Positions 1 to 64,000 of a stretch of 64,000 bases of DNA are shown one piece after another. The stretch covers positions 62,001 through 126,000 of the forward strand of contig JAUHZU010000012.1 in NCBI GenBank assembly GCA_030425705.1, read 5' to 3'. The stretch is from Phycisphaerae bacterium. GTDB taxonomy: Bacteria > Planctomycetota > Phycisphaerae > Phycisphaerales > Phycisphaeraceae. Numbering within the stretch: the stretch's first letter is position 1; each line of letters begins with the position of its first letter. The position numbers were made by a program, and so were the translations under genes. The notes beneath the pieces are model-generated. The model was not told the DNA's origin. It did not search any database and saw only the letters and a list, made by a program, of their open reading frames with translations.

Positions 1-128
1 CGCGCGTGCGGGCCGGTGTACCCCCACAGCCGGCGGATCACGCCCAGGCTCAGCGGCCGCTGCTTCGCCTCACGGTCGGACTTGTCGACATGCGTGAGGA
101 TCGGCGGGTTGTTGGGCCTTGTTTTCAT
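1..128 (-). CDS. ABC exporter half, N-terminal fragment (runs off window)
   Basis: An ATG at 128 opens a 42-codon fragment leaving the window at base 1. Its visible end reads RPLSLGVIRRLWGYTGPHA, the cytoplasmic lead-in that precedes transmembrane helix 1 in type IV ABC exporters. The ATG overlaps the TGA of the preceding ABC gene (ATGA overlap), so the two should be translationally coupled. Together they probably encode a heterodimeric exporter. The catalytic part of this subunit lies outside the window, so its ATPase site cannot be inspected. Confidence 0.75.
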   Translation of the reverse strand, partial: MKTRPNNPPILTHVDKSDREAKQRPLSLGVIRRLWGYTGPHA

Positions 129-2038
129 TCAGCGTCCTCCCCGATCCCCAGCAGCCGGCGCGACTCTTCGTCCGCCATCTGGACCTCCGCGGCGTTGCGG
201 TAGTGGGCGCTGGTCTGCATCAGCTCGTCGTGCGTGCCGACCTCGGTGACCCGGCCGTCCTCCATCACCATCACGACGTCCGCTCGCTTCAGCGTCGAGA
301 ACCGGTGGGCCACGATAAAGGTTGTGCGGTTGCGCATCGCCTGGTCCATCGCCTGCATGATCAGGTGCTCAGTCTCCGGGTCGATCGCGGCGGTGGGGTC
401 GTCCATCAGAAGGATCGGCGGGTCCAGCAGCACCGCCCGCGCGATCGCCAGCCGCTGGCGCTGCCCGCCCGACAGCCCGTTGCCGCCCTCGGTGAGCACG
501 GTGTCGTAGCCCGCGTCGAGTTCGCGCTCGATAAAGCCGTGCGCCTGGGCGATCTGCGCGGCCTGACGCATCTGGTCGTCTGTCGCCTCGGGGTGGCCGA
601 ACGTCACGTTGAAGCGGACGGTGTTGGAGAACAGGAACGTCTCCTGGAACACGACGCCGACGTTCCGCCGCAGGTCGTCCAGGTCGTAATCGCGGAGGTC
701 GACGCCGTCGATCAGGACACGGCCTTGCTGGGGGTCGTAGAAGCGCGGGATGAGCGACAGCAGCGTGCTCTTGCCCGAGCCGGTCGCGCCAAGGATGGCG
801 ACGGTCTGACCCGGCTGAGCCTCGAACGACACGCCACGCAAGGCGTCCGCACCGTCGGCCCCGCCGTAGCCGAACGTCACGTCCTCAAACGTCACCCGAC
901 CCTCGGCCCGCCCGAGGCGCACGGCCGCGGCCCCCGGCGGACCCTGGATCTCGACCGGCTCGTCGAGCACCTCGAACACCCGCTGCGCCCCGGTCATCGA
1001 CCGCTGCACCGCGTTGGCGATCTGCGCGAGGTTGCCGACCTGGCTGGAGAACTGCTGCAGCAGCCCGGCGAAGACGAACAGGCCCGAGCCGAATGCGAAG
1101 CCCGGGTCGTGGATGTACAGCCACCCGCCGTAGACCAGCAGGACCAGCAGGTTGACCGCGGTGAACATGCCGATGGTCGGCACGAACGTCGCGACCCGCC
1201 AGAAGATCCAGCGGTGCTGGTCCGCGACCGCGTCGTTGGCCCGCTTGAACTTCGCACGCTCGCGCTCCTGCAGCGCGAAGCCCTTGACGACGTGGACCCC
1301 CTGCGCGTTCTCCGAGAGGACGAGCACCGCCTTGTCGAACAGCTCGCGGTTGACGCGGTAGGCCGGGCGAACCGTCCGCGAGAACAACGTCGTCAACACC
1401 CACAGCAGCGGCGTGGTCGCGAGGCACGCGAGCGTCAGCTTCACGTGGATGCTCAGCATGTACGCCAGGAAGAAGGCCAGCGAGATCAGCAACATGACGA
1501 CCTCGATCATCACGCCGTCGATGAACCGGCGGACCGCCTGCACATCGCCGGTAACCCGGTTGATGATCGACCCGGACTCGTTGGCGTCGAAGAAGCGGAA
1601 GCTCAGCCGCTGCATCTTGTCGTAGACCTGCTTGCGGAGGTCGACGACGATGTCGCGGACCAGCACCGCCTTCCATACCCACGACTGCCGGTCGAGCACA
1701 AACCGCAGCGCGGCGACGGCGAAGACGGCCCCGGCGATCACGAGCACCTTCGTCATCGCCGACCAGCCGGCCGGCGGCTCGAACCCCAGCGGCCAGCGAG
1801 GCGGCTTGCCGGACTCGCCGATCGCCTGGCCGATGACGTCCAACCCGAGCCCGATGAGCCCGAGCCCGGAGAGCGCCAGCGCGAGCAGGACCATCTGCAG
1901 CACAACGATGCGGAGGACCTGATCCTTGTAGCCCCAGGTCAGCCGGAGCAGGCGCAGGATGAGCGCGACGGTGGACGCCTGCGCGGGCACACCGTCGGCC
2001 GGGGACGAAGCGGGGTCGGGGGGGCCAGACGAAGCCAA
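125..2038 (-). CDS. ABC transporter, fused permease-ATPase (exporter half)
   Basis: The 637-residue protein has an exporter membrane domain (about residues 45-340) followed by one nucleotide-binding domain. Walker A is GATGSGKST (about 417-425), the signature LSGGQ (about 522-526), Walker B LLMDDPTA (about 543-550), and an H-loop histidine lies in VAHRFST. The catalytic glutamate after Walker B is aspartate (DD instead of DE), typical of the degenerate half of heterodimeric exporters. This fits the coupled partner gene overlapping its stop codon. The start is TTG at 2038; a TACAGT hexamer ends 7 nt upstream, so the message may be leaderless. The cargo cannot be inferred. Confidence 0.85.
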   Translation of the reverse strand: MASSGPPDPASSPADGVPAQASTVALILRLLRLTWGYKDQVLRIVVLQMVLLALALSGLGLIGLGLDVIGQAIGESGKPPRWPLGFEPPAGWSAMTKVLVIAGAVFAVAALRFVLDRQSWVWKAVLVRDIVVDLRKQVYDKMQRLSFRFFDANESGSIINRVTGDVQAVRRFIDGVMIEVVMLLISLAFFLAYMLSIHVKLTLACLATTPLLWVLTTLFSRTVRPAYRVNRELFDKAVLVLSENAQGVHVVKGFALQERERAKFKRANDAVADQHRWIFWRVATFVPTIGMFTAVNLLVLLVYGGWLYIHDPGFAFGSGLFVFAGLLQQFSSQVGNLAQIANAVQRSMTGAQRVFEVLDEPVEIQGPPGAAAVRLGRAEGRVTFEDVTFGYGGADGADALRGVSFEAQPGQTVAILGATGSGKSTLLSLIPRFYDPQQGRVLIDGVDLRDYDLDDLRRNVGVVFQETFLFSNTVRFNVTFGHPEATDDQMRQAAQIAQAHGFIERELDAGYDTVLTEGGNGLSGGQRQRLAIARAVLLDPPILLMDDPTAAIDPETEHLIMQAMDQAMRNRTTFIVAHRFSTLKRADVVMVMEDGRVTEVGTHDELMQTSAHYRNAAEVQMADEESRRLLGIGEDAE

Positions 2039-2082
2039 GCGGGCTACTGTAGCGCCGCTGAGCCAACAAGCAAGCCGGCCCC

Positions 2083-3162
2083 CTATTCCGCTAGGCGGAC
2101 CTCGGCGTACAGCGGGCGGTGGTCGGACCCGGTCGCCTCGCCCAGCCGACGCTCGACCACCACCGCGCCGTTGCGCGACAGCACATGGTCGATCGGGATC
2201 ATCCCCGGTGTCACAAGCCCGGCCGGCCAGCTCGCGCCGGGCGCACTCACCCCCAACGCCGCACCCCCGCGGAGGGGGTCGGTCAGCCCGCCTTCGCGGA
2301 CCATCGCCCGGTAGTGCGCCGACCAGGGCGTGGCATTCAGGTCGCCGATCAGGATGAACGGGAGATCGCTGTCACGCGCGAGCTGTGCCGCCGCGCGGAG
2401 CTGGGCGTTGCGTGCTTCCGAGTAGGCCAGGCTGACAGGCGGGAGCGTGTGCAGCGAGACCACGCGCACTTGCCGCCCGTCCACCCGTACCACCGCCTCG
2501 ATCGCCGGCACCTGCGCCACGCCGCCGGACAGGTCCCGTGCTTCTACTTCCACTACGTCGATGTTGCTCGCGTCGCGGACCCACATGCCGATCCCGAAGT
2601 TGTCGGTGCGCGGTTCGAGTTTGACCGGCCGGTAGCCCGGGACCCGCCCCTCCAGCGCGACAACCCACGCCGGGCTGATCTCCTGAAGAAAGACGAGGTC
2701 TGCTCCGCTGCGTGCGACCATGTCCGCGACGTCGGCCTGCCGGCTGTTTGCCGTGTTAACGTTGTAGTGAAGCAGCGTGAACGCCGGTGCCGAGGCGTCC
2801 GCACGCCAACGCGCCGCCATGCGCGTGTCGGCGTTGGGGAGGTACAGCGGGGCGACAAACCACAGGTTGAACACCAGCGCCGCCAGGGCGAGACCGCTCA
2901 TGCATTTCCACCGCAGCAGGCGGAGACCGATCCCCGCGACGAGGAAGCACAGGGTGTACTGGAACCGGAAATGCGTCAGCAGATCGAGCTGCCAGTCGTA
3001 TGCTCCGGCCAGCGAAAACGCGTTGAGCGCGAGCAGGAACAGGACCCCCGCCGAGATGCTCAGCCCCAGCATGAGATTGACGGCGCCGGGCCCAGCGTCG
3101 GCTTTCGATTCGCCGGGGTCGTGGGACGGATTGCGATCCTCCTGCGAAGTGTTGGTCGGCAT
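2083..3162 (-). CDS. membrane-anchored endonuclease/exonuclease/phosphatase family protein
   Basis: A 359-residue protein with three N-terminal membrane segments (about residues 30-115) and then an EEP (DNase I-like) domain. Family signatures are LHYNVN (first strand), FLQEIS (metal-binding Glu), SLHTLPP, IGDLNATPW (catalytic Asp/Asn) and the terminal GSDHRPL histidine. All key residues of the fold are present, so it should be a metal-dependent phosphodiesterase or phosphatase facing the periplasm or membrane. The ATG at 3162 is preferred over an upstream in-frame start because GGAG lies about 9 nt before it. The substrate could be nucleic acid, phospholipid or a sugar phosphate. Confidence 0.8.
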   Translation of the reverse strand: MPTNTSQEDRNPSHDPGESKADAGPGAVNLMLGLSISAGVLFLLALNAFSLAGAYDWQLDLLTHFRFQYTLCFLVAGIGLRLLRWKCMSGLALAALVFNLWFVAPLYLPNADTRMAARWRADASAPAFTLLHYNVNTANSRQADVADMVARSGADLVFLQEISPAWVVALEGRVPGYRPVKLEPRTDNFGIGMWVRDASNIDVVEVEARDLSGGVAQVPAIEAVVRVDGRQVRVVSLHTLPPVSLAYSEARNAQLRAAAQLARDSDLPFILIGDLNATPWSAHYRAMVREGGLTDPLRGGAALGVSAPGASWPAGLVTPGMIPIDHVLSRNGAVVVERRLGEATGSDHRPLYAEVRLAE

Positions 3163-3284
3163 GATGGCTGCTCCGGCCCCTGCGGTCTCCGGTAGCATAC
3201 GGGACGGCCAACGCGGGTGATGCTGCGGCTGCACATGACGCGACCGGCCATCGCGCCACCCCCGAGAAACTCTGCAAACATCCT

Positions 3285-3821
3285 ATGAAATCGATCTGCG
3301 TCTACTGCTCGTCGTCGGACACCATCGACCCCGCGTTCCGCGTCCCGGCCCAGCGGCTGGGACAGCTCATCGCCGAGCACGGCGACCAACTCGTCTACGG
3401 CGGGGGCAGCGTCGGGCTCATGGGCGAGTGCGCCCGGGCCGTCCACGCCCACGGCGGCAGCGTCGTCGGCGTCATCCCGGAGTCGCTGACCACCGCCGAG
3501 ATCGCCTACCACCACGCCGACGAGCTGATCGTCACCCAGACCATGCGCGAGCGCAAGCAGATCATGGACGAACGGGCCGACGCCTTCGTCGTCCTGCCCG
3601 GCGGGTTCGGCACGCTCGAAGAGCTGGCCGAGATCCTGGTGCTCAAGATCCTCGGCTACACCGACCGCCCGCTGATCGTCGTCAACCCCGACGGCTTCTA
3701 CAACCCGCTGCACGTGTTATTCCAACACTTCGTTGACCACGGCTTCGCGAAGCCCAAGCACCTGGCGATGGTGACGTTCTTGGACGATGTGGACGCGGTG
3801 TATGGTGTGATCGGGAGCTGA
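3285..3821 (+). CDS. LOG family protein (cytokinin riboside 5'-monophosphate phosphoribohydrolase-like)
   Basis: A 178-residue Rossmann-like protein of the TIGR00730/LOG family. It carries both signature loops, GGGSVGLMG (39-47) and PGGFGTLEE (105-113), plus the MRERK segment that completes the active site. Family members hydrolyse nucleoside 5'-monophosphates to base and ribose 5-phosphate. In bacteria this is usually nucleotide turnover rather than cytokinin making. It converges on serC with 4 bp between the stops. A second, longer LOG protein is encoded at 62397-63167. Confidence 0.88.
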   Translation: MKSICVYCSSSDTIDPAFRVPAQRLGQLIAEHGDQLVYGGGSVGLMGECARAVHAHGGSVVGVIPESLTTAEIAYHHADELIVTQTMRERKQIMDERADAFVVLPGGFGTLEELAEILVLKILGYTDRPLIVVNPDGFYNPLHVLFQHFVDHGFAKPKHLAMVTFLDDVDAVYGVIGS

Positions 3822-3825
3822 ACCC

Positions 3826-4920
3826 CTATCCGTTCCGCTGCGCGAAATCATCCATGAAGCCGGCAAGCGCTTTTGCGCCTTCGATCGGCATGGCGTTGTA
3901 GATGCTGGCGCGGCAGCCGCCGACGCTGCGGTGGCCTTTCAGGCCGGACATGCCGTGGGCCAGGGCTTCTTCAACGAACTTCGCGTCCAGGTCGGCGCTG
4001 GGGGTCGTGAAGACCACGTTCATCGTCGAGCGGTAGCGCTCGTCGACGGGGCAAGTGTAGAACCCGGCGTGCCGTTGTACGGCGTCGTAGAGCAGCTGGC
4101 TGCGCTGGTCGGCCATGTCCTTCGCCCACGCGATGCCGCCCTTTGCCTTCAGCCACTCCATCACGAGCTTGATGAGGTAGACCTGGAACACCGGCGGGGT
4201 GTTGGCCATGGACTGGCCCTTGACGTGGTTGGCGTAGTTGAGGTAGTTGATGAGGTCGCCGGGGCACTGGTCGACGACGCTCTGCTTGATGAGCACCAGC
4301 GCGCAGCCGGCGGGGCCGATGTTCTTCTGTGCCCCGGCGTAGACGATGCCGAACTTCTCGAAGTCGATCGGCCGGCTCATGATGTCGCTGGACATGTCGG
4401 CCACGATGGGCGTGTCGATCGCCGGGAAGTCCTTCCACTGCAGGCCGCCGATGGTCTCGTTGCTGGTCAGGTGCAGGTAGACCGCGTCGTCGCCGGCCCG
4501 GACCGACGCGGGGTCGGGGAGGGTCGTGAAGTTGGCGTCGGTGCCGTCGAAGACGAGGTTGACGGTGCCGACGGTCTTCGCGTCGGCGATGGCCTTCTTC
4601 GCCCAGGCACCGGAGTGGGTGTAGTCGGCGGACTTGCCCCCTTGCAAGAGGTTCATGGGGATCATGCCGAACTGGAAGGTCGCCCCGCCGCCGAGGAACA
4701 GGACGTGCATGTCCTCGGGCACGGCCAGCAGCTCGCGGACGAGCGACTGCGCCTCCTCGAACACGCCGGCCACCGTCTTGCTGCGGTGGCTCATCTCGAT
4801 GATAGACATACCCTCGCCGGCGTAGTCGGGGAACTGGTCGGCGACCTGCTCGAGCACCTCGAGTGGGAGCGTGCACGGGCCGGCGGAGAAGTTGTGGATG
4901 CGGTGGGTGGTGGTGGGCAT
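3826..4920 (-). CDS. serC: phosphoserine aminotransferase
   Basis: SerC converts 3-phosphohydroxypyruvate and glutamate to phosphoserine in serine synthesis and also serves pyridoxal phosphate synthesis. The 364-residue length is normal. It opens with the family motif HNFSAGPCTLP, has the phosphate-binding GGGATFQFG (about 78-86), the PLP lysine in GAQKNIGPAG (K199) and the closing GHRSVGGCRASIYNA. The ATG at 4920 lacks a clear Shine-Dalgarno; TAACCT ends 6 nt upstream, compatible with a leaderless start. A paired inverted repeat fills the spacer upstream. Confidence 0.95.
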   Translation of the reverse strand: MPTTTHRIHNFSAGPCTLPLEVLEQVADQFPDYAGEGMSIIEMSHRSKTVAGVFEEAQSLVRELLAVPEDMHVLFLGGGATFQFGMIPMNLLQGGKSADYTHSGAWAKKAIADAKTVGTVNLVFDGTDANFTTLPDPASVRAGDDAVYLHLTSNETIGGLQWKDFPAIDTPIVADMSSDIMSRPIDFEKFGIVYAGAQKNIGPAGCALVLIKQSVVDQCPGDLINYLNYANHVKGQSMANTPPVFQVYLIKLVMEWLKAKGGIAWAKDMADQRSQLLYDAVQRHAGFYTCPVDERYRSTMNVVFTTPSADLDAKFVEEALAHGMSGLKGHRSVGGCRASIYNAMPIEGAKALAGFMDDFAQRNG

Positions 4921-4984
4921 GGGGGTAGGTTAGCAGAGGTAGATACAGACCATCTAACAGATGGCGGAGTCGGCGCGATGCGGA

Positions 4985-5056
4985 TAGCCGCCGCGTCACA
5001 CACGGCGGGGCGCTGCGTGAATCACCGGCCTCCCGCCGCGTGTGACGCGGCGGCTA
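4985..5056. repeat. BIME-like inverted pair of a 25-bp palindromic unit
   Basis: Two copies of a 25-bp unit lie head to head at 4985-5009 and 5032-5056, matching at 24 of 25 positions when one is reversed. Each unit is itself a near-perfect hairpin (CCGCCGCGT, loop CAC, ACGCGGCGG in the ideal form). The same pair recurs at 38959-39037. The spacer between serC and the SulP gene otherwise appears empty. Confidence 0.85.
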
Positions 5057-5088
5057 CTCTCAAGGGTCTGGATGACACACCGGGGGAG

Positions 5089-6735
5089 CTACCCCAGCCG
5101 GTCGGTCGCGACGTGGTAGTGCGGGTCTTCGCTGATGTTGACCTCGACCAGGTCGCCGGCCTTGTCGAGAAGTTGGGCGCACTCCTCGCTGAGGTGGACC
5201 AGGTGCAGACGTTTGCCCTGGGCCCGGTACTTCTCCGCGACGGTGTTGATCGCCTCGAGCCCGGACTGGTCGTAGACGCGGGTGTAGTAGAAGTCGATCA
5301 CGACGTCGTCGGGGTCTTCGGCCGGGTCGAAGAGCTGCTTGAAGGACTCGACGGAGGCGAAGAACAGCGGGCCGTGGAGCTGGTACATCTTGCTGCCGTG
5401 CTCGTTGAGCTTGGTGTCGGCGCCCATGTGGGTGGCGTGCTGCCAGGCGAAGACCAGCGCGGCGACGATCACGCCGACGAGCACCGCCAGCGCGAGGTTG
5501 TGCAGGAAGACGGTGATGAGGACGACGGTCACCATGACAAACATGTCGGCCTTGGGCATGCGCTTGAACATCTTGATCGAGGCCCACTCGAAGGTGCCGA
5601 TGACGACCATGAACATGACGCCGACGAGCGCGGCCATGGGGATCATGCCGATCCACGGCCCGAGGAAGAGGATGAAGGCGAGGAGCATGAGCGCGGCGAC
5701 GATGCCGGACAGGCGGTTGCGGCCGCCGGAGTTCACATTGATTAGCGACTGGCCGATCATGGCGCACCCGCCCATGCCGCCGAAGAGCCCGCAGGTGACG
5801 TTGGCGACGCCCTGGCCGACGCACTCACGGTTGCCCCGGCCGCGGGTCTCGGTCATCTCGTCGATGAGGGACATGGTCATCAGCGACTCGATCAGCCCCA
5901 CACCGGCGAGGATGACGGCGTAAGGCCAGACGATCGCAAGGGTCTTCCACGCACCGCCTAGTGTGAACAGGCCGTCGGGCAGGACAGCAATCGTGAAGAG
6001 CTCGCTGAAACCGCCTTTGATCGGCTTACCCCCCATCATGTCGGTGACATTGTGCGTGCCCAAGCCCAGCGGCTCCAGCAGAAAAATCGCGACGAGCGAA
6101 ACCCCCAGGATCGCGGCGAGGGAGGACGGCACGGCCTTGGTCAGCTTGGGCAGGTAGTGGATGATCGCCATGGTGACCAAGACCAATGCGAGCATAATCG
6201 CCATGGCCCCGCCGGTGAGGTAGCCGCCATCCTGCTTGAAGCTTTCGAGTTGCGCAAGGCCGATGACGATGGCCAGGCCGTTGACGAACCCGATCATGAC
6301 GGGGAATGGGACCATGCGGATGAGCTTCCCCAGCCGCAGCAGACCGACGGCGATCTGGATGAGCCCACAGAGCATGACGGCGACAAAGAGGTACTCGATC
6401 CCTGCGTTCGGGTCGGCGACCAGCGCGACGACGACGATAGCCATAGCCCCGGTCGCGCCGGAGATCATGCCGGGCCGGCCGCCGCAGATGCTGGTGAGCA
6501 GGCCGATCATAAAAGCGCTGTAGAGCCCGATCATCGGGTCGACGCCGGCGACGAAGGCGAACGCGACGGCCTCGGGCACGAGCGCGAGCGCGACGGTGAT
6601 GCCCGAGAGGATGTCGGCCTTGGGCTTCTTCGGGAAGTACGACGCGAGGCCGGCCCGGCTGACCGCGGGCAGCGCAAAGCGGCGCGGCGTGTCGGCGGCT
6701 CGGGGCGGCAGGGCAAGTTCGATATCGGAGGGCAT
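5089..6735 (-). CDS. SulP family anion transporter with STAS domain
   Basis: A 548-residue integral membrane protein. After a short cytoplasmic tail it has the SulP signature ([18 protein letters not shown], about residues 42-59), a membrane domain of about 12-14 helices, and a C-terminal STAS domain (about 430-545). SulP proteins move sulfate, bicarbonate or other anions, usually driven by Na+ or H+; the sequence does not tell which. An in-frame ATG 30 codons upstream exists, but the start [13 protein letters not shown] at 6735 fits the family better. The gene stands alone and no sulfate-assimilation gene is nearby. Confidence 0.9.
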
Positions 6736-6865
6736 GGGGGCTCTCGGGACAACAGCTCGTGTGTAAGGGTGTCGGCCGGTGGCGCGGCCGACGCACGGGA
6801 CAGCGGGGATCGCGTAGTCTAGCACAGCCGCACGCGCAGCATCGGCTCGCGGTTGTCTCGTTGGT

Positions 6866-8083
6866 CTACTGCCGGCCGATGTGCTCGGGTCGCGGGGCCG
6901 GCGGGCCGATGAGGTAGCCCACCCCGCCGTGGCCCAACCAGGCGCGGGCGAGCTCGTCCGCGGCGTAGACGATGCCGTCGCCGCCCTCGCGGAACGCCGG
7001 GTCGTTCACGATCGCGTCGCCCTCGGCCGTGAGCCCGCGGATCACGATCAGGTGCCCGTTGGTAGACGACATCGGGTTGCTGGGGAACTCGCCCTTGCCG
7101 AAACGGATCGACGCGATGATCGGCTGACCGGCGGTGAGCGTCGCGCGGACCTGGCCCCAGGTGCGGAAGCGCACCAGCTCGGCGTCCAGCCCGAGTTCAC
7201 CGGCGCGGGCGACGGCCCGGCCCCAGTTGCCGTAGATGTCGTACTCCGCGTCGAAGATCCGCTCGGCGTTCTCCAGCGTCGTCAGGTCCACCCCGCGGTA
7301 AGCGATGACCATCGATGTCGAGGTCGGCGAGCAGGTCCGCGAGCGCAGCGCCTCGGGCAGCACCTGCTGAGAACGGTACGGGACGTTGAGGTCGATCTCG
7401 TCCATCGGCTGCACGTTCGCGTGCGACGCACCGGGCAGCGACGCCGGCGGCGCGATGTAGCAGGCGTCGGCCCACGCCGACGGCCCCGAGACCACCGCCA
7501 CAAGCTTGCGCAGCCCCAGCTCGCCGGCCGGCGTGGCGGGGTGCCCCTCGAACACCACACGCAGCTCGAACGCGTCGGCCGGCTGGTCGAGCACGAGGTA
7601 ATCGACCTTGACCTCGCCGTAGTCCGAGTCGACGGCGTCTTTGCCCTCGTCGCTCGTCTCGCCCCACGAGCCGACGTACAGCCAATCGCTCCACTGCCCG
7701 GTCGTTTGGTCGCGGGTGCGGACCATGAGCTTGAGCCCGCCCGACTCGGCGACGACGTTCCACGACGGCAGCAGCTCGGTAAAGGCGATCGCGGTCTCGA
7801 TCGGCCGGGTCTGCCAGTGCCAGCGGGCCGGCCCGCCCGGGCCCGGCCGGCCGGTGAACGTCGGCTGCAGGTACCCGTCATTTACCACGATGCGCCCGTT
7901 GCTCGCGCGGCCGGCGAGGAACGCCTCATCACCGGCGAAGCGGTAGGTCTGGTCCGCCATCGCCAGCGGGTTGTTCAGCCAGTCGGCGCTTCCGCCGGCC
8001 GTCGTCGACCGGCAGCCCGGCAGCCCAACAGCCAGGACGAGCAACAGGAACAGCCCCGAACGGTACAGCGCGTGCTTCTTCAT
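6866..8083 (-). CDS. C39-like peptidase lipoprotein
   Basis: A 405-residue exported protein with a lipoprotein signal (hydrophobic run ending LPGC). An N-terminal beta-rich region of about 240 residues precedes a papain-like C39_2 domain. Catalytic candidates are Cys in [10 protein letters not shown], His in NGHLIVIRG and Asp/Asn in VNDPAF. Such domains cleave peptides at double-glycine-like sites or act as cell-surface proteases. The ATG at 8083 overlaps the TGA of the upstream gene, indicating coupled translation; a GTG at 8092 is an alternative. Confidence 0.82.
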
Positions 8084-8907
8084 GGTGCGCACATCGTACC
8101 GGCCCGGCGATGGCGGGGAACCCCGCGGGTTGACCGGCCGACGCGCGGCGGGCTCAGGGCCGCGTCGACCAGGCCCAGCAGGGTGTCTGCCGGGCTGTCG
8201 ATGGCAACCAGCCGGCCGTCGCGGAGCTGGTAGCGCTCGATGCGCGCTGGCTGCCCGGCGTCAGGGCCGGCCGTGTGCCGGAGGTTCAGCCGCAGGTAGA
8301 CCCCCAACGCCGACGGGCTCATCACCCGCAGCTGCGGCGGCAGGTCGGTCGGGTCGCGGGTCACGTTCATGAAGCCCGGCAGCCCCGCGACCCCGCCGAG
8401 ACTGTGGCAGCCGATGCTCGCGCACTGCCGATGCGTCAGTGCATAACGCGCGTCGCCCGAACGCATCTCGGCGTAGACCCGCGACCAGTAGTCCTCGACC
8501 CGGCGGGCCTCGGCGTCGGTAATCTCGGCCGAGAACACCAGCACCACGCTGCCCTCGGGGTGGACCAGTGCCGGCAGGTCGTCCAGCACCTCTGTCAGCG
8601 ACCGGTCCGCGCCCCAGCGCTGCTCGGGGTCGTCCCACCAGGGCCCGGCCTCGGAGCCGAGCCCCTGCAGCCGCTGCTTGCTCGGCACGCGGTCGGGCCC
8701 GAAGTCCCAGTAGGCCTCTTCGATCGCGATACCCGTGTGCCCGGTCACGCCGACGGGCACCGCGCTCATCGCGATCACCACGGTGAGGGTGCGCGACGGA
8801 CCGTCCGTGTCCAGGCGTTCGGCCCAGGCCGCCGCGGGACGGGCCGCGCAGCCGAGCGCGGCACTGCAGATCAGGACGGCGCCTATCAGGTTGAAACAAC
8901 GCGTCAT
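8080..8907 (-). CDS. secreted protein of unknown function, coupled to the C39 peptidase
   Basis: A 275-residue protein with a signal sequence (LIGAVLICSAALGCAA, probably a lipoprotein). The mature part contains GHTGIAIEEAYWDFGP near its start and later HRQCASIGCHSLGG. The placement of His, Cys and His recalls permuted NlpC/P60-like (LRAT/PPPDE) folds, but I cannot assign a family. The start at 8907 has AAAGGCGG upstream. It overlaps the C39 peptidase gene by 4 bp and may be its partner. The 18 bp ending in its ATG are identical to those of the gene at 24569-25708. Confidence 0.7.
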   Translation of the reverse strand: MTRCFNLIGAVLICSAALGCAARPAAAWAERLDTDGPSRTLTVVIAMSAVPVGVTGHTGIAIEEAYWDFGPDRVPSKQRLQGLGSEAGPWWDDPEQRWGADRSLTEVLDDLPALVHPEGSVVLVFSAEITDAEARRVEDYWSRVYAEMRSGDARYALTHRQCASIGCHSLGGVAGLPGFMNVTRDPTDLPPQLRVMSPSALGVYLRLNLRHTAGPDAGQPARIERYQLRDGRLVAIDSPADTLLGLVDAALSPPRVGRSTRGVPRHRRAGTMCAP

Positions 8908-8921
8908 CGGACCGCCTTTCG

Positions 8922-11900
8922 TCAGGGGTGTGTTCGCGCCGCGGGTTCCGCGCTTGCGCCGGGCCGGCGGAACACGAATCGCTGGTAGGTGTAGCCCAGC
9001 AGCAGGAGGGTCACGCCCAGCCCAAGGAAGCTGAAGACGCGCAGCAGGTCGTCGAGCCCGGCCGTGTCGATGGCAAAGACCTTGCCGACCGCGACGAGCA
9101 TCACCGCGAGCGAGCCGTAGCGCAGCGTGTCGAGGCGGGTCACAATGCCGCCGGCCAGCAGGCCCAGGCCCAGCAGGACCCACGCCAGGGAGTAGACGTA
9201 GCGCTCGGTGTCGGTCGTTTCACAGGAGAGCAGCAGCACGCCGTCGACGCTGAACCCCTGCCGGACCATTAGCGACAGGAGCATGAAGCCCAGCGCGATC
9301 GCCAGCCCACCGGCTGCGCGGGCCTGCAGCATCACCCGCTGTGTACGCAGCCGACGCGCGACGATCGCCAGCGCGATGATCGGCGGGGCGTACAGGTACC
9401 ACAGCCCGTTGAGCACCGGCGTCGAGCCGACCGGGGTCGGCGTCCACAGCGGGTTGTTCAGCAGCACCGCGCCCAGCAGCGACGCCGACAGACCGGCCAT
9501 CGCGACCACCCGGCCGGTGTGCAGGAGGTCGCGGTCGCCCCGCAGCCGGCCCAGGGCCGTCGCGAGCACCGCGCCCAGCAGCATCCACACCAGGCCGTAC
9601 GTCGCCCACTCGAAGAGCCCGACGCCCGCGGCCCGCAGCGCTTCGGGGTGGAAGCCGTTGCGCACCTGCAGCCCGGCGAAAACAGCGACGAGCACCGCAG
9701 CGCTTGCCCGCATCATCCGAGCGATGTCCGCGCACCCCCGCTCGGTCGGCCGAGCTTCGGCGAAGAGGTACCCCGCCGCGGCCGGGACGAGGTAGGCATA
9801 CAGCATCGCCCACGCCAGCCAACGGCCCGTCGGCACGGTCGGGTCGAAGAGCGGGTTGCCCACGAAGACGACGGCCAGCAGCGTGACCGCCATGCCCACC
9901 GCTGCGACCGCCCAGGCCGAGCGGGTCAGGAACTCGCCCCGGACCCACCGCCCTGCACCCCGCAGCACCCACGCGAGCGCGAACAGCGCCAGCCCGTAGG
10001 TCGCCCGCTCATGGAAGCCCAGGGCCTCGGTATTAAGGTCGGCGAAGTGGAAGCCGTTGCGCACCTGCAGCAGCGCGAACACCCCGGCCAGCGCGACCGC
10101 GATGATGCGCAGCATCTCCGCAAGCGGCGCGTTGCCAAGCCGCGCAGCCTGACGCGCCAGCGGTACGACCAACGCGGCCGGCACGAGGTACAGATACACG
10201 AGGCCAAGCACCAGCGACCAACCCGCCGCCTCATACCGGAGCGGGTTGCCCAGCAGGACCGGCCCGAACACCGCGGCCGACACCCCGGCCAGCCCGACCG
10301 CCAGGGCGCAGGGCTCCAGCGTCTGCACCGCCCAACGCTGGCCCGCGGCACACAGCCCCCACGCCAGCGCCAACAGGACCACCGCATACGTCGGCCACTC
10401 GTAGATCCCCACCGCGGCCGCGTCCAGGTCCGTGGGGTGGAAGCCGTTGCGGACCTGCATCAGCCCGAACAGGCCCAGCAGCCCCACCGATAGCGCCCGC
10501 AGCGCCTTCGCGATCGGCGGGTGGCTCAGCCGGTCTACCTCATCGGCCAGCACCCACACCAGCACAGCCGGGAGCAGGTACAGGTGCAGCAGGCCGATCA
10601 CCAGCGACCAGCCCACGTCGTCATACAACAGCGGGTTGCCGAACAGCACCGACCCGAGCACCGACAACGCCGCACCGAGCAGCCCGACGCCGACCGCACA
10701 GAGGGCCAGCGTCTCGAGCCCGCGACGACGCGCGACCGCCAGCAACGCGAGCGCCAGCGACATCAGCACCGCCGCGTAGGTCGGCCATTCGTAAAGCGTC
10801 GCGTGCGACGACCCGAAGCCCGTGGGCTGGAAGGCGTCGCGCACCAGCACCGCCGCAAGGACCGCCCCGCCGGCGACGGCCAAGCCCTGCAGGACCTGGC
10901 TGACCTCGGCCACGCCCGCGCGGTGCGCCGACCACGCCGCGATCGCGTAGGCCACCACCGCCCCGCCGTACACCAGCAGCAGCGTGTTGAACACGGCCGG
11001 CCCAACGATGGCGATCGCGAACGGCCCGGGCACAACCAGCGCCACGGCGGACACCCCCGCCAACGCCAGCGACGCCCAGGTCAGCACCGCCATGTGCAGC
11101 CGCCAACCCACGTACCCCGACACCGCGGCCAGCCCGGCCCACGCCACCGCGACCCACGGGTGCGTCAGCCCGCACACCGCGCACCACGCCAGCAGCCCGA
11201 CACTCACAAGGGCGTAAGCCGACGACGCCCACCCGTCGGACAGCCGCGGACCCTGTTGCGCGGTCGCCGACCGACCCGGCAAACCGCGCCACACCAGCGG
11301 TGCCGCAGCGCAGGCGTACATCACCGCGCCCAGCAACGCCCACGGCAACCAGTACCCGAGCCAGCCCAGCAGCCAGCCGCCGCCCAGCACCGCGGCCGAC
11401 AGGAACGCCGGACCCGCCAGCGCCGACATCAGCACAAACCCCCGCCGCCGCGTCGGCCACCACTGCGCCGCGTACCCGCCCAGACCGAACAGCAGCCCGA
11501 ACCCAATCGACCCGCGTAAGAGCACCGTCAGCTCGTCACCGCCCGACCACTGCACCGCTAGCCCGGAGCCCAGCACGACGACAACACTCAGCCCGAACGA
11601 CACCCACGACAGCAGCGAATACCGCGCATCGAGCCGGGCCAACGCCAACGTGCCCCCGGCCATCAGCCCCAGCAGCGCGAGGTCCGTCCCGTCGTAGCCA
11701 CCCCGCACCGCCAAAAGCGCCAGCAACGCGACGCCCGACCCCACCGCGCCCAGCGACAGCCACAGCGCCTTGCGCACCGCATGCTCATCCGCCTGCTCGG
11801 CCCGGCCCTGCGCGAAGGTCGTGTTCAGCACAAACACCACGGCCGTGCCCATCACTAGCAGCGCGGTCAACTCGCTCTGCGTGCCTGCATCCCCGAACAG

Positions 11901-13115
11901 CGTAAAGCCCAGCGACCAGCCGACGGACCCGAGCAGCGTCAGCGCGCTGATGCTCAGCCACCCGCGCTTGCGGGTCACCGCGAGCACACCCAGCTCCAGC
12001 GCGAGCAGGTACACAACCATCCCCGCCTGGTCGGGGAGCTGGTCGCGCAGCAGCGGCGGCAGCGCGAACCCGCCCACCAGGCCCAGGAGCGCGACCAGCG
12101 GGCCGTGACGCAACGACATAACCACCGCCGACAGCGCGACGCCCGCGAGGAGCAGGAACGCCGGCACGTCCGCGATCAGGCCGTACAGGGAGTGGCCGGC
12201 ATAGACCGTACCGAACAACACCGCCACCCCCGCGCCGCACGCGGCCTGCGCGATGCCCGTGTACCGCCCGTCGTGTCGTGGGCGGAGCCACTCCGCCACG
12301 CCGACCAGCGCCAGACCGAACGCGCCGGCCAGCACCACCCGCACCCACGGCGCGACATCCCAGTTGTCGTAGCCGTACTTGAGCAGGAAGGCGCCCGTCA
12401 GCACAAGCGAAACGGCACCGATCCAGACGAAGACCCGCCCGCCCAGGAGCTGCTCGAAGTTCAGCCCGGGCTTGCTGCGCCGAGCCGACACGGGAGCGAC
12501 CGATGCTTCCGCGGGCGAACCGGCGTCCACCGACCCGGCCGATTCCTGTGTGGCAGCGGTCTCCGTCGCTGGCGTCGCGGGTGGAGCCACCGGAGTCGGC
12601 TTAGAGGTCTGCACCGTTGCTGCAGATGGAATCAGTTCCTCGACATCGGTCGGCCGCGGTGTGGGTGTGGGTGTGGGTGTGGGCTCCACGCGTGCGGGCT
12701 CGGTCCGGGCCCGGGCGGCCGCCTTCGCCTTCCGCATGGCATCCAGGGCGTTGCCGGAAGCGCCCGGGACCGATGGGGTGCCGCCTGTGCCCGTAGCAGT
12801 GGGCGGCTGCTTGGCTGTTGTGTCGGCCGACGGTGTCTGGGTAGGGACGGGTGGCGTGGCCGTCGGTGTAATCGGTGACTCTGTGACCGTCGGCCCGGCC
12901 TCGGGAATCTCGGCCACGACGCCACGCGCTTCGATCACACCCAGCCGGCCGGACAGGTGGTCCATCCGCCGGGCGTGCTGACGGTCGAGCATTTCGACCT
13001 GCTTCCGCAGCGCCTGGGCCCGGCTGGACAGCGCGGCCGTGAAGACCCACTGCAGCACCCCCGACACCAGCAGGGCCAGGACCAGCAGGACCAGAAGGGG
13101 CAGCAGTTCAGGCAT
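8922..13115 (-). CDS. giant DUF2339 multi-pass membrane protein
   Basis: A 1397-residue protein of the DUF2339 family; function unknown, proposed roles are in the cell envelope. It has an N-terminal membrane helix (about 5-27), a short coiled segment, a Pro/Thr/Ala-rich linker (about 55-185, including a run of TP dipeptides from a 6-bp DNA repeat near 12659-12683), then dozens of membrane helices. The C-terminal half contains about five repeats built on QVRNGFHP followed by EWPTY. The ATG at 13115 is preferred over a GTG at 13139 because GGAG lies 7 nt before it. A TetR-type operator candidate sits directly upstream (13128-13143). Confidence 0.85.
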   Translation of the reverse strand: MPELLPLLVLLVLALLVSGVLQWVFTAALSSRAQALRKQVEMLDRQHARRMDHLSGRLGVIEARGVVAEIPEAGPTVTESPITPTATPPVPTQTPSADTTAKQPPTATGTGGTPSVPGASGNALDAMRKAKAAARARTEPARVEPTPTPTPTPRPTDVEELIPSAATVQTSKPTPVAPPATPATETAATQESAGSVDAGSPAEASVAPVSARRSKPGLNFEQLLGGRVFVWIGAVSLVLTGAFLLKYGYDNWDVAPWVRVVLAGAFGLALVGVAEWLRPRHDGRYTGIAQAACGAGVAVLFGTVYAGHSLYGLIADVPAFLLLAGVALSAVVMSLRHGPLVALLGLVGGFALPPLLRDQLPDQAGMVVYLLALELGVLAVTRKRGWLSISALTLLGSVGWSLGFTLFGDAGTQSELTALLVMGTAVVFVLNTTFAQGRAEQADEHAVRKALWLSLGAVGSGVALLALLAVRGGYDGTDLALLGLMAGGTLALARLDARYSLLSWVSFGLSVVVVLGSGLAVQWSGGDELTVLLRGSIGFGLLFGLGGYAAQWWPTRRRGFVLMSALAGPAFLSAAVLGGGWLLGWLGYWLPWALLGAVMYACAAAPLVWRGLPGRSATAQQGPRLSDGWASSAYALVSVGLLAWCAVCGLTHPWVAVAWAGLAAVSGYVGWRLHMAVLTWASLALAGVSAVALVVPGPFAIAIVGPAVFNTLLLVYGGAVVAYAIAAWSAHRAGVAEVSQVLQGLAVAGGAVLAAVLVRDAFQPTGFGSSHATLYEWPTYAAVLMSLALALLAVARRRGLETLALCAVGVGLLGAALSVLGSVLFGNPLLYDDVGWSLVIGLLHLYLLPAVLVWVLADEVDRLSHPPIAKALRALSVGLLGLFGLMQVRNGFHPTDLDAAAVGIYEWPTYAVVLLALAWGLCAAGQRWAVQTLEPCALAVGLAGVSAAVFGPVLLGNPLRYEAAGWSLVLGLVYLYLVPAALVVPLARQAARLGNAPLAEMLRIIAVALAGVFALLQVRNGFHFADLNTEALGFHERATYGLALFALAWVLRGAGRWVRGEFLTRSAWAVAAVGMAVTLLAVVFVGNPLFDPTVPTGRWLAWAMLYAYLVPAAAGYLFAEARPTERGCADIARMMRASAAVLVAVFAGLQVRNGFHPEALRAAGVGLFEWATYGLVWMLLGAVLATALGRLRGDRDLLHTGRVVAMAGLSASLLGAVLLNNPLWTPTPVGSTPVLNGLWYLYAPPIIALAIVARRLRTQRVMLQARAAGGLAIALGFMLLSLMVRQGFSVDGVLLLSCETTDTERYVYSLAWVLLGLGLLAGGIVTRLDTLRYGSLAVMLVAVGKVFAIDTAGLDDLLRVFSFLGLGVTLLLLGYTYQRFVFRRPGASAEPAARTHP

Positions 13116-13127
13116 GATCCGCTCCAA

Positions 13128-13143
13128 GTAAGCTAACACTTAC
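13128..13143. promoter_or_regulatory. putative TetR operator, DUF2339 promoter copy
   Basis: The 16-bp imperfect palindrome GTAAGCTAACACTTAC lies 12 bp before the DUF2339 start. It matches, at 14 of 16 positions, the site in front of the neighbouring TetR gene read on the opposite strand. Outer arms GTAAG and CTTAC are perfectly complementary. Confidence 0.6.
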
Positions 13144-13246
13144 ATAAATGGCCAGAAGAAATCGTCGCCGTTGATCCGTTCGTGTCGTTCCCATCGCGTG
13201 CCCGATCCGTGCCGGCGGTCAGTCGCACCGGCCCGTCATCGCTGTG

Positions 13247-13861
13247 CTAGCCGCCCGCGCCTTCGAGCAGCCACCGACCCGCCTCGGCGACCAGACGCTT
13301 ACGCTTGGCGGCGCTGAGCAGACCGGTCTCCCGGCCGATGTCCGCCGCGGTCGCCACGCCCAGCACCGCCCACGCCGCCACGGCCGCGCCCGGCAGCTCG
13401 CCGCCGCGCGACGGGCCGGCGGCGTGCCCCCGGTGGCCCTCGATCTGTGACTCGATCACACCCGTGAACTTGCTGTACATCCGCTTGAGCGCCGCGCGGA
13501 CATCCGGGTCGTCGGTCTCGCTCAGCGCGGCGAAGGTGATGCGGTAGAAGCCCGAGTCGCCCCGGTGCGCTGCGTCGTAGGCGAGGATCCGCTCCGCGGC
13601 CGTGCCCCCAGCCGGGTCCGCCTCGGCCGCATCGATCAGCGTCTGCCACTGCCGCATCGTGGACTCGAACAGGTAGTCGATCGACGCGACGAACATCGCC
13701 TTCTTGTCCGCCCACAGCCGGTAGAGGATGTTCTCCTGCACGCCGCACCGCTCGGCCAGGGCCTTGGTCGTCGCCTTGCGGTAGCCCAGCTCGCTGAAGG
13801 CGGACGCCACGATCGGCATCAGCTCGGCACGCTTCTCCTTGGTGCGGTTGGGTCGAGGCAT
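13247..13861 (-). CDS. TetR/AcrR family transcriptional regulator
   Basis: A 204-residue regulator with an N-terminal helix-turn-helix (about residues 10-58): ELGYRKATTKALAERCGVQ, then ILYRLWADKKAMF, the usual TetR recognition helix region. The rest is a helical ligand/dimer domain with no recognisable ligand class. The ATG at 13861 has GGAG 9 nt upstream. It is transcribed toward the DUF2339 gene, and both have the same operator-like palindrome, so it probably represses both. Confidence 0.88.
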   Translation of the reverse strand: MPRPNRTKEKRAELMPIVASAFSELGYRKATTKALAERCGVQENILYRLWADKKAMFVASIDYLFESTMRQWQTLIDAAEADPAGGTAAERILAYDAAHRGDSGFYRITFAALSETDDPDVRAALKRMYSKFTGVIESQIEGHRGHAAGPSRGGELPGAAVAAWAVLGVATAADIGRETGLLSAAKRKRLVAEAGRWLLEGAGG

Positions 13862-13883
13862 CGGGACGGGCTCCAGAGATTTA

Positions 13884-13899
13884 GTTAGTATTAGCTTAC
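13884..13899. promoter_or_regulatory. putative TetR operator, autoregulatory copy
   Basis: GTTAGTATTAGCTTAC, whose reverse complement matches the site at 13128-13143 in 14 of 16 bases. It lies 23 bp upstream of the TetR ATG in an AT-rich stretch that likely holds its promoter. Confidence 0.6.
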
Positions 13900-14092
13900 A
13901 CAAACTCTATCGACCTGTCAAGCGGGTTGGCTTTAGGGGGTGAGGCTAGGGTCCGGGGTCCAGGGACTAGAGTTCGGGAGCCCTGCTATTCCCGGAGTTC
14001 CAACGGCCCCCGCTGCATGGGCCCGCTACAGTGAGCGGCCTTCCGGGAGACGCCGGCCAGACCCGCAACCCCAGCCCCTGAACCCGCAGCCC

Positions 14093-15058
14093 ATGTCCAT
14101 CCGCTTTACCCTTCCGCCCCTGAACGCCAGCCGCAACGGCATGACCGCGACGCGTGACCGCTGGGCCGACCTGCTCCGCGGCACCGGGCACGACGTCGCC
14201 CCGATCGACACCGACACGCCGCCCCGCCCGGGTGATACTGCCGTGGTCCTCAACGGCTACAAGTCCCGCCAGGCGATCCGCGACCTCCGCGCGGTGCACG
14301 GCGACACGATCCGGCTGGTGGTCTGCATGACCGGCACGGACCTGTACCGCGACCTGCCCGAACACCCCGACGAATACGCCAATCTCGCGCTGGCCGACGC
14401 CCTGGTCCTGCTGCACCCGGGGGCCGAGCTCGCGCTGCCCGAGCAACTGCGCGCACAATCGACCGTGATCGTGCAGTCTGCGGAGGTCGGCCCGCACCCG
14501 GTCGAGCAGGACCCGGGCGTGTTCGACCTCTGCGTGATCGGGCACCTGCGTGAAGTGAAGGACCCGATGCGGGCGGCCGAGGCGTCGCGGCTGCTCCCCG
14601 CCGCCTCGCGCGTCCGGGTGACCCACGTCGGCAAGGCGCTGACGCCCACGTTCGACGCGCTGGCGCGGCGGGAGATGGCGGAGAACCCGCGATACCGCTG
14701 GCTCGGCGAGCAGGACCGGGCGCACACCGAGCGGGCGTTGCTCGCCAGCCGGGGGCTGGTGCTGACCTCCCGGCTCGAGGGCGGCGCGAACGTCATCGGC
14801 GAGGCCATCGTCGCGGGCCGGCCCGTGCTCAGTTCGCGCACCGCCTGTGCCGAGGGGCTGCTCGGCCGCGACTACCCGGGCCTGTTCGACGTCGGTGACA
14901 CCGCCGCTTTAGCAGTACTCATGCTGCGGCTGGACACCGACGCGATGTTTAGAGAAGACCTCACCTCGCGGTGCGACGCGAAACGGCCGATGTTTGATCC
15001 CGCCGCGGAGAGCGCGGCGCTCGCGGCGCTGTTTGATGCACTGAACCAGCCAACATAG
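14093..15058 (+). CDS. senB: SenB-like selenosugar synthase / TIGR04348 family glycosyltransferase
   Basis: A 321-residue GT4-like protein matching what I know of the TIGR04348 family: early NASRNGMTATRDRWADLL, MTGTDLYRDLP in the middle, CVIGHLREVKDP opening the second Rossmann domain, then NPRYRWLGE and SRLEGGANVIGEA. The characterised member, SenB, joins selenophosphate to a UDP-sugar in selenoneine synthesis, normally beside senA and senC/selD. None of those is near here. Either the pathway is split or this paralogue has another acceptor. Start ATG at 14093 follows a C-rich tract without a Shine-Dalgarno. Confidence 0.7.
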   Translation: MSIRFTLPPLNASRNGMTATRDRWADLLRGTGHDVAPIDTDTPPRPGDTAVVLNGYKSRQAIRDLRAVHGDTIRLVVCMTGTDLYRDLPEHPDEYANLALADALVLLHPGAELALPEQLRAQSTVIVQSAEVGPHPVEQDPGVFDLCVIGHLREVKDPMRAAEASRLLPAASRVRVTHVGKALTPTFDALARREMAENPRYRWLGEQDRAHTERALLASRGLVLTSRLEGGANVIGEAIVAGRPVLSSRTACAEGLLGRDYPGLFDVGDTAALAVLMLRLDTDAMFREDLTSRCDAKRPMFDPAAESAALAALFDALNQPT

Positions 15059-15130
15059 ACCAGTGGGCCGCTGTGTCGCGGTACCCATCCCGCAAAATCA
15101 CAGCCCCAGGATCTGACGACTGACTAGCGC

Positions 15131-15589
15131 TCACTCCCCGATGTCCTCGTTCCAGACGTCGGGGTGTTCGCGTTGGAACCGGGCCATGAGCGCCTTGCAA
15201 CCGGGGTCGTCCAGGTGGACGAGTTCGACGCCGCGCTCGCGGAGCAGGTCCTCGGCACCCATGAAGTTCTCGTTCTCACCGATGATGATGCGGGGGATCT
15301 TGTAGAGCAGGGCCGTGCCCGAGCACATGATGCACGGGCTGAGCGTGGTGACGAGCGTGAGTCGATGCCAGTCGCGGCGTCGGCCGGCGTTGCGGAGGCA
15401 GTCGGTCTCGCCGTGCGACGTCGGGTCGCCGGTCTGGACCCGGCGGTTGTAGCCGCGCGCAACGATCTGCTGGCCAAGTGTCCCCGCGGCCGGGTCGACC
15501 AGCACAGCGCCGATCGGCAGGCCGCCCTCGCTGTAACTCTTCTGCGCCTGGGCTAACGCCTCGGCCATCCATGCACTGTACTGATCCAT
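15131..15589 (-). CDS. cytosine deaminase, yeast FCY1-like
   Basis: A 152-residue zinc deaminase of the CDA/dCMP fold. The Zn site is HGE (in TSHGETDCLRNAGR) plus SPCIMCSG, and the end reads WNEDIGE, closely resembling the yeast Fcy1 C-terminus; GENENF also matches that family. It should deaminate cytosine to uracil in pyrimidine salvage; guanine or another base cannot be excluded. The gene is divergent from the alpha/beta hydrolase gene, and the two share a 7-bp palindromic -10 region. Confidence 0.82.
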   Translation of the reverse strand: MDQYSAWMAEALAQAQKSYSEGGLPIGAVLVDPAAGTLGQQIVARGYNRRVQTGDPTSHGETDCLRNAGRRRDWHRLTLVTTLSPCIMCSGTALLYKIPRIIIGENENFMGAEDLLRERGVELVHLDDPGCKALMARFQREHPDVWNEDIGE

Positions 15590-15648
15590 GTCGAGACACC
15601 CCACGCCGGAATCCACACACGTCACACGGCCTGTATCCTACGCCACCC

Positions 15649-16545
15649 ATGCCCGGCCTGTTCATCCTCTTCCTGGTTGCCTTCGCCCTGATCGCGCTGC
15701 TGGGCTCGGTCGCGATGCTCCTGGCGATCCACCGGCCGCCCCGCAAGACCTTCGCCGTTGCCCTGGCGCTGGGCTGCCCCACCGAGCCGGCCGACCTCGA
15801 ACTCGACGGCGAGGAGGCCGTCTTCACCTTCCCCGACGGGCACACCTCCCCGGGCTGGGTGATCCGCGGCCAGGCCGAGGACGGGCCGACCGTCGTCGTG
15901 CTGCACGGCCACCGCGACTCGCGCTACGGTGCGCTCTACCGCGCGGACCTGCTCGCGCCCTACGCCGGGCGCGTGGTCGTCTTCGACTGGCCGGGCCACG
16001 GCGACTGCTCGGCCCGGTGGGCCCATTTCGGGCAGCGCGAGGTCGCGGACCTCCTGAGCGTGATCGACGGGCTGCCGGCCGACCGCGTCGACGGCCGGCC
16101 GGCCGGGAAGCCGGTGCTGTTCGGCTACTCGATGGGCGCGCAGATCGCGATCAAGGCCGCGGCCGAGCACCCCGAGCAGTTCGCGGGCGTGATCGCCGAC
16201 GGGCCGTACCGGCACTGGGACTCGCCGCTGCGGACCCGTCTGAAGCTGATGCGGATCCCCGCTTGGCCGTTCCTCTACCCGGTCGGGGCGTACTACCTCG
16301 TCCGCGGTCACCTGCCGGGGTTCGACCGGCTGGGGTTTGCCCAACGGCTCACGGTGCCGCTGCTGGTGCTTCACGGTACGCACGACCCGATCTGCCCGCA
16401 CGAAGAAGGCGAGGCCCTGGCCGGGGCCGCGCCGCAAGGCACGTTCGTCTCGATCAAGGGTGGCGGGCACATCAACCTGGCCGGCCACGACCGCGAGACC
16501 TACCACGCCGCGTTGGCCGGGTTCTTCGCTGAGTTGAATGGGTAG
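15649..16545 (+). CDS. membrane-anchored alpha/beta hydrolase
   Basis: A 298-residue protein with one N-terminal membrane helix (LFILFLVAFALIALLGSV) and a serine hydrolase domain. The oxyanion region is VVLHGHRDSR, the nucleophile elbow GYSMGA (Ser about residue 162), the acid probably Asp in GTHDPICP and the His in GGGHINLAG. The fold is that of BAAT/YqkD-type hydrolases; the substrate is unknown. TATCCT ends 9 nt before the ATG, so the leader would be only a few nucleotides. Confidence 0.83.
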   Translation: MPGLFILFLVAFALIALLGSVAMLLAIHRPPRKTFAVALALGCPTEPADLELDGEEAVFTFPDGHTSPGWVIRGQAEDGPTVVVLHGHRDSRYGALYRADLLAPYAGRVVVFDWPGHGDCSARWAHFGQREVADLLSVIDGLPADRVDGRPAGKPVLFGYSMGAQIAIKAAAEHPEQFAGVIADGPYRHWDSPLRTRLKLMRIPAWPFLYPVGAYYLVRGHLPGFDRLGFAQRLTVPLLVLHGTHDPICPHEEGEALAGAAPQGTFVSIKGGGHINLAGHDRETYHAALAGFFAELNG

Positions 16546-16597
16546 TGGGCCAGTCGGTGCCGTCGCTCATGGGGTACCCCGGCCGTACAATGCGCCG

Positions 16598-17299
16598 ATG
16601 AACTACGCCCCCCTGATCGACCACACGATCCTCAAGCCCGAGGCGACGACCGCCGACGTGCAGCGGCTGTGCGCCGAAGCGGCCGAGCACGGCTTCGCGT
16701 CGGTGTGTGTGAACGGCTGCTTCGTGGCCGGGGCGCGTGAGGCGTTGTCCGGCACGGGCGTGAAGACCTGCGCGGTGGCGGGGTTCCCGCTGGGCGCGAT
16801 GAAGCCGACGGTCAAAGCGATCGAGGCGGTGTCGCTGGTGAAGGACGGCGCCGATGAGGTGGATTTTGTCGCGCACCTGCCGCACCTGATGTCGGGCGAC
16901 GGAGACGCGGCGCGGGAGGAATACCTGGAACTGGTGAAGGGTGTGCGGGCCGTGCTGCCGGGCGTGGTGGTGAAGGTGATCATCGAGTCGGCCGCACTGA
17001 TGAAGGATGTCGATGCGGCGGTCGCGGAGATGCGTGTGGCCACGGCCTGCCTCGCGGCGATGGAGGCGGGCTGCGACTTCGTAAAGACCTCGACCGGCTT
17101 CCACCCCGCGGGCGGCGCGACGGTCGAGGCGGTCGCACTGATGAAGAAACACGCCGGGGCCCTGACGGTCAAGGCCTCGGGCGGCATCCGCACGGCCGAC
17201 GACGCGAAGCGGATGGTCGACGCCGGGGCCGACCGGCTGGGCTGCTCCGCGGGCGTCGCGATCGTCTCGGGGTCGGGCTCTTCGCCGTCGGTTTATTGA
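16598..17299 (+). CDS. deoC: deoxyribose-phosphate aldolase
   Basis: DeoC cleaves 2-deoxyribose 5-phosphate to acetaldehyde and glyceraldehyde 3-phosphate. The protein (233 residues, normal length) begins with the signature IDHTILKPEAT, has VCVNGCFV, the Schiff-base lysine in CDFVKTSTGF (Lys about 164), and KASGGIRTADDA with the second active-site lysine. TACAAT ends 6 nt before the ATG and there is no Shine-Dalgarno, so the mRNA is probably leaderless. Together with the cytosine deaminase nearby it suggests nucleoside salvage. Confidence 0.95.
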   Translation: MNYAPLIDHTILKPEATTADVQRLCAEAAEHGFASVCVNGCFVAGAREALSGTGVKTCAVAGFPLGAMKPTVKAIEAVSLVKDGADEVDFVAHLPHLMSGDGDAAREEYLELVKGVRAVLPGVVVKVIIESAALMKDVDAAVAEMRVATACLAAMEAGCDFVKTSTGFHPAGGATVEAVALMKKHAGALTVKASGGIRTADDAKRMVDAGADRLGCSAGVAIVSGSGSSPSVY

Positions 17300-17313
17300 C
17301 AGACCCATGCTTT

Positions 17314-17391
17314 GACAGGATGACAGGATCATCCCGGATGGGCAGGATGAATCTGAATCATGTTGATCCTGCAGAATCCTGTCATCCTGTC
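17314..17391. repeat. paired inverted GACAGGAT short repeats
   Basis: GACAGGATGACAGGAT at 17314-17329 has a perfect reverse complement at 17376-17391; a further CAGGAT/ATCCTG pair lies inside. The unit is a tandem GACAGGAT. It fills most of the spacer between deoC and kdsA and could fold as one long hairpin, possibly ending deoC transcription, although no T-run follows. Confidence 0.85.
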
Positions 17392-17441
17392 TAACTTCTA
17401 CTTGGCGTCTCGGCGCCAGCATTCACTCGAAGCCGTATGTC

Positions 17442-18260
17442 ATGAACGAATTCAAACTCCACCATGTCACCGTCGGCAAAGACCGGCCGCTCACGATCAT
17501 CGCCGGGCCCTGCCAGATCGAGAGCCGAGACCTGTGCCTGCGTGTCGGCGAGCAGGTGCGTGACCGCTGCGCCGAGCTGGGGTTCCAGTACGTCTTCAAG
17601 GCCAGCTACGACAAGGCGAACCGCTCGTCGATCCACACGCCGCGCGGGCTCGGCCTGGACGAGGGGCTGCGGACACTCGAAGACCTCGGCAAGGCGCTGG
17701 GCGTGCCCGTAACGACAGACGTGCACGAGCCGGCCCAGGCCACGGCTGCGGGGCAGGCGGTGGACCTCCTGCAGATCCCCGCGTTCCTGTGTCGGCAGAC
17801 AGACCTGCTGGTCGCGGCGGCGGAGACCGGCAAGGCCGTGAACGTGAAGAAGGGCCAGTTCCTCTCGCCGGCGGAGATGAAGAACGTCGTCGGCAAGCTG
17901 ACGGAGGCCGGGGCCGAGCAGGCGGGCATCATGCTGACCGAGCGCGGGACGTTCTTCGGGTACCACCGGCTGGTCAACGATTTCTGCGGGCTGGAGGACA
18001 TGATGGCGTTCGGCTGGCCGGTGTGTTTCGACGTGACCCACTCGACCCAGCAGCCCGGGGCCGAGGGCAACCAGTCCGGCGGCCGACCCGAACGGGCGCC
18101 GCTGCTGGCGCGGTGTGCCGTCGCCGCGGGGGTGCAGGCCCTGTTCATCGAGACCCACCCCGAGCCGAAGAACGCCGCCAGCGACGCCGCGACCATGCTG
18201 CCCGTGGACGTGACGCTGGCGTTGCTGGGGACGCTGAAGAAGCTACACGATGCGGTGTAA
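17442..18260 (+). CDS. kdsA: 3-deoxy-8-phosphooctulonate synthase (KDO 8-P synthase)
   Basis: KdsA condenses arabinose 5-phosphate with phosphoenolpyruvate, the first dedicated step to Kdo of lipopolysaccharide. The 272-residue protein has IIAGPCQIES at its N-terminus, KASYDKANRSS, GLDEGLRTLE, VKKGQFLSP and the terminal FIETHPEP with metal and substrate residues. The position after IIAGPC that is Cys in metal-dependent enzymes is Gln here, but the metal class cannot be settled by eye. Presence of kdsA argues for an LPS-bearing outer membrane. Confidence 0.94.
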   Translation: MNEFKLHHVTVGKDRPLTIIAGPCQIESRDLCLRVGEQVRDRCAELGFQYVFKASYDKANRSSIHTPRGLGLDEGLRTLEDLGKALGVPVTTDVHEPAQATAAGQAVDLLQIPAFLCRQTDLLVAAAETGKAVNVKKGQFLSPAEMKNVVGKLTEAGAEQAGIMLTERGTFFGYHRLVNDFCGLEDMMAFGWPVCFDVTHSTQQPGAEGNQSGGRPERAPLLARCAVAAGVQALFIETHPEPKNAASDAATMLPVDVTLALLGTLKKLHDAV

Positions 18261-18379
18261 TCGGGTCTAGGGGCTAGGGTTTCGGAGGGAGTGAGAGGAT
18301 CCAAAGCGTATTGGCGTTTGACAGGGTGGTTTCTCACGACCGACACCCGAAACCCGGTACCCGCCCCTACAATGTCCCC

Positions 18380-19246
18380 ATGACGACCGCGATCCCTACC
18401 GACATCACCACCGACCCGGGCAAGCGCATCACCCTGCGGGACTGGCGGCGGTGGGCGCGGGACAAGCAGCCGTTCGGCATGCTCACCTGCTACGACGCGA
18501 CGACCGCGCGCTGGCTCTGGCGCGGCGGGGTGCACAGCTTCCTCGTCGGCGACACGGCGGCGCAGATGGTCTACGGCCACGACTCGACGCTGCCGGCCAC
18601 GATGCCGCAGCTGCTCGACCTCACCGCGGCTGTCCGCCGGGGTGCCCCCCACGCGCTGGTCATGGCCGACATGCCCTTCGGCAGTTACCACGAGAGCGAG
18701 GCGCAGGCGGTGCGCAACGCCGTCGCGTTCCTCAAGGACGCGGGGGCGGACCTGGTCAAGCTCGAGGTCGACGCGAGCCACGCGACGCTGGTAGAGAAGC
18801 TCGCGCACGCGGGCGTCCCGGTCGTCGCGCACATCGGCAGCCGGCCGCAGCAGGTCCGCGCGACCGGCGGGTTCCAGTCGGCCGGCCGGCAGCACAAGGA
18901 GGCGGACAAGATCGTCGACACCGCCCAGCTCATGATCGCGATGGGCGCGAGCGTGCTGCTGGTCGAGGCCGTGCCGGACGAGGTCAGCGAGCGCATCATG
19001 GACAAGGCCATAGACCCGCAATCGGGCGAGCGCGTGCCGGTGATCGGCTGCGGCGCGGGCCCGGCGTGCGACGGACACGTCGTTGTGCTGCACGACCTGC
19101 TAGGGCTCAGTGATTGGCAGCCGCCCTTCGCCCCGCCGGTGGTGAACCTCGGCGAGCAGCTCCAGCACGCCGCGAAACGCTGGGCCGACCAGTGCGCGGA
19201 TGGCAAGTACCTCGCCGACGGCGGGGTGTATCAGATGAAGGATTAG
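18380..19246 (+). CDS. panB: 3-methyl-2-oxobutanoate hydroxymethyltransferase (ketopantoate)
   Basis: PanB makes ketopantoate from 2-oxoisovalerate and methylene-tetrahydrofolate in pantothenate synthesis. The 288-residue protein shows TCYDATTARW, LVGDTAAQMVYG, DSTLPATM, MADMPFGSY, VKLEVDASH, HIGSRPQ and GCGAGPACDGHVVVLHDLL, the full set of PanB blocks, slightly divergent (GLTPQ replaced by GSRPQ). TACAAT ends 6 nt before the ATG, so a leaderless transcript is likely. No panC or panD is nearby. Confidence 0.92.
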   Translation: MTTAIPTDITTDPGKRITLRDWRRWARDKQPFGMLTCYDATTARWLWRGGVHSFLVGDTAAQMVYGHDSTLPATMPQLLDLTAAVRRGAPHALVMADMPFGSYHESEAQAVRNAVAFLKDAGADLVKLEVDASHATLVEKLAHAGVPVVAHIGSRPQQVRATGGFQSAGRQHKEADKIVDTAQLMIAMGASVLLVEAVPDEVSERIMDKAIDPQSGERVPVIGCGAGPACDGHVVVLHDLLGLSDWQPPFAPPVVNLGEQLQHAAKRWADQCADGKYLADGGVYQMKD

Positions 19247-19437
19247 CCGACCCTGCCACGAGCGCATGGTCCGCCGATCCGCAAACCACGGGTTTTTCGC
19301 TGGAACCGCCCGGCCTCCCGGGCGTATGATTCTGTAGCGTCCATTGGCCCCCGGGCCGGTTGGATGCCATGCTTCGGTATCCGCAAGCCGCCCGGCCGGG
19401 TGCTGCCGCCCGCCCGGGACGCCTCAGGAGTGCCCGT

Positions 19438-20955
19438 ATGACCCGAGTCCGCTGGTATGGCCCGACGCTCCTGCTGTTCGCGACGGTCGTGCTGGCGATG
19501 CTGGTCGGCCCGAGCATCGTCCGGAAGATCGCCCGCGCCAACGAGGCCCAGAAGGTCGCCCAGGTCCGCCAGGGGCTTATCGATAACCCGACGCTCGCCA
19601 CCATGTCCGACGCGTTCAAGGACGTCGCCACCGTCGTCCGGCCGTCGCTCACCTCCGTCACCGTCTACTACCGCGACTCCCTCAACCGCGAGATGAACCG
19701 GTCCAACGGCTCGGGCTGGGTCTACCGGCACACGCCCGACGCGATGCACCCGGACCTGACCCGCGACTTCATCATCACCAACCACCACGTCGTGGCCGAC
19801 TTCCTCCCCGGGCCCGGCGGACAGCCGCCGCTGGCCAACCGCCTGGTCGTCCGCTTCGCCGACGGCGGGGACTACTACGCCCAGGTCGTCGGCACCGACC
19901 CTCAGACCGATATCGCGGTGCTCGAGATCGACCGCGTCGGGCTGCTCCCGGCCGTGATCGCGCCGACACCGGCCCAGCAGGGCGAGATCGTCTTCGCCTT
20001 CGGCTCGCCGTTCCAGTTCGACTTCTCCATGAGCCAGGGCGTCGTCTCCGCGACCGGCCGGTCCGTCGGCGGGCTGGGCGCACGCGCCGACCGCTACGAG
20101 GACTACATCCAGACCGACGCCGCGATCAACCCCGGCAACTCCGGCGGCCCGCTCACCAACGTCCTCGGCGAGGTCGTCGGCATGAACACCGCCATCGCCA
20201 CCGAGGGCAACCCCGAGGCCACGTTCTCCGGCCTGGGCTTCGCCATCCCCGTCGACCTGGTGGTCGATGTCGTCGAACAGCTCATCGAGCACGGCGAGGT
20301 CCGGCGCGGGTACTTGGGCGTCTTTATCCAGGACGTCGACTCGCGGACAGCACACGAGCTGGGTCTGGAGAGCACGAACGGCGTGCTCTGCTCGCCCGCG
20401 CCGGGCAGCCCCGCCGAGCAGGCCGGCATCGAGCTGGGCGATGTCATCACCCATATCGAAGGCACCGCGATCACCGGCAGCGAGAAGCTCCGCATCGAGG
20501 TCGCCCGGCATGTCCCGGGCAGCGAGATCGACGTCCGTCTCTGGCGACGCGGCGTCGCGGCCGACATCCGCGTTACCCTCGCCGAGCACCCCGGCCCTGC
20601 CGCCCGCGGCTTCACGCCCGAGCAGCTCAGCAGCACGCCGGGCACGTCCTTTTCCAAGCTCGGGCTCGACCGCATCGAGGACTACACCCCCGGCGAGGCC
20701 GCCAGTAGAAACTGGGCCTACACGCCCGGCGTCCTGATCCGCATGGTCCGCCGTGTCGGACCCGCGAACGAGGCCGGCATCGAACGCATGATGGTCATCA
20801 CCCACGCCGACGGCCACCCGGTCAACGATGTCCGCGACCTCGCCGCACACATCGACGCGCTCGACACCGGCGACCCGGTCGAGCTCACGCTCAAGCAGTG
20901 GGACGCCCGCAACGACCGGTTCGTGCCCACGACCGTCGAGCTGACCCTGCCCTGA
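19438..20955 (+). CDS. DegP/HtrA-like S1C serine protease with PDZ domains
   Basis: A 505-residue envelope protease. One N-terminal membrane helix (residues 8-24) anchors it, and a trypsin-like domain follows. The triad is visible: His in ITNHHVV, Asp in QTDIAVLEI, Ser in [13 protein letters not shown] domain follows (about 285-385, [10 protein letters not shown] onward) and a second, more divergent PDZ-like region (about 400-500). HtrA proteases degrade or chaperone misfolded envelope proteins. AGGAG lies 7 nt before the ATG; TATGAT at 19325-19330 may be the -10 box. Confidence 0.9.
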
Positions 20956-20993
20956 GCCCGGGCCCCGCCCGCCGCGTTGTTATCATGTCGCCC

Positions 20994-22073
20994 ATGACCG
21001 CAACCGCTACCGCCCCCTCCCCGACGCAGGCCGGCCCCAGCGACAAGCCGCTGCTCTCGGTCCGCCACCTCAAGACCTACTTCCCCGTCAAGCGCGGGCT
21101 GCTGCGACGCCAGGTCGGCAACGTCAAGGCCGTTGACGATGTCTCCTTCGACGTCGGCCGACGCGAGACGCTCGGGCTCGTCGGCGAGTCGGGCTGCGGC
21201 AAGTCCACCGTCGGCCGGTCCATCCTCCGGCTAATCCCCGCGACGTCCGGCAGCGTCCACTTCCAGGGCGAGGACGTGCTGGACGCCGGCAACGCCCGCA
21301 TGAAGCAGCTCCGACGGGAGATGCAGATCATCTTCCAGGACCCCGGCGGGTCGCTGAACCCGCGGATGACCGTCGGCCGGATCGTCGGCGAGCCGCTGGT
21401 CGTCCACAAGGTCGCCTCCGGCGCCGAACTGGAAGACCGCGTCGCCACCCTGCTCCGCAAGGTCGGCCTCCAGCCCGACCACCTCTACCGCTACCCCCAC
21501 GAGTTCTCCGGCGGGCAAAAGCAGCGCATCGGCATCGCCCGGGCCCTCGCCCTCGAGCCGGAGTTCATCGTCTGCGACGAGCCCGTCTCCGCGCTGGACG
21601 TCTCGGTGCAGTCGCAGGTCCTCAACCTCATGGCCGACCTCCAGGAGGAGTTCGGGCTCAGCTACCTGTTCATCGCGCACAACCTCGCGGTGGTCGAGCA
21701 CTTCTGCGACCGCATCGCCGTGATGTACCTGGGCAAGATCGTCGAGCTGGCCGACCGCGACACGCTCTACAACAACCCGCTGCACCCGTACACCCGGGCG
21801 CTGCTCTCCGCGGCACCTAACCCCGACCCGAATCAGAACAAGAAGCGGATCATGCTGCTGGGCGACGTGCCCAGCCCGATCAGCTACTTCAAGGACGAAC
21901 TCGAAGGACGGAGCCACTCGATCAGCAGCGAGGAGCAGGCGGAGCTCGACGCGCAACGCGAACCCGGCGTCGAGTACGTCACGCGCAGCTCGCTGCTGGA
22001 CCGCCCACCGCTGATGGAGGTGCCCGGCGAGCCGGGGCACTTCGTCAGCACGCACGGCTTCGACCAGCACTAG
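20994..22073 (+). CDS. oligopeptide/dipeptide-type ABC transporter ATPase (OppF/DppF-like)
   Basis: A 359-residue ATPase with Walker [11 protein letters not shown]-loop [12 protein letters not shown] (the OppF hallmark), signature [15 protein letters not shown], Walker [13 protein letters not shown] and H-loop AHNL. The C-terminal oligopeptide extension starts normally ([19 protein letters not shown]), but the cysteine-rich Fe-S loop of OppD/F proteins is replaced by an acidic segment. No permease or binding protein is adjacent. I take the ATG at 20994 because TATCAT ends 7 nt upstream; an in-frame ATG at 20985 overlaps that box. Confidence 0.87.
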
Positions 22074-22119
22074 CCGACGCCTCGATGGCTCACGGGCTCG
22101 GCGGACGCAGGAGGACCCC

Positions 22120-23547
22120 ATGCGCAACGGTTGTGCCTTGTGCCTGTACTTGTCCACGGCGTTTGGGCTGCTGCCCGCGCAGCTCGGCTTCAGCCAGGAC
22201 GCTCCGCCGCCGCAAGATCATGCTGCCGATGGGGAAGCCGAGGCCCCGGTGCACGAGCCGGGGGAGGTCCCCTTCGCGTCGCAGACCGACGCCGAGCTTC
22301 GTCTGCTCAACATCCTCCTGCAGGCCGAGAACTGGCATTACCGCTGCTTCGGGCTGCTGCGGCTGGAGCGGTTCGTCGGCGACGAGGTCGGGCCGCATAT
22401 CCTCACGATGCTCGGCGACCCGCACTGGCAGGTGCGCTGCTTCGCGATCCGCGCCGCGGTCCGCAAGGGCGTCGACATCCCCGAAGGCACGTTCGACGCG
22501 GAGCAGGAGCCGCGCGTTATCCGCATGGCCCAGCGCGCGGGCGTGGGCGTCCCGCTCGAGGTCGTGCAACGCTACGCCGAACGTGAGCTGCGCAGCAGCG
22601 TCCCCGAGCGGGTCATCCTCGGCATCGAGATCGCGGCCTACTCCGGCGACGACGGCCTCCAACGCAGCGCGATGCGGAAGACCGGCCAACTGCTCGCCAA
22701 CATCAACAACACCATCCATGTCACCATCGGCGACCGGCTCGCGGCGATGCTCGGCCTGCCCGATACCCCGGCGAGCGTCCAGCAGTGGCAGGCCTACCTC
22801 GAAGCCAACCGCGGCAACCTCGCCTTCCCCGCGTTCGAGCCGACCACCGAGCAGACCCGTGCCGAGCCGATCGCCCCCATCGCCCGCTTCGACCCGGGCG
22901 AGTTCACCTCGGCGATCAACTACCTCGACACCCTCCACGAGCAGGACATGGAGGTCGCGGTCGTGATCGACGGCACCGGCTCGATGGGCCACGTCATCCA
23001 GCGGGCCCAGGCGCAGACCAACCGCCTGATGCTGATCCTCAACGACCTGGCCAGGTCCATGCGGATGGGCGTGATCATCTACCGCGACCGCACCGATCGG
23101 CCGACCACCGAGTTCCACCGCCTGGACGACGACATCATGTCCGTCCGCCGTTTCCTGTTCCAGGTCGAGGCGAAGGGAGGCGGCGACTTCCCCGAGGCGG
23201 TGTACGACGGGCTCTCGGAGGTCTACGGGCTGGGCTGGTCCCGGGCCGGGCAGAAGCAGATCGTGATCGTCGCCGACGCCCCGGCCCACGAGAACACGAT
23301 GCGCGACATCCAGGGCCAGGTCACCGAGATGGGGCGCAACGGCATCCCGGTCCACACCCTCGTGGTCGGCGAGAACCCGCAAACCGTGCAGTGCCTGGAG
23401 CAGATCGCCGAGTGGGGCCGCGGCCGCAGTGTCACGCTGGAAGCCGCGCAGGACCTGGGCAAGACGGTGATGCACTTCGCCATCGAGCCCACGATGCACG
23501 AGAGCTTCGACCACTTCTACGACTTGTACGTGAAGCTGTGTATGTGA
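22120..23547 (+). CDS. secreted HEAT-like and VWA domain protein
   Basis: A 475-residue protein with a signal peptide (about 1-25). Residues 50-230 look alpha-helical and HEAT-like (for example NWHYRCFGLLRLERFVGDE). From about 285 comes a von Willebrand A domain with an altered MIDAS DGTGSMG, followed by the conserved threonine region and an aspartate in IVADAPAHE. It may bind proteins in the periplasm. A strong GGAGG lies 5-9 nt before the ATG. Function is unknown. Confidence 0.78.
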   Translation: MRNGCALCLYLSTAFGLLPAQLGFSQDAPPPQDHAADGEAEAPVHEPGEVPFASQTDAELRLLNILLQAENWHYRCFGLLRLERFVGDEVGPHILTMLGDPHWQVRCFAIRAAVRKGVDIPEGTFDAEQEPRVIRMAQRAGVGVPLEVVQRYAERELRSSVPERVILGIEIAAYSGDDGLQRSAMRKTGQLLANINNTIHVTIGDRLAAMLGLPDTPASVQQWQAYLEANRGNLAFPAFEPTTEQTRAEPIAPIARFDPGEFTSAINYLDTLHEQDMEVAVVIDGTGSMGHVIQRAQAQTNRLMLILNDLARSMRMGVIIYRDRTDRPTTEFHRLDDDIMSVRRFLFQVEAKGGGDFPEAVYDGLSEVYGLGWSRAGQKQIVIVADAPAHENTMRDIQGQVTEMGRNGIPVHTLVVGENPQTVQCLEQIAEWGRGRSVTLEAAQDLGKTVMHFAIEPTMHESFDHFYDLYVKLCM

Positions 23548-23571
23548 CACCGGTTTGCGACATCATCCTGC

Positions 23572-23600
23572 TTGACGCGCAATCGCAATTGTCATATGTT
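23572..23600 (+). promoter_or_regulatory. sigma70-like promoter of the epimerase gene
   Basis: TTGACG, a 17-bp spacer and TATGTT; the -10 box ends 6 nt before the ATG at 23607, so transcription should begin at or next to the start codon. Confidence 0.65.
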
Positions 23601-23606
23601 TCAGTT

Positions 23607-24554
23607 ATGACTGAAACAAACGATAAGCATGCCGTGATCGCCGGCGGGACCGGCTTCCTCGGTCAGGCCGTCGCGGGGCACCTGCTTAGGCTCGGCTGGC
23701 GGGTGACCGTCCTCTCTCGCCAAAAACCACGGTCCGCCTCCTGGGGCGATTGGCTGGCTTGGGACGGCCGGACGGTGGCGGCCCAGTGGCTCTCAGCGAT
23801 CGACGGCGCCGATGCCGTCATCAACCTCGCCGGCCGAACGGTGGACTGCCGCAAGACCCCGGACCGATGCGACGAGATCCTGCGTTCGCGTGAGGACAGC
23901 GTGCGTGCCATCGGCGAGGCCATGCGCCGCTGCGTCCAGCCGCCGCCCGTGTGGGTGCAGGCAGGTACGGCGCATATCTACGGCGACCCGCCGGAGCGTG
24001 CCTGCGATGAATCCACCCGCCCGGGGCATGGCCTCGCGCCGTTTGTCGCACAGCGCTGGGAAGCCGCCTTCCAAGAATCGCTGCCCGCCAGTACACGCGG
24101 GGTCGTCCTCCGCACCAGTTTTGTGATCGGCCGCACCGGCGGCGCGTTGCCCGTGCTTGCACGGCTGGCGCGGCTCGGTCTGGGCGGTACGATCGCCGGC
24201 GGCCGGCAGTGGATCAGTTGGCTGCACCTCGATGACTTCTGCGGGATCGCTCAACAAGCCATCGACGACACAGCGATGCAGGGCGTCTACAACGCCACCG
24301 CGCCCGAGGCGGAGACGAACGCCCTGTTTATGCGGGCCCTTCGGCGCACCCTGCACCGGCCGATCGGGCTGCCCGCCCCCGGGTGGCTGGTCCGGCTTGG
24401 TGCCGCCACGTTCCTCGATACCGATCCGGAGCTGGTGCTCTACGGCCGGAAGGTCACGCCCCGCCGGCTTCTCGACGCGGGCTACACGTTCGCCTTTCCA
24501 ACTCTGAGTGATGCACTCCAAGACCTGCTGGGCCGCACAAGTAAGGCCGCATAG
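23607..24554 (+). CDS. TIGR01777 family NAD(P)-dependent epimerase
   Basis: A 315-residue atypical extended SDR of the YfcH/SDR39U1 group. GGTGFLGQAV near the N-terminus binds the dinucleotide, DAVINLAGRTVD is the family block, followed by TPDRCDEILRSRE, and VLRTSFVIG and WLHLDD further on. The usual active-site Tyr region appears as AHIYGD. The physiological substrate of the family is unclear. The start is fixed by the -10 box 6 nt upstream. It converges on the Gfo/Idh gene with 14 bp between. Confidence 0.88.
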   Translation: MTETNDKHAVIAGGTGFLGQAVAGHLLRLGWRVTVLSRQKPRSASWGDWLAWDGRTVAAQWLSAIDGADAVINLAGRTVDCRKTPDRCDEILRSREDSVRAIGEAMRRCVQPPPVWVQAGTAHIYGDPPERACDESTRPGHGLAPFVAQRWEAAFQESLPASTRGVVLRTSFVIGRTGGALPVLARLARLGLGGTIAGGRQWISWLHLDDFCGIAQQAIDDTAMQGVYNATAPEAETNALFMRALRRTLHRPIGLPAPGWLVRLGAATFLDTDPELVLYGRKVTPRRLLDAGYTFAFPTLSDALQDLLGRTSKAA

Positions 24555-24568
24555 CGCAATACGGGACG

Positions 24569-25708
24569 CTACTCCGGCTGGCCTGGAAGTTCGACGCGGG
24601 TCCCTTCCTGCGCGGATCGGCGGGCGGCGTCGAGGATCTCGACGACGAGCAGGTTGTTCTCAATGCCCGTGAGCCCGCCGGGCTCGAGCGTGCCACGGAC
24701 CACGGCGGCGAGGTAGGCGAACGGGTCGTGCCCGGGCGGTGGCAGCGGGGGCTGTCGCCGGGCGTCTTCGGCCGAGCCGCCCAGGTCGCCCAGCCGGATG
24801 CCGTCCCCACGGACGGTCTGTACGTAGTCGGCCGTGCCATAGACCGCGATGTCCTTGCGGCTCACGGTCCAGTTCCAGGAGGCCTGCACGATCGCGACCG
24901 CCTCGGGGTACTCGATGAGGATCGTCGCTTCGTCGTCGACGTTGGGGTAGACGTCGGGCTTGATCTGCTGGGTCACGGCGGTGACGGCGACGGGGCGCTG
25001 GCCCTCCATCAGCCAGGTCGCGAGGTTGGCGCCGTAGCAGCCGAAGTCGGTCAGCGCCCCTCCGCCGTTGAGCACCGGGTCGGTCAGCCAGGCGAGGAAC
25101 TCTTCGTTGCAGCCGATCTCGCGCGGGCCCTGATGGCCCATGTGCACCACGATGCGCCGCAGCTCGCCCAGCGCGCCGTCCTGCGCGAGGGCGTGGACGG
25201 CGTGGTTGCTGGCGTACCACGTCGTCTCGTAGTTGGTCAGCAGGTGGACGCCGTGCCGCTCGGCCGCGTCGGCCATGGCGCGGGCGTGCTGCATGTTCAC
25301 GGCCAGGGGTTTCTCGACCATGACGTGCAGGCCGTGCTCGGCGGCGGCGATGGTGTGGTCGCGGTGGTCGAAGATGCTGCCGAACAGGCACGCGGCCTCG
25401 GCGTCGGTCTGCTCGAGCATCGCGTCGAGGTCGGTGAAGTGCAGCGCGGGGTCCAGCCGGTGCTGCGCGATCAGCCGGTGAGCGAGGTCCGCGTCGGGCT
25501 CGTAGAGACCGACCAGGACGAAGTCGTCGCGGTCCGCCGCCGCCTGGCCGAGGATCCAGTGGACGTGGGCGTGGGTCGCGCCGATGACGACGACCCGCAC
25601 GGGCTCGGTCGTGCCCGCCGGGTCCGCCTGCGCCGCGGCCGACACCGCCGGCAACAGGACCACGCCCAGGACCGCCGCCGAGATCACGCATCCCAAGAGG
25701 TTCAGCAT
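24569..25708 (-). CDS. secreted Gfo/Idh/MocA family oxidoreductase
   Basis: A 379-residue protein with a signal peptide (VISAAVLGVVLLPAVSAAAQ), a Rossmann domain starting VRVVVIGATHAH and the family EKPLAV motif, then a C-terminal alpha/beta domain with the GGGALTDFGCYG block. Members oxidise or isomerise sugars or their derivatives with bound NAD(P). Exported members are common in planctomycetes. The normal GxGxxG reads GATHAH here, so cofactor binding may be altered. The 18 bp ending in the ATG repeat those before the gene at 8080-8907. Confidence 0.85.
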   Translation of the reverse strand: MLNLLGCVISAAVLGVVLLPAVSAAAQADPAGTTEPVRVVVIGATHAHVHWILGQAAADRDDFVLVGLYEPDADLAHRLIAQHRLDPALHFTDLDAMLEQTDAEAACLFGSIFDHRDHTIAAAEHGLHVMVEKPLAVNMQHARAMADAAERHGVHLLTNYETTWYASNHAVHALAQDGALGELRRIVVHMGHQGPREIGCNEEFLAWLTDPVLNGGGALTDFGCYGANLATWLMEGQRPVAVTAVTQQIKPDVYPNVDDEATILIEYPEAVAIVQASWNWTVSRKDIAVYGTADYVQTVRGDGIRLGDLGGSAEDARRQPPLPPPGHDPFAYLAAVVRGTLEPGGLTGIENNLLVVEILDAARRSAQEGTRVELPGQPE

Positions 25709-25758
25709 CGGACCGCCTTTCGTGTGAGAACACCGCCCCGGCCTGTCGTCGCCCGGTC

Positions 25759-25787
25759 TTGCCGCCCCCGCCGCACCAAGCTACACT
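25759..25787 (+). promoter_or_regulatory. rpsP promoter with shared r-protein start region
   Basis: TTGCCG, 17-bp spacer, TACACT, then ATTCGGCTCGCCC. The layout and start region nearly duplicate the rplS promoter at 28479-28507. Confidence 0.7.
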
Positions 25788-25864
25788 ATTCGGCTCGCCC
25801 TGGCGGATGTCGCCTCGGCAACCCGCCCCCGTCACGGCCCGACCGGCCCCCCGGAGACACGATT

Positions 25865-26134
25865 ATGGTCCGTTTACGCCTCAAACGCTTCGGCCGCACC
25901 CACGCCCCGACCTACCGCCTCTGCGCGATGGACAAGCGCTCGCCCCGCAATGGCCGAGCCATCGAAGAGCTGGGCTACCACCACCCCTGCAATAAGAACG
26001 AAGACGAGCAGACCAAGCTCAACGAAGAACGCATCAAGTACTGGCTGAGCGTCGGCGCCCAGCCCAGCGAGACCGTCGCGAACCTGCTCAAGAAGCACGG
26101 CATCGACCCCACCCCGGGCAAGAAGAGCGAGTAG
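25865..26134 (+). CDS. rpsP: ribosomal protein bS16
   Basis: An 89-residue small-subunit protein starting MVRLRLKRFGRTHAPTYRL, with RNGRAIEELGYHHP in place of the usual EELG-Y-P block and the end region ERIKYWLSVGAQPSETVANLL. Length is normal. GGAG lies 8-9 nt before the ATG. The leader is about 70 nt. A hairpin terminator at 26202-26228 separates it from trmD, and rimM, often found between them, is absent. Confidence 0.96.
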   Translation: MVRLRLKRFGRTHAPTYRLCAMDKRSPRNGRAIEELGYHHPCNKNEDEQTKLNEERIKYWLSVGAQPSETVANLLKKHGIDPTPGKKSE

Positions 26135-26201
26135 GGTCTTGGGGCCGGGGCATAGGGCCCAGCCAAGGCACAACACCCGCAGCCCTCAACAACTCACCAC
26201 G

Positions 26202-26228
26202 CGGCCCGGCGATTGCCGGGCCGTTTTT
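26202..26228 (+). terminator. Rho-independent terminator after rpsP
   Basis: Stem CGGCCCGGC, loop GATT, stem GCCGGGCCG, then TTTTT. It would end rpsP transcription before trmD. Confidence 0.85.
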
Positions 26229-26293
26229 CGTTTACCTTTCACATGCACGGCGCAACCCCGAAACCCCTGACCCCAGACCCGAAACCCACACGA

Positions 26294-27622
26294 ATGCGCA
26301 TCGATGTCGTCACCCTGTTCCCCGGCATGTTCGGCTCGGTCCTCGGGTCGAGCATCCTCGAACGCGCGGCCAAACCGGTCGCGAACCCGGCGGACCCCGG
26401 CGACGTCCGCGCCCCGGTCGCGTCCTACCACCTGCACGACCCGCGGGCCTTTACCACCGACAAGCACGGCAAGGTCGACCAGTCGCCCTACGGCGGGGGG
26501 CCGGGCATGGTGCTGCAGTGCCAGCCGGTCTTCGACTGTGTCGCCGCGGCCGAGGCCCAGCAGCCGGAGCTGAAGGCCACGCGCATCGTGCTGACGCCCA
26601 AAGGGGTGCCACTGACCCAGCCGCTGGCGGAGGAACTGGCCGTGCAGCCGCGGCTGCTGCTGATCGCGGGGCACTACGAGGGGTTCGACCAGCGGTTGCT
26701 GGATGAACTGGAGCCGATGGAAGTCAGCATCGGCGACTACGTGCTCACCGGCGGCGAGCTGCCGGCGATGGTGCTGATCGACAGCGTCGTCCGCCTGCTG
26801 CCTGGGGTGCTGGGCAAGGCGGGTTCGCACCACGCCGACAGCTTCTCGCCAGGCAGCGCCAACGACGCGGGCCAACGCCTGCTCGACCACCCGCACTACA
26901 CCCGCCCGCCGGCGTGGCGCGGGCGCGGCGTCCCGCCGGTGCTCATGTCCGGTGACCACGCGAAGATCGCGGCGTGGCGGAAACAGCAGGCGCTGGAGCT
27001 GACCCAGGCGCGTCGGCCGGACCTGCTTTCACCGGCCAAGAAGGCACCTGCGTCGCTTGACCAGGCGTCTCCAGCCGATAGCGCGGGCCCGCTGGCGGTC
27101 GTGGCGCTGCGTGACGCGATGCCGGCCGACGCGGACGCGATCGACGCGCTGTTGCGCGCGGCGTTCCCGTCCGATGCCGAGGCAAAACTGGTGCGGGCGT
27201 TGCGCGACGCGGGCGACCTGCCGATCGAACTCGTCGCGGAGCTGGACGGCCGGGTCGTCGGGCACCTCGGGTTCAGCCCCGTCACGATCGACCCGCAGGC
27301 GGATGGCGGGTTCTCCAACCCCCGCTTCCGAGCGCTCGCGCTGGCCCCGCTGGCCGTACACCCGGAGGCGCAGCGCCGCGGCATCGGCAAGGCCCTCACC
27401 CGTCTGGGGCTGCGCTCCTGCGGAGACGCCAACCTCGCGGCCGTGTTCGTGCTCGGCGACCCGGCGTACTACGGCCCGCTGGGGTTCGAGCCCGCCGACC
27501 CGCACGGCTTCACCAACCCCTTCCATCAAGGCGACGCGTTCCGCGTCCGGTTCCTTAACGACACCGAACCCACACGCGGCACGATCGGGTACGCCCCTGC
27601 GTTCGCGGCGTTGGAAGATTGA
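26294..27622 (+). CDS. trmD: TrmD tRNA (guanine-N1)-methyltransferase fused to a GNAT acetyltransferase
   Basis: Residues 1 to about 245 form TrmD, which methylates G37 of tRNAs: DVVTLFPGMFG, SPYGGGPGMV, the knot region LIAGHYEGFDQR and GDYVLTGGELPAM, then RRPDLL near its end. After a linker (about 246-275), residues 276-440 form a GNAT domain of the YhbS type: LRDAMPADADAIDALLRAAF, VVGHLGFSPV, ALAPLAVHPEAQRRGIGKAL (acetyl-CoA loop) and LGDPAYYGPLGFEPA. There is no stop or frameshift between the two. The acetyl acceptor is unknown. The ATG follows a C-rich tract without a Shine-Dalgarno. Confidence 0.92.
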   Translation: MRIDVVTLFPGMFGSVLGSSILERAAKPVANPADPGDVRAPVASYHLHDPRAFTTDKHGKVDQSPYGGGPGMVLQCQPVFDCVAAAEAQQPELKATRIVLTPKGVPLTQPLAEELAVQPRLLLIAGHYEGFDQRLLDELEPMEVSIGDYVLTGGELPAMVLIDSVVRLLPGVLGKAGSHHADSFSPGSANDAGQRLLDHPHYTRPPAWRGRGVPPVLMSGDHAKIAAWRKQQALELTQARRPDLLSPAKKAPASLDQASPADSAGPLAVVALRDAMPADADAIDALLRAAFPSDAEAKLVRALRDAGDLPIELVAELDGRVVGHLGFSPVTIDPQADGGFSNPRFRALALAPLAVHPEAQRRGIGKALTRLGLRSCGDANLAAVFVLGDPAYYGPLGFEPADPHGFTNPFHQGDAFRVRFLNDTEPTRGTIGYAPAFAALED

Positions 27623-27624
27623 CC

Positions 27625-28329
27625 CTACCCCGGCTGAATGCCCTGCATGTACCGCTTCTTGCGGAGGTGCTCGGTGATCTCGCCGGCGTACTGCTGGCCA
27701 CCGGGCGCTTCGGCCAATAGCTTCGCCAGGGCCGCGGCCTTCTCGTCCTGGCCGGTCCACTTGAAGATGTTGGCCAGCACCCACTGGCAGTGGACCGAGT
27801 CGGGGTCGAGCTGCAGCGCGTGGTTCAGCGATTGCTCCGCCTCGTCGGCGCGCTTGTCGCGGTACTGGGCCATGCCCAGCGCCGCCCAGGCGTCCGGCTG
27901 GTCGGGCGCGGCGTCGATGGCCTTCATCGCGGCTTTCTCCGCGACGCGCGGGGCACGCTCGTAGGCCATGAACAAGGCGTACCGCACCCACGCCGCCGCC
28001 AGCCGGGCCGGGTCCAGTTCCAGCTCGAGGATGCGCTCGTAGGACGACTGCGCCTGGCTCAGCCGGTCGATCCCCCAGCTCGCGTCGGCGAGGGCCTGGT
28101 GCCCGACGATGGAGTTGGGGTCCAGCCCGACCGCGACACGCGCCTCCTCGTAGGCCTGCTCCAGCTCGCCCATGACCCGCAGGGCCTCGGCCCGCAGCGC
28201 ATGGACCGCGCCCTTCATCGGGTACCGGCTGACGAGCTGGTCCAGCGTCGCCAACGCCTGCTCGGGCCGGCCCTCGCGGAGGGCCTGGGCGGCCTGGTTG
28301 GTCAGGGAGTGGTAGGACTCGACATTCAT
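27625..28329 (-). CDS. TPR repeat protein
   Basis: A 234-residue all-helical protein of about six tetratricopeptide repeats; clear units include ALREGRPEQALATLDQLV, ALGMAQYRDKRADEAEQSLN and ALQLDPDSVHCQW. No signal peptide or membrane segment is visible, so it is probably cytosolic. TPR proteins act as binding scaffolds. It converges on trmD with 2 bp between the stops. Function is unknown. Confidence 0.82.
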   Translation of the reverse strand: MNVESYHSLTNQAAQALREGRPEQALATLDQLVSRYPMKGAVHALRAEALRVMGELEQAYEEARVAVGLDPNSIVGHQALADASWGIDRLSQAQSSYERILELELDPARLAAAWVRYALFMAYERAPRVAEKAAMKAIDAAPDQPDAWAALGMAQYRDKRADEAEQSLNHALQLDPDSVHCQWVLANIFKWTGQDEKAAALAKLLAEAPGGQQYAGEITEHLRKKRYMQGIQPG

Positions 28330-28478
28330 GGGCAGCCGGGGCTAAGTCGCGGCACTATGGTAGGTTGTGGACGGGTTGTGGGGAAGTGCGGGCCGGCCGG
28401 GCCCAGACGCTCACGGGTGCGGCCGTTTGGGGAGCGGGCCACGCGATGACCGGGCTGGAGGGGCGTGGCACATCCCCC

Positions 28479-28507
28479 TTGCCCCGTGCGGCGTGAATTT
28501 GTACACT
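28479..28507 (+). promoter_or_regulatory. rplS promoter with shared r-protein start region
   Basis: TTGCCC, 17-bp spacer, TACACT, then ACTCGGCTCGCTC. Nearly the same as the rpsP promoter (25759-25787). Confidence 0.7.
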
Positions 28508-28592
28508 ACTCGGCTCGCTCCGGCGTCCAGCGCCCGAGCCCCGGACCCGAACCGCCCCCCTTCCGATGGCCCCCCGGCCAGCGAGGCCCACT

Positions 28593-29036
28593 ATGAGCCA
28601 GGACATCATCGCCGCCGTGCAGGCCAGCCAACTCAAGACCGACCGCCCCGAGGTGAACATCGGCGACACCGTCGACGTCCACGTCCGCATTATCGAGGGC
28701 GAGAAGGAACGCATCCAGGTGTTCACCGGCGTGATCATCAAGATGCAGAACGGCGGGCTCGAACAGACCTTCACCGTCCGCCGGATCGTCGCGAACGAAG
28801 GCGTCGAGCGGACTTTCCCGATGCACAGCCCCCGCGTCGCGAAGATCGACATCGTCCGCCACGGCGACGCCCGCCGGGCCAAGCTCTACTACCTGCGTGA
28901 CCGCGTGGGCAAGAAGCGCCGCCTCCGCGACCGCCGCCGCGGCCTGGACGCCCTCACGATGCGCAAGGAAGAAGCCGCCACCAAACAGGCCCAGGACGCG
29001 GCCCCCGCAGAGGCCGCCGAAGCTTCGGCGGAGTAA
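28593..29036 (+). CDS. rplS: ribosomal protein bL19
   Basis: A 147-residue large-subunit protein. The core is canonical: [64 protein letters not shown] and [18 protein letters not shown]. The C-terminus is extended by about 30 charged and alanine-rich residues beyond the usual end. GAGG lies about 7 nt before the ATG. In many bacteria rplS follows trmD in one operon; here a convergent TPR gene and a private promoter intervene. Confidence 0.96.
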
Positions 29037-29086
29037 CCCCCGCCCAGGCTCGCGCTGTCCCGCGCGGCACCCGACGTTGAACCGAC

Positions 29087-29118
29087 ACGACCCCGCCGCC
29101 GAGGCGGGGTTGTTTGTT
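29087..29118 (+). terminator. Rho-independent terminator after rplS
   Basis: Stem ACGACCCCGCC, loop GCCGA, stem GGCGGGGTTGT (one G-U), followed by a T-rich run. Confidence 0.75.
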
Positions 29119-29130
29119 AGAAGGCCGCCT

Positions 29131-29159
29131 GAAGCCCACGCTCGGCGAGCGTGGGCTTC
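29131..29159. repeat. 13-bp perfect palindrome downstream of the rplS terminator
   Basis: GAAGCCCACGCTC, GGC, then the exact reverse complement. No T-run follows. It may be a dispersed REP-like unit, although only one copy is in this window. Confidence 0.7.
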
Positions 29160-29180
29160 CGAAACCCGCAAGCTCTGACT

Positions 29181-29212
29181 TCACCAAATCACCACTTCGC
29201 CAAATCGCCAAA
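29181..29212. repeat. four 8-bp tandem units upstream of lysS
   Basis: Units TCACCAAA, TCACCACT, TCGCCAAA, TCGCCAAA in tandem. They end 10 bp before the probable -10 box of lysS. Confidence 0.75.
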
Positions 29213-29235
29213 TTGAACCCGCTAAGATTGCCGAC

Positions 29236-30996
29236 ATGAGTAAGCCCCCCCCGCCCGCCGAGACGAACGACGCCCCGACCGCCTCGGGCCTGGCCAAGAT
29301 CGTCGCCGACCGCCGCGCCAAGCGCGACCGGCTGCGCGACGAGTTCGGGCTGGACCCCTACGGCCACCGGGTCGACGGGATCGTCCCGCTGCGGGACGCC
29401 CGCGCCGCGTTCGATGCCCAGGCCGACGCCGTCTTCCGTGATGGCGAAAACGCCGTGCGCGAGGCAAAGAAGGCGGGCACACCCGAGGACCAGTGGCCGA
29501 CGCCCGTGGACGATCGCCCGGTCGTCCGCGTCGCGGGGCGGGTCATGCAGCACCGGGTGATGGGCAACCTGATCTTCATGTCCCTGCGTGACCACACCGG
29601 CGACCTGCAGGTCGCCGTGAGCAAGAAGGCCGTGGGCCAGCCGTGGTTCAGCATCGCCAAGCAGGTCGACCTATCGGACATCGTCGCGGTGCAGGGTCCG
29701 GTCGGCATGACCAACACCGGCGAGGTCACCGTCTGGGCCGAGCCGTCGGCGGGCGTTGACCCGCAAGGCGACCCCCTGAGCGCCGCGGGCCTCCTCCTGC
29801 TCACCAAGTCCCTCGCCCCGCCGCCGGGCAAGCACCACGGCCTGACCGACCCGGAGCTGCGCTACCGCAAGCGCTACGTCGACCTGCACACCAACCCAGA
29901 CGTGATGCAGACGATGCAGCAGCGCACCCAGATCATCGACGCGATGCGCGACTACCTCCGCGGCCGGGGCTTCGTCGAGGTCGAGACGCCGATGCTGCAG
30001 ACGCTGCACGGCGGCGCGGCCGCGCGCCCCTTTGCCACCCACCATAACGCGCTGGACCTGCCCCTCACCCTCCGCATCGCGCCCGAGCTCTACCTCAAGC
30101 GCCTGCTCGTCGGCGGGATGACCAAGGTCTTCGAGATCAACCGCAACTTCCGCAACGAAGGCATCAGCCCGAGACACAACCCCGAGTTCACCATGCTCGA
30201 AGCATACGAGGCCTACGGCTCTTGGGAGACCATGGCCGACCTCGTCGAGGACATGGTCTGCACCATCGCCGAGCAGGTGCTCGGCACCCTGGTGATTGAG
30301 CATAAGAGCGACGAAGGCGAAGTGACGAAGACCATCAACCTGACCCGCCCGTGGCGGCGGGCATCGATGGCGGATCTGGTAGAGGAGCGAACGGGTTGGA
30401 AGTTCGATCAACGGTCGATCACAAAGCTCAAGGAAAAAGGCATTCAAGCTTGCATTCGGCACTACCAAGCATGGGAAGACAGAGAAGCCCAACGGTTCTA
30501 TGGCGCAGCCGAAGGACAACACTTGGTTGAGTGGACGCCCGCTGATCCTGGTTATGCTGCCCGAGTCTTTGAGGGGTTAGCTGACCTCTCTCCCGCCGAG
30601 CAGCTCACCGAGGTCTACGAGAAGCTCGTCGAGCCGACGCTGATCGATCCGTGCTTTGTCACGCGGGTGCCCAGCGTCATCATCCCGTTGGCGAAGAAGT
30701 GTGCCGACGACCCGTACTTCGCGGACGTGTACGAGCTGGCGATCAACGGCGTGGAGATCAGCCCGGGCTACACCGAGCTGAACGACCCGGAGATCCAGGA
30801 GCAGAACTTCCGCCAGCAGGTCGGCGACGACGCGGAGAAGCAGCACGTCGACGAAGACTTCCTCGAGGCCCTGCGCGTCGGCATGCCCCCGGCCGGCGGC
30901 ATCGGCCTAGGCATCGACCGCCTGGTCATGATGCTGACGGGTGCCGAGTCTATCCGCGACGTGATCCTCTTCCCGCTGATGAAGCCGCAGGGCTAA
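29236..30996 (+). CDS. lysS: lysyl-tRNA synthetase, class II
   Basis: LysS charges tRNA-Lys. The 586-residue protein has the OB-fold anticodon domain (about 95-190), motif 1 around RGFVEVETPMLQ, motif 2 FRNEGISPRHNPEFTMLEAY and motif 3 GIGLGIDRLVMML. It is longer than the usual 490-510 residues, partly from an N-terminal extension and partly from an insertion at about 380-455. The DNA for the insertion (about 30380-30590) is visibly less GC-rich than the rest. TAAGAT ends 7 nt before the ATG and there is no Shine-Dalgarno, so the mRNA may be leaderless. Confidence 0.95.
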   Translation: MSKPPPPAETNDAPTASGLAKIVADRRAKRDRLRDEFGLDPYGHRVDGIVPLRDARAAFDAQADAVFRDGENAVREAKKAGTPEDQWPTPVDDRPVVRVAGRVMQHRVMGNLIFMSLRDHTGDLQVAVSKKAVGQPWFSIAKQVDLSDIVAVQGPVGMTNTGEVTVWAEPSAGVDPQGDPLSAAGLLLLTKSLAPPPGKHHGLTDPELRYRKRYVDLHTNPDVMQTMQQRTQIIDAMRDYLRGRGFVEVETPMLQTLHGGAAARPFATHHNALDLPLTLRIAPELYLKRLLVGGMTKVFEINRNFRNEGISPRHNPEFTMLEAYEAYGSWETMADLVEDMVCTIAEQVLGTLVIEHKSDEGEVTKTINLTRPWRRASMADLVEERTGWKFDQRSITKLKEKGIQACIRHYQAWEDREAQRFYGAAEGQHLVEWTPADPGYAARVFEGLADLSPAEQLTEVYEKLVEPTLIDPCFVTRVPSVIIPLAKKCADDPYFADVYELAINGVEISPGYTELNDPEIQEQNFRQQVGDDAEKQHVDEDFLEALRVGMPPAGGIGLGIDRLVMMLTGAESIRDVILFPLMKPQG

Positions 30997-31003
30997 GCCG
31001 TAT

Positions 31004-31122
31004 GAAACCACCGATGCACACAGATTCACACAGATGATTCATGGCATGAACCAGCCGGGCATATCGATCGCTGCATGATCGGCTATCTTGATCGGTGTGC
31101 ATCCGGGTGCATCGGTGGTTTC
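31004..31122. repeat. paired inverted GATGCACACAGAT-type short repeats
   Basis: GAAACCACCGATGCAC at 31004-31019 has a perfect reverse complement at 31107-31122. Inside each arm are degenerate copies (CACAGATTCACACAGAT on the left, ATCGGTGTGCATCCGG on the right). It fills the lysS-permease spacer and ends 7 bp before the permease ATG. Confidence 0.85.
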
Positions 31123-31129
31123 AAAAGAT

Positions 31130-33073
31130 ATGTACAAGCTCCTGCTCATCTCGAAGTACCTCCGACGCAAGCTCGCGCCGCTGTTCGCGGCGGTGTCGGT
31201 CAGCTTCTGCACCGCGATGGTCATCATCGTCGTCAGCGTCATGGGCGGGTTCCTCGGGCTCATGCGCACCACGGCCAAGACCCTCACCGGCGATGTCATC
31301 GTCCAGTCGCAGTTCACCACCGGCTTCCCGCACTACGACGACCTGACCGAACGCCTCGACAACCTCGAAGGCGTCGAGCTGGCGACACCCGTCGTCGAGG
31401 CGTTCGGGCTGATGCGCCTCTCGAACAACGACCAGGTCGTGCAGGTCCGCGGCATCCGGCCGGGCGAGATGTCGCGCATCATCGGCTACGAGGGGTCGCT
31501 GTTGTGGACCGGGCAGGACTACGCAGATGCGCACTACGGGGACCTGGACGTCGCGACGCGCGGCAAGATCGCCGAGCGGTTTGACCTCATGCTTGCGGGC
31601 AAGACGCTGACGCAGCCGGCGCTGATGCAGGTCCTGCTGAGCGATGTCGCGGCGAACCGGCTGCGTTCGGCGCTGCAGGAGGATGCCGGGCTGCGGGACG
31701 CGTTCCGCCCGACGCTGGGGGCGCTGCTGCTGGGCGACCGCGAGGGCCGGCTGTCCGACGAGCTGCTGCGGACCTGGCTGGCCGAGCCCGAGGCGGAGGA
31801 GCTGGTGCTGCTCCGGCTGCGGGGGACGCTCCTGCTCGACCCGGGCCTGCTCGACACGCCGGGGTTCCCGGCCTTCGATGACGCGGCGGCGATGGTCATC
31901 GGTGTCGCGGTGAACCGCTACCAGCGCCGCGACCGCGAGGGGCAGTACCACTTCGTCGACCCGGAGACCGGCTACATCAACAGCGCGGCCGGGACGCGCG
32001 CGAGCATCACGCTGGTCCCCTTCTCCCCGCGCGGCGAGCTGGCGTTCGAGCCCGTCCGCCGGGAGATCGGCATCGCCAACGAGTTCAAGTCCGGCTTCTA
32101 CGAGACGGACCAGAACGTCGTGTATGTCCCGCTGGGCTGGCTGCAGGAGCAGCTCCAGATGCAGCGGAGCGAGGACATCGACGCGAGCACGGCCGACCCG
32201 TTCACCGGCGAGGGCGGGACCGTCTCGATCACGCCGGCCCGTGTGCACCAGATCGTGGTCAAGGCCGAGCCCGGCCAGGACACCGACGAACTCGCCGCGC
32301 GGGTGCGGCGGGTCGTCGAGGCGTTCAGCGAAGACCACGACGACGTCTCGTCCATGGCGTTGACGACGATCACATGGGAACAGAAGCACGGCGCGTTGCT
32401 GGGCGCGGTGCAGAACGAGAAGGGGCTGGTGACCTTCCTGTTCGCGATCATCTCGATCGTCGCCATCGTCATGGTCGCGACGACGTTCTACATGATCGTG
32501 CTCGAGAAGACACGGGACATCGGCGTGCTCCGCGCGATCGGCGCGCCGGCGACGGGCGTGCTCGGGCTGTTCCTCACCTACGGGCTCGCCATCGGGGTCC
32601 TCGGCACGGGGCTGGGCGTCTGGTTCGGCTGGGCCGTCGTCACCAACCTCAACCACATCCAGGACGCGCTGGCGAACCGGATGGCGACACTCGTCGCGGT
32701 CGTCGCGATGGCGTTCTTCGCGGCGCTGGCGGTGACGGTGGCCGTCGCGGTGCTCCGGCGTCGCCGGCAGAGGGAGTTCAGCATCGGCGCGGGGGTGCTC
32801 CTGTTCTTCGCGGTCTGCGTCCTGCTGTTCACGGGTGTGTACTACGGCTTCCCGTCGATCGACATCCCCGCCCTCGCATCGACCGATGCGCGGATCGGCT
32901 GGCGGATGTGGGACCCGCAGACGTACTACTTCGAGCGCATCCCCGACCAGGTCGAGTGGAGCGAGGTGCTGTGGATCGCGGTCGGCGCGGTAGTCAGCAG
33001 CGTCGTCGGCGCGGCCATCCCCGCGATCATCGCCGCCACACTCAACCCCATCGAGGCGCTGCGGTATGAGTGA
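31130..33073 (+). CDS. LolC/LolE-type lipoprotein exporter permease
   Basis: A 647-residue permease of the MacB/FtsX superfamily. It has one N-terminal membrane helix (about 15-42), a large periplasmic domain (about 45-430) and three or four C-terminal helices. The conserved DIGVLRAIGAPATGVLGLF follows the second helix, and the protein ends LNPIEALRYE, as LolC/E proteins do. It is larger than the usual 400 residues because of the periplasmic domain and an extra segment between the last helices. It overlaps the ATPase gene by 8 bp. The likely role is moving lipoproteins from the inner membrane. Confidence 0.85.
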   Translation: MYKLLLISKYLRRKLAPLFAAVSVSFCTAMVIIVVSVMGGFLGLMRTTAKTLTGDVIVQSQFTTGFPHYDDLTERLDNLEGVELATPVVEAFGLMRLSNNDQVVQVRGIRPGEMSRIIGYEGSLLWTGQDYADAHYGDLDVATRGKIAERFDLMLAGKTLTQPALMQVLLSDVAANRLRSALQEDAGLRDAFRPTLGALLLGDREGRLSDELLRTWLAEPEAEELVLLRLRGTLLLDPGLLDTPGFPAFDDAAAMVIGVAVNRYQRRDREGQYHFVDPETGYINSAAGTRASITLVPFSPRGELAFEPVRREIGIANEFKSGFYETDQNVVYVPLGWLQEQLQMQRSEDIDASTADPFTGEGGTVSITPARVHQIVVKAEPGQDTDELAARVRRVVEAFSEDHDDVSSMALTTITWEQKHGALLGAVQNEKGLVTFLFAIISIVAIVMVATTFYMIVLEKTRDIGVLRAIGAPATGVLGLFLTYGLAIGVLGTGLGVWFGWAVVTNLNHIQDALANRMATLVAVVAMAFFAALAVTVAVAVLRRRRQREFSIGAGVLLFFAVCVLLFTGVYYGFPSIDIPALASTDARIGWRMWDPQTYYFERIPDQVEWSEVLWIAVGAVVSSVVGAAIPAIIAATLNPIEALRYE

Positions 33074-33764
33074 GACGATCCTCCACGCCACGAACCTTCG
33101 GCGGACCTTCAGCGAGGCCGGGCGGGAGCTGCACGTCCTCCGCGGGGTCGACCTCACCGTCCGGCGGGGCGAGTGGCTGTCGATCCTCGGCCGATCCGGG
33201 TCGGGCAAAAGCACCCTGCTGCACCTGATCGGCGGGCTGGATCGGCCGACGTCCGGCCGGGTCGTCTTCAACGACGAGACCGACATCTTCACCCTCCGCG
33301 GCGCGAAGCTCGACCGCTACCGCAACGCCCATGTCGGGCTGGTCTTCCAGCAGTACCACCTGATGCCGGAGCTGAACGCGCTGGAGAACGTGCTCATCGG
33401 CGCGATGCTCGGACGCGGGCTGCTCGCCTGGCCGGGCCACCGCAGGCAGGCACGCGAGCGGGCCGAGCAGCTCCTCGCACGCGTCGGGCTCAGCGAACGA
33501 CTCACGCACCGTCCCAACAAGCTCTCGGGCGGCGAACGCCAGCGCGTCGCCATCGCCCGCGCCCTCATCAACCGCCCGCAGGTCCTCCTCGCCGACGAGC
33601 CCACCGGCAACCTCGACATCGACACCTCCGCCTCCATCATGGAGCTCTTCCACGACCTGCACCGCGAGGGGCAGACCCTGGTCATGGTCACCCACGACCA
33701 CGCCGTCGCCAAGACCGGCGACCGCACGGTCACGCTCTCCAAGGGCAAGCTGGCCGGGGATTGA
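33066..33764 (+). CDS. lolD: LolD-type ABC ATPase
   Basis: A 232-residue ATPase of the LolD/MacB group: Walker A GRSGSGKST, Q-loop VGLVFQQYHLMPELNALENV (typical of LolD), signature LSGGERQRVAIARAL, Walker B VLLADEPTGNLD and H-loop THDH. It overlaps the permease stop by 8 bp, so the two are coupled and should form one exporter. A TAGAAT box for gnd begins at the base after its stop codon. Confidence 0.88.
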   Translation: MSETILHATNLRRTFSEAGRELHVLRGVDLTVRRGEWLSILGRSGSGKSTLLHLIGGLDRPTSGRVVFNDETDIFTLRGAKLDRYRNAHVGLVFQQYHLMPELNALENVLIGAMLGRGLLAWPGHRRQARERAEQLLARVGLSERLTHRPNKLSGGERQRVAIARALINRPQVLLADEPTGNLDIDTSASIMELFHDLHREGQTLVMVTHDHAVAKTGDRTVTLSKGKLAGD

Positions 33765-33816
33765 TAGAATCGCGGCCGTCTCCGCCCTTCCACACGCACC
33801 CAGATGAAACCTGATC

Positions 33817-35361
33817 ATGCCTGAAGCGAACTGCGACATCGGACTCATCGGCCTGGCCGTCATGGGACAGAACCTCGTCCTCAACATGGCGGACCACGGG
33901 TACACCGTCGCGGTCTACAACCGTACGACCTCGGTGATGGAAGACTTCATCGCCAAGAACAAAGAAGTAGAGCCCTCCGCCGAGCGCGTGGTCGGCTTCG
34001 CCGAGCTGGCGGACTTCGTCGCGGCGATCAAGCGGCCGCGGAAGATCGTGCTCCTGGTGAAGTCGTCGGCCGTGCTCCCCACCGACCGCGACGCGGTGGA
34101 CAAGGTCGTCGAGGGGCTCATCCCTCTGCTGGACCGGGACGACATCATCATCGACGGGGGCAACTCCAACTGGAACGCCACTATCCGCCGTGAGAAAGAG
34201 CTCAGCGATCAGGGCCTCCGCTTCTTCGGCTCGGGCGTATCCGGTGGGGAGCTAGGCGCACGCTTCGGCCCGTCGCTCATGCCCGGCGGCGACCAGACCG
34301 CCTGGGCCGAGTTGGAGCCGATCTGGAAGGACATCGCCGCCAAGGTCGACCCGACCACCGGCAAGCCCATCGAGCGGAACGACCCGAACCACCCCGTGAC
34401 CGTCGATGAGGGCGAGCCCTGCACCACCTATATCGGCGCGAACGGCGCGGGCCACTACGTCAAGATGGTCCACAACGGGATCGAGTACATCGACATGCAG
34501 CTTATCTGCGAGGCGTACTTCCTGATGAAGACGCTGTTGAAGATGAAGCCCGACGCGATGAGCAAGGTCTTCGGCAAGTGGAACAAGGGGCTGCTCGACA
34601 GCTTCCTGATGGAGATCACCACCGATATCCTCCAGCAGAAGGACCCGACCAACAAGCGCCGGTTCCTGGTCGATGTCGTGCTGGACACGGCCGGGCAGAA
34701 GGGCACGGGCAAGTGGACCAGCCAGAACGCGCTGGACCTGGGCGTCCCCGCCAACGCGATGGCCGAGGCCGTGTTCGCCCGCTGCCTCAGCGCGATCAAG
34801 GACGAGCGCGTCGCCGCGAGCAAGAAGCTCAAGGGCCCGAAGGTCCCCAAGGAGATCAAGGGCAAGAAGAAGCTCATCGAGGCGATCCACGACGCGCTGT
34901 ACTGCTCCAAGATCGTCAGCTACGCACAGGGCTTCCAGCTCATGGCCGAGGCACAGAACGAGTACGGCTGGGAGCTGAACTTCGGCGAGATCGCCAAGAT
35001 CTTCCGCGGCGGCTGCATCATCCGCGCCCGCTTCCTGCAGAAGATCACCGAGGCCTACGAGAAGGACCCGAAGCTGCCCAACCTCATGCTCGACCCGTAC
35101 TTCAAAAAGGCGCTGCACGGGGCCCAGGAGAACTGGCGGAAGGTCATCGCGCTGTCCGCGCAGTACGGCATCCCCACCCCCGCGTTCGGCGCGGCCCTCG
35201 CCTACTTCGATGGCTACCGCACCGCCACGCTGCCGGCCAACCTCCTGCAGGCCCAGCGCGACTACTTCGGCGCCCATACCTACGAGCGCACCGACCAGCC
35301 CCGCGGCCAGAAGTTCCACGTCGACTGGCCCGAGAAGGACCGCCCGCAGCTTCAGGTGTGA
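33817..35361 (+). CDS. gnd: 6-phosphogluconate dehydrogenase, decarboxylating
   Basis: Gnd oxidises 6-phosphogluconate to ribulose 5-phosphate with NADP+ in the pentose phosphate pathway. The 514-residue protein has [20 protein letters not shown] (dinucleotide site), the NADP-type [34 protein letters not shown] and the catalytic lysine and histidine region [12 protein letters not shown], then the long helical domain to [10 protein letters not shown]. An in-family insertion of lysine-rich residues is at about 325-345. TAGAAT at 33765-33770 is the probable -10 box. Confidence 0.95.
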
Positions 35362-35367
35362 GCCGCC

Positions 35368-35985
35368 ATGGACTACCACGGTGCACTGCCGACGCTAGAA
35401 GCCGAACAGATTTGTGATGCGGTGCTTCTCGCTCTAAAGTCGAACGGCCATTGGTCCCAACTTAGCCCTAGCGCGATCGCCGAACATCTCGTCGAACTCG
35501 AGCGATTTGTAGACTTGCCAACGATTCAGAATGCCCAACTCCTTGACAGCCACCGCCTGAATGGGATGACGCTCTCGATTATCAACTGGCGTACGCGCTG
35601 GCAACACCACAGCAGATATCAGCCACACGAGTATGACTCGTTCTCGGTCCACCTGCTGCTCCATATCTACCCCACTGCCATTACGGATCATTTGATGCTA
35701 CGCCCAGAGACGATCGCCGACAAAATCAACGAGTGGTTCAAGCGAGTCGAGTTAGACTTTCCCGGCGACCGAGTGTTCAGCCGGCAGCACTACGTCCTCG
35801 CAGAAGATGTACCGTCTGCCGAACGACTGCTGACGCAGGAGATCCGGACATCGCTCAACGAGATCCCCAACATCACGATGGAATCGCGCGGAGGCGCGAC
35901 CCTCCTTGCGCCGCTCGGTGCCGCCCAGCCCGACCTGATTGAGCCGCTGCTTAAGACCGGCCGAATGCTGGCAGAGACGGCATAG
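35368..35985 (+). CDS. orphan protein of unknown function, low GC
   Basis: A 205-residue soluble protein without a recognised motif, signal peptide or membrane segment. Its base composition (a little over half GC by eye) and codon choice differ sharply from gnd upstream and the GGCT-like gene downstream, so it may be acquired. It starts 6 bp after gnd and could be co-transcribed. It lies two genes before the candidate retron, but no evidence links them. Confidence 0.6.
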   Translation: MDYHGALPTLEAEQICDAVLLALKSNGHWSQLSPSAIAEHLVELERFVDLPTIQNAQLLDSHRLNGMTLSIINWRTRWQHHSRYQPHEYDSFSVHLLLHIYPTAITDHLMLRPETIADKINEWFKRVELDFPGDRVFSRQHYVLAEDVPSAERLLTQEIRTSLNEIPNITMESRGGATLLAPLGAAQPDLIEPLLKTGRMLAETA

Positions 35986-36004
35986 GCCTTTGGTTGTTTT
36001 TTGA

Positions 36005-36562
36005 ATGCGATTCGACCACACCATGTACATCTTCGGCTACGGCTCGCTGCTCCACCCCGGCAGCGCGAACGTCACGCTCGGCCGTACTGCTACGCCCCAG
36101 TCGTTCCCGACCGCCGTGCTCGCGGGCTACGCGCGGGTCTGGGACTACGTCACCGGCATGCGCCGCGACGGCGCGGCAGGGGATGACCCCGCCCGCGGTG
36201 TTGCGCTCAACGTCACGCCCGACCCGGCTGCCGTGTGTAACGGCGTGCTGATTGCGGTCAGCGCTGAAGAGCTTCGGCGTCTTGACCTGCGCGAGTCCGG
36301 ATACGACCGTGTCGAGGTGTCGTCATCGATCACCTTCGACACTGAGCCGCCGGGCACGGGTTGGTCCGCCTACACCTACGTCGGCCGGGCCGAGAAACGC
36401 GTGCTCCCGGCCGGGGCGTTTATCCCGACGCGGTACGACGCCGTCGTCCGCGAGGGTGCAGCGTTGTACGGCCCGTCATTCGCCGCATGCTTCGCACGGA
36501 CCACCCGGCCTCACGCCCTGCCGATCCGCGATGCCGTGTACCCCAACGACCCGGGGGCCTGA
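36005..36562 (+). CDS. gamma-glutamylcyclotransferase-like (GGCT/AIG2) protein
   Basis: A 185-residue protein opening with the GGCT signature YIFGYGSLLHPGS. It has LAGYARVWDYV, the family's second strand block, and RLDLRESGYDRVEV, which includes the catalytic Glu position. The family covers gamma-glutamyl amine cyclotransferases and ChaC-like enzymes; the exact substrate is open. A start at 36005 or at the in-frame ATG 36023 (MYIFGYGSLL) is possible; the latter is nearer the family start. Confidence 0.82.
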   Translation: MRFDHTMYIFGYGSLLHPGSANVTLGRTATPQSFPTAVLAGYARVWDYVTGMRRDGAAGDDPARGVALNVTPDPAAVCNGVLIAVSAEELRRLDLRESGYDRVEVSSSITFDTEPPGTGWSAYTYVGRAEKRVLPAGAFIPTRYDAVVREGAALYGPSFAACFARTTRPHALPIRDAVYPNDPGA

Positions 36563-36600
36563 TCCGCGGCAACGGCCACCGCCTTTCCGATCCCCCGTCC

Positions 36601-36629
36601 TTGACACCCCGCCGGGGCCGCCCCACAAT
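36601..36629 (+). promoter_or_regulatory. promoter of the candidate retron
   Basis: TTGACA, exactly 17 bp, CACAAT. A start 7 nt beyond would fall on G36636, the first base of GCCTTG, which can pair with CAAGGC at 36754-36759. Confidence 0.6.
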
Positions 36630-36635
36630 CAGCCC

Positions 36636-36759
36636 GCCTTGGTGAAGCTCTTTGTGAGCGTAGGGCGATGTTTCGTCGCCCGGGTCGCGTGACGCGGCCT
36701 GCAGACCCGGTGGTTCAGTAGACACGTCCGTTTCACGGACGTAGCTACTGAAGCAAGGC
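36636..36759 (+). ncRNA. candidate retron msr-msd RNA
   Basis: The stretch folds by eye into end-to-end hairpins: GCTC/GAGC with loop TTTGT (36647-36659); GGGCGA/TCGCCC with loop TGTTTCG (36663-36681); CCGGGTC/GACCCGG (36680-36710); and a long hairpin made of TTCAGTAG/CTACTGAA (36714-36721, 36745-36752) stacked on ACGTCCGT/ACGGACGT (36724-36731, 36735-36742) with a 3-nt loop. The ends GCCTTG and CAAGGC are complementary, as a1/a2 of retrons are. It ends 5 bp before the reverse transcriptase start. The last hairpin is short for an msd, and the exact boundaries and branching G are not resolved. Confidence 0.4.
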
Positions 36760-36764
36760 CGTGG

Positions 36765-37820
36765 GTGTCGGCTCAACCGCCGATGCCCGCTTTAGGGGGC
36801 CGCATCGACTACATCCTCGACAGCTTGAGTGTGTTCCTCTGGGTCTTTGGCTGCTGTGCGGGTCCGATCTTTCTGTTCGCTCTGTTTATCGGTGTCGGCA
36901 ACCTGCTTGGCTGGTTCAAGCCCTACAAGGAAACCCACAAGGCCGAGCGTAAACGCGCCACCAAAGGCCTGGGCCACAACCTCGACGAGCTCGCCCGCCG
37001 TCTCGGCATGCCGGCCGACCAACTCGCCGCCTTCGAGCCGGGCTACAAGACCGCGACAATCCCCAAGAAGCGCGGCGGGACGCGCACGCTGCACATCCCC
37101 GACACCGACACGAAAGCACTCCAGCGCACGATCCTCCGCCGGCTGTTGCGCCACCTCAAGACCCACGACGCGGCCACGGGGTTCGACCCGGGCATCTCGA
37201 TCGCCCACAACGCCGGCATGCACACCCGACAAGCCGTCGTCATCAAGCTCGACATCAAAGACTTCTTCCCCAGCACCACAGCAGCCCGCGTCGACCACTA
37301 CTTCCGCCGCATCGGCTGGGACGCCGAGTGCGCCGCACTGCTCACCCGGCTCGTGACGCACAACGGCGGCCTGCCACAGGGTGCCCCGACCAGCCCGCGC
37401 CTATCGAACCTGGTCAACTACGTGCTCGACTGCCAGATCCAGCGCTATGTCGACAAGCACAAGGGCTCCTACACACGCTACGCCGACGATATCACCGTCA
37501 GCTACCCGAAGGACTGGCCGAGGTATGTCCGCGGCACGGTGCAGGTCGTCCGCCGCGTCTGCCGGAAGCATGGCTACACGGTGCACACCCGTGGCAAGCT
37601 GCGCATCGTCCGCCGACACCAGCAGCAGCGCGTCACCGGCCTGGTGGTCAACGACAAGGTCGCGCTCCCCCGCGCCAAGCGGCGCTGGCTGCGCGCGGTC
37701 GAGCATCGGCTCGCCACCGGCGGCGAAGCGTCGCTCACCCAAGAGCAGCTCGACGGCTACAAGGCCCTGCAGCACATGATCGCAACGCAGACAGGGCCCT
37801 ACAGCGGGCAGAAATCGTAG
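36765..37820 (+). CDS. retron-type reverse transcriptase with N-terminal membrane anchor
   Basis: A 351-residue reverse transcriptase. Residues 16-50 form one or two membrane helices (VFLWVFGCCAGPIFLFALFI). The RT core follows: IPKKRGGTRTLHIP, the retron X-region motif NAxxH as NAGMH (149-153), motif A KLDIKDFFPS (Asp163), motif B GLPQGAPTSPRLSN, the catalytic YADD (239-242) and the retron Y-region VTG in RVTGLVVN (290-292). All catalytic aspartates are present. GTG at 36765 has AAGG 6 nt upstream; ATG at 36783 is the alternative. No effector gene adjoins it, so the membrane part may be the effector. Confidence 0.88.
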   Translation: MSAQPPMPALGGRIDYILDSLSVFLWVFGCCAGPIFLFALFIGVGNLLGWFKPYKETHKAERKRATKGLGHNLDELARRLGMPADQLAAFEPGYKTATIPKKRGGTRTLHIPDTDTKALQRTILRRLLRHLKTHDAATGFDPGISIAHNAGMHTRQAVVIKLDIKDFFPSTTAARVDHYFRRIGWDAECAALLTRLVTHNGGLPQGAPTSPRLSNLVNYVLDCQIQRYVDKHKGSYTRYADDITVSYPKDWPRYVRGTVQVVRRVCRKHGYTVHTRGKLRIVRRHQQQRVTGLVVNDKVALPRAKRRWLRAVEHRLATGGEASLTQEQLDGYKALQHMIATQTGPYSGQKS

Positions 37821-37920
37821 TGACATAGGGGTGTCACCCCCGCCCGTTTTCTGCGTGACACGCGCTGACGACGGGCCTAGATTGGTGGGGACCTGATTCC
37901 ACCACCCCGAGGGACCCCAC

Positions 37921-38604
37921 ATGCTACGGACCACACCCGCCATGTTCGCGTTGGTATGCCTGTCCGCCTCCGCCTGGCCCGGCCACGCGCAGGTCCTGAT
38001 CACCGAGATCATGTACAACCCCGACAGCCACGAGGGCGGCGTCGGCCCGAACGCCGACCCGAACCAGACCGAGTGGCTGGAGGTCTACAACGCCGGGGAG
38101 GAGCCGGTCGCGATCGGCGGGTGGTACCTGCAGGACGAGGACGGCCGGACCGTCCGCCTGCCGGAGGGCGCGGCCCTTGAGCCGGGCGAGGCGGCGGTGC
38201 TTATCCCCGGCACACAGACCGCCGAGGACTTCCGCGCGGCGTGGGAGACCGAGGATGTCCACGCGTTCCAGGTCTTCGCGCTCGACGGCTGGGCACGCGG
38301 CGACGACGCAATGAGCAACCTAGCGAACAGCCCGAGCGCCACCAACGAGGTGCTCACCCTGCGCGATGCCGAAGGCCAAGTCGTCGATGAGGTTAACTAC
38401 GACGATGAAGGAGATTGGCCCACCGACAGCCCGGACGGGCCGAGCATCACGCTCCTGCCGGGCAAGCCCGACCCCGGATCCAACGACACGGGCAGCGCCT
38501 GGGCCCGCTCCGACGCCGGGACGCTTGGCGCGTGGCGCAACACCAAGACCGACGACTACAACGGCGAAGACACCGGCTCGCCGGGAGTGGTGGTGACGGA
38601 GTAG
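37921..38604 (+). CDS. secreted lamin-tail domain protein
   Basis: A 227-residue exported protein: signal peptide (about 1-23, ending GHAQ), then a lamin-tail domain starting VLITEIMYNPDS and continuing TEWLEVYNAGEEPVAIGGWY, LQDEDG and PGEAAVLIPG, the usual LTD blocks. The C-terminal part is Asp/Gly/Ser-rich, without a visible sorting signal. LTDs bind surfaces or polymers in secreted bacterial proteins. GAGG lies 8-11 nt before the ATG. It follows the retron RT by 100 bp on the same strand but is more likely independent. Confidence 0.82.
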   Translation: MLRTTPAMFALVCLSASAWPGHAQVLITEIMYNPDSHEGGVGPNADPNQTEWLEVYNAGEEPVAIGGWYLQDEDGRTVRLPEGAALEPGEAAVLIPGTQTAEDFRAAWETEDVHAFQVFALDGWARGDDAMSNLANSPSATNEVLTLRDAEGQVVDEVNYDDEGDWPTDSPDGPSITLLPGKPDPGSNDTGSAWARSDAGTLGAWRNTKTDDYNGEDTGSPGVVVTE

Positions 38605-38625
38605 TCGTCAGCTGAAACAATCACA

Positions 38626-38657
38626 ACCCGGGCCGGCGCTGCGCTCTGGTCCGGCTT
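38626..38657. repeat. 32-bp dispersed repeat, copy 1
   Basis: Begins ACCCGGGCCGGCGCTGCG and ends CCGGCTT; 30 of 32 bases match the copy at 56989-57020. The flanks GGGCC and GGYCC can pair around a 13-nt loop. Confidence 0.8.
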
Positions 38658-38681
38658 GGTGGGTCTAGCTAAAATGCGCTC

Positions 38682-38945
38682 ATGCCGACCTACGAATACT
38701 ACTGCCCGACCAACCACCGGACCGTCGAAGTCTTGCACGGGATGTCGGTTGCGGTGGCGACCTGGGGCGAGGCCTGTGAGCGAGCCGGGATCGACCCGGG
38801 GACGACGCCCGCCGAGGCACCGGTCGAGAAGCTCCTGGGCGCGGGCATGGTGATCGCCAAGTCGCGCCCGGCCGAGGACTTCAACTGCGGGAACCCGATG
38901 TCCGGGGGCGGCGGGTGCTGCGGCGGCGGGTGCGGGATGGGGTAG
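38682..38945 (+). CDS. small FmdB-like putative zinc ribbon protein
   Basis: An 87-residue protein with the FmdB-type opening MPTYEYYCPTNHRTVEVLHG. The first knuckle has a single Cys, so the usual CxxC is missing. The C-terminus ends in a Gly/Cys tail (CCGGGCGMG), which could bind metal. TAAAAT ends 6 nt before the ATG and no Shine-Dalgarno is present. Function is unknown. Confidence 0.7.
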   Translation: MPTYEYYCPTNHRTVEVLHGMSVAVATWGEACERAGIDPGTTPAEAPVEKLLGAGMVIAKSRPAEDFNCGNPMSGGGGCCGGGCGMG

Positions 38946-38958
38946 TGCTGCGGGGGCT

Positions 38959-39037
38959 TCCGCCGCGTGTGACGCGGCAGCTATTCGGGTGCGGCAAGAC
39001 AAAGCTGTTGGTTAGCCGCCGCGTCACACGCGGCGGG
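38959..39037. repeat. BIME-like inverted pair, second locus
   Basis: Units at 38959-38983 and 39013-39037 in opposite orientation, of the same 25-bp palindromic family as at 4985-5056. The right unit is the perfect form. Confidence 0.85.
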
Positions 39038-39084
39038 GCCTGCACGAATGCGCTGCGCCCAAACCGCTTATCCAACAACACCGA

Positions 39085-40590
39085 TTACGGCAACAGCGCC
39101 TTCAACCGCTCCACCACCGTCGGCTGCTCGTCGGCGATGTTGTCGAATGACGCGTCGCCAGGGGTGGCCGAGACGTCTACCGCGAACAGCTCGACATCCG
39201 TTGATTCACTCTCGTCGTCTTGCCGCAACACCAGCCGATGCCGGCCGGTGCGGACGGTCACGGCGTTGCCCCAGTAGCTCACAACGTGGCCGCGGACGGC
39301 GGGCCGGCTCCCCGCGATAACCCGCGCCAGCGAGAGCCCATCGAGCGGGTGCTGGGTCTGGGTAAAACTCGGCCGACAGATCTCGATCAGCGTCGGGTAC
39401 AGGTCGGTCGTGGCGACCAGGGCCTCGGTAGCCGCGCCGGCGTTCAGGTAGCGGGGCCGACCGTCGGGACCGGCCCCGTCGGGCACGCGCACGATCAGCG
39501 GGCTACGGAGCGCCGTCTCGAGCGGCGCGTGCTTGCCCCAGAGCGCGCCTTCGCCGAGGAACCAGCCGTGGTCGCTCCAGAGCACCACGACGGTGTCCTG
39601 CGCGAGCCCGAGCTCCTCGAGCGCATCGAGCACCCGCCCGACCTGCCGGTCCGTGTAGCGGACACAAGCGAGGTACGCCCGGCGGGCCTGCATGGCAGCG
39701 TCTTCGTCGAGCGGGCGGGCCTTCTCCCATGGCACGTGGTAGCCGTAGAACTCGCCGGAGTTGTGCCAGTACGCGGTCGCCGCACGTTCCGCGTGCGTCG
39801 GCGGCGGGACGTCCCACTGCTGCACATGCTCCCAGTCGCTGCGCGTCGCGACGAACGGCAGGTGTGGTTTGAAGAAACCCAGCCCCAGGAAGAACGGCTC
39901 GCCCCGGTCGCGCAGCGCCGCGAGTTGCTCGACCGCGGCCGCGGCCATGCGCCCGTCTGGAAGGTCGTCGTCCTCCTCGGCGGTGAACTGCATCAGGTCG
40001 CGGTGGCCCTGCCCGTCCTCGCGGTGCGCGCCGCCTTCGTAGGCAAAGAACACGCCCCACCCGCGCTGCCAGGGGCCCAGCGGCGTCGCCAACGTGTCCC
40101 AGGCGTGCGGCAGCTCGGGCCGGCCGTCGCCCGAGCCGTCGTAGGCGAACACCCGGCCGTCCGCGGTGTGCGACAGCTTACCGATCAGCACGGTGCGGTA
40201 GCCGCTGCGGCGGAACAATTCGGGCATGCTCTGCGCGCCGGGTTGCTCTTGCTGCAACAGCGCGGCCGGCCCGCTGTAGAGCGCGTTGTTGCCGCGTCGG
40301 ACGCCGCTGGATGAGGGGTCGCGCCCGGTCAGCAGCGCGTACCGCGACGCGCCGCAGGTGGGCACGGCCACGAAGTGGTTGCGGAAGAGGACGCCCTCCG
40401 CAGCGAGCCGGTCGATGTTCGGCGTCCGGACATAATCGACGCCGTAACAGCCGAGCTCGGGCCGGAGGTCATCGACGGCGATGAACAGCACGTTGTACCG
40501 GTTGGTGTCCGGCGCTTGGTCCTGCGCCCGGGCGGCTGCGGACAGCACAAAACCGGCGAGCAGCAAGACGCTGACCATCAAGTGTCTCAT
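39085..40590 (-). CDS. sulfatase, iduronate-2-sulfatase-like
   Basis: A 501-residue exported sulfatase with a signal peptide ending AAARAQ. It has NVLFIAVDDLRPELGCYG (metal Asp pair), the modification site PTCGASRYALLTG, GKLSHTADG, FFLGLGFFKPHLPF and VVLWSDHGWFLGEGALWGKH. The formylglycine motif reads CGASR instead of CxPSR; the Cys and Arg are kept, so maturation by formylglycine-generating enzyme is plausible but untypical. The likely substrates are sulfated polysaccharides. TAAGAT ends 7 nt before the ATG at 40590. Confidence 0.9.
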   Translation of the reverse strand: MRHLMVSVLLLAGFVLSAAARAQDQAPDTNRYNVLFIAVDDLRPELGCYGVDYVRTPNIDRLAAEGVLFRNHFVAVPTCGASRYALLTGRDPSSSGVRRGNNALYSGPAALLQQEQPGAQSMPELFRRSGYRTVLIGKLSHTADGRVFAYDGSGDGRPELPHAWDTLATPLGPWQRGWGVFFAYEGGAHREDGQGHRDLMQFTAEEDDDLPDGRMAAAAVEQLAALRDRGEPFFLGLGFFKPHLPFVATRSDWEHVQQWDVPPPTHAERAATAYWHNSGEFYGYHVPWEKARPLDEDAAMQARRAYLACVRYTDRQVGRVLDALEELGLAQDTVVVLWSDHGWFLGEGALWGKHAPLETALRSPLIVRVPDGAGPDGRPRYLNAGAATEALVATTDLYPTLIEICRPSFTQTQHPLDGLSLARVIAGSRPAVRGHVVSYWGNAVTVRTGRHRLVLRQDDESESTDVELFAVDVSATPGDASFDNIADEQPTVVERLKALLP

Positions 40591-40600
40591 GCCCACGATC

Positions 40601-41983
40601 TTACTCGCCCAGGGTGTGGACGCGCGTCCCGGCGGTCAGCTCGGGCAGGCGGACGTACACCAGCCGGGCCTCAGGCCCGTCCGCCGCGGGCCAGCCGGTG
40701 ACCGATACGACCCCCGGCCGACCGGCGATGGAGAGCTCGACCCGCTGGGACGGGTCATCGATCATCAGCGGCACGACATACAGGCGCTGCGGGAAGACGT
40801 CGCAGTAGTCGGTGTTCGCCGCGGCCGTCGCCTTCATGTAGATGCCCGAGGCGAGGAGGGCCGCGCCGGTCCAGACCGCCGCCTCGGAGTGGTTCTGGAT
40901 GCCCTCGCCCAGCGTGATGCCGCCGCCCACGAGCAGCACGCTGCCGAGGATGCTCTTGGCCCGGCGGACGTCTTCCAGGTTATTCCAGCGGTGGTCGCGG
41001 GCCATCGCGTTGACATCGGTCACGCGGGGGTAAGACGCCGCGCCGAGCGGGGTGGACACGGAGAGCGCCGCGCCGTCGCTGCGCGTGCGCGGGATGAACT
41101 CGCTGAGCGCCCCGTCCATGCCGTAGCGGCCCTTGCGGGGGCCCAGGCCGTAGGCCACAACGAGCACGGTGTTGTACCCCCGGGCCTTCAGCCGATCGAC
41201 GGTCGGCCGCATCGCCGGCTCGATCTGCACGACCCGCTGGAAGTAGTCCGCCGCCTCGAGGTCCCGGCCCATCTGCTGGCTGGCGATCGCGTGCAGCAGG
41301 TAGGCGAACGTGAAGTTCGATTCCTCGGTCACATAGCCGTGGTCGAGGTACGCGTCCGTATCGCGCGCGTCGCCCGCGCCAACGGGTCGGCCGGCCTGGC
41401 GGTTCTCGTACTCGATCGACCGGAGCATGATCGCTTCGGTGTCGATGCGTCGGCCCGCGGCGCGGTCCTGGTCGTTCTCGAAGTTGCGCAGGTAGAACAG
41501 CGCGTTGCCCGCGGCGGCGCGGGCGCTGTCCCAGCTCCCCAGCCGGGCCTGCACCATGCCGTAGTACGCCAGCGCCATCGCCTGCTCGAAGGGCTCGCCC
41601 TTCCACAGCTTCACCCCCTCGGTCAGCACCACCGCCGACACCGTCTTGTCCGCGTTGATGCCCTGCGTCCGCAGCACGTCGTACACCTCGGCGAAGAACT
41701 GCTCGGACATCCGCGGCCGGTCCGTATCTAACGCCAGGACCCCTGCGCGCATCCGAGAGAGCATGTACCGCCGTTCCGATCGATCGTCCGTGATCTCTTC
41801 AACCACCTTCGCCAGCGCGTCGTCGTACCGCCCGTCCGCCAGCTCCCGCGTGGGCGTCTGCATCGGCGCGTTGCAACCGGGGAGCAGAAGCAGCACCCAC
41901 AGCAGCGCCGCGCCGGCCCGCCGGACCGGGCGGGGCGCACCCCGCCATGCATCGCGCATCAGAGATCGCTGATCGAACATCAT
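40601..41983 (-). CDS. COG3014-like lipoprotein with TPR-like helices
   Basis: A 460-residue lipoprotein (signal ending LLPGC after LLWVLLL). Its central part is helical and TPR-like (for example MALAYYGMVQARLGSWDSARAAAGNALFY), followed by a region with two glycine-rich membrane-like stretches (SILGSVLLVGGGITLGEG) and a beta-rich C-terminus. This matches COG3014 proteins, which accompany LpoB-like lipoproteins. Its ATG overlaps the stop of the preceding gene (TGATG), so the three lipoprotein genes 43253 to 40601 form a coupled operon. A role in the outer membrane or peptidoglycan synthesis is inference. Confidence 0.75.
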   Translation of the reverse strand: MMFDQRSLMRDAWRGAPRPVRRAGAALLWVLLLLPGCNAPMQTPTRELADGRYDDALAKVVEEITDDRSERRYMLSRMRAGVLALDTDRPRMSEQFFAEVYDVLRTQGINADKTVSAVVLTEGVKLWKGEPFEQAMALAYYGMVQARLGSWDSARAAAGNALFYLRNFENDQDRAAGRRIDTEAIMLRSIEYENRQAGRPVGAGDARDTDAYLDHGYVTEESNFTFAYLLHAIASQQMGRDLEAADYFQRVVQIEPAMRPTVDRLKARGYNTVLVVAYGLGPRKGRYGMDGALSEFIPRTRSDGAALSVSTPLGAASYPRVTDVNAMARDHRWNNLEDVRRAKSILGSVLLVGGGITLGEGIQNHSEAAVWTGAALLASGIYMKATAAANTDYCDVFPQRLYVVPLMIDDPSQRVELSIAGRPGVVSVTGWPAADGPEARLVYVRLPELTAGTRVHTLGE

Positions 41984-42612
41984 CAGTCCCAGACGTGGCC
42001 ATGGGCCTGCCGCTTGAACTCGAACCAGTCGTTCCAGACATCCTCGCCTGTGCGCAGGTCCAGCATGCGGAACTCGCAGCCGTACAGGTCCGTCCGGTCC
42101 ATCGCGTCGGCGCGGGTGACCGAGCGGAACGTCGCGGTGATCGTGTGCGTGACGTCCCGGCCGCTGCCGAAGTCGGTATCCACGCCCTCCGCGTCGAGGC
42201 GGGGCTTGAGCGCCCGCGTGTGCTCGCCGGGGGTCACGAACTGGATGCGCTTGTCGTCCCACAGCTCGCGCATCGGCTGGGCACCACGTACGTTCGCGAC
42301 GACCCACCACTGCTCGCCGCTGGGCATGACCTCGGACGACAGGTTACGCACCCGGTCGAACGAGACCACCCAGGGCTCGCTCGCCGGGGTGCGCGCCGCG
42401 ATCGATTCCGACGCGCGGAGGGACGCCGCCATCGACGCCGCCATCTGCTCGTAGTCCTCGATCGCGATGCGCGAGGACCGGGGCGGACTCGCACAACCCG
42501 ACAGCACCAGGCCATACCACAGCAGAAAAACACACAACAGCACACGCCTGGACTGGCTGCCTAAGCAGCCAGTCCAGCACAGGCATCCCAAGTTGTAATC
42601 GCGACGAAGCAT
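41983..42612 (-). CDS. lipoprotein of the LpoB-associated operon
   Basis: A 209-residue lipoprotein if it begins at the ATG at 42612, which overlaps the upstream stop as TAATG. The lipobox LVLSGC then lies unusually far in (Cys about 40). A GTG at 42543 gives a conventional signal peptide (VLLCVFLLWYGLVLSGC). A perfect 13-bp hairpin (42548-42577) falls between the two starts and may control translation. The mature part (VRNLSSEVMPSGEQWWVV, ending VWNDWFEFKR) resembles small periplasmic LpoB-like proteins. Function is not known. Confidence 0.72.
   Translation of the reverse strand: MLRRDYNLGCLCWTGCLGSQSRRVLLCVFLLWYGLVLSGCASPPRSSRIAIEDYEQMAASMAASLRASESIAARTPASEPWVVSFDRVRNLSSEVMPSGEQWWVVANVRGAQPMRELWDDKRIQFVTPGEHTRALKPRLDAEGVDTDFGSGRDVTHTITATFRSVTRADAMDRTDLYGCEFRMLDLRTGEDVWNDWFEFKRQAHGHVWD
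42548..42577. promoter_or_regulatory. 13-bp perfect hairpin at the start of the second lipoprotein gene
   Basis: CTGGACTGGCTGC, loop CTAA, then its exact reverse complement. It lies between the TAATG junction at 42612 and the GTG at 42543. No T-run follows on either strand, so it is more likely a translational or stability element than a terminator. Confidence 0.5.
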
Positions 42613-43253
42613 TACTCGCTGATCTGCTTCATCTCGTAGCGGTTGCTGAAGACGATCCGGTTGGTCGCGAACGAGTCGAGGTGCACCTCCATCGCGTACA
42701 GCCCGGTGTCGCCCCGACCGACGCGGTACACGTCCATGTTCAGGACGTAGGTGTTCGCGGCGTTGTAATCCGGCACGAAGTACCGCCCGCCGTTCCACTC
42801 GATCACGCCGTCGTCGCGCACCACCGGGTCGGTGGCGACACGCTCGCGCGCGGCCTGGTTCTCCAGACGGTTCCGCCGCTCGACAAACACCAGCCGGTCC
42901 CGGCCGGCCCGGGAGTTGATCAGCCGGCTGCGGATGCCCGACACGACATACTCGTAGTCGGCGGTCGGCGTCACGCCGGTCTTGTTGATCACGTCACCCA
43001 GCAGGATCACCACCGGCCCGTTCGTGTCCCGGATCTCCGGCAGGTCGGGAAGCTGCGCGAGCAGGTCCTCGGGGACCAGCCGGCTGAACTCGGTCAGCGT
43101 CGTGGGGAGCTGACGCGGGTCGCGGGCCTCACCCGGCGTGGTCTCATCGACGGGGACCCGGCCGACATACTTCTGCGAGCAGCCGGTGAGGACGAACGGG
43201 ACCACCAGCGCGGCGGTCAGCATCAGGCGGGGGAGTCGGTACAGGGCGGTCAT
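42612..43253 (-). CDS. LpoB-like lipoprotein
   Basis: A 213-residue lipoprotein (VVPFVLTGCSQ) and first gene of a three-gene operon. The segment VVILLGDVINKTGVTPTADYEYVVSGIRSRLINS followed by FVERR resembles the LpoB/YcfM fold, the outer-membrane activator of penicillin-binding protein 1B in enterobacteria. Sequence identity to LpoB itself looks low, and many uncharacterised periplasmic proteins share the pattern. AAGGA lies about 8 nt before the ATG. Confidence 0.7.
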   Translation of the reverse strand: MTALYRLPRLMLTAALVVPFVLTGCSQKYVGRVPVDETTPGEARDPRQLPTTLTEFSRLVPEDLLAQLPDLPEIRDTNGPVVILLGDVINKTGVTPTADYEYVVSGIRSRLINSRAGRDRLVFVERRNRLENQAARERVATDPVVRDDGVIEWNGGRYFVPDYNAANTYVLNMDVYRVGRGDTGLYAMEVHLDSFATNRIVFSNRYEMKQISE

Positions 43254-43576
43254 CTCGGTTCCTTGGGTTAGTCGGGGTCACGGGAAGGACGCATGGCCGT
43301 GAAGCACGTTTCGCGGCGTCGGCCACGCCGTCGCCATCATATAGCGTCCCGAGCCGCAGGCGGGTTCATCGTTGATCGCCCGCAGCACGTGTCGCACCCA
43401 GGCAACATCCAGTCTGCACCCTGTTGTGCCCAAACATCATCATGCGTAATCGATCCGTCGCCACATCCCATCAAACTTTACTTAAACTCTTTTCACATAA
43501 ACACTAACGAAAAGCGTTGGTCATGTGATCGGGTGGCACCGTGGTTGCCATCTCCATAGCGTCACGCATGAGCCGC

Positions 43577-43742
43577 CCCCCACGCCGGGCCGAAAGGCCC
43601 GGCCGCCACGAGACCCGGCCAGGGCAGGGGGCAACACGGCTCACCACGACCACCGGCCGACCCGCGCCAGAGGGAGGAGCGCGGGTCGGCCAGGGAGGGA
43701 ACGCCCCTGATCGAGTGCGGCCCGGCAGAGCAATCTGCCGGG
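43577..43742. other. GC-rich multi-hairpin region in an 812-bp spacer
   Basis: The spacer 43254-44065 has no convincing gene. Within it lie three perfect hairpins: GCCGGGCC with loop GAAA (43584-43603), a 13-bp stem GGCCGACCCGCGC with an 11-nt loop (43655-43691) and CCCGGCAGA with loop GCAA (43721-43742). The GNRA tetraloops are on the plus strand, but the clearest promoter (43932-43960) points leftward on the minus strand. Both flanks are AT-rich. I recognise no known RNA family; RNase P, tmRNA and SRP RNA signatures are absent. Confidence 0.45.
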
Positions 43743-43931
43743 TCGTGCTGCGCGCCGACCCACCCGGCACGCGGCGGGGCTGGCCCGGGGCGGGCGGCCA
43801 CCGGTCCCGGGGCCCGCAGGGGGTGAGCCCCGACACCGCGACCGAAAACCCCGCCCCACTTGGCCAACCCGCCCCGTGCCCGGCAGCGACGCCGGCCCCG
43901 GCCCCCATAAGCCGCCTCATCACGACGGCCT

Positions 43932-43960
43932 ATCATAAATAACTCTACATTGCAGATCAA
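43932..43960 (-). promoter_or_regulatory. promoter reading into the hairpin region
   Basis: On the minus strand: TTGATC, 17-bp spacer, TATGAT. It would start transcription near 43925 toward the GC-rich hairpins. Confidence 0.5.
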
Positions 43961-44065
43961 TATATTTCTCTGCAAATCAGAGAAAAAACAGGGCGCTTGA
44001 CGGGCGGCCGATGTTATGTATGCTTATACTTACTTTATTGCCCGCCGTCACCCGCCGAGCCACGC

Positions 44066-44821
44066 ATGCCACCCGAAACCCATCCCGACACCTTGGCAAA
44101 CCACCAGGACGACCCCGCCGATCGTCGCATACGTACCCTGCTCGCGCTGCTGCTGCTCGTGCCCGCGCCGACCCTCGGCATCCTCGCCGCACTCTGGGTG
44201 CCCGGCCTCGCCGAGACAGCCCCGGGGAAAACGATCTTCACCCTCGCGAAGACGCACCTGTTCCTGTTCCCCATCGTGTGGACACTCTGGGTCGACCGGC
44301 GTCGGCTCTCGGTCCCCCGGCCGACGTGGCGCGGGATGGGCTGGGCGGTCGGCACGGGCGTGGCGATCTTCGCGGTGATCGCGGCGGTGTACTACGGCTA
44401 CGCGGAGGGGCAGATCGACAAGGCCGACATGGCCGAGCGGATGCAGGACGCCGGGCTCGACCAGCCGTGGAAGCTGCTCGCCGGCGCGGTCTACTGGTGC
44501 ACTATCAACTCGCTGCTGGAGGAGTACGTCTGGCGGTGGTTTGTCTTCGCCAAGTGCAAGGCCCTGACGCCCGGGCGGACCGTGGTGCCGATCCTCCTGT
44601 CTGCGTTGTTCTTTACGGCCCACCACCTGCTCGCGATGCTCGCGTACCTGCCGAGCCAGCCGCACCTGGCGATCCTCGCGTCGCTGGGCGTCTTCATCGG
44701 CGGCGCGACCTGGTCCTGGCTGTACCTCAAGTCCCGGAACATCTACGCGGCCTACGTCAGCCACGTCTTCGCGGACATCATCATCTTCTACATCGCATAC
44801 CAGATCGCGTTTGGGGGGTGA
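44066..44821 (+). CDS. CPBP family intramembrane metalloprotease
   Basis: A 251-residue membrane protein with about seven helices. The CPBP (Abi/CAAX-like) motifs are present: SLLEEYVWRWFVF (EExxxR), FTAHHLL (FxxxH-like) and the final SHVFADI His. Family members cleave prenylated proteins or peptides inside membranes; bacterial roles range from bacteriocin immunity to unknown. Near-consensus TTGACG and TATGCT lie about 45-70 bp upstream. Overlapping palindromes near 43950-43985 could be regulatory. Confidence 0.85.
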   Translation: MPPETHPDTLANHQDDPADRRIRTLLALLLLVPAPTLGILAALWVPGLAETAPGKTIFTLAKTHLFLFPIVWTLWVDRRRLSVPRPTWRGMGWAVGTGVAIFAVIAAVYYGYAEGQIDKADMAERMQDAGLDQPWKLLAGAVYWCTINSLLEEYVWRWFVFAKCKALTPGRTVVPILLSALFFTAHHLLAMLAYLPSQPHLAILASLGVFIGGATWSWLYLKSRNIYAAYVSHVFADIIIFYIAYQIAFGG

Positions 44822-44881
44822 TGAACTCACGAAGAGGCGCGGAGGGGGAAAGAAGAAAGCCAAGAACTCAAGGAGACAGCC

Positions 44882-45298
44882 GTGAAGAAGAAACTGACGA
44901 TCGTCGCACTTGTCGCAACTTTCTCTCTTATCGCTGCGCTCGTGGGGGCCGTGTGGGTCAAGACCCGGCCGGCAAAAAGCTACGCCGACATGGACGCGTT
45001 CTCCACAGCATGGAAGGCGTGCCCCGAAGAAGACCGACACGAGATGCTCCACTGGCTGCTTGGGGAGGCACCGACGAGACACACGTCCTACGCTGCAGAA
45101 AACACAAAGCTCTACGGCCTCTCACGCGATGAGGTACTGCACTATCTGGGGACAAACAAGAGCACAAGTGGTAACACATACTTCATCGGATCGATCGAAA
45201 ACGACATCATCGGCAACCTGATCGTTCCAAAACGCGATCATTTGAGCCTGAGGTATGACGACGATGGGGTCATTGAGAGCATAAAGACGATTTCGTAA
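44882..45298 (+). CDS. small membrane-anchored protein, BamE/SmpA-like core
   Basis: A 138-residue protein with one N-terminal helix (LTIVALVATFSLIAALVGAVW) and a soluble domain ending LSRDEVLHYLGTN, then YFIG and LSLRYDDDGVIESIK. The pattern resembles the BamE/SmpA fold of outer-membrane assembly lipoproteins, but it lacks a lipobox. It starts at GTG with AGGAG about 6 nt upstream. Its GC content is visibly lower than that of its neighbours. Confidence 0.65.
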   Translation: MKKKLTIVALVATFSLIAALVGAVWVKTRPAKSYADMDAFSTAWKACPEEDRHEMLHWLLGEAPTRHTSYAAENTKLYGLSRDEVLHYLGTNKSTSGNTYFIGSIENDIIGNLIVPKRDHLSLRYDDDGVIESIKTIS

Positions 45299-45361
45299 AT
45301 CGACATCTAGGATTCCCCACACTCCGCGCCCCTGCGCGAGATCATCCGCTAGACTCCGAAC

Positions 45362-45709
45362 ATGCACGACACCACCACACCCGTCGCCGAACTGAAGCAA
45401 CTGGTCGCCGACTTCGTCGCCGAGCGGGACTGGCAGCGGCACCACGTGCCCAAGCACCTGGCGATGTCGATCGCGATCGAGGCGGCGGAGCTGATGGAAC
45501 ACTTCCAGTGGGTGGATACCGAATCGCCGGAAGCGGTGATGGCCGACGCCGACCGAATGCAGCAGGTGCGCGAGGAACTCAGCGACGTGCTGGCGTACAC
45601 GCTCTCGCTGGCGAACGCGCTCAAGATCGACGTCAGCTCGGCGTTCGCGGAGAAGATGCGCAAGAACGCGGGCAAGTACCCGCCGGACGAGGCGAAGCGG
45701 TGGGACTGA
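45362..45709 (+). CDS. MazG-like nucleotide pyrophosphohydrolase (dCTPase 1-like)
   Basis: A 115-residue all-alpha NTP pyrophosphatase. The metal ligands are in IEAAELMEHFQW and EELSDVLAYTL (ExxE and ExxD), and it ends KMRKNAGKYP, matching the RS21-C6/dCTPP1 group that hydrolyses dCTP and modified dCTP. It probably cleans the nucleotide pool. TAGACT ends 6 nt before the ATG, consistent with a leaderless mRNA. Confidence 0.88.
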   Translation: MHDTTTPVAELKQLVADFVAERDWQRHHVPKHLAMSIAIEAAELMEHFQWVDTESPEAVMADADRMQQVREELSDVLAYTLSLANALKIDVSSAFAEKMRKNAGKYPPDEAKRWD

Positions 45710-45792
45710 CATTTAGCGCGCGACGCGCAGCGTCCGGCACCGCACACCCTGACCCGCCACCGCGCCGGGCGCTTCGCGTCGCACGCTGAACA

Positions 45793-47154
45793 TTAGTCGT
45801 GTCGCAGCGCGACGATCGGGTCCTGTTTCGCGGCCTTGATCGCGGGGTACACGCCGAACAGGACGCCCACCGCCGCGGCGAAGCAGAAGCCAACGACCAT
45901 CGGCATGGGCATGAGGATCGGCGCGTCGTTGCCCATGAAGAAACGCCGGAGCCCGTCGAGCTGCCCCCAGGAAGCGCCGTTCTCCGTGGTGGCCAGCCCG
46001 ATGAGGGCGCTGTGGGTCAGGCACCAAGCCGACGCGACCACCAGCCCGATCACCCCGCCGACACCCGCGAGCACGGTCGTCTCGACCAGGAACTGCGCGA
46101 CGATGTGCAGCCGGGTCGCGCCCAGCGCCCGGCGGATACCGATCTCGCGCGTCCGCTCGGTGACCGACGCGAGCATGATGTTCATGATGCCGATCCCGCC
46201 GACCAGCAGCGACAGCGCCCCGATCACCACCATCAGCCGGTTGTTGCGGTTCTCCGTCTCTTCCTGCTGCTGGATGAGTTCCAGCGGCACGGTCACCTGC
46301 ACGTCCTGCTTGTCGTCGTGGCCGGCCTCGATCACCCGGCGGACCTGCGCGGCCACGGGCTTCACCAGCTCCGTGTCCTCCACGCGGATGATGAGCTCCG
46401 ACAGCTCCACGTCCTCGGCCGTCGTCCCCCCCGGCAGCATCCGCAGGTCGCCGAACCGGCCCTCGGCGGTGTCCAGCGGGATGAAGATATCGAAGTTGAT
46501 GTCCCGCCCCGCGGTCACGCCGATCGGCTCGAGGATCCCGACCACGGTAAACGGCTGGCCGTCGATGCTGAAGGTGTTGCCCAGCGGGTCGTCGAGCAGG
46601 AACAGGTGGCTCGCGGCGTCGGCGCCGATGACCGCGGTGAAGCGGCCCTCGTCAGCGGTGTCCAGCGTCCGCCCGCGCGCGAGCTTCATCGGCAGGGTCT
46701 GGAACAGGTCCGGCGTCGTGCCGTACACCCGCGCGGCCTGGATCGTCACCGCCCCGCGGTAGATGAACGACCCGACCTGCTTGAGCGGGACCATCCGCTG
46801 GATCGGGCCGACGCTGGGCTGGTCGAGTCGGCGGAGGTCCAGCCGAGAGATGCCGTAGGAGCTGACGGTCACCTGCACCGCGTCATCGCCGCCGCCACCA
46901 CCGCCGCCGCCGGCATTGTCTTGGGGCGGGGGCGCATCCGACTCGGGCGGCTTGACCGACTTGAGCAGGATGTTGTTCGCGCCCAGCTCGCGGATGCCGG
47001 CCAACGCGGCACGTTTCGAGCCCTCGCCATACGCGGCGATCGCGACAACCGCGCCGACGCCGATGATGATGCCCAGCGCCGTCAGCAGCGACCGCAGCTT
47101 GTGCAGCATCAGGTTCGCGAGGCCAAGCCGGAGGGTTTCGAGGAGGAAGGTCAT
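45793..47154 (-). CDS. MacB-like ABC transporter permease
   Basis: A 453-residue permease: first helix about 18-42 (LRSLLTALGIIIGVGAVVAI), a periplasmic MacB-like domain (about 45-320) and three C-terminal helices with SVTERTREIGIRRALGA, the family's coupling loop. A tract of eight glycines lies at about 83-90. No ATPase gene is adjacent; it must use a subunit encoded elsewhere. Such permeases export peptides, antibiotics or lipoproteins by mechanotransmission. The 84-bp spacer to the MazG-like gene contains inverted GC-rich repeats that may end both transcripts. Confidence 0.87.
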   Translation of the reverse strand: MTFLLETLRLGLANLMLHKLRSLLTALGIIIGVGAVVAIAAYGEGSKRAALAGIRELGANNILLKSVKPPESDAPPPQDNAGGGGGGGGDDAVQVTVSSYGISRLDLRRLDQPSVGPIQRMVPLKQVGSFIYRGAVTIQAARVYGTTPDLFQTLPMKLARGRTLDTADEGRFTAVIGADAASHLFLLDDPLGNTFSIDGQPFTVVGILEPIGVTAGRDINFDIFIPLDTAEGRFGDLRMLPGGTTAEDVELSELIIRVEDTELVKPVAAQVRRVIEAGHDDKQDVQVTVPLELIQQQEETENRNNRLMVVIGALSLLVGGIGIMNIMLASVTERTREIGIRRALGATRLHIVAQFLVETTVLAGVGGVIGLVVASAWCLTHSALIGLATTENGASWGQLDGLRRFFMGNDAPILMPMPMVVGFCFAAAVGVLFGVYPAIKAAKQDPIVALRHD

Positions 47155-47354
47155 GGGAGCGTGTGACAGAATCAGGGTCCAGGGTCGGAATCATACCCCT
47201 CTCGGCGGCCGTCGTCGCCAGCCGCAGCGCCATGATGCAAGGCCTGCAGGATGGACTCACGGGACTGCGTATCGATACAGACGATAGGTGAAGGTTTCAC
47301 ATCCGGAATCGATGCGCACCAGCCCCGGCCCCGCCGGTCCCTTACCATACGCCC

Positions 47355-47639
47355 ATGGCCGAGATCGAGGTCGGCGAAGAGACGGAATCGACACACCACT
47401 GGGCCTATACCGTGCGCGTGTTCGACGCGGGGCGGGCGTACCCATACGTGGTGACGCTGTCGTTCCAGGACTACGACCTGTGGTCGCGCGGCCGGGTCGC
47501 GCCCAGCCAGGTCGTCGAGGCGTGCTTCCGCTACCTGCTCGCGCGCGAGTCGGCGGAGGAGCTCATGCCCAAGTTCGATTGCTCGGTGATCCGCCGGTTC
47601 TTCCCCGAGGTCGACGCGGAGCTGCCGGGGCTGCTCTGA
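47355..47639 (+). CDS. conserved small protein of unknown function
   Basis: A 94-residue soluble protein with no recognised motif. It is Glu/Asp-rich at both ends and has a central TLSFQDYDLWSRG. Codon usage matches the genome. TACCAT ends 6 nt before the ATG with no Shine-Dalgarno. It converges on the next gene with 11 bp between. Confidence 0.65.
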   Translation: MAEIEVGEETESTHHWAYTVRVFDAGRAYPYVVTLSFQDYDLWSRGRVAPSQVVEACFRYLLARESAEELMPKFDCSVIRRFFPEVDAELPGLL

Positions 47640-47650
47640 GACAGCCGGGT

Positions 47651-48064
47651 TCAGGCCGTGACATCGAGGCGGTGGAAGAGCGGCGCACGGTGCGCGTAGG
47701 CCCGCGGGCCGTAGGTCGGCGACAAAGGCAGTCCCGTCGGTGAGCAGGCGGGTGCGTCGGCCCGGTGGATCAGGTCGACGACGTCGCCCTCGGGTTGTGT
47801 GTCGGCGTCCTCTTCGTGGTGTTGAGACTCGCCGTCGCCCTGGCCGTAGAGGTTCTCGTAACCGGGCGCCTGCTGGTCGGGCATGTCTTCGTCCGAGTCA
47901 CGGGTCGCGCCGGCGCCGTGGAGCTGCGCGATGGTGACGCGGTCGGTGTGGCGGGCGTTGTCGGCGCGCTGGGCCGCTTCACCATCGCGCTGGTTGGCGC
48001 TCTGGCGTGCGGTCTGCGTGGTGTTGGCGACACCCGCGGCGATTCCGGTCCCGATGACGCTCAT
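47651..48064 (-). CDS. small hydrophilic protein of unknown function
   Basis: A 137-residue protein. The first 60 residues are Ala/Gln/Arg-rich and probably helical (TTQTARQSANQRDGEAAQ), the middle is acidic, and the end is Pro/Tyr-rich. No domain is recognised. GGGGAA lies about 6 nt before the ATG. A 12-bp palindrome (48160-48171) and repeated GATAACT motifs lie upstream, downstream of the nusG terminator. Confidence 0.6.
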   Translation of the reverse strand: MSVIGTGIAAGVANTTQTARQSANQRDGEAAQRADNARHTDRVTIAQLHGAGATRDSDEDMPDQQAPGYENLYGQGDGESQHHEEDADTQPEGDVVDLIHRADAPACSPTGLPLSPTYGPRAYAHRAPLFHRLDVTA

Positions 48065-48194
48065 GGCGGTTCCCCGGCCGGCGGATCAGGGCCGGCCCTA
48101 GTGGGCACTATCGACCAATCGCCACCCCCGCTTGAAGCCCTGCCGATAACTGAACCGCGATCAGTACTGATAACTCACGTAATTTTCTGTGCTT

Positions 48195-48226
48195 GTAAAA
48201 AAACACCGGCCCGCGGTCGCGGGCCG
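48195..48226 (-). terminator. Rho-independent terminator of the nusG operon
   Basis: On the minus strand: stem CCGGCCCGCG, a 2-nt loop, stem CGCGGGCCGG, TG, then seven T. It lies 61 bp after the nusG stop and marks the end of the tuf-secE-nusG block. Confidence 0.85.
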
Positions 48227-48287
48227 GCGATGGTGGTCGCTACGGGTTGTGGTCGCTGAGCGGTCAAGCGCCGCGGCGAAAGAGCGT

Positions 48288-48962
48288 CTACTCCTCGGCA
48301 CGGCTGATGAGCCAATACTCCAACTCGACGGGCGTGGCCCGGCCGAAGATCGTGACGATAACGCGGACCTTGCCCTGGTCGGGGAGGGTCTCGTCGACGG
48401 TGCCTTCCATGTTCTCGAACGGCCCGCCGGTGATCTTGACGTGGTCGCCGACCTGGAACTCCATCTTGACCTCGGGCTGCTCTTCGGGCGGCTTCGAGGA
48501 CTCGATCATCTTCTCGACCTCGGGCAGGGTCATCGGCGAGGGCCGGCCGGCCGTGCCGATGAAGTCGCCTACGCCGGTCGTCTCCTTGATAAGGAAGAAG
48601 ATGTCCTGGGGGATCCGGCCATCGTCTTCAAGCTTCATCTCGACGAAGACGTAGCCGGGGTACAGCTTGGTCTCGACGATCTTCTGCTTGCCGGACTTGA
48701 TGACCTTCTCTTTCTCGGTCGGCACGAGGATGCGGTTGACCAGGTGCGGCTTGTTGGGGTCCTCGCCGTCGTAGCCCTCGATCTTGACTTTACGCAGGAG
48801 GGTGCGGCGGACCGAGTCTTCTTTGTTGGAGGCGACGCGGAGGACGAACCAGTCCATGCCGGGCGTGACCAGCGGCTCTTCCTCGGGCGGCGCATCGACC
48901 GCCGCGGCGGGGGCCTCGGGCAGGGTCGAGTCGGTTTCGTCGTGGAGTTCTTCAGACATCAT
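48288..48962 (-). CDS. nusG: transcription termination/antitermination factor NusG
   Basis: A 224-residue NusG. After an acidic N-terminal extension (about 40 residues) the NGN domain begins WFVLRVASNKEDSVR, followed by LYPGYVFVEMKL and VGDFIGTAGRPSPMT, and a KOW domain (FQVGDHVKITGGPFENMEG). NusG binds RNA polymerase and couples it to Rho or the ribosome. It follows secE and is the last gene before a strong terminator; rplK, its usual neighbour, is not here. Confidence 0.95.
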   Translation of the reverse strand: MMSEELHDETDSTLPEAPAAAVDAPPEEEPLVTPGMDWFVLRVASNKEDSVRRTLLRKVKIEGYDGEDPNKPHLVNRILVPTEKEKVIKSGKQKIVETKLYPGYVFVEMKLEDDGRIPQDIFFLIKETTGVGDFIGTAGRPSPMTLPEVEKMIESSKPPEEQPEVKMEFQVGDHVKITGGPFENMEGTVDETLPDQGKVRVIVTIFGRATPVELEYWLISRAEE

Positions 48963-49044
48963 GGGTTTCTTTCGGCCCGGTCCGGCGCGGCGTCGGGCGG
49001 TCGCGATGCAGGGTTTTGCTGTGAATGCGTGGCGTGGTTTTGGA

Positions 49045-49455
49045 TCAGGTGTGGAGGATGTCGATCATCCGGAAGAACCACGCGAAGCCGAGGTCGAAGA
49101 GGAACAGCAGCCCCGCGATGAGCAGCGTGCCGGCGATCACGACCCAGGTCAGGCCGACGATGGCCTTCTTGCTGGGCCAGTTGACCTTCTTCATCTCGTT
49201 TTCGGTCGCGATCATGAAGTCGGCGTACTTGGGCTTGTTCAGGACGTACCACAAGACCGCGCCGGTGATGAGCAGCACGATGGCCGCGAAGCCGGCCTGG
49301 TAGTACAGCAGGTTCTCGGTGCCGATCCAGTCGAAGCGGGGCATCATCCGGCGGGCGAACCAGCCGATGCCCGCCAGCATGATCGTGCCCACGCCCACGG
49401 CGGTGAGCACGCGTGTCCAGTAGCCCTGGCCGGGTTTGTAAACGGAAAGTCCCAT
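49045..49455 (-). CDS. secE: preprotein translocase subunit SecE
   Basis: A 136-residue SecE with three membrane helices. The essential amphipathic segment reads ENEMKKVNWPSKKA, directly before the last helix (VGLTWVVIAGTLLIAGLLFL). Two extra N-terminal helices are present, as in enterobacterial SecE. It is part of the SecYEG channel. It lies between tRNA-Trp and nusG, the classical order. Confidence 0.93.
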   Translation of the reverse strand: MGLSVYKPGQGYWTRVLTAVGVGTIMLAGIGWFARRMMPRFDWIGTENLLYYQAGFAAIVLLITGAVLWYVLNKPKYADFMIATENEMKKVNWPSKKAIVGLTWVVIAGTLLIAGLLFLFDLGFAWFFRMIDILHT

Positions 49456-49543
49456 CGCGGTCTCGCTTGCTTCGGGGAGGGGCCGGATACCAGACGCTTC
49501 GTCGAAGCCGCCTCAGCGTCGGCACGGGCCGGATCATCTCGAA

Positions 49544-49616
49544 CACGGGCGGAGGGACTTGAACCCACGACCTGCGGATTTGGAATCCGCTGCTCTACCA
49601 ACTGAGCTACACCCGT
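49544..49616 (-). tRNA. tRNA-Trp (anticodon CCA)
   Basis: A 73-nt cloverleaf. The acceptor stem pairs ACGGGTG with CGCCCGT, the D arm has GCTC/GAGC, the anticodon stem GCGGA/TCCGC has loop TTCCAAA with anticodon CCA, and the T arm contains GGGTTCAAGTCCC. CCA is not encoded. Confidence 0.95.
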
Positions 49617-49767
49617 TCGGTTGTCGGCGGGCCGGGCACACGGCCGATCGCCGTGAAAATCGCCCGACCCCCTATTGACAAGCCCCCCGGGCCGGGGGGC
49701 TTGGCGAAGGCGTATTAGAGCGGGGAACCGTGCCGAAGTCAAGCGGAACCGGCCCCGCAGAGGGTGC

Positions 49768-49950
49768 TTACTTCCGCTTGATCTTGTGCAGCGTGTGCTT
49801 GCGGAGGCGGGGGCTGTACTTTTTGAAGCCCGCCTTGATCTTGTCGTCGATGCCGCCCTTGACGTTGACGGGCGTGCGGTAGTTCAGGTCACCGGTCTCG
49901 GTGCACTGGAGCCAGACGTACTCGACAGCATCTTTGGATTTCTTGGCCAT
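49768..49950 (-). CDS. rpmG: ribosomal protein bL33
   Basis: A 60-residue protein beginning MAKKSKDAVEYVWLQCTETG and ending KYSPRLRKHTLHKIKRK, typical of bL33. Only one Cys is kept, so it is of the zinc-free type. It sits between tuf and tRNA-Trp in the classical operon order. Confidence 0.93.
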   Translation of the reverse strand: MAKKSKDAVEYVWLQCTETGDLNYRTPVNVKGGIDDKIKAGFKKYSPRLRKHTLHKIKRK

Positions 49951-50067
49951 GGCGGGGTCTCGGGGGTCTTGTCCGCACCTTGTGTTGGCTCAGGCGCGGG
50001 GTACGCGTTAGGGGAAGACACGGGCGCCGGTTTCGCGGCACCCGTGCGGGGGTTCGAATCAGGGACC

Positions 50068-51270
50068 CTACTCGAGGATCTTGGTGACGATGCCGGCACC
50101 AACGGTGCGGCCGCCTTCACGGACGGCGAAGGACAGGCCTTCTTCCATCGCGATGGGCTTCTCGCCCAGGTCGATCTTCATCTGGACGTTGTCGCCGGGC
50201 ATGCACATCTCGGCCCCACCCATCAGCTCGATCCCGCCGGTCACGTCCGTGGTGCGGAAGTAGAACTGCGGCTTGTAACCATTGAAGAACGGGCTGTGGC
50301 GGCCGCCCTCTTCCTTGGTGAGGACGTAGACCTCGGCCTCGAACTTGCTGTGCGGGGTGATGGACTTGGGTGCCGCGAGGACCTGGCCGCGCTGGACATC
50401 CTTCTTCTCGATGCCGCGGAGGAGGCAGCCGACGTTGTCGCCGGCCTGGCCTTCGTCGAGGATTTTCTGGAACATTTCCACGCCGGTGACGGTCGTGTTC
50501 TGGGTCGGGCCCAGGCCGACGATCTCGACGGTGTCGCCGACCTTGACGATGCCGCGCTCGATACGGCCGGTGGCGACGGTGCCGCGGCCCTTGATCGAGA
50601 ACACGTCCTCGATCGACATCAGGAAGGGCTTGTCGACCTCACGGGCGGGCTCGGGGATCCAGGTGTCGATGGCGTCCATCAGCTCCTGGATGCACTTGGT
50701 GGCCTCGGCGTCTTCGGGGTTCTGCAGCGCGGGGAACGCGGCGCCCTTGATGATCGGGGTGTCGGCCTCGAACTCGTACTTCTCGAGCAACTCCTGGATC
50801 TCCAGCTCGACGAGCTCGAGCAGCTCGGGGTCGGCGATATCGCACTTGTTGAGGAAGACCACGAGCTTGGGCACGTTCACCTGCTTGGCGAGGAGGACGT
50901 GCTCGCGGGTCTGGGGCATCGGGCCCGAGTCGCCGGCGACCACGAGGATCGCGCCGTCCATCTGGGCGGCACCGGTGATCATGTTCTTGACGAAGTCCGC
51001 GTGGCCCGGGCAGTCGACGTGGGCGTAGTGGCGGGACTCGGTCTCGTACTCGACGTGCGAGGTGGCGATGGTGACGATCTTGGTGGCGTCACGGCGGCCG
51101 TCCGACTCGGACGCCTTGGCGACCTGGTCGTAGGCGACGGCCTTGCCCAGGCCCTTGGCGGCCTGCACGGTGGTGATGGCCGAGGTCAGGGTGGTTTTGC
51201 CGTGGTCGACGTGGCCGATGGTGCCGACGTTGACGTGGGGTTTGGTCCGGTTGAAGGTTTCTTTAGCCAT
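50068..51270 (-). CDS. tuf: elongation factor Tu
   Basis: A 400-residue EF-Tu: P-loop [16 protein letters not shown] (G3), FLNKCDIAD (G4, NKCD), KGAAF (G5), domain 2 [14 protein letters not shown], and the end [18 protein letters not shown]. Switch I lacks RGITI: the text [16 protein letters not shown] keeps the key Thr but changes the residues before it. This is possibly a lineage trait of planctomycetes. GGAGG lies about 10-14 nt before the ATG. It is transcribed after tRNA-Thr from the promoter at 51675-51703. Confidence 0.95.
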
Positions 51271-51419
51271 GGTTCTGCAACCTCCGCGGGTGCGGTGCTT
51301 GGGGTGGTGGCCGGCCCGTTGACAAGCGGGGGCGGGCCAGAATCGTTCGGTCCCGTGTATGCGTTGTGGCCGACTCCGGCCGGGTGTTCCGCGTGAGGGT
51401 AACGCGGTCTGGTACAAAG

Positions 51420-51491
<72 letters not shown>

Positions 51492-51674
51492 ATCGCCGGT
51501 CATGCTGTCTGCCGACGGGGCACAAATCCGGGTTGTCTGCCGCCGGCGGACCGGCAACTCGGGCCACCGACTGACAAGGGGCGACGGATCGGCGACGGCC
51601 ACCCTATCCGCGCCCCATGCACATCGGCGACGGCGCTCTCTACCCCTCGGCTGGGCCGCTCGGGCAGAACGAAT

Positions 51675-51703
51675 ACAGTAGCACTCCCCACCACGCAAGT
51701 CAA
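51675..51703 (-). promoter_or_regulatory. promoter of the tRNA-Thr/tuf/secE/nusG block
   Basis: On the minus strand: TTGACT, 17-bp spacer, TACTGT. The start would be near 51668, leaving about 175 nt before tRNA-Thr. The remaining spacer to 51942 holds the divergent nfu-like promoter and nothing else I can name. Confidence 0.65.
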
Positions 51704-51866
51704 ACCTCCAGCCCGTGGTTTGCCCCACCCTCGCCGACCCCCACCCCCGGTCCGCCACAGGCAGACCCGACGCCCGGCTCCGGATCGCTCAAGGCCCTCA
51801 AGGACTGCGGGATCGCGGGTCGAGGAGCAATCGCCAGTTGAGCGGCCGGGTCCCTCACGGACTGCG

Positions 51867-51895
51867 TTGTTCCCGAGACAGACCCGGCCTATCAT
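51867..51895 (+). promoter_or_regulatory. promoter of the NifU-like gene
   Basis: TTGTTC, 17-bp spacer, TATCAT; the start near 51902 gives a leader of about 40 nt. Confidence 0.55.
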
Positions 51896-51941
51896 GCCTG
51901 CAGACCCCGGCGAGCACGCCTTCCCCTCCGTAAGCCGCTCC

Positions 51942-52199
51942 ATGAACACCTCCGACCCCCAAACCACCAGCGACCTCCACGACAAGGTCGCGGCCGTCAT
52001 CGAGCGGATCCGCCCGGCGGTGCAGGAAGACGGCGGGGACGTCGAACTGGTCGAGGTCACCGAGGCCCGGGTCGCCCGAATCCGGCTGCACGGGGCCTGC
52101 GTGGGCTGCCCATCCAGCTCGATCACTCTGCATATGGGCATCGAGCGGAATCTCATAGAGAAGGTGCCCGAGATCACGGGCGTCGAACAGGTCCCATAA
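51942..52199 (+). CDS. NifU C-terminal domain (Nfu-type) iron-sulfur scaffold
   Basis: An 85-residue protein consisting only of the Nfu domain: IERIRPAVQEDGGDVELVEV then GACVGCPSSSITLHMGIE, with the CxxC that binds a transferable Fe-S cluster between two subunits. It delivers clusters to target apoproteins. The start at 51942 is the first ATG fitting the domain; an in-frame ATG at 51894 overlaps the -10 box and is unlikely. Confidence 0.9.
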   Translation: MNTSDPQTTSDLHDKVAAVIERIRPAVQEDGGDVELVEVTEARVARIRLHGACVGCPSSSITLHMGIERNLIEKVPEITGVEQVP

Positions 52200-52369
52200 C
52201 CCCGCGCCGACCCGGACCCTCCCCGCGATTCGATCCCCGGCCGCCGCCGGGCCGAAAGTGAACACAGGCCGAGCCGACGGGATGGACCGTGATCCATGCC
52301 GCCTCTCGGCCGCGGTGTGTGCCCCGGTGGGGCCCTCGTGACACGCCGGCAACGCAAGGACCCGCCGCC

Positions 52370-52570
52370 ATGCTCGCACTGACCCGCCGCGTCGGCGAAG
52401 AAGTCGTCATCGGCGACCCCAACAACCCGCTGGGGATGATCCGCGTCGTCGATATCCACGGCGACAAGGTCCGCCTCGCCTTCGACTTCCCCCGCGAGAC
52501 GCCGATCAACCGGCGCGAGCTCGCGGATCAGAAGAAGTCCAACCCCGACGGCGACAGCAAGCCGGAATAA
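52370..52570 (+). CDS. csrA: carbon storage regulator CsrA
   Basis: A 66-residue RNA-binding dimer that blocks or stabilises mRNAs at GGA sites. It begins MLALTRRVGEEVVIGD (the L4-T5-R6 binding edge) and contains VRLAFDFPRETPINRREL, close to the consensus IGIEAPKDV-hRxE block but changed to AFDFPRETPINRRE. The tail is Lys/Asp-rich. AGGA lies about 9 nt before the ATG. Confidence 0.9.
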   Translation: MLALTRRVGEEVVIGDPNNPLGMIRVVDIHGDKVRLAFDFPRETPINRRELADQKKSNPDGDSKPE

Positions 52571-52692
52571 CCGGCCCAACTGCTACCGCAGTCGGCACTC
52601 CATCCACGAATCCTCCCGGCATGCTCCGCCGACGATCGGCGGCCGTCGATATCACTGGAGATTCCAGTTGTATCACCCGCCGGAGGCGTCAC

Positions 52693-53193
52693 TTGCCCAA
52701 ACCACTCAGCCATCGTTGTCTTGATTGTCGCGCGTTTTCACTGATCGAGATCATGATCGTGGTGTGCGTGCTGGGCATCCTGGCCGCGATCGTGATCCCG
52801 CAGATCTCCGGCGCGAAGGAGAAGGCCCACGCCGTCGCGGCCGGCCAGTCCATGAAGGCCATCGCCCAGGCGGCCGAGCACTACTTCGTCACGCACGGCG
52901 AGTGGCCGGCCGACATGAACCGCCGGCAGATCCCGCCGGAGCTGGTGCCGTACCTGCCGACCGACGACTTCACCCGCGCCCCACTCAACGGCGTGTGGGA
53001 CTTCGAGAACTGGCAGGGCGGCAGCAACACCGCCGGGGGCGACCCGGTCGCGGTCTGCATCTCCATCGTCGAGGGCGACGAGTCGCTCTACCTCGCGGTC
53101 GATGAAGAGATCGACGACGGCGACCTGAGCACCGGCACGGTCCGCTACTGCGAGTCGTCGCCCCGCCTGGTCTACGTGCTCCGGTTCCAGTAG
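52693..53193 (+). CDS. type IV prepilin-like protein (pseudopilin)
   Basis: A 166-residue protein. Its class III leader ends before the methylation phenylalanine in AFSLIEIMIVVCVLGILAA; the hydrophobic helix and Glu+5 are present. I choose the TTG at 52693 because GGAGG lies 6 nt before it and gives a leader of about 15 residues. The ATG at 52621 would make an overlong leader. The globular part has two Cys, likely paired. Such isolated prepilins are frequent in planctomycetes, and secretion or pilus assembly genes are not nearby. Confidence 0.82.
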   Translation: MPKPLSHRCLDCRAFSLIEIMIVVCVLGILAAIVIPQISGAKEKAHAVAAGQSMKAIAQAAEHYFVTHGEWPADMNRRQIPPELVPYLPTDDFTRAPLNGVWDFENWQGGSNTAGGDPVAVCISIVEGDESLYLAVDEEIDDGDLSTGTVRYCESSPRLVYVLRFQ

Positions 53194-53285
53194 ACGACGG
53201 CCCGGGGAATAAACCACTCCACCGTGGGGTTGTCCGCTGGTCTGTGGGGTAGACTGAGCAGACACGCCGACGAGGATGGTGGACC

Positions 53286-53846
53286 GTGGAAAGTCAGGCA
53301 TTCAGAGAGCTGGCGCTGGCCGAGATGGACAGCGTCTACCGCATGGCGATGCACCTGACCCGTCACCCCGAAGACGCGTCGGACCTGGTGCAGGAGACCT
53401 ACCTCAAAGCGTTCAAGGCCGAGGGACGGTTCGAGCTGCGCGAGCACGGCGTCCGGCCGTGGCTCTTCAAGATCCTCCACAACAACTTCTACACCCGGAC
53501 CAAGAAGAACAAGCGCGAGCCCAACGTCGGCGACGAGGTGCTCGACAGCAACGGCCAGCTCGGTGATATCGACCAGCCGCCCCCGGCCTGGGACCTGGAG
53601 CACCTGGACTGGGAGCAGGTCGACGACCGGCTTAAGCACGCGATCCAGGACCTGCCCGACCACTACCGCGAGGTGCTGCTGCTCTGGGCAGTCGAAGGCC
53701 TCAAGTACCGCGAGGTCGCGGAGGTGCTGGGTGTGGCGCTGGGCACGGTGATGAGCCGGCTCTACCGCGCCCGGGCGCTACTCAGCGAACGCCTCGCGGG
53801 GCTGGCGGCGGAGCACGGCATCGCGGTCGGAAAAACCGATCCCTAA
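53286..53846 (+). CDS. ECF-family RNA polymerase sigma factor
   Basis: A 186-residue sigma factor. Region 2 reads MAMHLTRHPEDASDLVQETYLKAFKA (DLVQETYLKA is the -10 recognition core) and region 4 LPDHYREVLLLWAVEGLKYREVAEVLGVALGTVMSRLYRAR. It starts at GTG with GAGG 9 nt upstream. The next gene is a probable membrane anti-sigma factor 95 bp downstream, so the pair likely forms an envelope-responsive switch. Its target promoter is not evident. Confidence 0.9.
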   Translation: MESQAFRELALAEMDSVYRMAMHLTRHPEDASDLVQETYLKAFKAEGRFELREHGVRPWLFKILHNNFYTRTKKNKREPNVGDEVLDSNGQLGDIDQPPPAWDLEHLDWEQVDDRLKHAIQDLPDHYREVLLLWAVEGLKYREVAEVLGVALGTVMSRLYRARALLSERLAGLAAEHGIAVGKTDP

Positions 53847-53941
53847 ACCAATCTCATTCGAAGGATTTCACCCGGGAACACCGGAATAAACCCGAAGCCA
53901 CCCCGGTTTCGCAGACGGAGACACGGAGCCCCCGCTACGCC

Positions 53942-54829
53942 ATGACGCAGCCGAACGAACCATCCGAATCGACCCCCGACCTGCTCGCGGCCTTGGCCGA
54001 TGGCGAGCTGGAGCTTGGTAAGTCCCCCGAGGCCTGCCGGCTGCTGGCCGAGCAGCCCGCGTTTGCGGCGGCGATCGCGTACCACCAGCAGCTCCGCCGG
54101 TCGGTCGCGTCGGCGATGGATAGCCCGTCGATGCGCTGCCCCGACACGCTGCGTGCCAAGCTCCACCAGATCGCCGACCAAGCCGAGGCCTCGCCCCCCG
54201 CAACACACAACACCCCGGCCGCCCGGCCGTACACCGGCCCGCCGGTCCTCGCGCGTATCGGCCGATGGGCACCCGCCGCGGTCGCCGCCGTCCTGCTGAT
54301 CGCCGCGACCGCCGTCTTCTTCGCCGGCCGAGGCAGCGGCGTCGGCCCGACCCAGCCCGTCCTCGACATCCGTACCGTCCAGGCCTTCAGCAGCCGGCAC
54401 ATGCACTGCGCCGGCAACCCCGGCGACCTGCTCCACAACCACGAGCGCTTTGGCGACAGCATCCAGCAACTGCCCGGCCACCTCGACGACTACCTCGCTC
54501 ACTCGGTCAGCGGGCTCTCCCTGGACCTCAGCGCGATCGACTACGACTACCAGGTCGCCGGCGTCTGCTCGATCCCCGGCGACGGCGCGGTCCACATCGT
54601 GTACCGGCACCACGACGACCCCGCCCGGGCCATGAGTCTGTGGATCGTCGACGCCCGGGACGAGATCACCGCCCAGATGGAGCCCGGCCGGGTCTACGTC
54701 GAGGCCGGCGACGAGTTGGACCATCCCGTCATCCTCTGGGAGGACAGCGGGCTGTTGTTCTACCTCGTCGGCGACTCCCTCGAAGGCGTCCAGCAGGCGG
54801 TCTACACGCTCCGCCACCCCGCCGCCTGA
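53942..54829 (+). CDS. probable membrane-bound anti-sigma factor
   Basis: A 295-residue protein. An N-terminal cytoplasmic helix region (LLAALADGELELGKSPE, as in anti-sigma domains) is followed by one membrane helix (APAAVAAVLLIAATAVFFA, about 115-133) and a periplasmic domain. The usual zinc HxxxCxxC is missing in the cytoplasmic part, but HMHCAGNP and nearby histidines in the periplasmic domain could bind metal or haem. Its place after the ECF gene supports the role. Ligand and activating signal are unknown. Confidence 0.75.
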   Translation: MTQPNEPSESTPDLLAALADGELELGKSPEACRLLAEQPAFAAAIAYHQQLRRSVASAMDSPSMRCPDTLRAKLHQIADQAEASPPATHNTPAARPYTGPPVLARIGRWAPAAVAAVLLIAATAVFFAGRGSGVGPTQPVLDIRTVQAFSSRHMHCAGNPGDLLHNHERFGDSIQQLPGHLDDYLAHSVSGLSLDLSAIDYDYQVAGVCSIPGDGAVHIVYRHHDDPARAMSLWIVDARDEITAQMEPGRVYVEAGDELDHPVILWEDSGLLFYLVGDSLEGVQQAVYTLRHPAA

Positions 54830-54908
54830 GCCCGCCAGCGAGATCAGGGAGCGCACCCGAAGCCTGGGAGTGCCGTGGCTGGGTCTGGCTGCCTAGGGTA
54901 GACCACTA

Positions 54909-54937
54909 TTGGTGGGCCGGCCGTCCGTCGGTATACT
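54909..54937 (+). promoter_or_regulatory. promoter of the ilvB leader
   Basis: TTGGTG, 17-bp spacer, TATACT; the -10 box ends 8 nt before the leader-peptide ATG. Confidence 0.65.
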
Positions 54938-54945
54938 CTTGCCCC

Positions 54946-55020
54946 ATGCGTCTGAATCGTTCCGCCCTCCAGATCGCCCGCGCCAACGCCGTCATCGCGG
55001 CGCTGATCCTTGTTATGTGA
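54946..55020 (+). CDS. branched-chain amino acid leader peptide (attenuator) upstream of ilvB
   Basis: A 24-codon ORF that ends NAVIAALILVM and stops at TGA 129 bp before the ilvB start. The last eleven residues contain two Val, two Ile and two Leu, the residues sensed in ilv/leu attenuation. A promoter ends just upstream. Downstream lie GC-rich inverted sequences, among them GGCTC/GAGCC around 55049-55064, which could form alternative structures. No classical T-run terminator is present, so control may be at translation. Confidence 0.6.
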   Translation: MRLNRSALQIARANAVIAALILVM

Positions 55021-55149
55021 GCGGAAGACCCGCACCCCCCCTGCCCGGCTCGGTTCTGAGCCAACCGTCGCCCGTCACGCAGACCGGCCTCAACCCCACA
55101 CCACCCGACCGACCGAGCCCCGACCGGCCCGGCGGCGTCATTGAAAACG

Positions 55150-56976
55150 ATGGACACCCCCACCATGGCACAGACCGCCTACAACCTCAACGCACACGCC
55201 GTCGATAAACCCGCCCACGGCGACGCCACCGACAAATACACCGGCATGACCGGCGCCCAGATCTTCCACCAGATGATGATCGAGCACGGCGTCGAGTGCA
55301 TGTTCGGCTACCCCGGCGGTGCGATCCTCCCCGTGTTCGACGCGATCCACGAGTCCGGCCAATTCGACTTCGTCCTCTCCCGCCACGAGCAGGGTGCCTC
55401 ACACATGGCCGAGGGCTACGCCCGTGTGACCGGCAAGCCGGGCATCGTGCTCGTCACCTCCGGCCCCGGGGCGACCAATACGGTCACGGGCCTGCAGGAC
55501 GCGCTGATGGACGGCACGCCGATCATCGTGTTCGCCGGACAGGTCGCTACCGGCGCGATCGGGTCGGACGCCTTCCAGGAGGCGGACATGACCGGCATCA
55601 CCCGGCCGTGCACCAAGTGGAACACGCTGGTGAAGCGGGTCGAGGACCTGCCCCGTGCGATCAACACCGCCTTCATGGTCGCGATGTCCGGCCGGCCGGG
55701 TCCGGTGTTTATCGACCTGCCCAAGGACGTCACCGCGGCCGTGCTCAAGAAGCCCTGCCACGCCGACCCGTACACGCCCGGCTACCACGTCCGCGAGCTG
55801 GGCACCTCCTCGGAGTTGCAGCGGGTCGCGGAGATGATCAACAACGCGAAGCGCCCGGTGTTCTACGTCGGGCAGGGCTGCGTCGCCTCGGGCGGCAGCG
55901 ACGCCCTCCGTCGGTGCGCGAAGCTGGCGAACGTCCCCGTGACCACCACGCTGCAGGCGTTGGGCGCGGTGGACGAGAGCGAGGAGCACGCCCTGCACAT
56001 GCTCGGCATGCATGGCAGCGCCTACGCCAACTGGGCCATGCGCGACGCCGACTGCATCATCGCCGTCGGCGCACGCTTCGACGACCGCATCACCGGCGAC
56101 CTCAAGCGCTTCGCCCCCAGCGCCCGCGCTGCCGAACGCGCCGGCACCGGCGGGATCATCCACTTCGACATCGCCCCGGAAAACATCAACAAGTCTGTAC
56201 CCGTCACCATCCCCGTCGAGGGCGACGCACGCAAGAACCTCGAGCTGCTCGAGCCGATGCTCGAACACCGCGACCGTGGTGAGTGGTTCGACCAGATCCT
56301 GGCGTGGAAGAAGCAGGCGCCCTTCCGCTACAAGGACGACGAGCGCGAGTTCCACCTCAAGCCGCAGGCGGTCATCGAGGAACTGTATGCGCAGACCCGG
56401 GGTGAGGCGATCATCACGACCGGCGTGGGCCAGCACCAGATGTGGGCGGCGCAGTTCTACAAGTACAGCCACCCCCGCCGGTGGTTCACGTCCGGCGGGC
56501 TGGGCACGATGGGCTTCGGCGTGCCGGCCTCCGTCGGCGGGCAGCTCGGCGAGGACCTGCTGGCCAAGCGCGAAGGCCGCAAGCCCCTGCCGGTCATCAA
56601 CATCGACGGCGACGGCAGCTTCTCCATGACCGCCATGGAGATGACCACCGCCGCGCAATACAACATCAAGGCCAAGACCATCCTCCTGAACAACGACTTC
56701 CAGGGCATGGTCAAGCAGTGGCAGGACCTGTTCTACGAGGAGCGTTACAGCCACACCCAGATGCACAACCCCGACTTCTGCAAGCTTGTCGAGGCGATGC
56801 ACTGCAAGGCGTTCCGCTGCACCAAGAAGGCCGACCTCGCCGCCGTGATGGCCGAGTTCCTCGCCCACGACGGCCCGGCCGTGCTCGAGTGCCTGGTCGA
56901 GAAGCACGAGCACGTCTACCCCATGCTCCCCGCGGGCAAGAGCGTCGACGAGATGGTGCTGGGCGATTTCGACTGA
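55150..56976 (+). CDS. ilvB: acetolactate synthase, large subunit
   Basis: A 608-residue ThDP enzyme that joins two pyruvates (or pyruvate and 2-oxobutyrate) in branched-chain amino acid synthesis. Present are GYPGGAILPVFDAI, the ThDP Glu in SRHEQGASHMAEGYAR, LVTSGPGATN, GRPGPVFIDLPKDV and the metal motif GDGSFSMTAMEM to NNDFQGMVKQW. The start is the ATG at 55150; an ATG at 55165 and a TTG at 55141 are possible. No ilvN (regulatory subunit) or ilvC follows. A leader peptide at 54946 should regulate it. Confidence 0.94.
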   Translation: MDTPTMAQTAYNLNAHAVDKPAHGDATDKYTGMTGAQIFHQMMIEHGVECMFGYPGGAILPVFDAIHESGQFDFVLSRHEQGASHMAEGYARVTGKPGIVLVTSGPGATNTVTGLQDALMDGTPIIVFAGQVATGAIGSDAFQEADMTGITRPCTKWNTLVKRVEDLPRAINTAFMVAMSGRPGPVFIDLPKDVTAAVLKKPCHADPYTPGYHVRELGTSSELQRVAEMINNAKRPVFYVGQGCVASGGSDALRRCAKLANVPVTTTLQALGAVDESEEHALHMLGMHGSAYANWAMRDADCIIAVGARFDDRITGDLKRFAPSARAAERAGTGGIIHFDIAPENINKSVPVTIPVEGDARKNLELLEPMLEHRDRGEWFDQILAWKKQAPFRYKDDEREFHLKPQAVIEELYAQTRGEAIITTGVGQHQMWAAQFYKYSHPRRWFTSGGLGTMGFGVPASVGGQLGEDLLAKREGRKPLPVINIDGDGSFSMTAMEMTTAAQYNIKAKTILLNNDFQGMVKQWQDLFYEERYSHTQMHNPDFCKLVEAMHCKAFRCTKKADLAAVMAEFLAHDGPAVLECLVEKHEHVYPMLPAGKSVDEMVLGDFD

Positions 56977-56988
56977 CGGGGGAGACCG

Positions 56989-57020
56989 ACCCGGGCCGAC
57001 GCTGCGCTCTGGCCCGGCTT
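56989..57020. repeat. 32-bp dispersed repeat, copy 2
   Basis: Begins ACCCGGGCCGACGCTGCG and ends CCGGCTT; 30 of 32 bases match 38626-38657. It lies just after the ilvB stop. Confidence 0.8.
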
Positions 57021-57132
57021 AGGGTCCGGTTGGTGCAACGGTGTAACGACCCGTGCCGGGCGGCGGTCTTCCGTGCGGGGGCTACAATAGCCCGCCGTCC
57101 GCTGTCCCATGTCTGCCACACGGAGTGTCGAG

Positions 57133-58302
57133 ATGACCCGATTTGCTGTTGCCGCCGCCGTCTGCCTGGCCGCGCTGTTCGCCCCCGCCGTCGCTGCACA
57201 GCAGTCGGTGACCACCGCCGTGGCGTTCGAGCACCTCAGCTTCGAGCGGCCGATCTACCTCTGCCCGATGGGCGACGGGACGGACCGGCTGGTTGTCGTC
57301 GAGCAGCAGGGGCGGGTCTACCTCTTCGACAACCGCCCGGGTGTCCGGCAGAACGACCGGCACCTGATGATCGACTTTGTCGAGGACGTCATCAGCCCCG
57401 GCCACCGCGGCGAGAACGAGGAGGGCCTGCTCGGGCTCGCGTTCCACCCCGACTTCGCCGAGAACGGGCAGGTCTTCCTGCACTACTCCGCGTCCGACCC
57501 GAAGCGGAACGTGCTCTCGCGCTTCACGATGGAAAACGACGGCATCACGATCGACCGCGACAGCGAAGAGGTCATCCTCGAGCAGCGGCAGCCGTTCTGG
57601 AACCACAACGGCGGGATGATCGCCTTCGGGCCGGACGGCTACCTCTACATCGCGCTGGGTGACGGCGGCGCCGCGGGCGATACGCTCAAGGCCGGCCAGG
57701 ACCTCAACACGCTTCTCGCGAAGATCCTGCGCATCGATGTGGACCAGACCGACGAGGCACGCGGCACGAACTACGCGGTCCCCGAAGACAACCCGTTCGT
57801 GGGGGTCGACGGTGCCCGGCCGGAGATCTGGGCGTACGGCCTGCGGAACGTGTGGCGGTTCAGCTTCGACCGCGAGGACGGGACGCTCTGGGCCGGGGAC
57901 GTCGGGCAGAACGCCTGGGAAGAGATCAACATCATCCGCCGTGGCTTCAACTACGGGTGGCGCATCCGCGAGGGCCGGCACGACTTTGACGCGAACGACC
58001 GCACCGACGACACGGGCCTGCTGGTCGACCCGGTGATCGAGCACTCCCGCCGCGAGGCGATGTCGATCACCGGCGGCTACGTCTACCGCGGCGACGACCT
58101 GCCACAGATCGACGGCTACTACCTCTACGGCGACTACGAGCGGGGCACGCTCTGGATGGCGCAGTTTGACGGCCGCCGCATCCGGCAACTGGTCGAGATC
58201 GGCCGTGTCCATCGCCCCGCGTCCTTCGGCGAGGACCGCGACGGCGAGGTCTACATCTGCAGCTTCGACGGCAAGATCTACCGGTTCGTGTCGAACCGCT
58301 GA
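57133..58302 (+). CDS. secreted PQQ-dependent sugar dehydrogenase-like protein
   Basis: A 389-residue exported protein with signal peptide (AAAVCLAALFAPAVAAQ) and the six-bladed GSDH/HHIP-like fold: FERPIYLCPMGDG, GLLGLAFHPDF, FWNHNGGMIAFGPDGYLYI, GDGGAAGD, PEIWAYGLRNVWRFSFD and ITGGYVYRG. These include the histidine and arginine positions that hold PQQ in soluble glucose dehydrogenase, but the substrate is unknown. GGAG lies about 6 nt before the ATG; TACAAT at 57083-57088 is the likely -10 box. Confidence 0.87.
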   Translation: MTRFAVAAAVCLAALFAPAVAAQQSVTTAVAFEHLSFERPIYLCPMGDGTDRLVVVEQQGRVYLFDNRPGVRQNDRHLMIDFVEDVISPGHRGENEEGLLGLAFHPDFAENGQVFLHYSASDPKRNVLSRFTMENDGITIDRDSEEVILEQRQPFWNHNGGMIAFGPDGYLYIALGDGGAAGDTLKAGQDLNTLLAKILRIDVDQTDEARGTNYAVPEDNPFVGVDGARPEIWAYGLRNVWRFSFDREDGTLWAGDVGQNAWEEINIIRRGFNYGWRIREGRHDFDANDRTDDTGLLVDPVIEHSRREAMSITGGYVYRGDDLPQIDGYYLYGDYERGTLWMAQFDGRRIRQLVEIGRVHRPASFGEDRDGEVYICSFDGKIYRFVSNR

Positions 58303-58326
58303 GCGACCCACGCCGGGCCGCACCTT

Positions 58327-60126
58327 TCACACCACGCGCAGGTCGATGATGTGCAGTTCGGCGCTGCGCCGCCCCTGCCAGGTGTTGATGCTCGGCTGAA
58401 ACACGACATCGACCGTCACGCCCGCGGGCAGGTCGGCGGCGCGTTCGCCCTGGTTCCAGGCGACGGCGCGGATGGAGGCACCGTCGCGGCGGAGCTGGAG
58501 CGACAGGTGCTTGCCCGCGGCCCCCATCCGCTGGGCCGGGCGGGCGAGGGTCAGCCGCTCGGCGAGCAGGCGCGGCTTGGGGTTGCCCCGTCCGAAGGGC
58601 GCGAGCCGCTGAAGCTGGTCGAACAGCACCGCGTCGCAGTGGGCTAACGCAACCGCCGCGTCGATCCGCACCGAGGCGCACAGCTCGTCGGCCCCGAGCA
58701 CGCGGTTGACCTCCCCGACCAGCGCGGTGCGGAACGCATCGATGCGGCCGGCCTCCAGCGTCAGCCCGGCGGCCATCGCGTGCCCACCAAACTTCGTAAG
58801 GTGCTGCTCGCAGGCCATGAGCGCGGCGTGGATGCTCACGCCGTCCACGCTGCGGGCCGAGCCCTTGGCCTCGCCGGTCGCTTCGTCGATCCCCAGGACA
58901 ATCGCCGGGCGGTGGTACCGGTCGACCAGCCGGCTGGCGACGATGCCCACCACCCCGGGGTGCCAGCCCACGCCGGCCACGACGATCGCGCGGCAGGCGT
59001 CGTCCGTGTAACCGTTTGCTTCGACCTGCTCGATCGCGGCGTCGACGATCTGCTTCTCGGTCGCCCGCCGGTCCTCGTTCGTAACGTGCAGCTGCTCGGC
59101 CAGCTCCGACGCACGCTCGCCCTGCGCGACGGTCAGAAGCTCGACCGCCTCGCGGGCATGGCCCATCCGGCCGCAGGCGTTCAGCCGCGGGCCGAGCACG
59201 AACCCGACGTGGTAGCTGTCGATCTTTTCATCATCGAGCTTCGACGCGGTGACCAGGGCGTTGAGGCCCTCGATACCGGTCTGCTTGATCCGCGAGAGTC
59301 CGAACGCGGTGATGACCCGGTTCTCCCCGACCAGCGGGACGACATCCGCGACGGTGCCCAGCGCCGCCAGCGCGAGCAGGTCCAGCAGCAGCGCGCGGTA
59401 GTCGGCCGGGAGTTTGCCGCGTGCCCGGCCGTCGGGTCCCAGGCAGCCGCAGTAGGTCAGCGCGAACTGCCAGGCCAGCTTGTACGCGACGCCCGCGCCG
59501 CAGAGGTCGGGGTTGGGGTAGGCCGGGCCGTCCGCTGCGATCGCCGGATGCACGAGCGTATGCGCATCGGGCAAGGCGTCGGGATTGAAATTGTGGTGGT
59601 CGGTGATGATGAGATCGACACCGAGTTCACGGGCGACCCGAGCCGGCTCGGTCGCGGTGATGCCGCAATCAACCGAGACGACCAGGGGCGGCGTTGCGCT
59701 ATCGCCGCCGGTGGCGAGTTGACGGATCGCCTCGGCGTTCAGCCCGTAGCCCTCGTCAAGACGGTGCGGGACGTAGGTGCGGACGTCGGCCCCGGCACGG
59801 GTGAGTGTGTGGTAGAGGATCGCCGACGCGGTGACGCCATCGACGTCGTAGTCGCCGTAGATCACGATGGGCTGGCGGTCGTGGACGGCCCGGCAGAGGC
59901 GCTGTGCCGCGGCGATGGCGCCGGGCAGGTCGGCGGGGTCGTGCAGGTCGGTCAGGCGCGGCTTGAGGAACCGGTCCACCGCGTCGTCGCCGACGACGCC
60001 CCGTGCCGCCAGGAGTTGGGCGACCAGCGGGTGCTGTCGGCCGTAGCGGGTGGGTCCGGGCTCGGCCGGTTCGGCCGGGGTTGCATCCATGCGGACCCAA
60101 CGGGTGGGCGTCCCTGCGGTGGTCAT
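58327..60126 (-). CDS. recJ: single-stranded-DNA-specific exonuclease RecJ
   Basis: RecJ degrades single-stranded DNA 5' to 3' in recombination and mismatch repair. The 599-residue protein carries the DHH-family motifs: VIYGDYDVDGVTASAI, VSVDCGITA, IITDHHNF, HPAIAADGP, then GPRLNACGRMGHA and, in the DHHA1 domain, KFGGHAMAAGL. It ends with the OB-fold (RDGASIRAVAWNQGE). TATGAT ends 6 nt before the ATG at 60126 with no Shine-Dalgarno, suggesting a leaderless mRNA. Confidence 0.95.
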   Translation of the reverse strand: MTTAGTPTRWVRMDATPAEPAEPGPTRYGRQHPLVAQLLAARGVVGDDAVDRFLKPRLTDLHDPADLPGAIAAAQRLCRAVHDRQPIVIYGDYDVDGVTASAILYHTLTRAGADVRTYVPHRLDEGYGLNAEAIRQLATGGDSATPPLVVSVDCGITATEPARVARELGVDLIITDHHNFNPDALPDAHTLVHPAIAADGPAYPNPDLCGAGVAYKLAWQFALTYCGCLGPDGRARGKLPADYRALLLDLLALAALGTVADVVPLVGENRVITAFGLSRIKQTGIEGLNALVTASKLDDEKIDSYHVGFVLGPRLNACGRMGHAREAVELLTVAQGERASELAEQLHVTNEDRRATEKQIVDAAIEQVEANGYTDDACRAIVVAGVGWHPGVVGIVASRLVDRYHRPAIVLGIDEATGEAKGSARSVDGVSIHAALMACEQHLTKFGGHAMAAGLTLEAGRIDAFRTALVGEVNRVLGADELCASVRIDAAVALAHCDAVLFDQLQRLAPFGRGNPKPRLLAERLTLARPAQRMGAAGKHLSLQLRRDGASIRAVAWNQGERAADLPAGVTVDVVFQPSINTWQGRRSAELHIIDLRVV

Positions 60127-60350
60127 CGCCGCATCATACCCGCAGCCCGTTGTACCACCGTTGGTTTCGCGCCGCGTATCCCGCACAACCGGAACACACC
60201 CGCCAGCTTCCGCCCGTGTGGCCCGTCGGGGCGTGGTGTGCTGTATCCCCGCACCGGGCGGGCCGATACGGCTCAAGACACCCATACGCGGGTAGGCCGG
60301 GCCGTTGGCCCGGGCCCTCACCATCTGCGAGGCATGCCGGAGCCCCAATC

Positions 60351-60821
60351 ATGCGCCACGCACTCCCGATTCACCGCCGCTACCAACGCCGAGGCCTCGC
60401 CGGCCGGGCGTTTACGCTGGTCGAGATCCTCATCGTCGTGGTGATCCTCGGCATCCTCGCCGCGATCGTTATCCCGCAGTTCTCCACCGCCGCCGAGTCC
60501 AGCAAGGAATCCGCCCTCAAGCAGGACGTCTTCCGCTTCCGCGGACAGATCGAGCTCTACAAGCACCAGCACAACGGCAACCCCCCGACCCTGGCCAACT
60601 TCATCGACCAGATGACCATGGCCACCGACAAGGACGGCAACACCGCCGCGATCGGCACGCCCGGCTACCCCTTCGGCCCGTACCTGCCGGGCATCCCCCG
60701 CAACCCGTTTACCGATACCGTGCCGCTCGGCGACGGCGCGGTCGGCACTAGCGCCTGGTACTACGACGAGGACACCGGCGAGATCGCGGCCAACGACTCG
60801 GCCGAGCACCGCGCCTGGTAA
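60351..60821 (+). CDS. type II secretion-type pseudopilin (GspG-like)
   Basis: A 156-residue prepilin. The leader (about 20 residues, GRA at its end) is cut before FTLVEILIVVVILGILAAI, with Glu+5 present. A long helix then leads to a small C-terminal domain with YPFGPYLPGIPRNPF, a GspG-like calcium-loop pattern ending in acidic residues. It is monocistronic: a terminator follows at 60851-60878. The leader between recJ and the ATG contains a strong GGCCGGGCC hairpin near 60291-60316. Confidence 0.88.
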   Translation: MRHALPIHRRYQRRGLAGRAFTLVEILIVVVILGILAAIVIPQFSTAAESSKESALKQDVFRFRGQIELYKHQHNGNPPTLANFIDQMTMATDKDGNTAAIGTPGYPFGPYLPGIPRNPFTDTVPLGDGAVGTSAWYYDEDTGEIAANDSAEHRAW

Positions 60822-60850
60822 CCCGCCGAGAACCTACCACACGATGAAAC

Positions 60851-60878
60851 ACCGCCCGGCACGCACCGGGCGGTTTTT
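60851..60878 (+). terminator. Rho-independent terminator after the pseudopilin gene
   Basis: Stem ACCGCCCGG, loop CACGCA, stem CCGGGCGGT, then a TTTTT run. Confidence 0.88.
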
Positions 60879-60964
60879 CGCTGCACCCGCGCGGTTCGGC
60901 CGATCTGGACCGATGGGGCTACGATGCCCTCTCGGAACTACCGCCACCCCAGCCAAGGACGGCC

Positions 60965-62314
60965 ATGACCCGTGTCCTCGCCACGAACCTGACCTTCGCC
61001 CTCCTGTGCCTGTTGCTGTGTGTGGGCGGGTGCAAGCCGCGGACGTCCGGCGTCCAGAACCCGGGGGTCCGGCCGGGCCCGACGGGCTACACGCCGATCG
61101 ACGCCGCCGCCGCCCGCCGGGGGCTGCGCGTCGCCGACCTGCGGGGCGAGCCGGCGGTACGCGTCCGCGTCCAGCGCAGCGCTACACGGCTCCGCGCCGC
61201 CACGACCGGCCGATTCACCCTCGCACCCGGTGGCCAGGCCGCCGCGGGCTCGCAACCCCGCGCGTTCGACGGCCCGCTGGTCGTTACCCACGACGGCGGC
61301 GGCTTTGTTATCACCGACGGCCGGGGACAGGCCGTCCGCTGGGACTTGCCGGCACTCCGCATCGCCTCCACCGCCGGCTCGGTCTCGCTCGACGGCACGG
61401 CGTACCCCGGCGTCATCGAGTTGGTGCCGGTGAGCACCAGCACCGGTCGGCCGACCGGGCGGATGGACGCGGTCAACCACGTCGGGATGGAGCGATACCT
61501 GCCGGGCGTGCTCTCCAAGGAGCTATACGCGGGCTGGGAGCCCGCCGCCTACCGGGCGCAGGCGATCGCCGCGCGGAGCTACGCGGTCTGGGAGATGAAC
61601 CTGCCCCAGCGGCGCAGCAGCCACTACGACCTCGAGGCCGGCCAGGCCAGCCAGGCGTACCTCGGGCTCGACGCGAGCGAGAAGGCGAAGCAGGCCGTCG
61701 CCGCGACGCGCGGGCAGGTGCTGGTGTTCGAGGGCCGGGTGTTGCCCGCGTTTTACTCGAGCTGTTCGGGCGGGACGGGTCAGGACGCCTACGCGATCTT
61801 CCCGGAGAAGGTAGACGACCTCGCGCCGCTGCGCGGCCGAGAGCACGGCGCATGGGGGCAGGCGTCGAGCAAGTTCCGCTGGGGCCCGGTGACGCAGACC
61901 AACGCCCGGCTGACACAGGCGATGCAGCGCTGGGGCCGGGCCAACGACCACCCCATCAGCGAGTTGACCGGCGTCCGCGACATCCAGCCGATCGCCCATA
62001 ACCGCGTCGGCCGACCCACCCGCTACGCGGTCACCGACACCAACGGCCGACGCTACGACCTGCACAGCGAACAGCTCCGCCGCGCCGCAAACACCGCCGT
62101 CCCCGGCGACCCGGCCAACAGCGCCCACACCCTGTTCTCCAGCCACGTCGAAGTCACCGTCAGCGGCCCGAACATCAGCTTCACCGGCCGGGGCTACGGC
62201 CACGGCGTGGGCATGTGCCAGTGGGGCGCTCAGGGCATGGCCCAGCGCGGCTACGACCACCCCGCGATCCTGGGCTTCTACTACCCCGGCGCGGCGCTGC
62301 AGCGGGTGTACTAG
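60965..62314 (+). CDS. SpoIID/LytB domain lipoprotein
   Basis: A 449-residue lipoprotein (LLLCVGGC). The SpoIID domain spans about 170-445: MERYLPGVLSKELYAGWEPAAYRAQAIAARSYAV is its start, with the catalytic-type Glu, then FYSSCSGG and the terminal FTGRGYGHGVGMCQWGAQGMA. SpoIID-type proteins are lytic transglycosylases acting on peptidoglycan stripped of stem peptides. They occur outside sporulating bacteria as well. It is transcribed alone. The N-terminal 150 residues are a beta-rich region typical of these proteins. Confidence 0.87.
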   Translation: MTRVLATNLTFALLCLLLCVGGCKPRTSGVQNPGVRPGPTGYTPIDAAAARRGLRVADLRGEPAVRVRVQRSATRLRAATTGRFTLAPGGQAAAGSQPRAFDGPLVVTHDGGGFVITDGRGQAVRWDLPALRIASTAGSVSLDGTAYPGVIELVPVSTSTGRPTGRMDAVNHVGMERYLPGVLSKELYAGWEPAAYRAQAIAARSYAVWEMNLPQRRSSHYDLEAGQASQAYLGLDASEKAKQAVAATRGQVLVFEGRVLPAFYSSCSGGTGQDAYAIFPEKVDDLAPLRGREHGAWGQASSKFRWGPVTQTNARLTQAMQRWGRANDHPISELTGVRDIQPIAHNRVGRPTRYAVTDTNGRRYDLHSEQLRRAANTAVPGDPANSAHTLFSSHVEVTVSGPNISFTGRGYGHGVGMCQWGAQGMAQRGYDHPAILGFYYPGAALQRVY

Positions 62315-62396
62315 CCGCACAGGTGAACCCGCGCAATCGGGGGCGACTGAGTCGGTTGCTAAGAAGTCCCCGACCGCAACGCGCCGCGTCACCCGT

Positions 62397-63167
62397 TTAG
62401 TGCTTCTTGCCTTTATGCCGTTCGAGTTCTTTTTCGATGTGCGCTGTTTCCAGGCGCGGGCCGGGCATGGCGGGGCGGACCTGGGTCTTCCACTTCGCCG
62501 GCTCGAAGTAATCGTCAATGATCCGGACCGCCTCCTCGATGTCGTCGGTCACCGTGAACAGGTCCAGGTCCTTGGGGCTGATCGTCTCGAACTTCTCGGC
62601 CAGGGTCGCCCGCATCCAGTCGACCAGGCCGTCCCAGAAGTCGTGGCCGATGAGCACCATCGGGAACGGGTGGATCTTCATGGTCTGCATGAGGGTGAGC
62701 GTCTCGAAGCACTCATCCATCGTGCCGAACCCGCCGGGGAAGATGATGAACCCACAGGAGTACTTGAGGAACATGACTTTGCGGACGAAGAAGTAGCGGA
62801 AGTCGAGCTTGTGCGTCTGGTAGGGGTTGGGGACCTGCTCGAAGGGCAGGTCGATGTTGAGCCCGACGCTCCGGCCACCGCAGTCGTGGGCCCCCTTGTT
62901 CGCGGCCTCCATGATGCCCGGGCCCCCGCCGGTGATGACGGCGAAATGCTTCTCGCAGATTAGCCGGCCGCACTCGACGGCCTGCTCGTAGTAGGGCTCG
63001 CCGGGCTTCGTGCGGGCCGAGCCGAACACCGTGATCCCCGCGCCGACGTTGGACATGACGTCGAAGCCCTCGACGAACTCCGAGAGGATGCGGAACAGCC
63101 GCCAGGTCTCACGGGACAGCGCGATCTCGCGCTTCATCTCTTCTTCTTCGGTTTCATGGTTTTTCAT
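62397..63167 (-). CDS. LOG family protein, long form
   Basis: A 256-residue member of the TIGR00730 family with an extra N-terminal helical region. Signatures are ITVFGSART, ITGGGPGIMEAANKGA (GGGPGIMEA replaces GGGSVGLMG) and IIFPGGFGTMDECFETLTL. As for shorter LOG proteins the expected activity is nucleoside-monophosphate hydrolysis. TATACT ends 6 nt before the ATG at 63167, fixing the start and suggesting a leaderless transcript. The region 62315-62396 downstream appears empty. Confidence 0.88.
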   Translation of the reverse strand: MKNHETEEEEMKREIALSRETWRLFRILSEFVEGFDVMSNVGAGITVFGSARTKPGEPYYEQAVECGRLICEKHFAVITGGGPGIMEAANKGAHDCGGRSVGLNIDLPFEQVPNPYQTHKLDFRYFFVRKVMFLKYSCGFIIFPGGFGTMDECFETLTLMQTMKIHPFPMVLIGHDFWDGLVDWMRATLAEKFETISPKDLDLFTVTDDIEEAVRIIDDYFEPAKWKTQVRPAMPGPRLETAHIEKELERHKGKKH

Positions 63168-63323
63168 GCCGGGAGTATATGCTCTGGGCCGGGTCGCGAT
63201 CGCGCGGCGCCGACCCACAGGCGGTGAAACACAGCCGACAGATCGGCGGGCCGCGCACCGGATAGCTTGTAGCCGCCGCCTTTCGGGGTCGGCCCCACCA
63301 CCGCCGCGACGCAGGAGCACGCC

Positions 63324-64000
63324 ATGGACCGACGCACCTTCCTCAAGCTCACCGGCAGCGGCGCGCTCACCGCCGCGCTGCCCCTCGCCACCTACCCGGC
63401 GGTCGCCTCAGCCGCGGCACCGGACTGGTCGGGGCACCTGCCCGAGGACCTGACGATCACCCGCATCGTCGGGTTCCGACTGCCGACGACGCGCAGCAAG
63501 CTCGCCGGCCGCAACGCGCAGCTCGACGTGCACGGCGACCGCTCGTCGGACATGATGGCCCGCATCTACACCAACGCCGGCATCGAAGCGCTCGGCACGT
63601 CCTGGGGCCCGGAACGCGAGCGGTACCAGCAGCTGCTCGGCCGAAAGCTCGTCGACTTCTACGACGCCGGGACCAACAGCATGCGCAGCCCACTCGGCCG
63701 GTTCTCGATGGGGCTCTGGGACCTCGCCGGGAAGGTGCTCGATAAGCCGGTGCACGCCCTGCTCGGCGGCCGGCCCGAGCCGCGCGTCCGGGTCTACGAC
63801 GGCTCGATCTACTTCATGGACCTTCTCCCGCAGTACCAGGACCGCTGGCAGGACCGCCTGCGAGCGGAGATCGATATGGGGACCGACGCCGGGCACCGCA
63901 CGTTCAAGGTCAAGATCGGCCGGGGCCACAAGTGGATGGACCGGGCCGAGGGCGACCGCCGTGACGTCGAGGTGCTGACGATCATCCGCGAGCACGGCGG
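63324..64000 (+). CDS. Tat-exported enolase-superfamily protein (runs off window)
   Basis: The first 225 codons of a mandelate racemase/muconate-lactonizing-type protein. It begins with a twin-arginine signal (MDRRTFLKLTGSGAL, cut near VASAAA). The capping domain follows and the barrel begins near SMGLWDLAGKVLDKPVHALLGG. The first lysine motif of the active site is visible as FKVKIGRG. The metal-binding residues lie beyond the window. AGGAG lies 6 nt before the ATG. Tat export implies folding, probably with metal, before translocation. Confidence 0.85.
   Translation, partial: MDRRTFLKLTGSGALTAALPLATYPAVASAAAPDWSGHLPEDLTITRIVGFRLPTTRSKLAGRNAQLDVHGDRSSDMMARIYTNAGIEALGTSWGPERERYQQLLGRKLVDFYDAGTNSMRSPLGRFSMGLWDLAGKVLDKPVHALLGGRPEPRVRVYDGSIYFMDLLPQYQDRWQDRLRAEIDMGTDAGHRTFKVKIGRGHKWMDRAEGDRRDVEVLTIIREHG

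Follow-up and report, generated by a model that had tools for sequence, protein, structure and literature searches.

The stretch of DNA analysed here (64,000 nucleotides, hereafter the window) comes from contig 4 of a genome of 4.1 Mb. At 43254-44065 it contains a non-coding spacer, located between a divergent, directly adjoining lipoprotein-like ORF (42612-43253, minus strand) and a gene for a CPBP/Rce1-like intramembrane protease (44066-44821, plus strand). These neighbours tie the locus together across genomes: homologues of the lipoprotein lie beside the element described below in the other genomes of the same genus (g1) and in g15, and the protease gene is found 3′ of it in g1, g9, and g29. 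No conserved reading frame runs through the spacer, its GC-rich ORFs do not correspond to the secreted protein (A2) that accompanies the element in relatives, and its conservation is compensatory within a stem rather than codon-like, in line with the original prediction of a non-coding RNA instead of a protein. The AT-rich, promoter-like flanks noted in that prediction were recovered at ~43420-43530 and ~43930-44040, the right-hand one containing a sigma-70-like promoter for the protease gene (TTGACG-N16-TATGCT, 43997-44024) within a plus-strand promoter region (43951-44041) conserved in the congener G001. An operator-like imperfect palindrome, TTGCAGATCAATATATTTCTCTGCAA, lies upstream of this promoter (~43943-43982).

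Three perfect hairpins of 8-13 bp had also been predicted, and all three are present on the plus strand, although one is not strictly perfect. The GAAA-closed hairpin (GCCGGGCC-GAAA-GGCCCGGC, 43584-43603) is surrounded by a stem, UGAGCCG..CGGCUCA, which together form a 5′ domain at 43567-43643. It is followed by a perfect 13-bp hairpin with an 11-nt G-rich loop, CAGAGGGAGGA (43655-43691), and by the GCAA-closed hairpin (CGGCCCGGCAGA-GCAA-UCUGCCGGGUCG, 43718-43745), which includes one G-U pair and reaches 16 bp when extended by further G-U pairs. The predicted fold of 43500-43930 was more stable than those of all dinucleotide shuffles on both strands (z of -5.3 for plus and -5.1 for minus), hence stability alone cannot choose between the strands, and the plus strand was assigned because of its A-rich, unpaired character (AT skew up to +0.89) and by reference to relatives. 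Based on the fold and on its position relative to stand-alone relatives, a putative small RNA (sRNA) would extend over 43557-43751 of the plus strand, with a variable, structured 5′ domain preceding a conserved 3′ element. A second GC-rich hairpin (43785-43859, plus strand) lies between this sRNA and the protease promoter, with 79% identity to the congener over 75 nt; it includes GGGGCCCGCAGGGGGUGAGCCCC within an outer stem that differs in G001 by an apparent compensatory change, and its G-rich loop could pair with the CCCCU of the seed defined below. We rejected it as a family-wide motif, since the congener alone shares it and a match in G008, at an unrelated location, appears to be a coincidence.

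Relative to the closest complete congener, conserved stretches were confined to 43702-43749, 43785-43859, and 43951-44041, and when the spacer was compared with 60 relatives one block, 43702-43749, was widely shared. This block holds only the third, GCAA-closed hairpin in its full extent (43714-43749) and the unpaired 15-mer before it, CCCCUGAUCGAGUGC (43704-43718), the last 5 nt of which double as the 5′ side of the hairpin; its 9-nt core, CCCCUGAUC (43704-43712), is unpaired and upstream of the hairpin. The proposal of a structured non-coding RNA therefore held for the third hairpin, which is both conserved and covarying, and not for the GAAA and 13-bp hairpins, which are lineage-specific and not conserved in sequence, the 5′ domain having already diverged in the congener. 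With a functional core reduced to an unpaired seed of 9-15 nt and a terminator-type hairpin, the locus fits a regulatory sRNA better than a large structured RNA.

A search with the 14-mer CCCTGATCGAGTGC returned matches in 30 of 101 genomes and none for the reversed control, a few of the matches being coincidences within genes. Once aligned, the true copies displayed an invariant unpaired stretch and, after it, a hairpin whose arms change in a compensatory manner; a U-run usually follows. A covariance model of the 3′ element detected it in 40 of the 51 genomes of the family, in a single copy each except for a weak second match in one genome. This second copy (L104) is on a foreign-looking contig (C198) binned with the congener G002 that also carries a secreted protein of the type found in family f6, which suggests assembly contamination. 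The named records in which the element occurs belong mostly to Phycisphaeraceae and related Planctomycetota. Among genomes drawn from across the phylum, two f6 genomes gave the only credible matches outside the family; other matches were weak and near chance expectation, and we discarded a phylum-wide distribution accordingly.

Within the alignment of 43 copies, CCCUGAUC is invariant in all and the full 9-mer in 41, while 96.4% of hairpin cells are standard pairs and 8 of the 12 pairs display two-sided changes, which provides the covariation that the original prediction had named as a test. Pairing exceeded that of all shuffles and of slid controls (31-46% paired), and although this alignment was fitted with the model and leans towards structure, an independent MAFFT alignment of 21 copies agrees with it. 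In these 21 copies the 5′ strand of the stem, GAGUGC, is invariant, partly because the copies were selected by a 14-mer containing it, and its 3′ partners vary (G-U, G-C, U-A), as expected if this strand also pairs elsewhere. A second C-rich motif, CCYCUG, is found within the hairpin loop of many copies. Across the family, a conserved unpaired seed thus sits beside a rho-independent terminator hairpin; the U-run that most relatives retain is gone from the window copy (GCGCGCCG; GTGCTGCGCG), as it is from that of G064, and termination at the window copy is uncertain.

The element is found in two genomic contexts. In 24 genomes it lies shortly 3′ of the stop codon of a secreted protein (measured distances of 13-54 nt), in the interval between a coding gene's stop codon and its terminator. 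This protein is fast-evolving, ~180 aa long, and signal peptide-bearing, with no convincing Pfam family and no match in the window genome. Another 16 genomes harbour the element with an intact seed and no recognisable secreted protein. Six of them (g2, g30, g31) have a short ORF, different or diverged, in front of the element, as if the coding part were degenerating or being replaced and the RNA kept; signal peptide-like short ORFs of different sequence were seen directly upstream in g31 (L098, L088, L100) and in g2 and g30 (L082, L096, L087). No upstream ORF of the secreted-protein type was seen in g1, g10, g15, or g12, and in g1, g10, and g15 the element is instead preceded by a variable leader that is mostly GC-rich and structured and in many cases has a G-rich apical loop; GGAGGG-type loops recur in the stand-alone RNAs of g10 and g15. 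Conversely, the secreted protein occurs with no element in three genomes, and one more, G032, has a diverged copy that falls below threshold. In G036, the gene (L249) ends in an ordinary terminator with no seed, indicating that protein and RNA are separable. We found no convincing promoter shared by the stand-alone copies. A sigma-54 site (TGGCAC-N5-TTGC, ~43533-43548) is present in the window species and roughly in G001, is absent from other members of the genus, and is not claimed here as the sRNA promoter.

In agreement with the original prediction, which recognised no RNA class in the spacer, none of 4227 Rfam models matched it at gathering or permissive thresholds. The window genome has no recognisable 6S RNA, so that an unassigned conserved RNA invites this identification, yet the 6S model (RF00013) does not match the spacer, which has no long bulged hairpin of the 6S type. 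The genome carries RNase P RNA and tmRNA elsewhere, and both were dismissed as candidates.

These observations lead us to propose that the spacer probably encodes a new family of trans-acting, base-pairing sRNAs (~43557-43751, plus strand) which would block translation initiation, and which is usually derived from a 3′ UTR and stand-alone here. A base-pairing seed is suggested by the invariant unpaired bases adjoining a covarying terminator, and the working part would be this single-stranded CCCCUGAUC(GAGUGC) next to the terminator-type hairpin. Its complement, GAUCAGGGG, includes an AGGGG that can act as a Shine-Dalgarno site, and pairing of the seed with GAUCAGGGG where it overlaps the Shine-Dalgarno of a target mRNA would prevent ribosome binding and so repress the target. 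For most members of the family, this RNA would form the 3′ UTR and terminator of the small secreted-protein gene, from which it may be released by processing; in the genus of the window, it would be transcribed from a gene standing alone, with a variable structured leader of its own. Folding predictions suggest that the CCCU of the seed pairs with an AGGG just upstream in the window RNA, which could regulate access to the seed, and seed accessibility in full-length folds differs among species.

Candidate targets were searched across the family with the pattern GATCAGGGG-N3-10-ATG, and ~100 listed places, i.e. part of the matches, were inspected; the built-in reversed control contains stop codons and is invalid, which leaves the match numbers with no valid background. 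Most inspected places were false starts, and the genuine-looking ones include orthologues common to members of a genus. GAUCAGGGG overlaps the Shine-Dalgarno of an HTH_17-REC response-regulator gene in the window species (G000) and in G001, of a TPR-SPOR lipoprotein gene in three g9 genomes (G063, G071, G073), and of another lipoprotein gene in both g15 genomes (G018, G065), and at these sites the 9-mer is exact while flanks and spacing to the ATG have diverged. By our own estimate, which assumes one or two genuine sites per genome and ignores shared ancestry, the same gene would rarely be shared by chance (<1 in 1000 per pair). Single matches were also obtained for a sigma-70 family factor in G020 and for several membrane or secreted proteins. 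Sites with GATCAGGGGGAACATG, recurring in five genomes, were set aside, as the short ORFs that they precede are out of frame and appear to be antisense to another conserved coding sequence.

The HTH_17-REC gene, with a predicted duplex energy of -20.7 kcal/mol against a shuffle mean of -7.6, is the best candidate target in the window species, where a membrane protein may be targeted too. As a family-wide target the HTH_17-REC gene was rejected: the exact site is found in G000 and G001 only, two further congeners have GATCGAGGG instead, nothing consistent was seen in other genera, and 46 leaders taken together were near shuffles (mean z -0.7). With sites conserved within three genera and not family-wide, targets appear to turn over between genera.

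Some of these features could also arise if the element were a conserved intrinsic terminator or 3′ UTR stabiliser of the secreted-protein gene, with no targets in trans and the window copy a relic of gene loss. This would fit the 24 genomes in which the same gene directly precedes the element, as well as the U-run, present in most copies and absent from the window one. We nevertheless consider it unlikely, as termination would not require an invariant unpaired CCCUGAUC, the 16 genomes with no recognisable protein retain the element with its seed intact, and G036 has the protein yet terminates it ordinarily. An attenuator or cis-acting leader of the downstream protease gene, suggested by the position of that gene in g1, g9, and g29, is highly improbable, given that in other genera the downstream gene differs or points the opposite way (e.g., a glycyl-tRNA ligase-like ORF at L043 or a glutamine amidotransferase-like ORF at L005), and that the protease gene is served by a conserved promoter of its own, located 3′ of the element.

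An invariant sequence could reflect protein binding as well as pairing, and the conserved sequence might instead be recognised by an RNA-binding regulator or a transcription-termination factor; in a variant of this reading, the G-rich GGA loops of the stand-alone forms, which recur as GGAGGG-type loops in g10 and g15, would titrate CsrA. We regard this as improbable, since the short RNA of G003 has no such G-rich loop and complements of the invariant core are retained at target sites within genera.

sRNAs with C-rich seeds that bind Shine-Dalgarno sequences include the UCCC-motif sRNAs of Firmicutes and the CCUCCUCCC sRNAs of alphaproteobacteria. The element resembles them in that its unpaired seed is C-rich and complements a G-rich Shine-Dalgarno, and in that many copies have a second C-rich motif, CCYCUG, in the hairpin loop, but its seed runs into GAUC beyond the Shine-Dalgarno and no homology was found. 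sRNAs derived from 3′ UTRs are also known, e.g. CpxQ from the cpxP mRNA, including autoregulatory ones (PMC9438474, PMC7398697). As in these, the seed of the element directly precedes an intrinsic terminator and comes right behind the stop codon of a gene related to the envelope, and the 3′ end is highly conserved and the coding part less so; unlike them, the element belongs to a different phylum, has no sequence relation, and also occurs stand-alone with no host ORF, with RNase E processing and Hfq not evidenced for it. Judged on these grounds, it would function as a Shine-Dalgarno-blocking sRNA, derived from a 3′ UTR in relatives, and it belongs to no described family among those tested.

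More tentatively, and at somewhat below even chances, the sRNA may have outlived its host gene. It would have originated as the 3′ UTR of the secreted-protein gene, more conserved than the protein itself; the ORF would then have disappeared in several genera, including that of the window, leaving an independent RNA with a new structured leader and the same seed, turned in each genus onto different, mostly cell-envelope targets.

Literature searches found no characterised sRNA regulator from this planctomycete group, and a 2022 survey listed only 8 annotated sRNA families for the PVC group as a whole (PMC9029176). The element described here provides a family-wide, single-copy sRNA candidate with a named seed and candidate targets, and the presence of the element in the genome of a cultured relative, strain ZRK32, makes this candidate directly testable. 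Its two contexts offer a natural series for how 3′ UTR sRNAs turn into independent genes, or the reverse.
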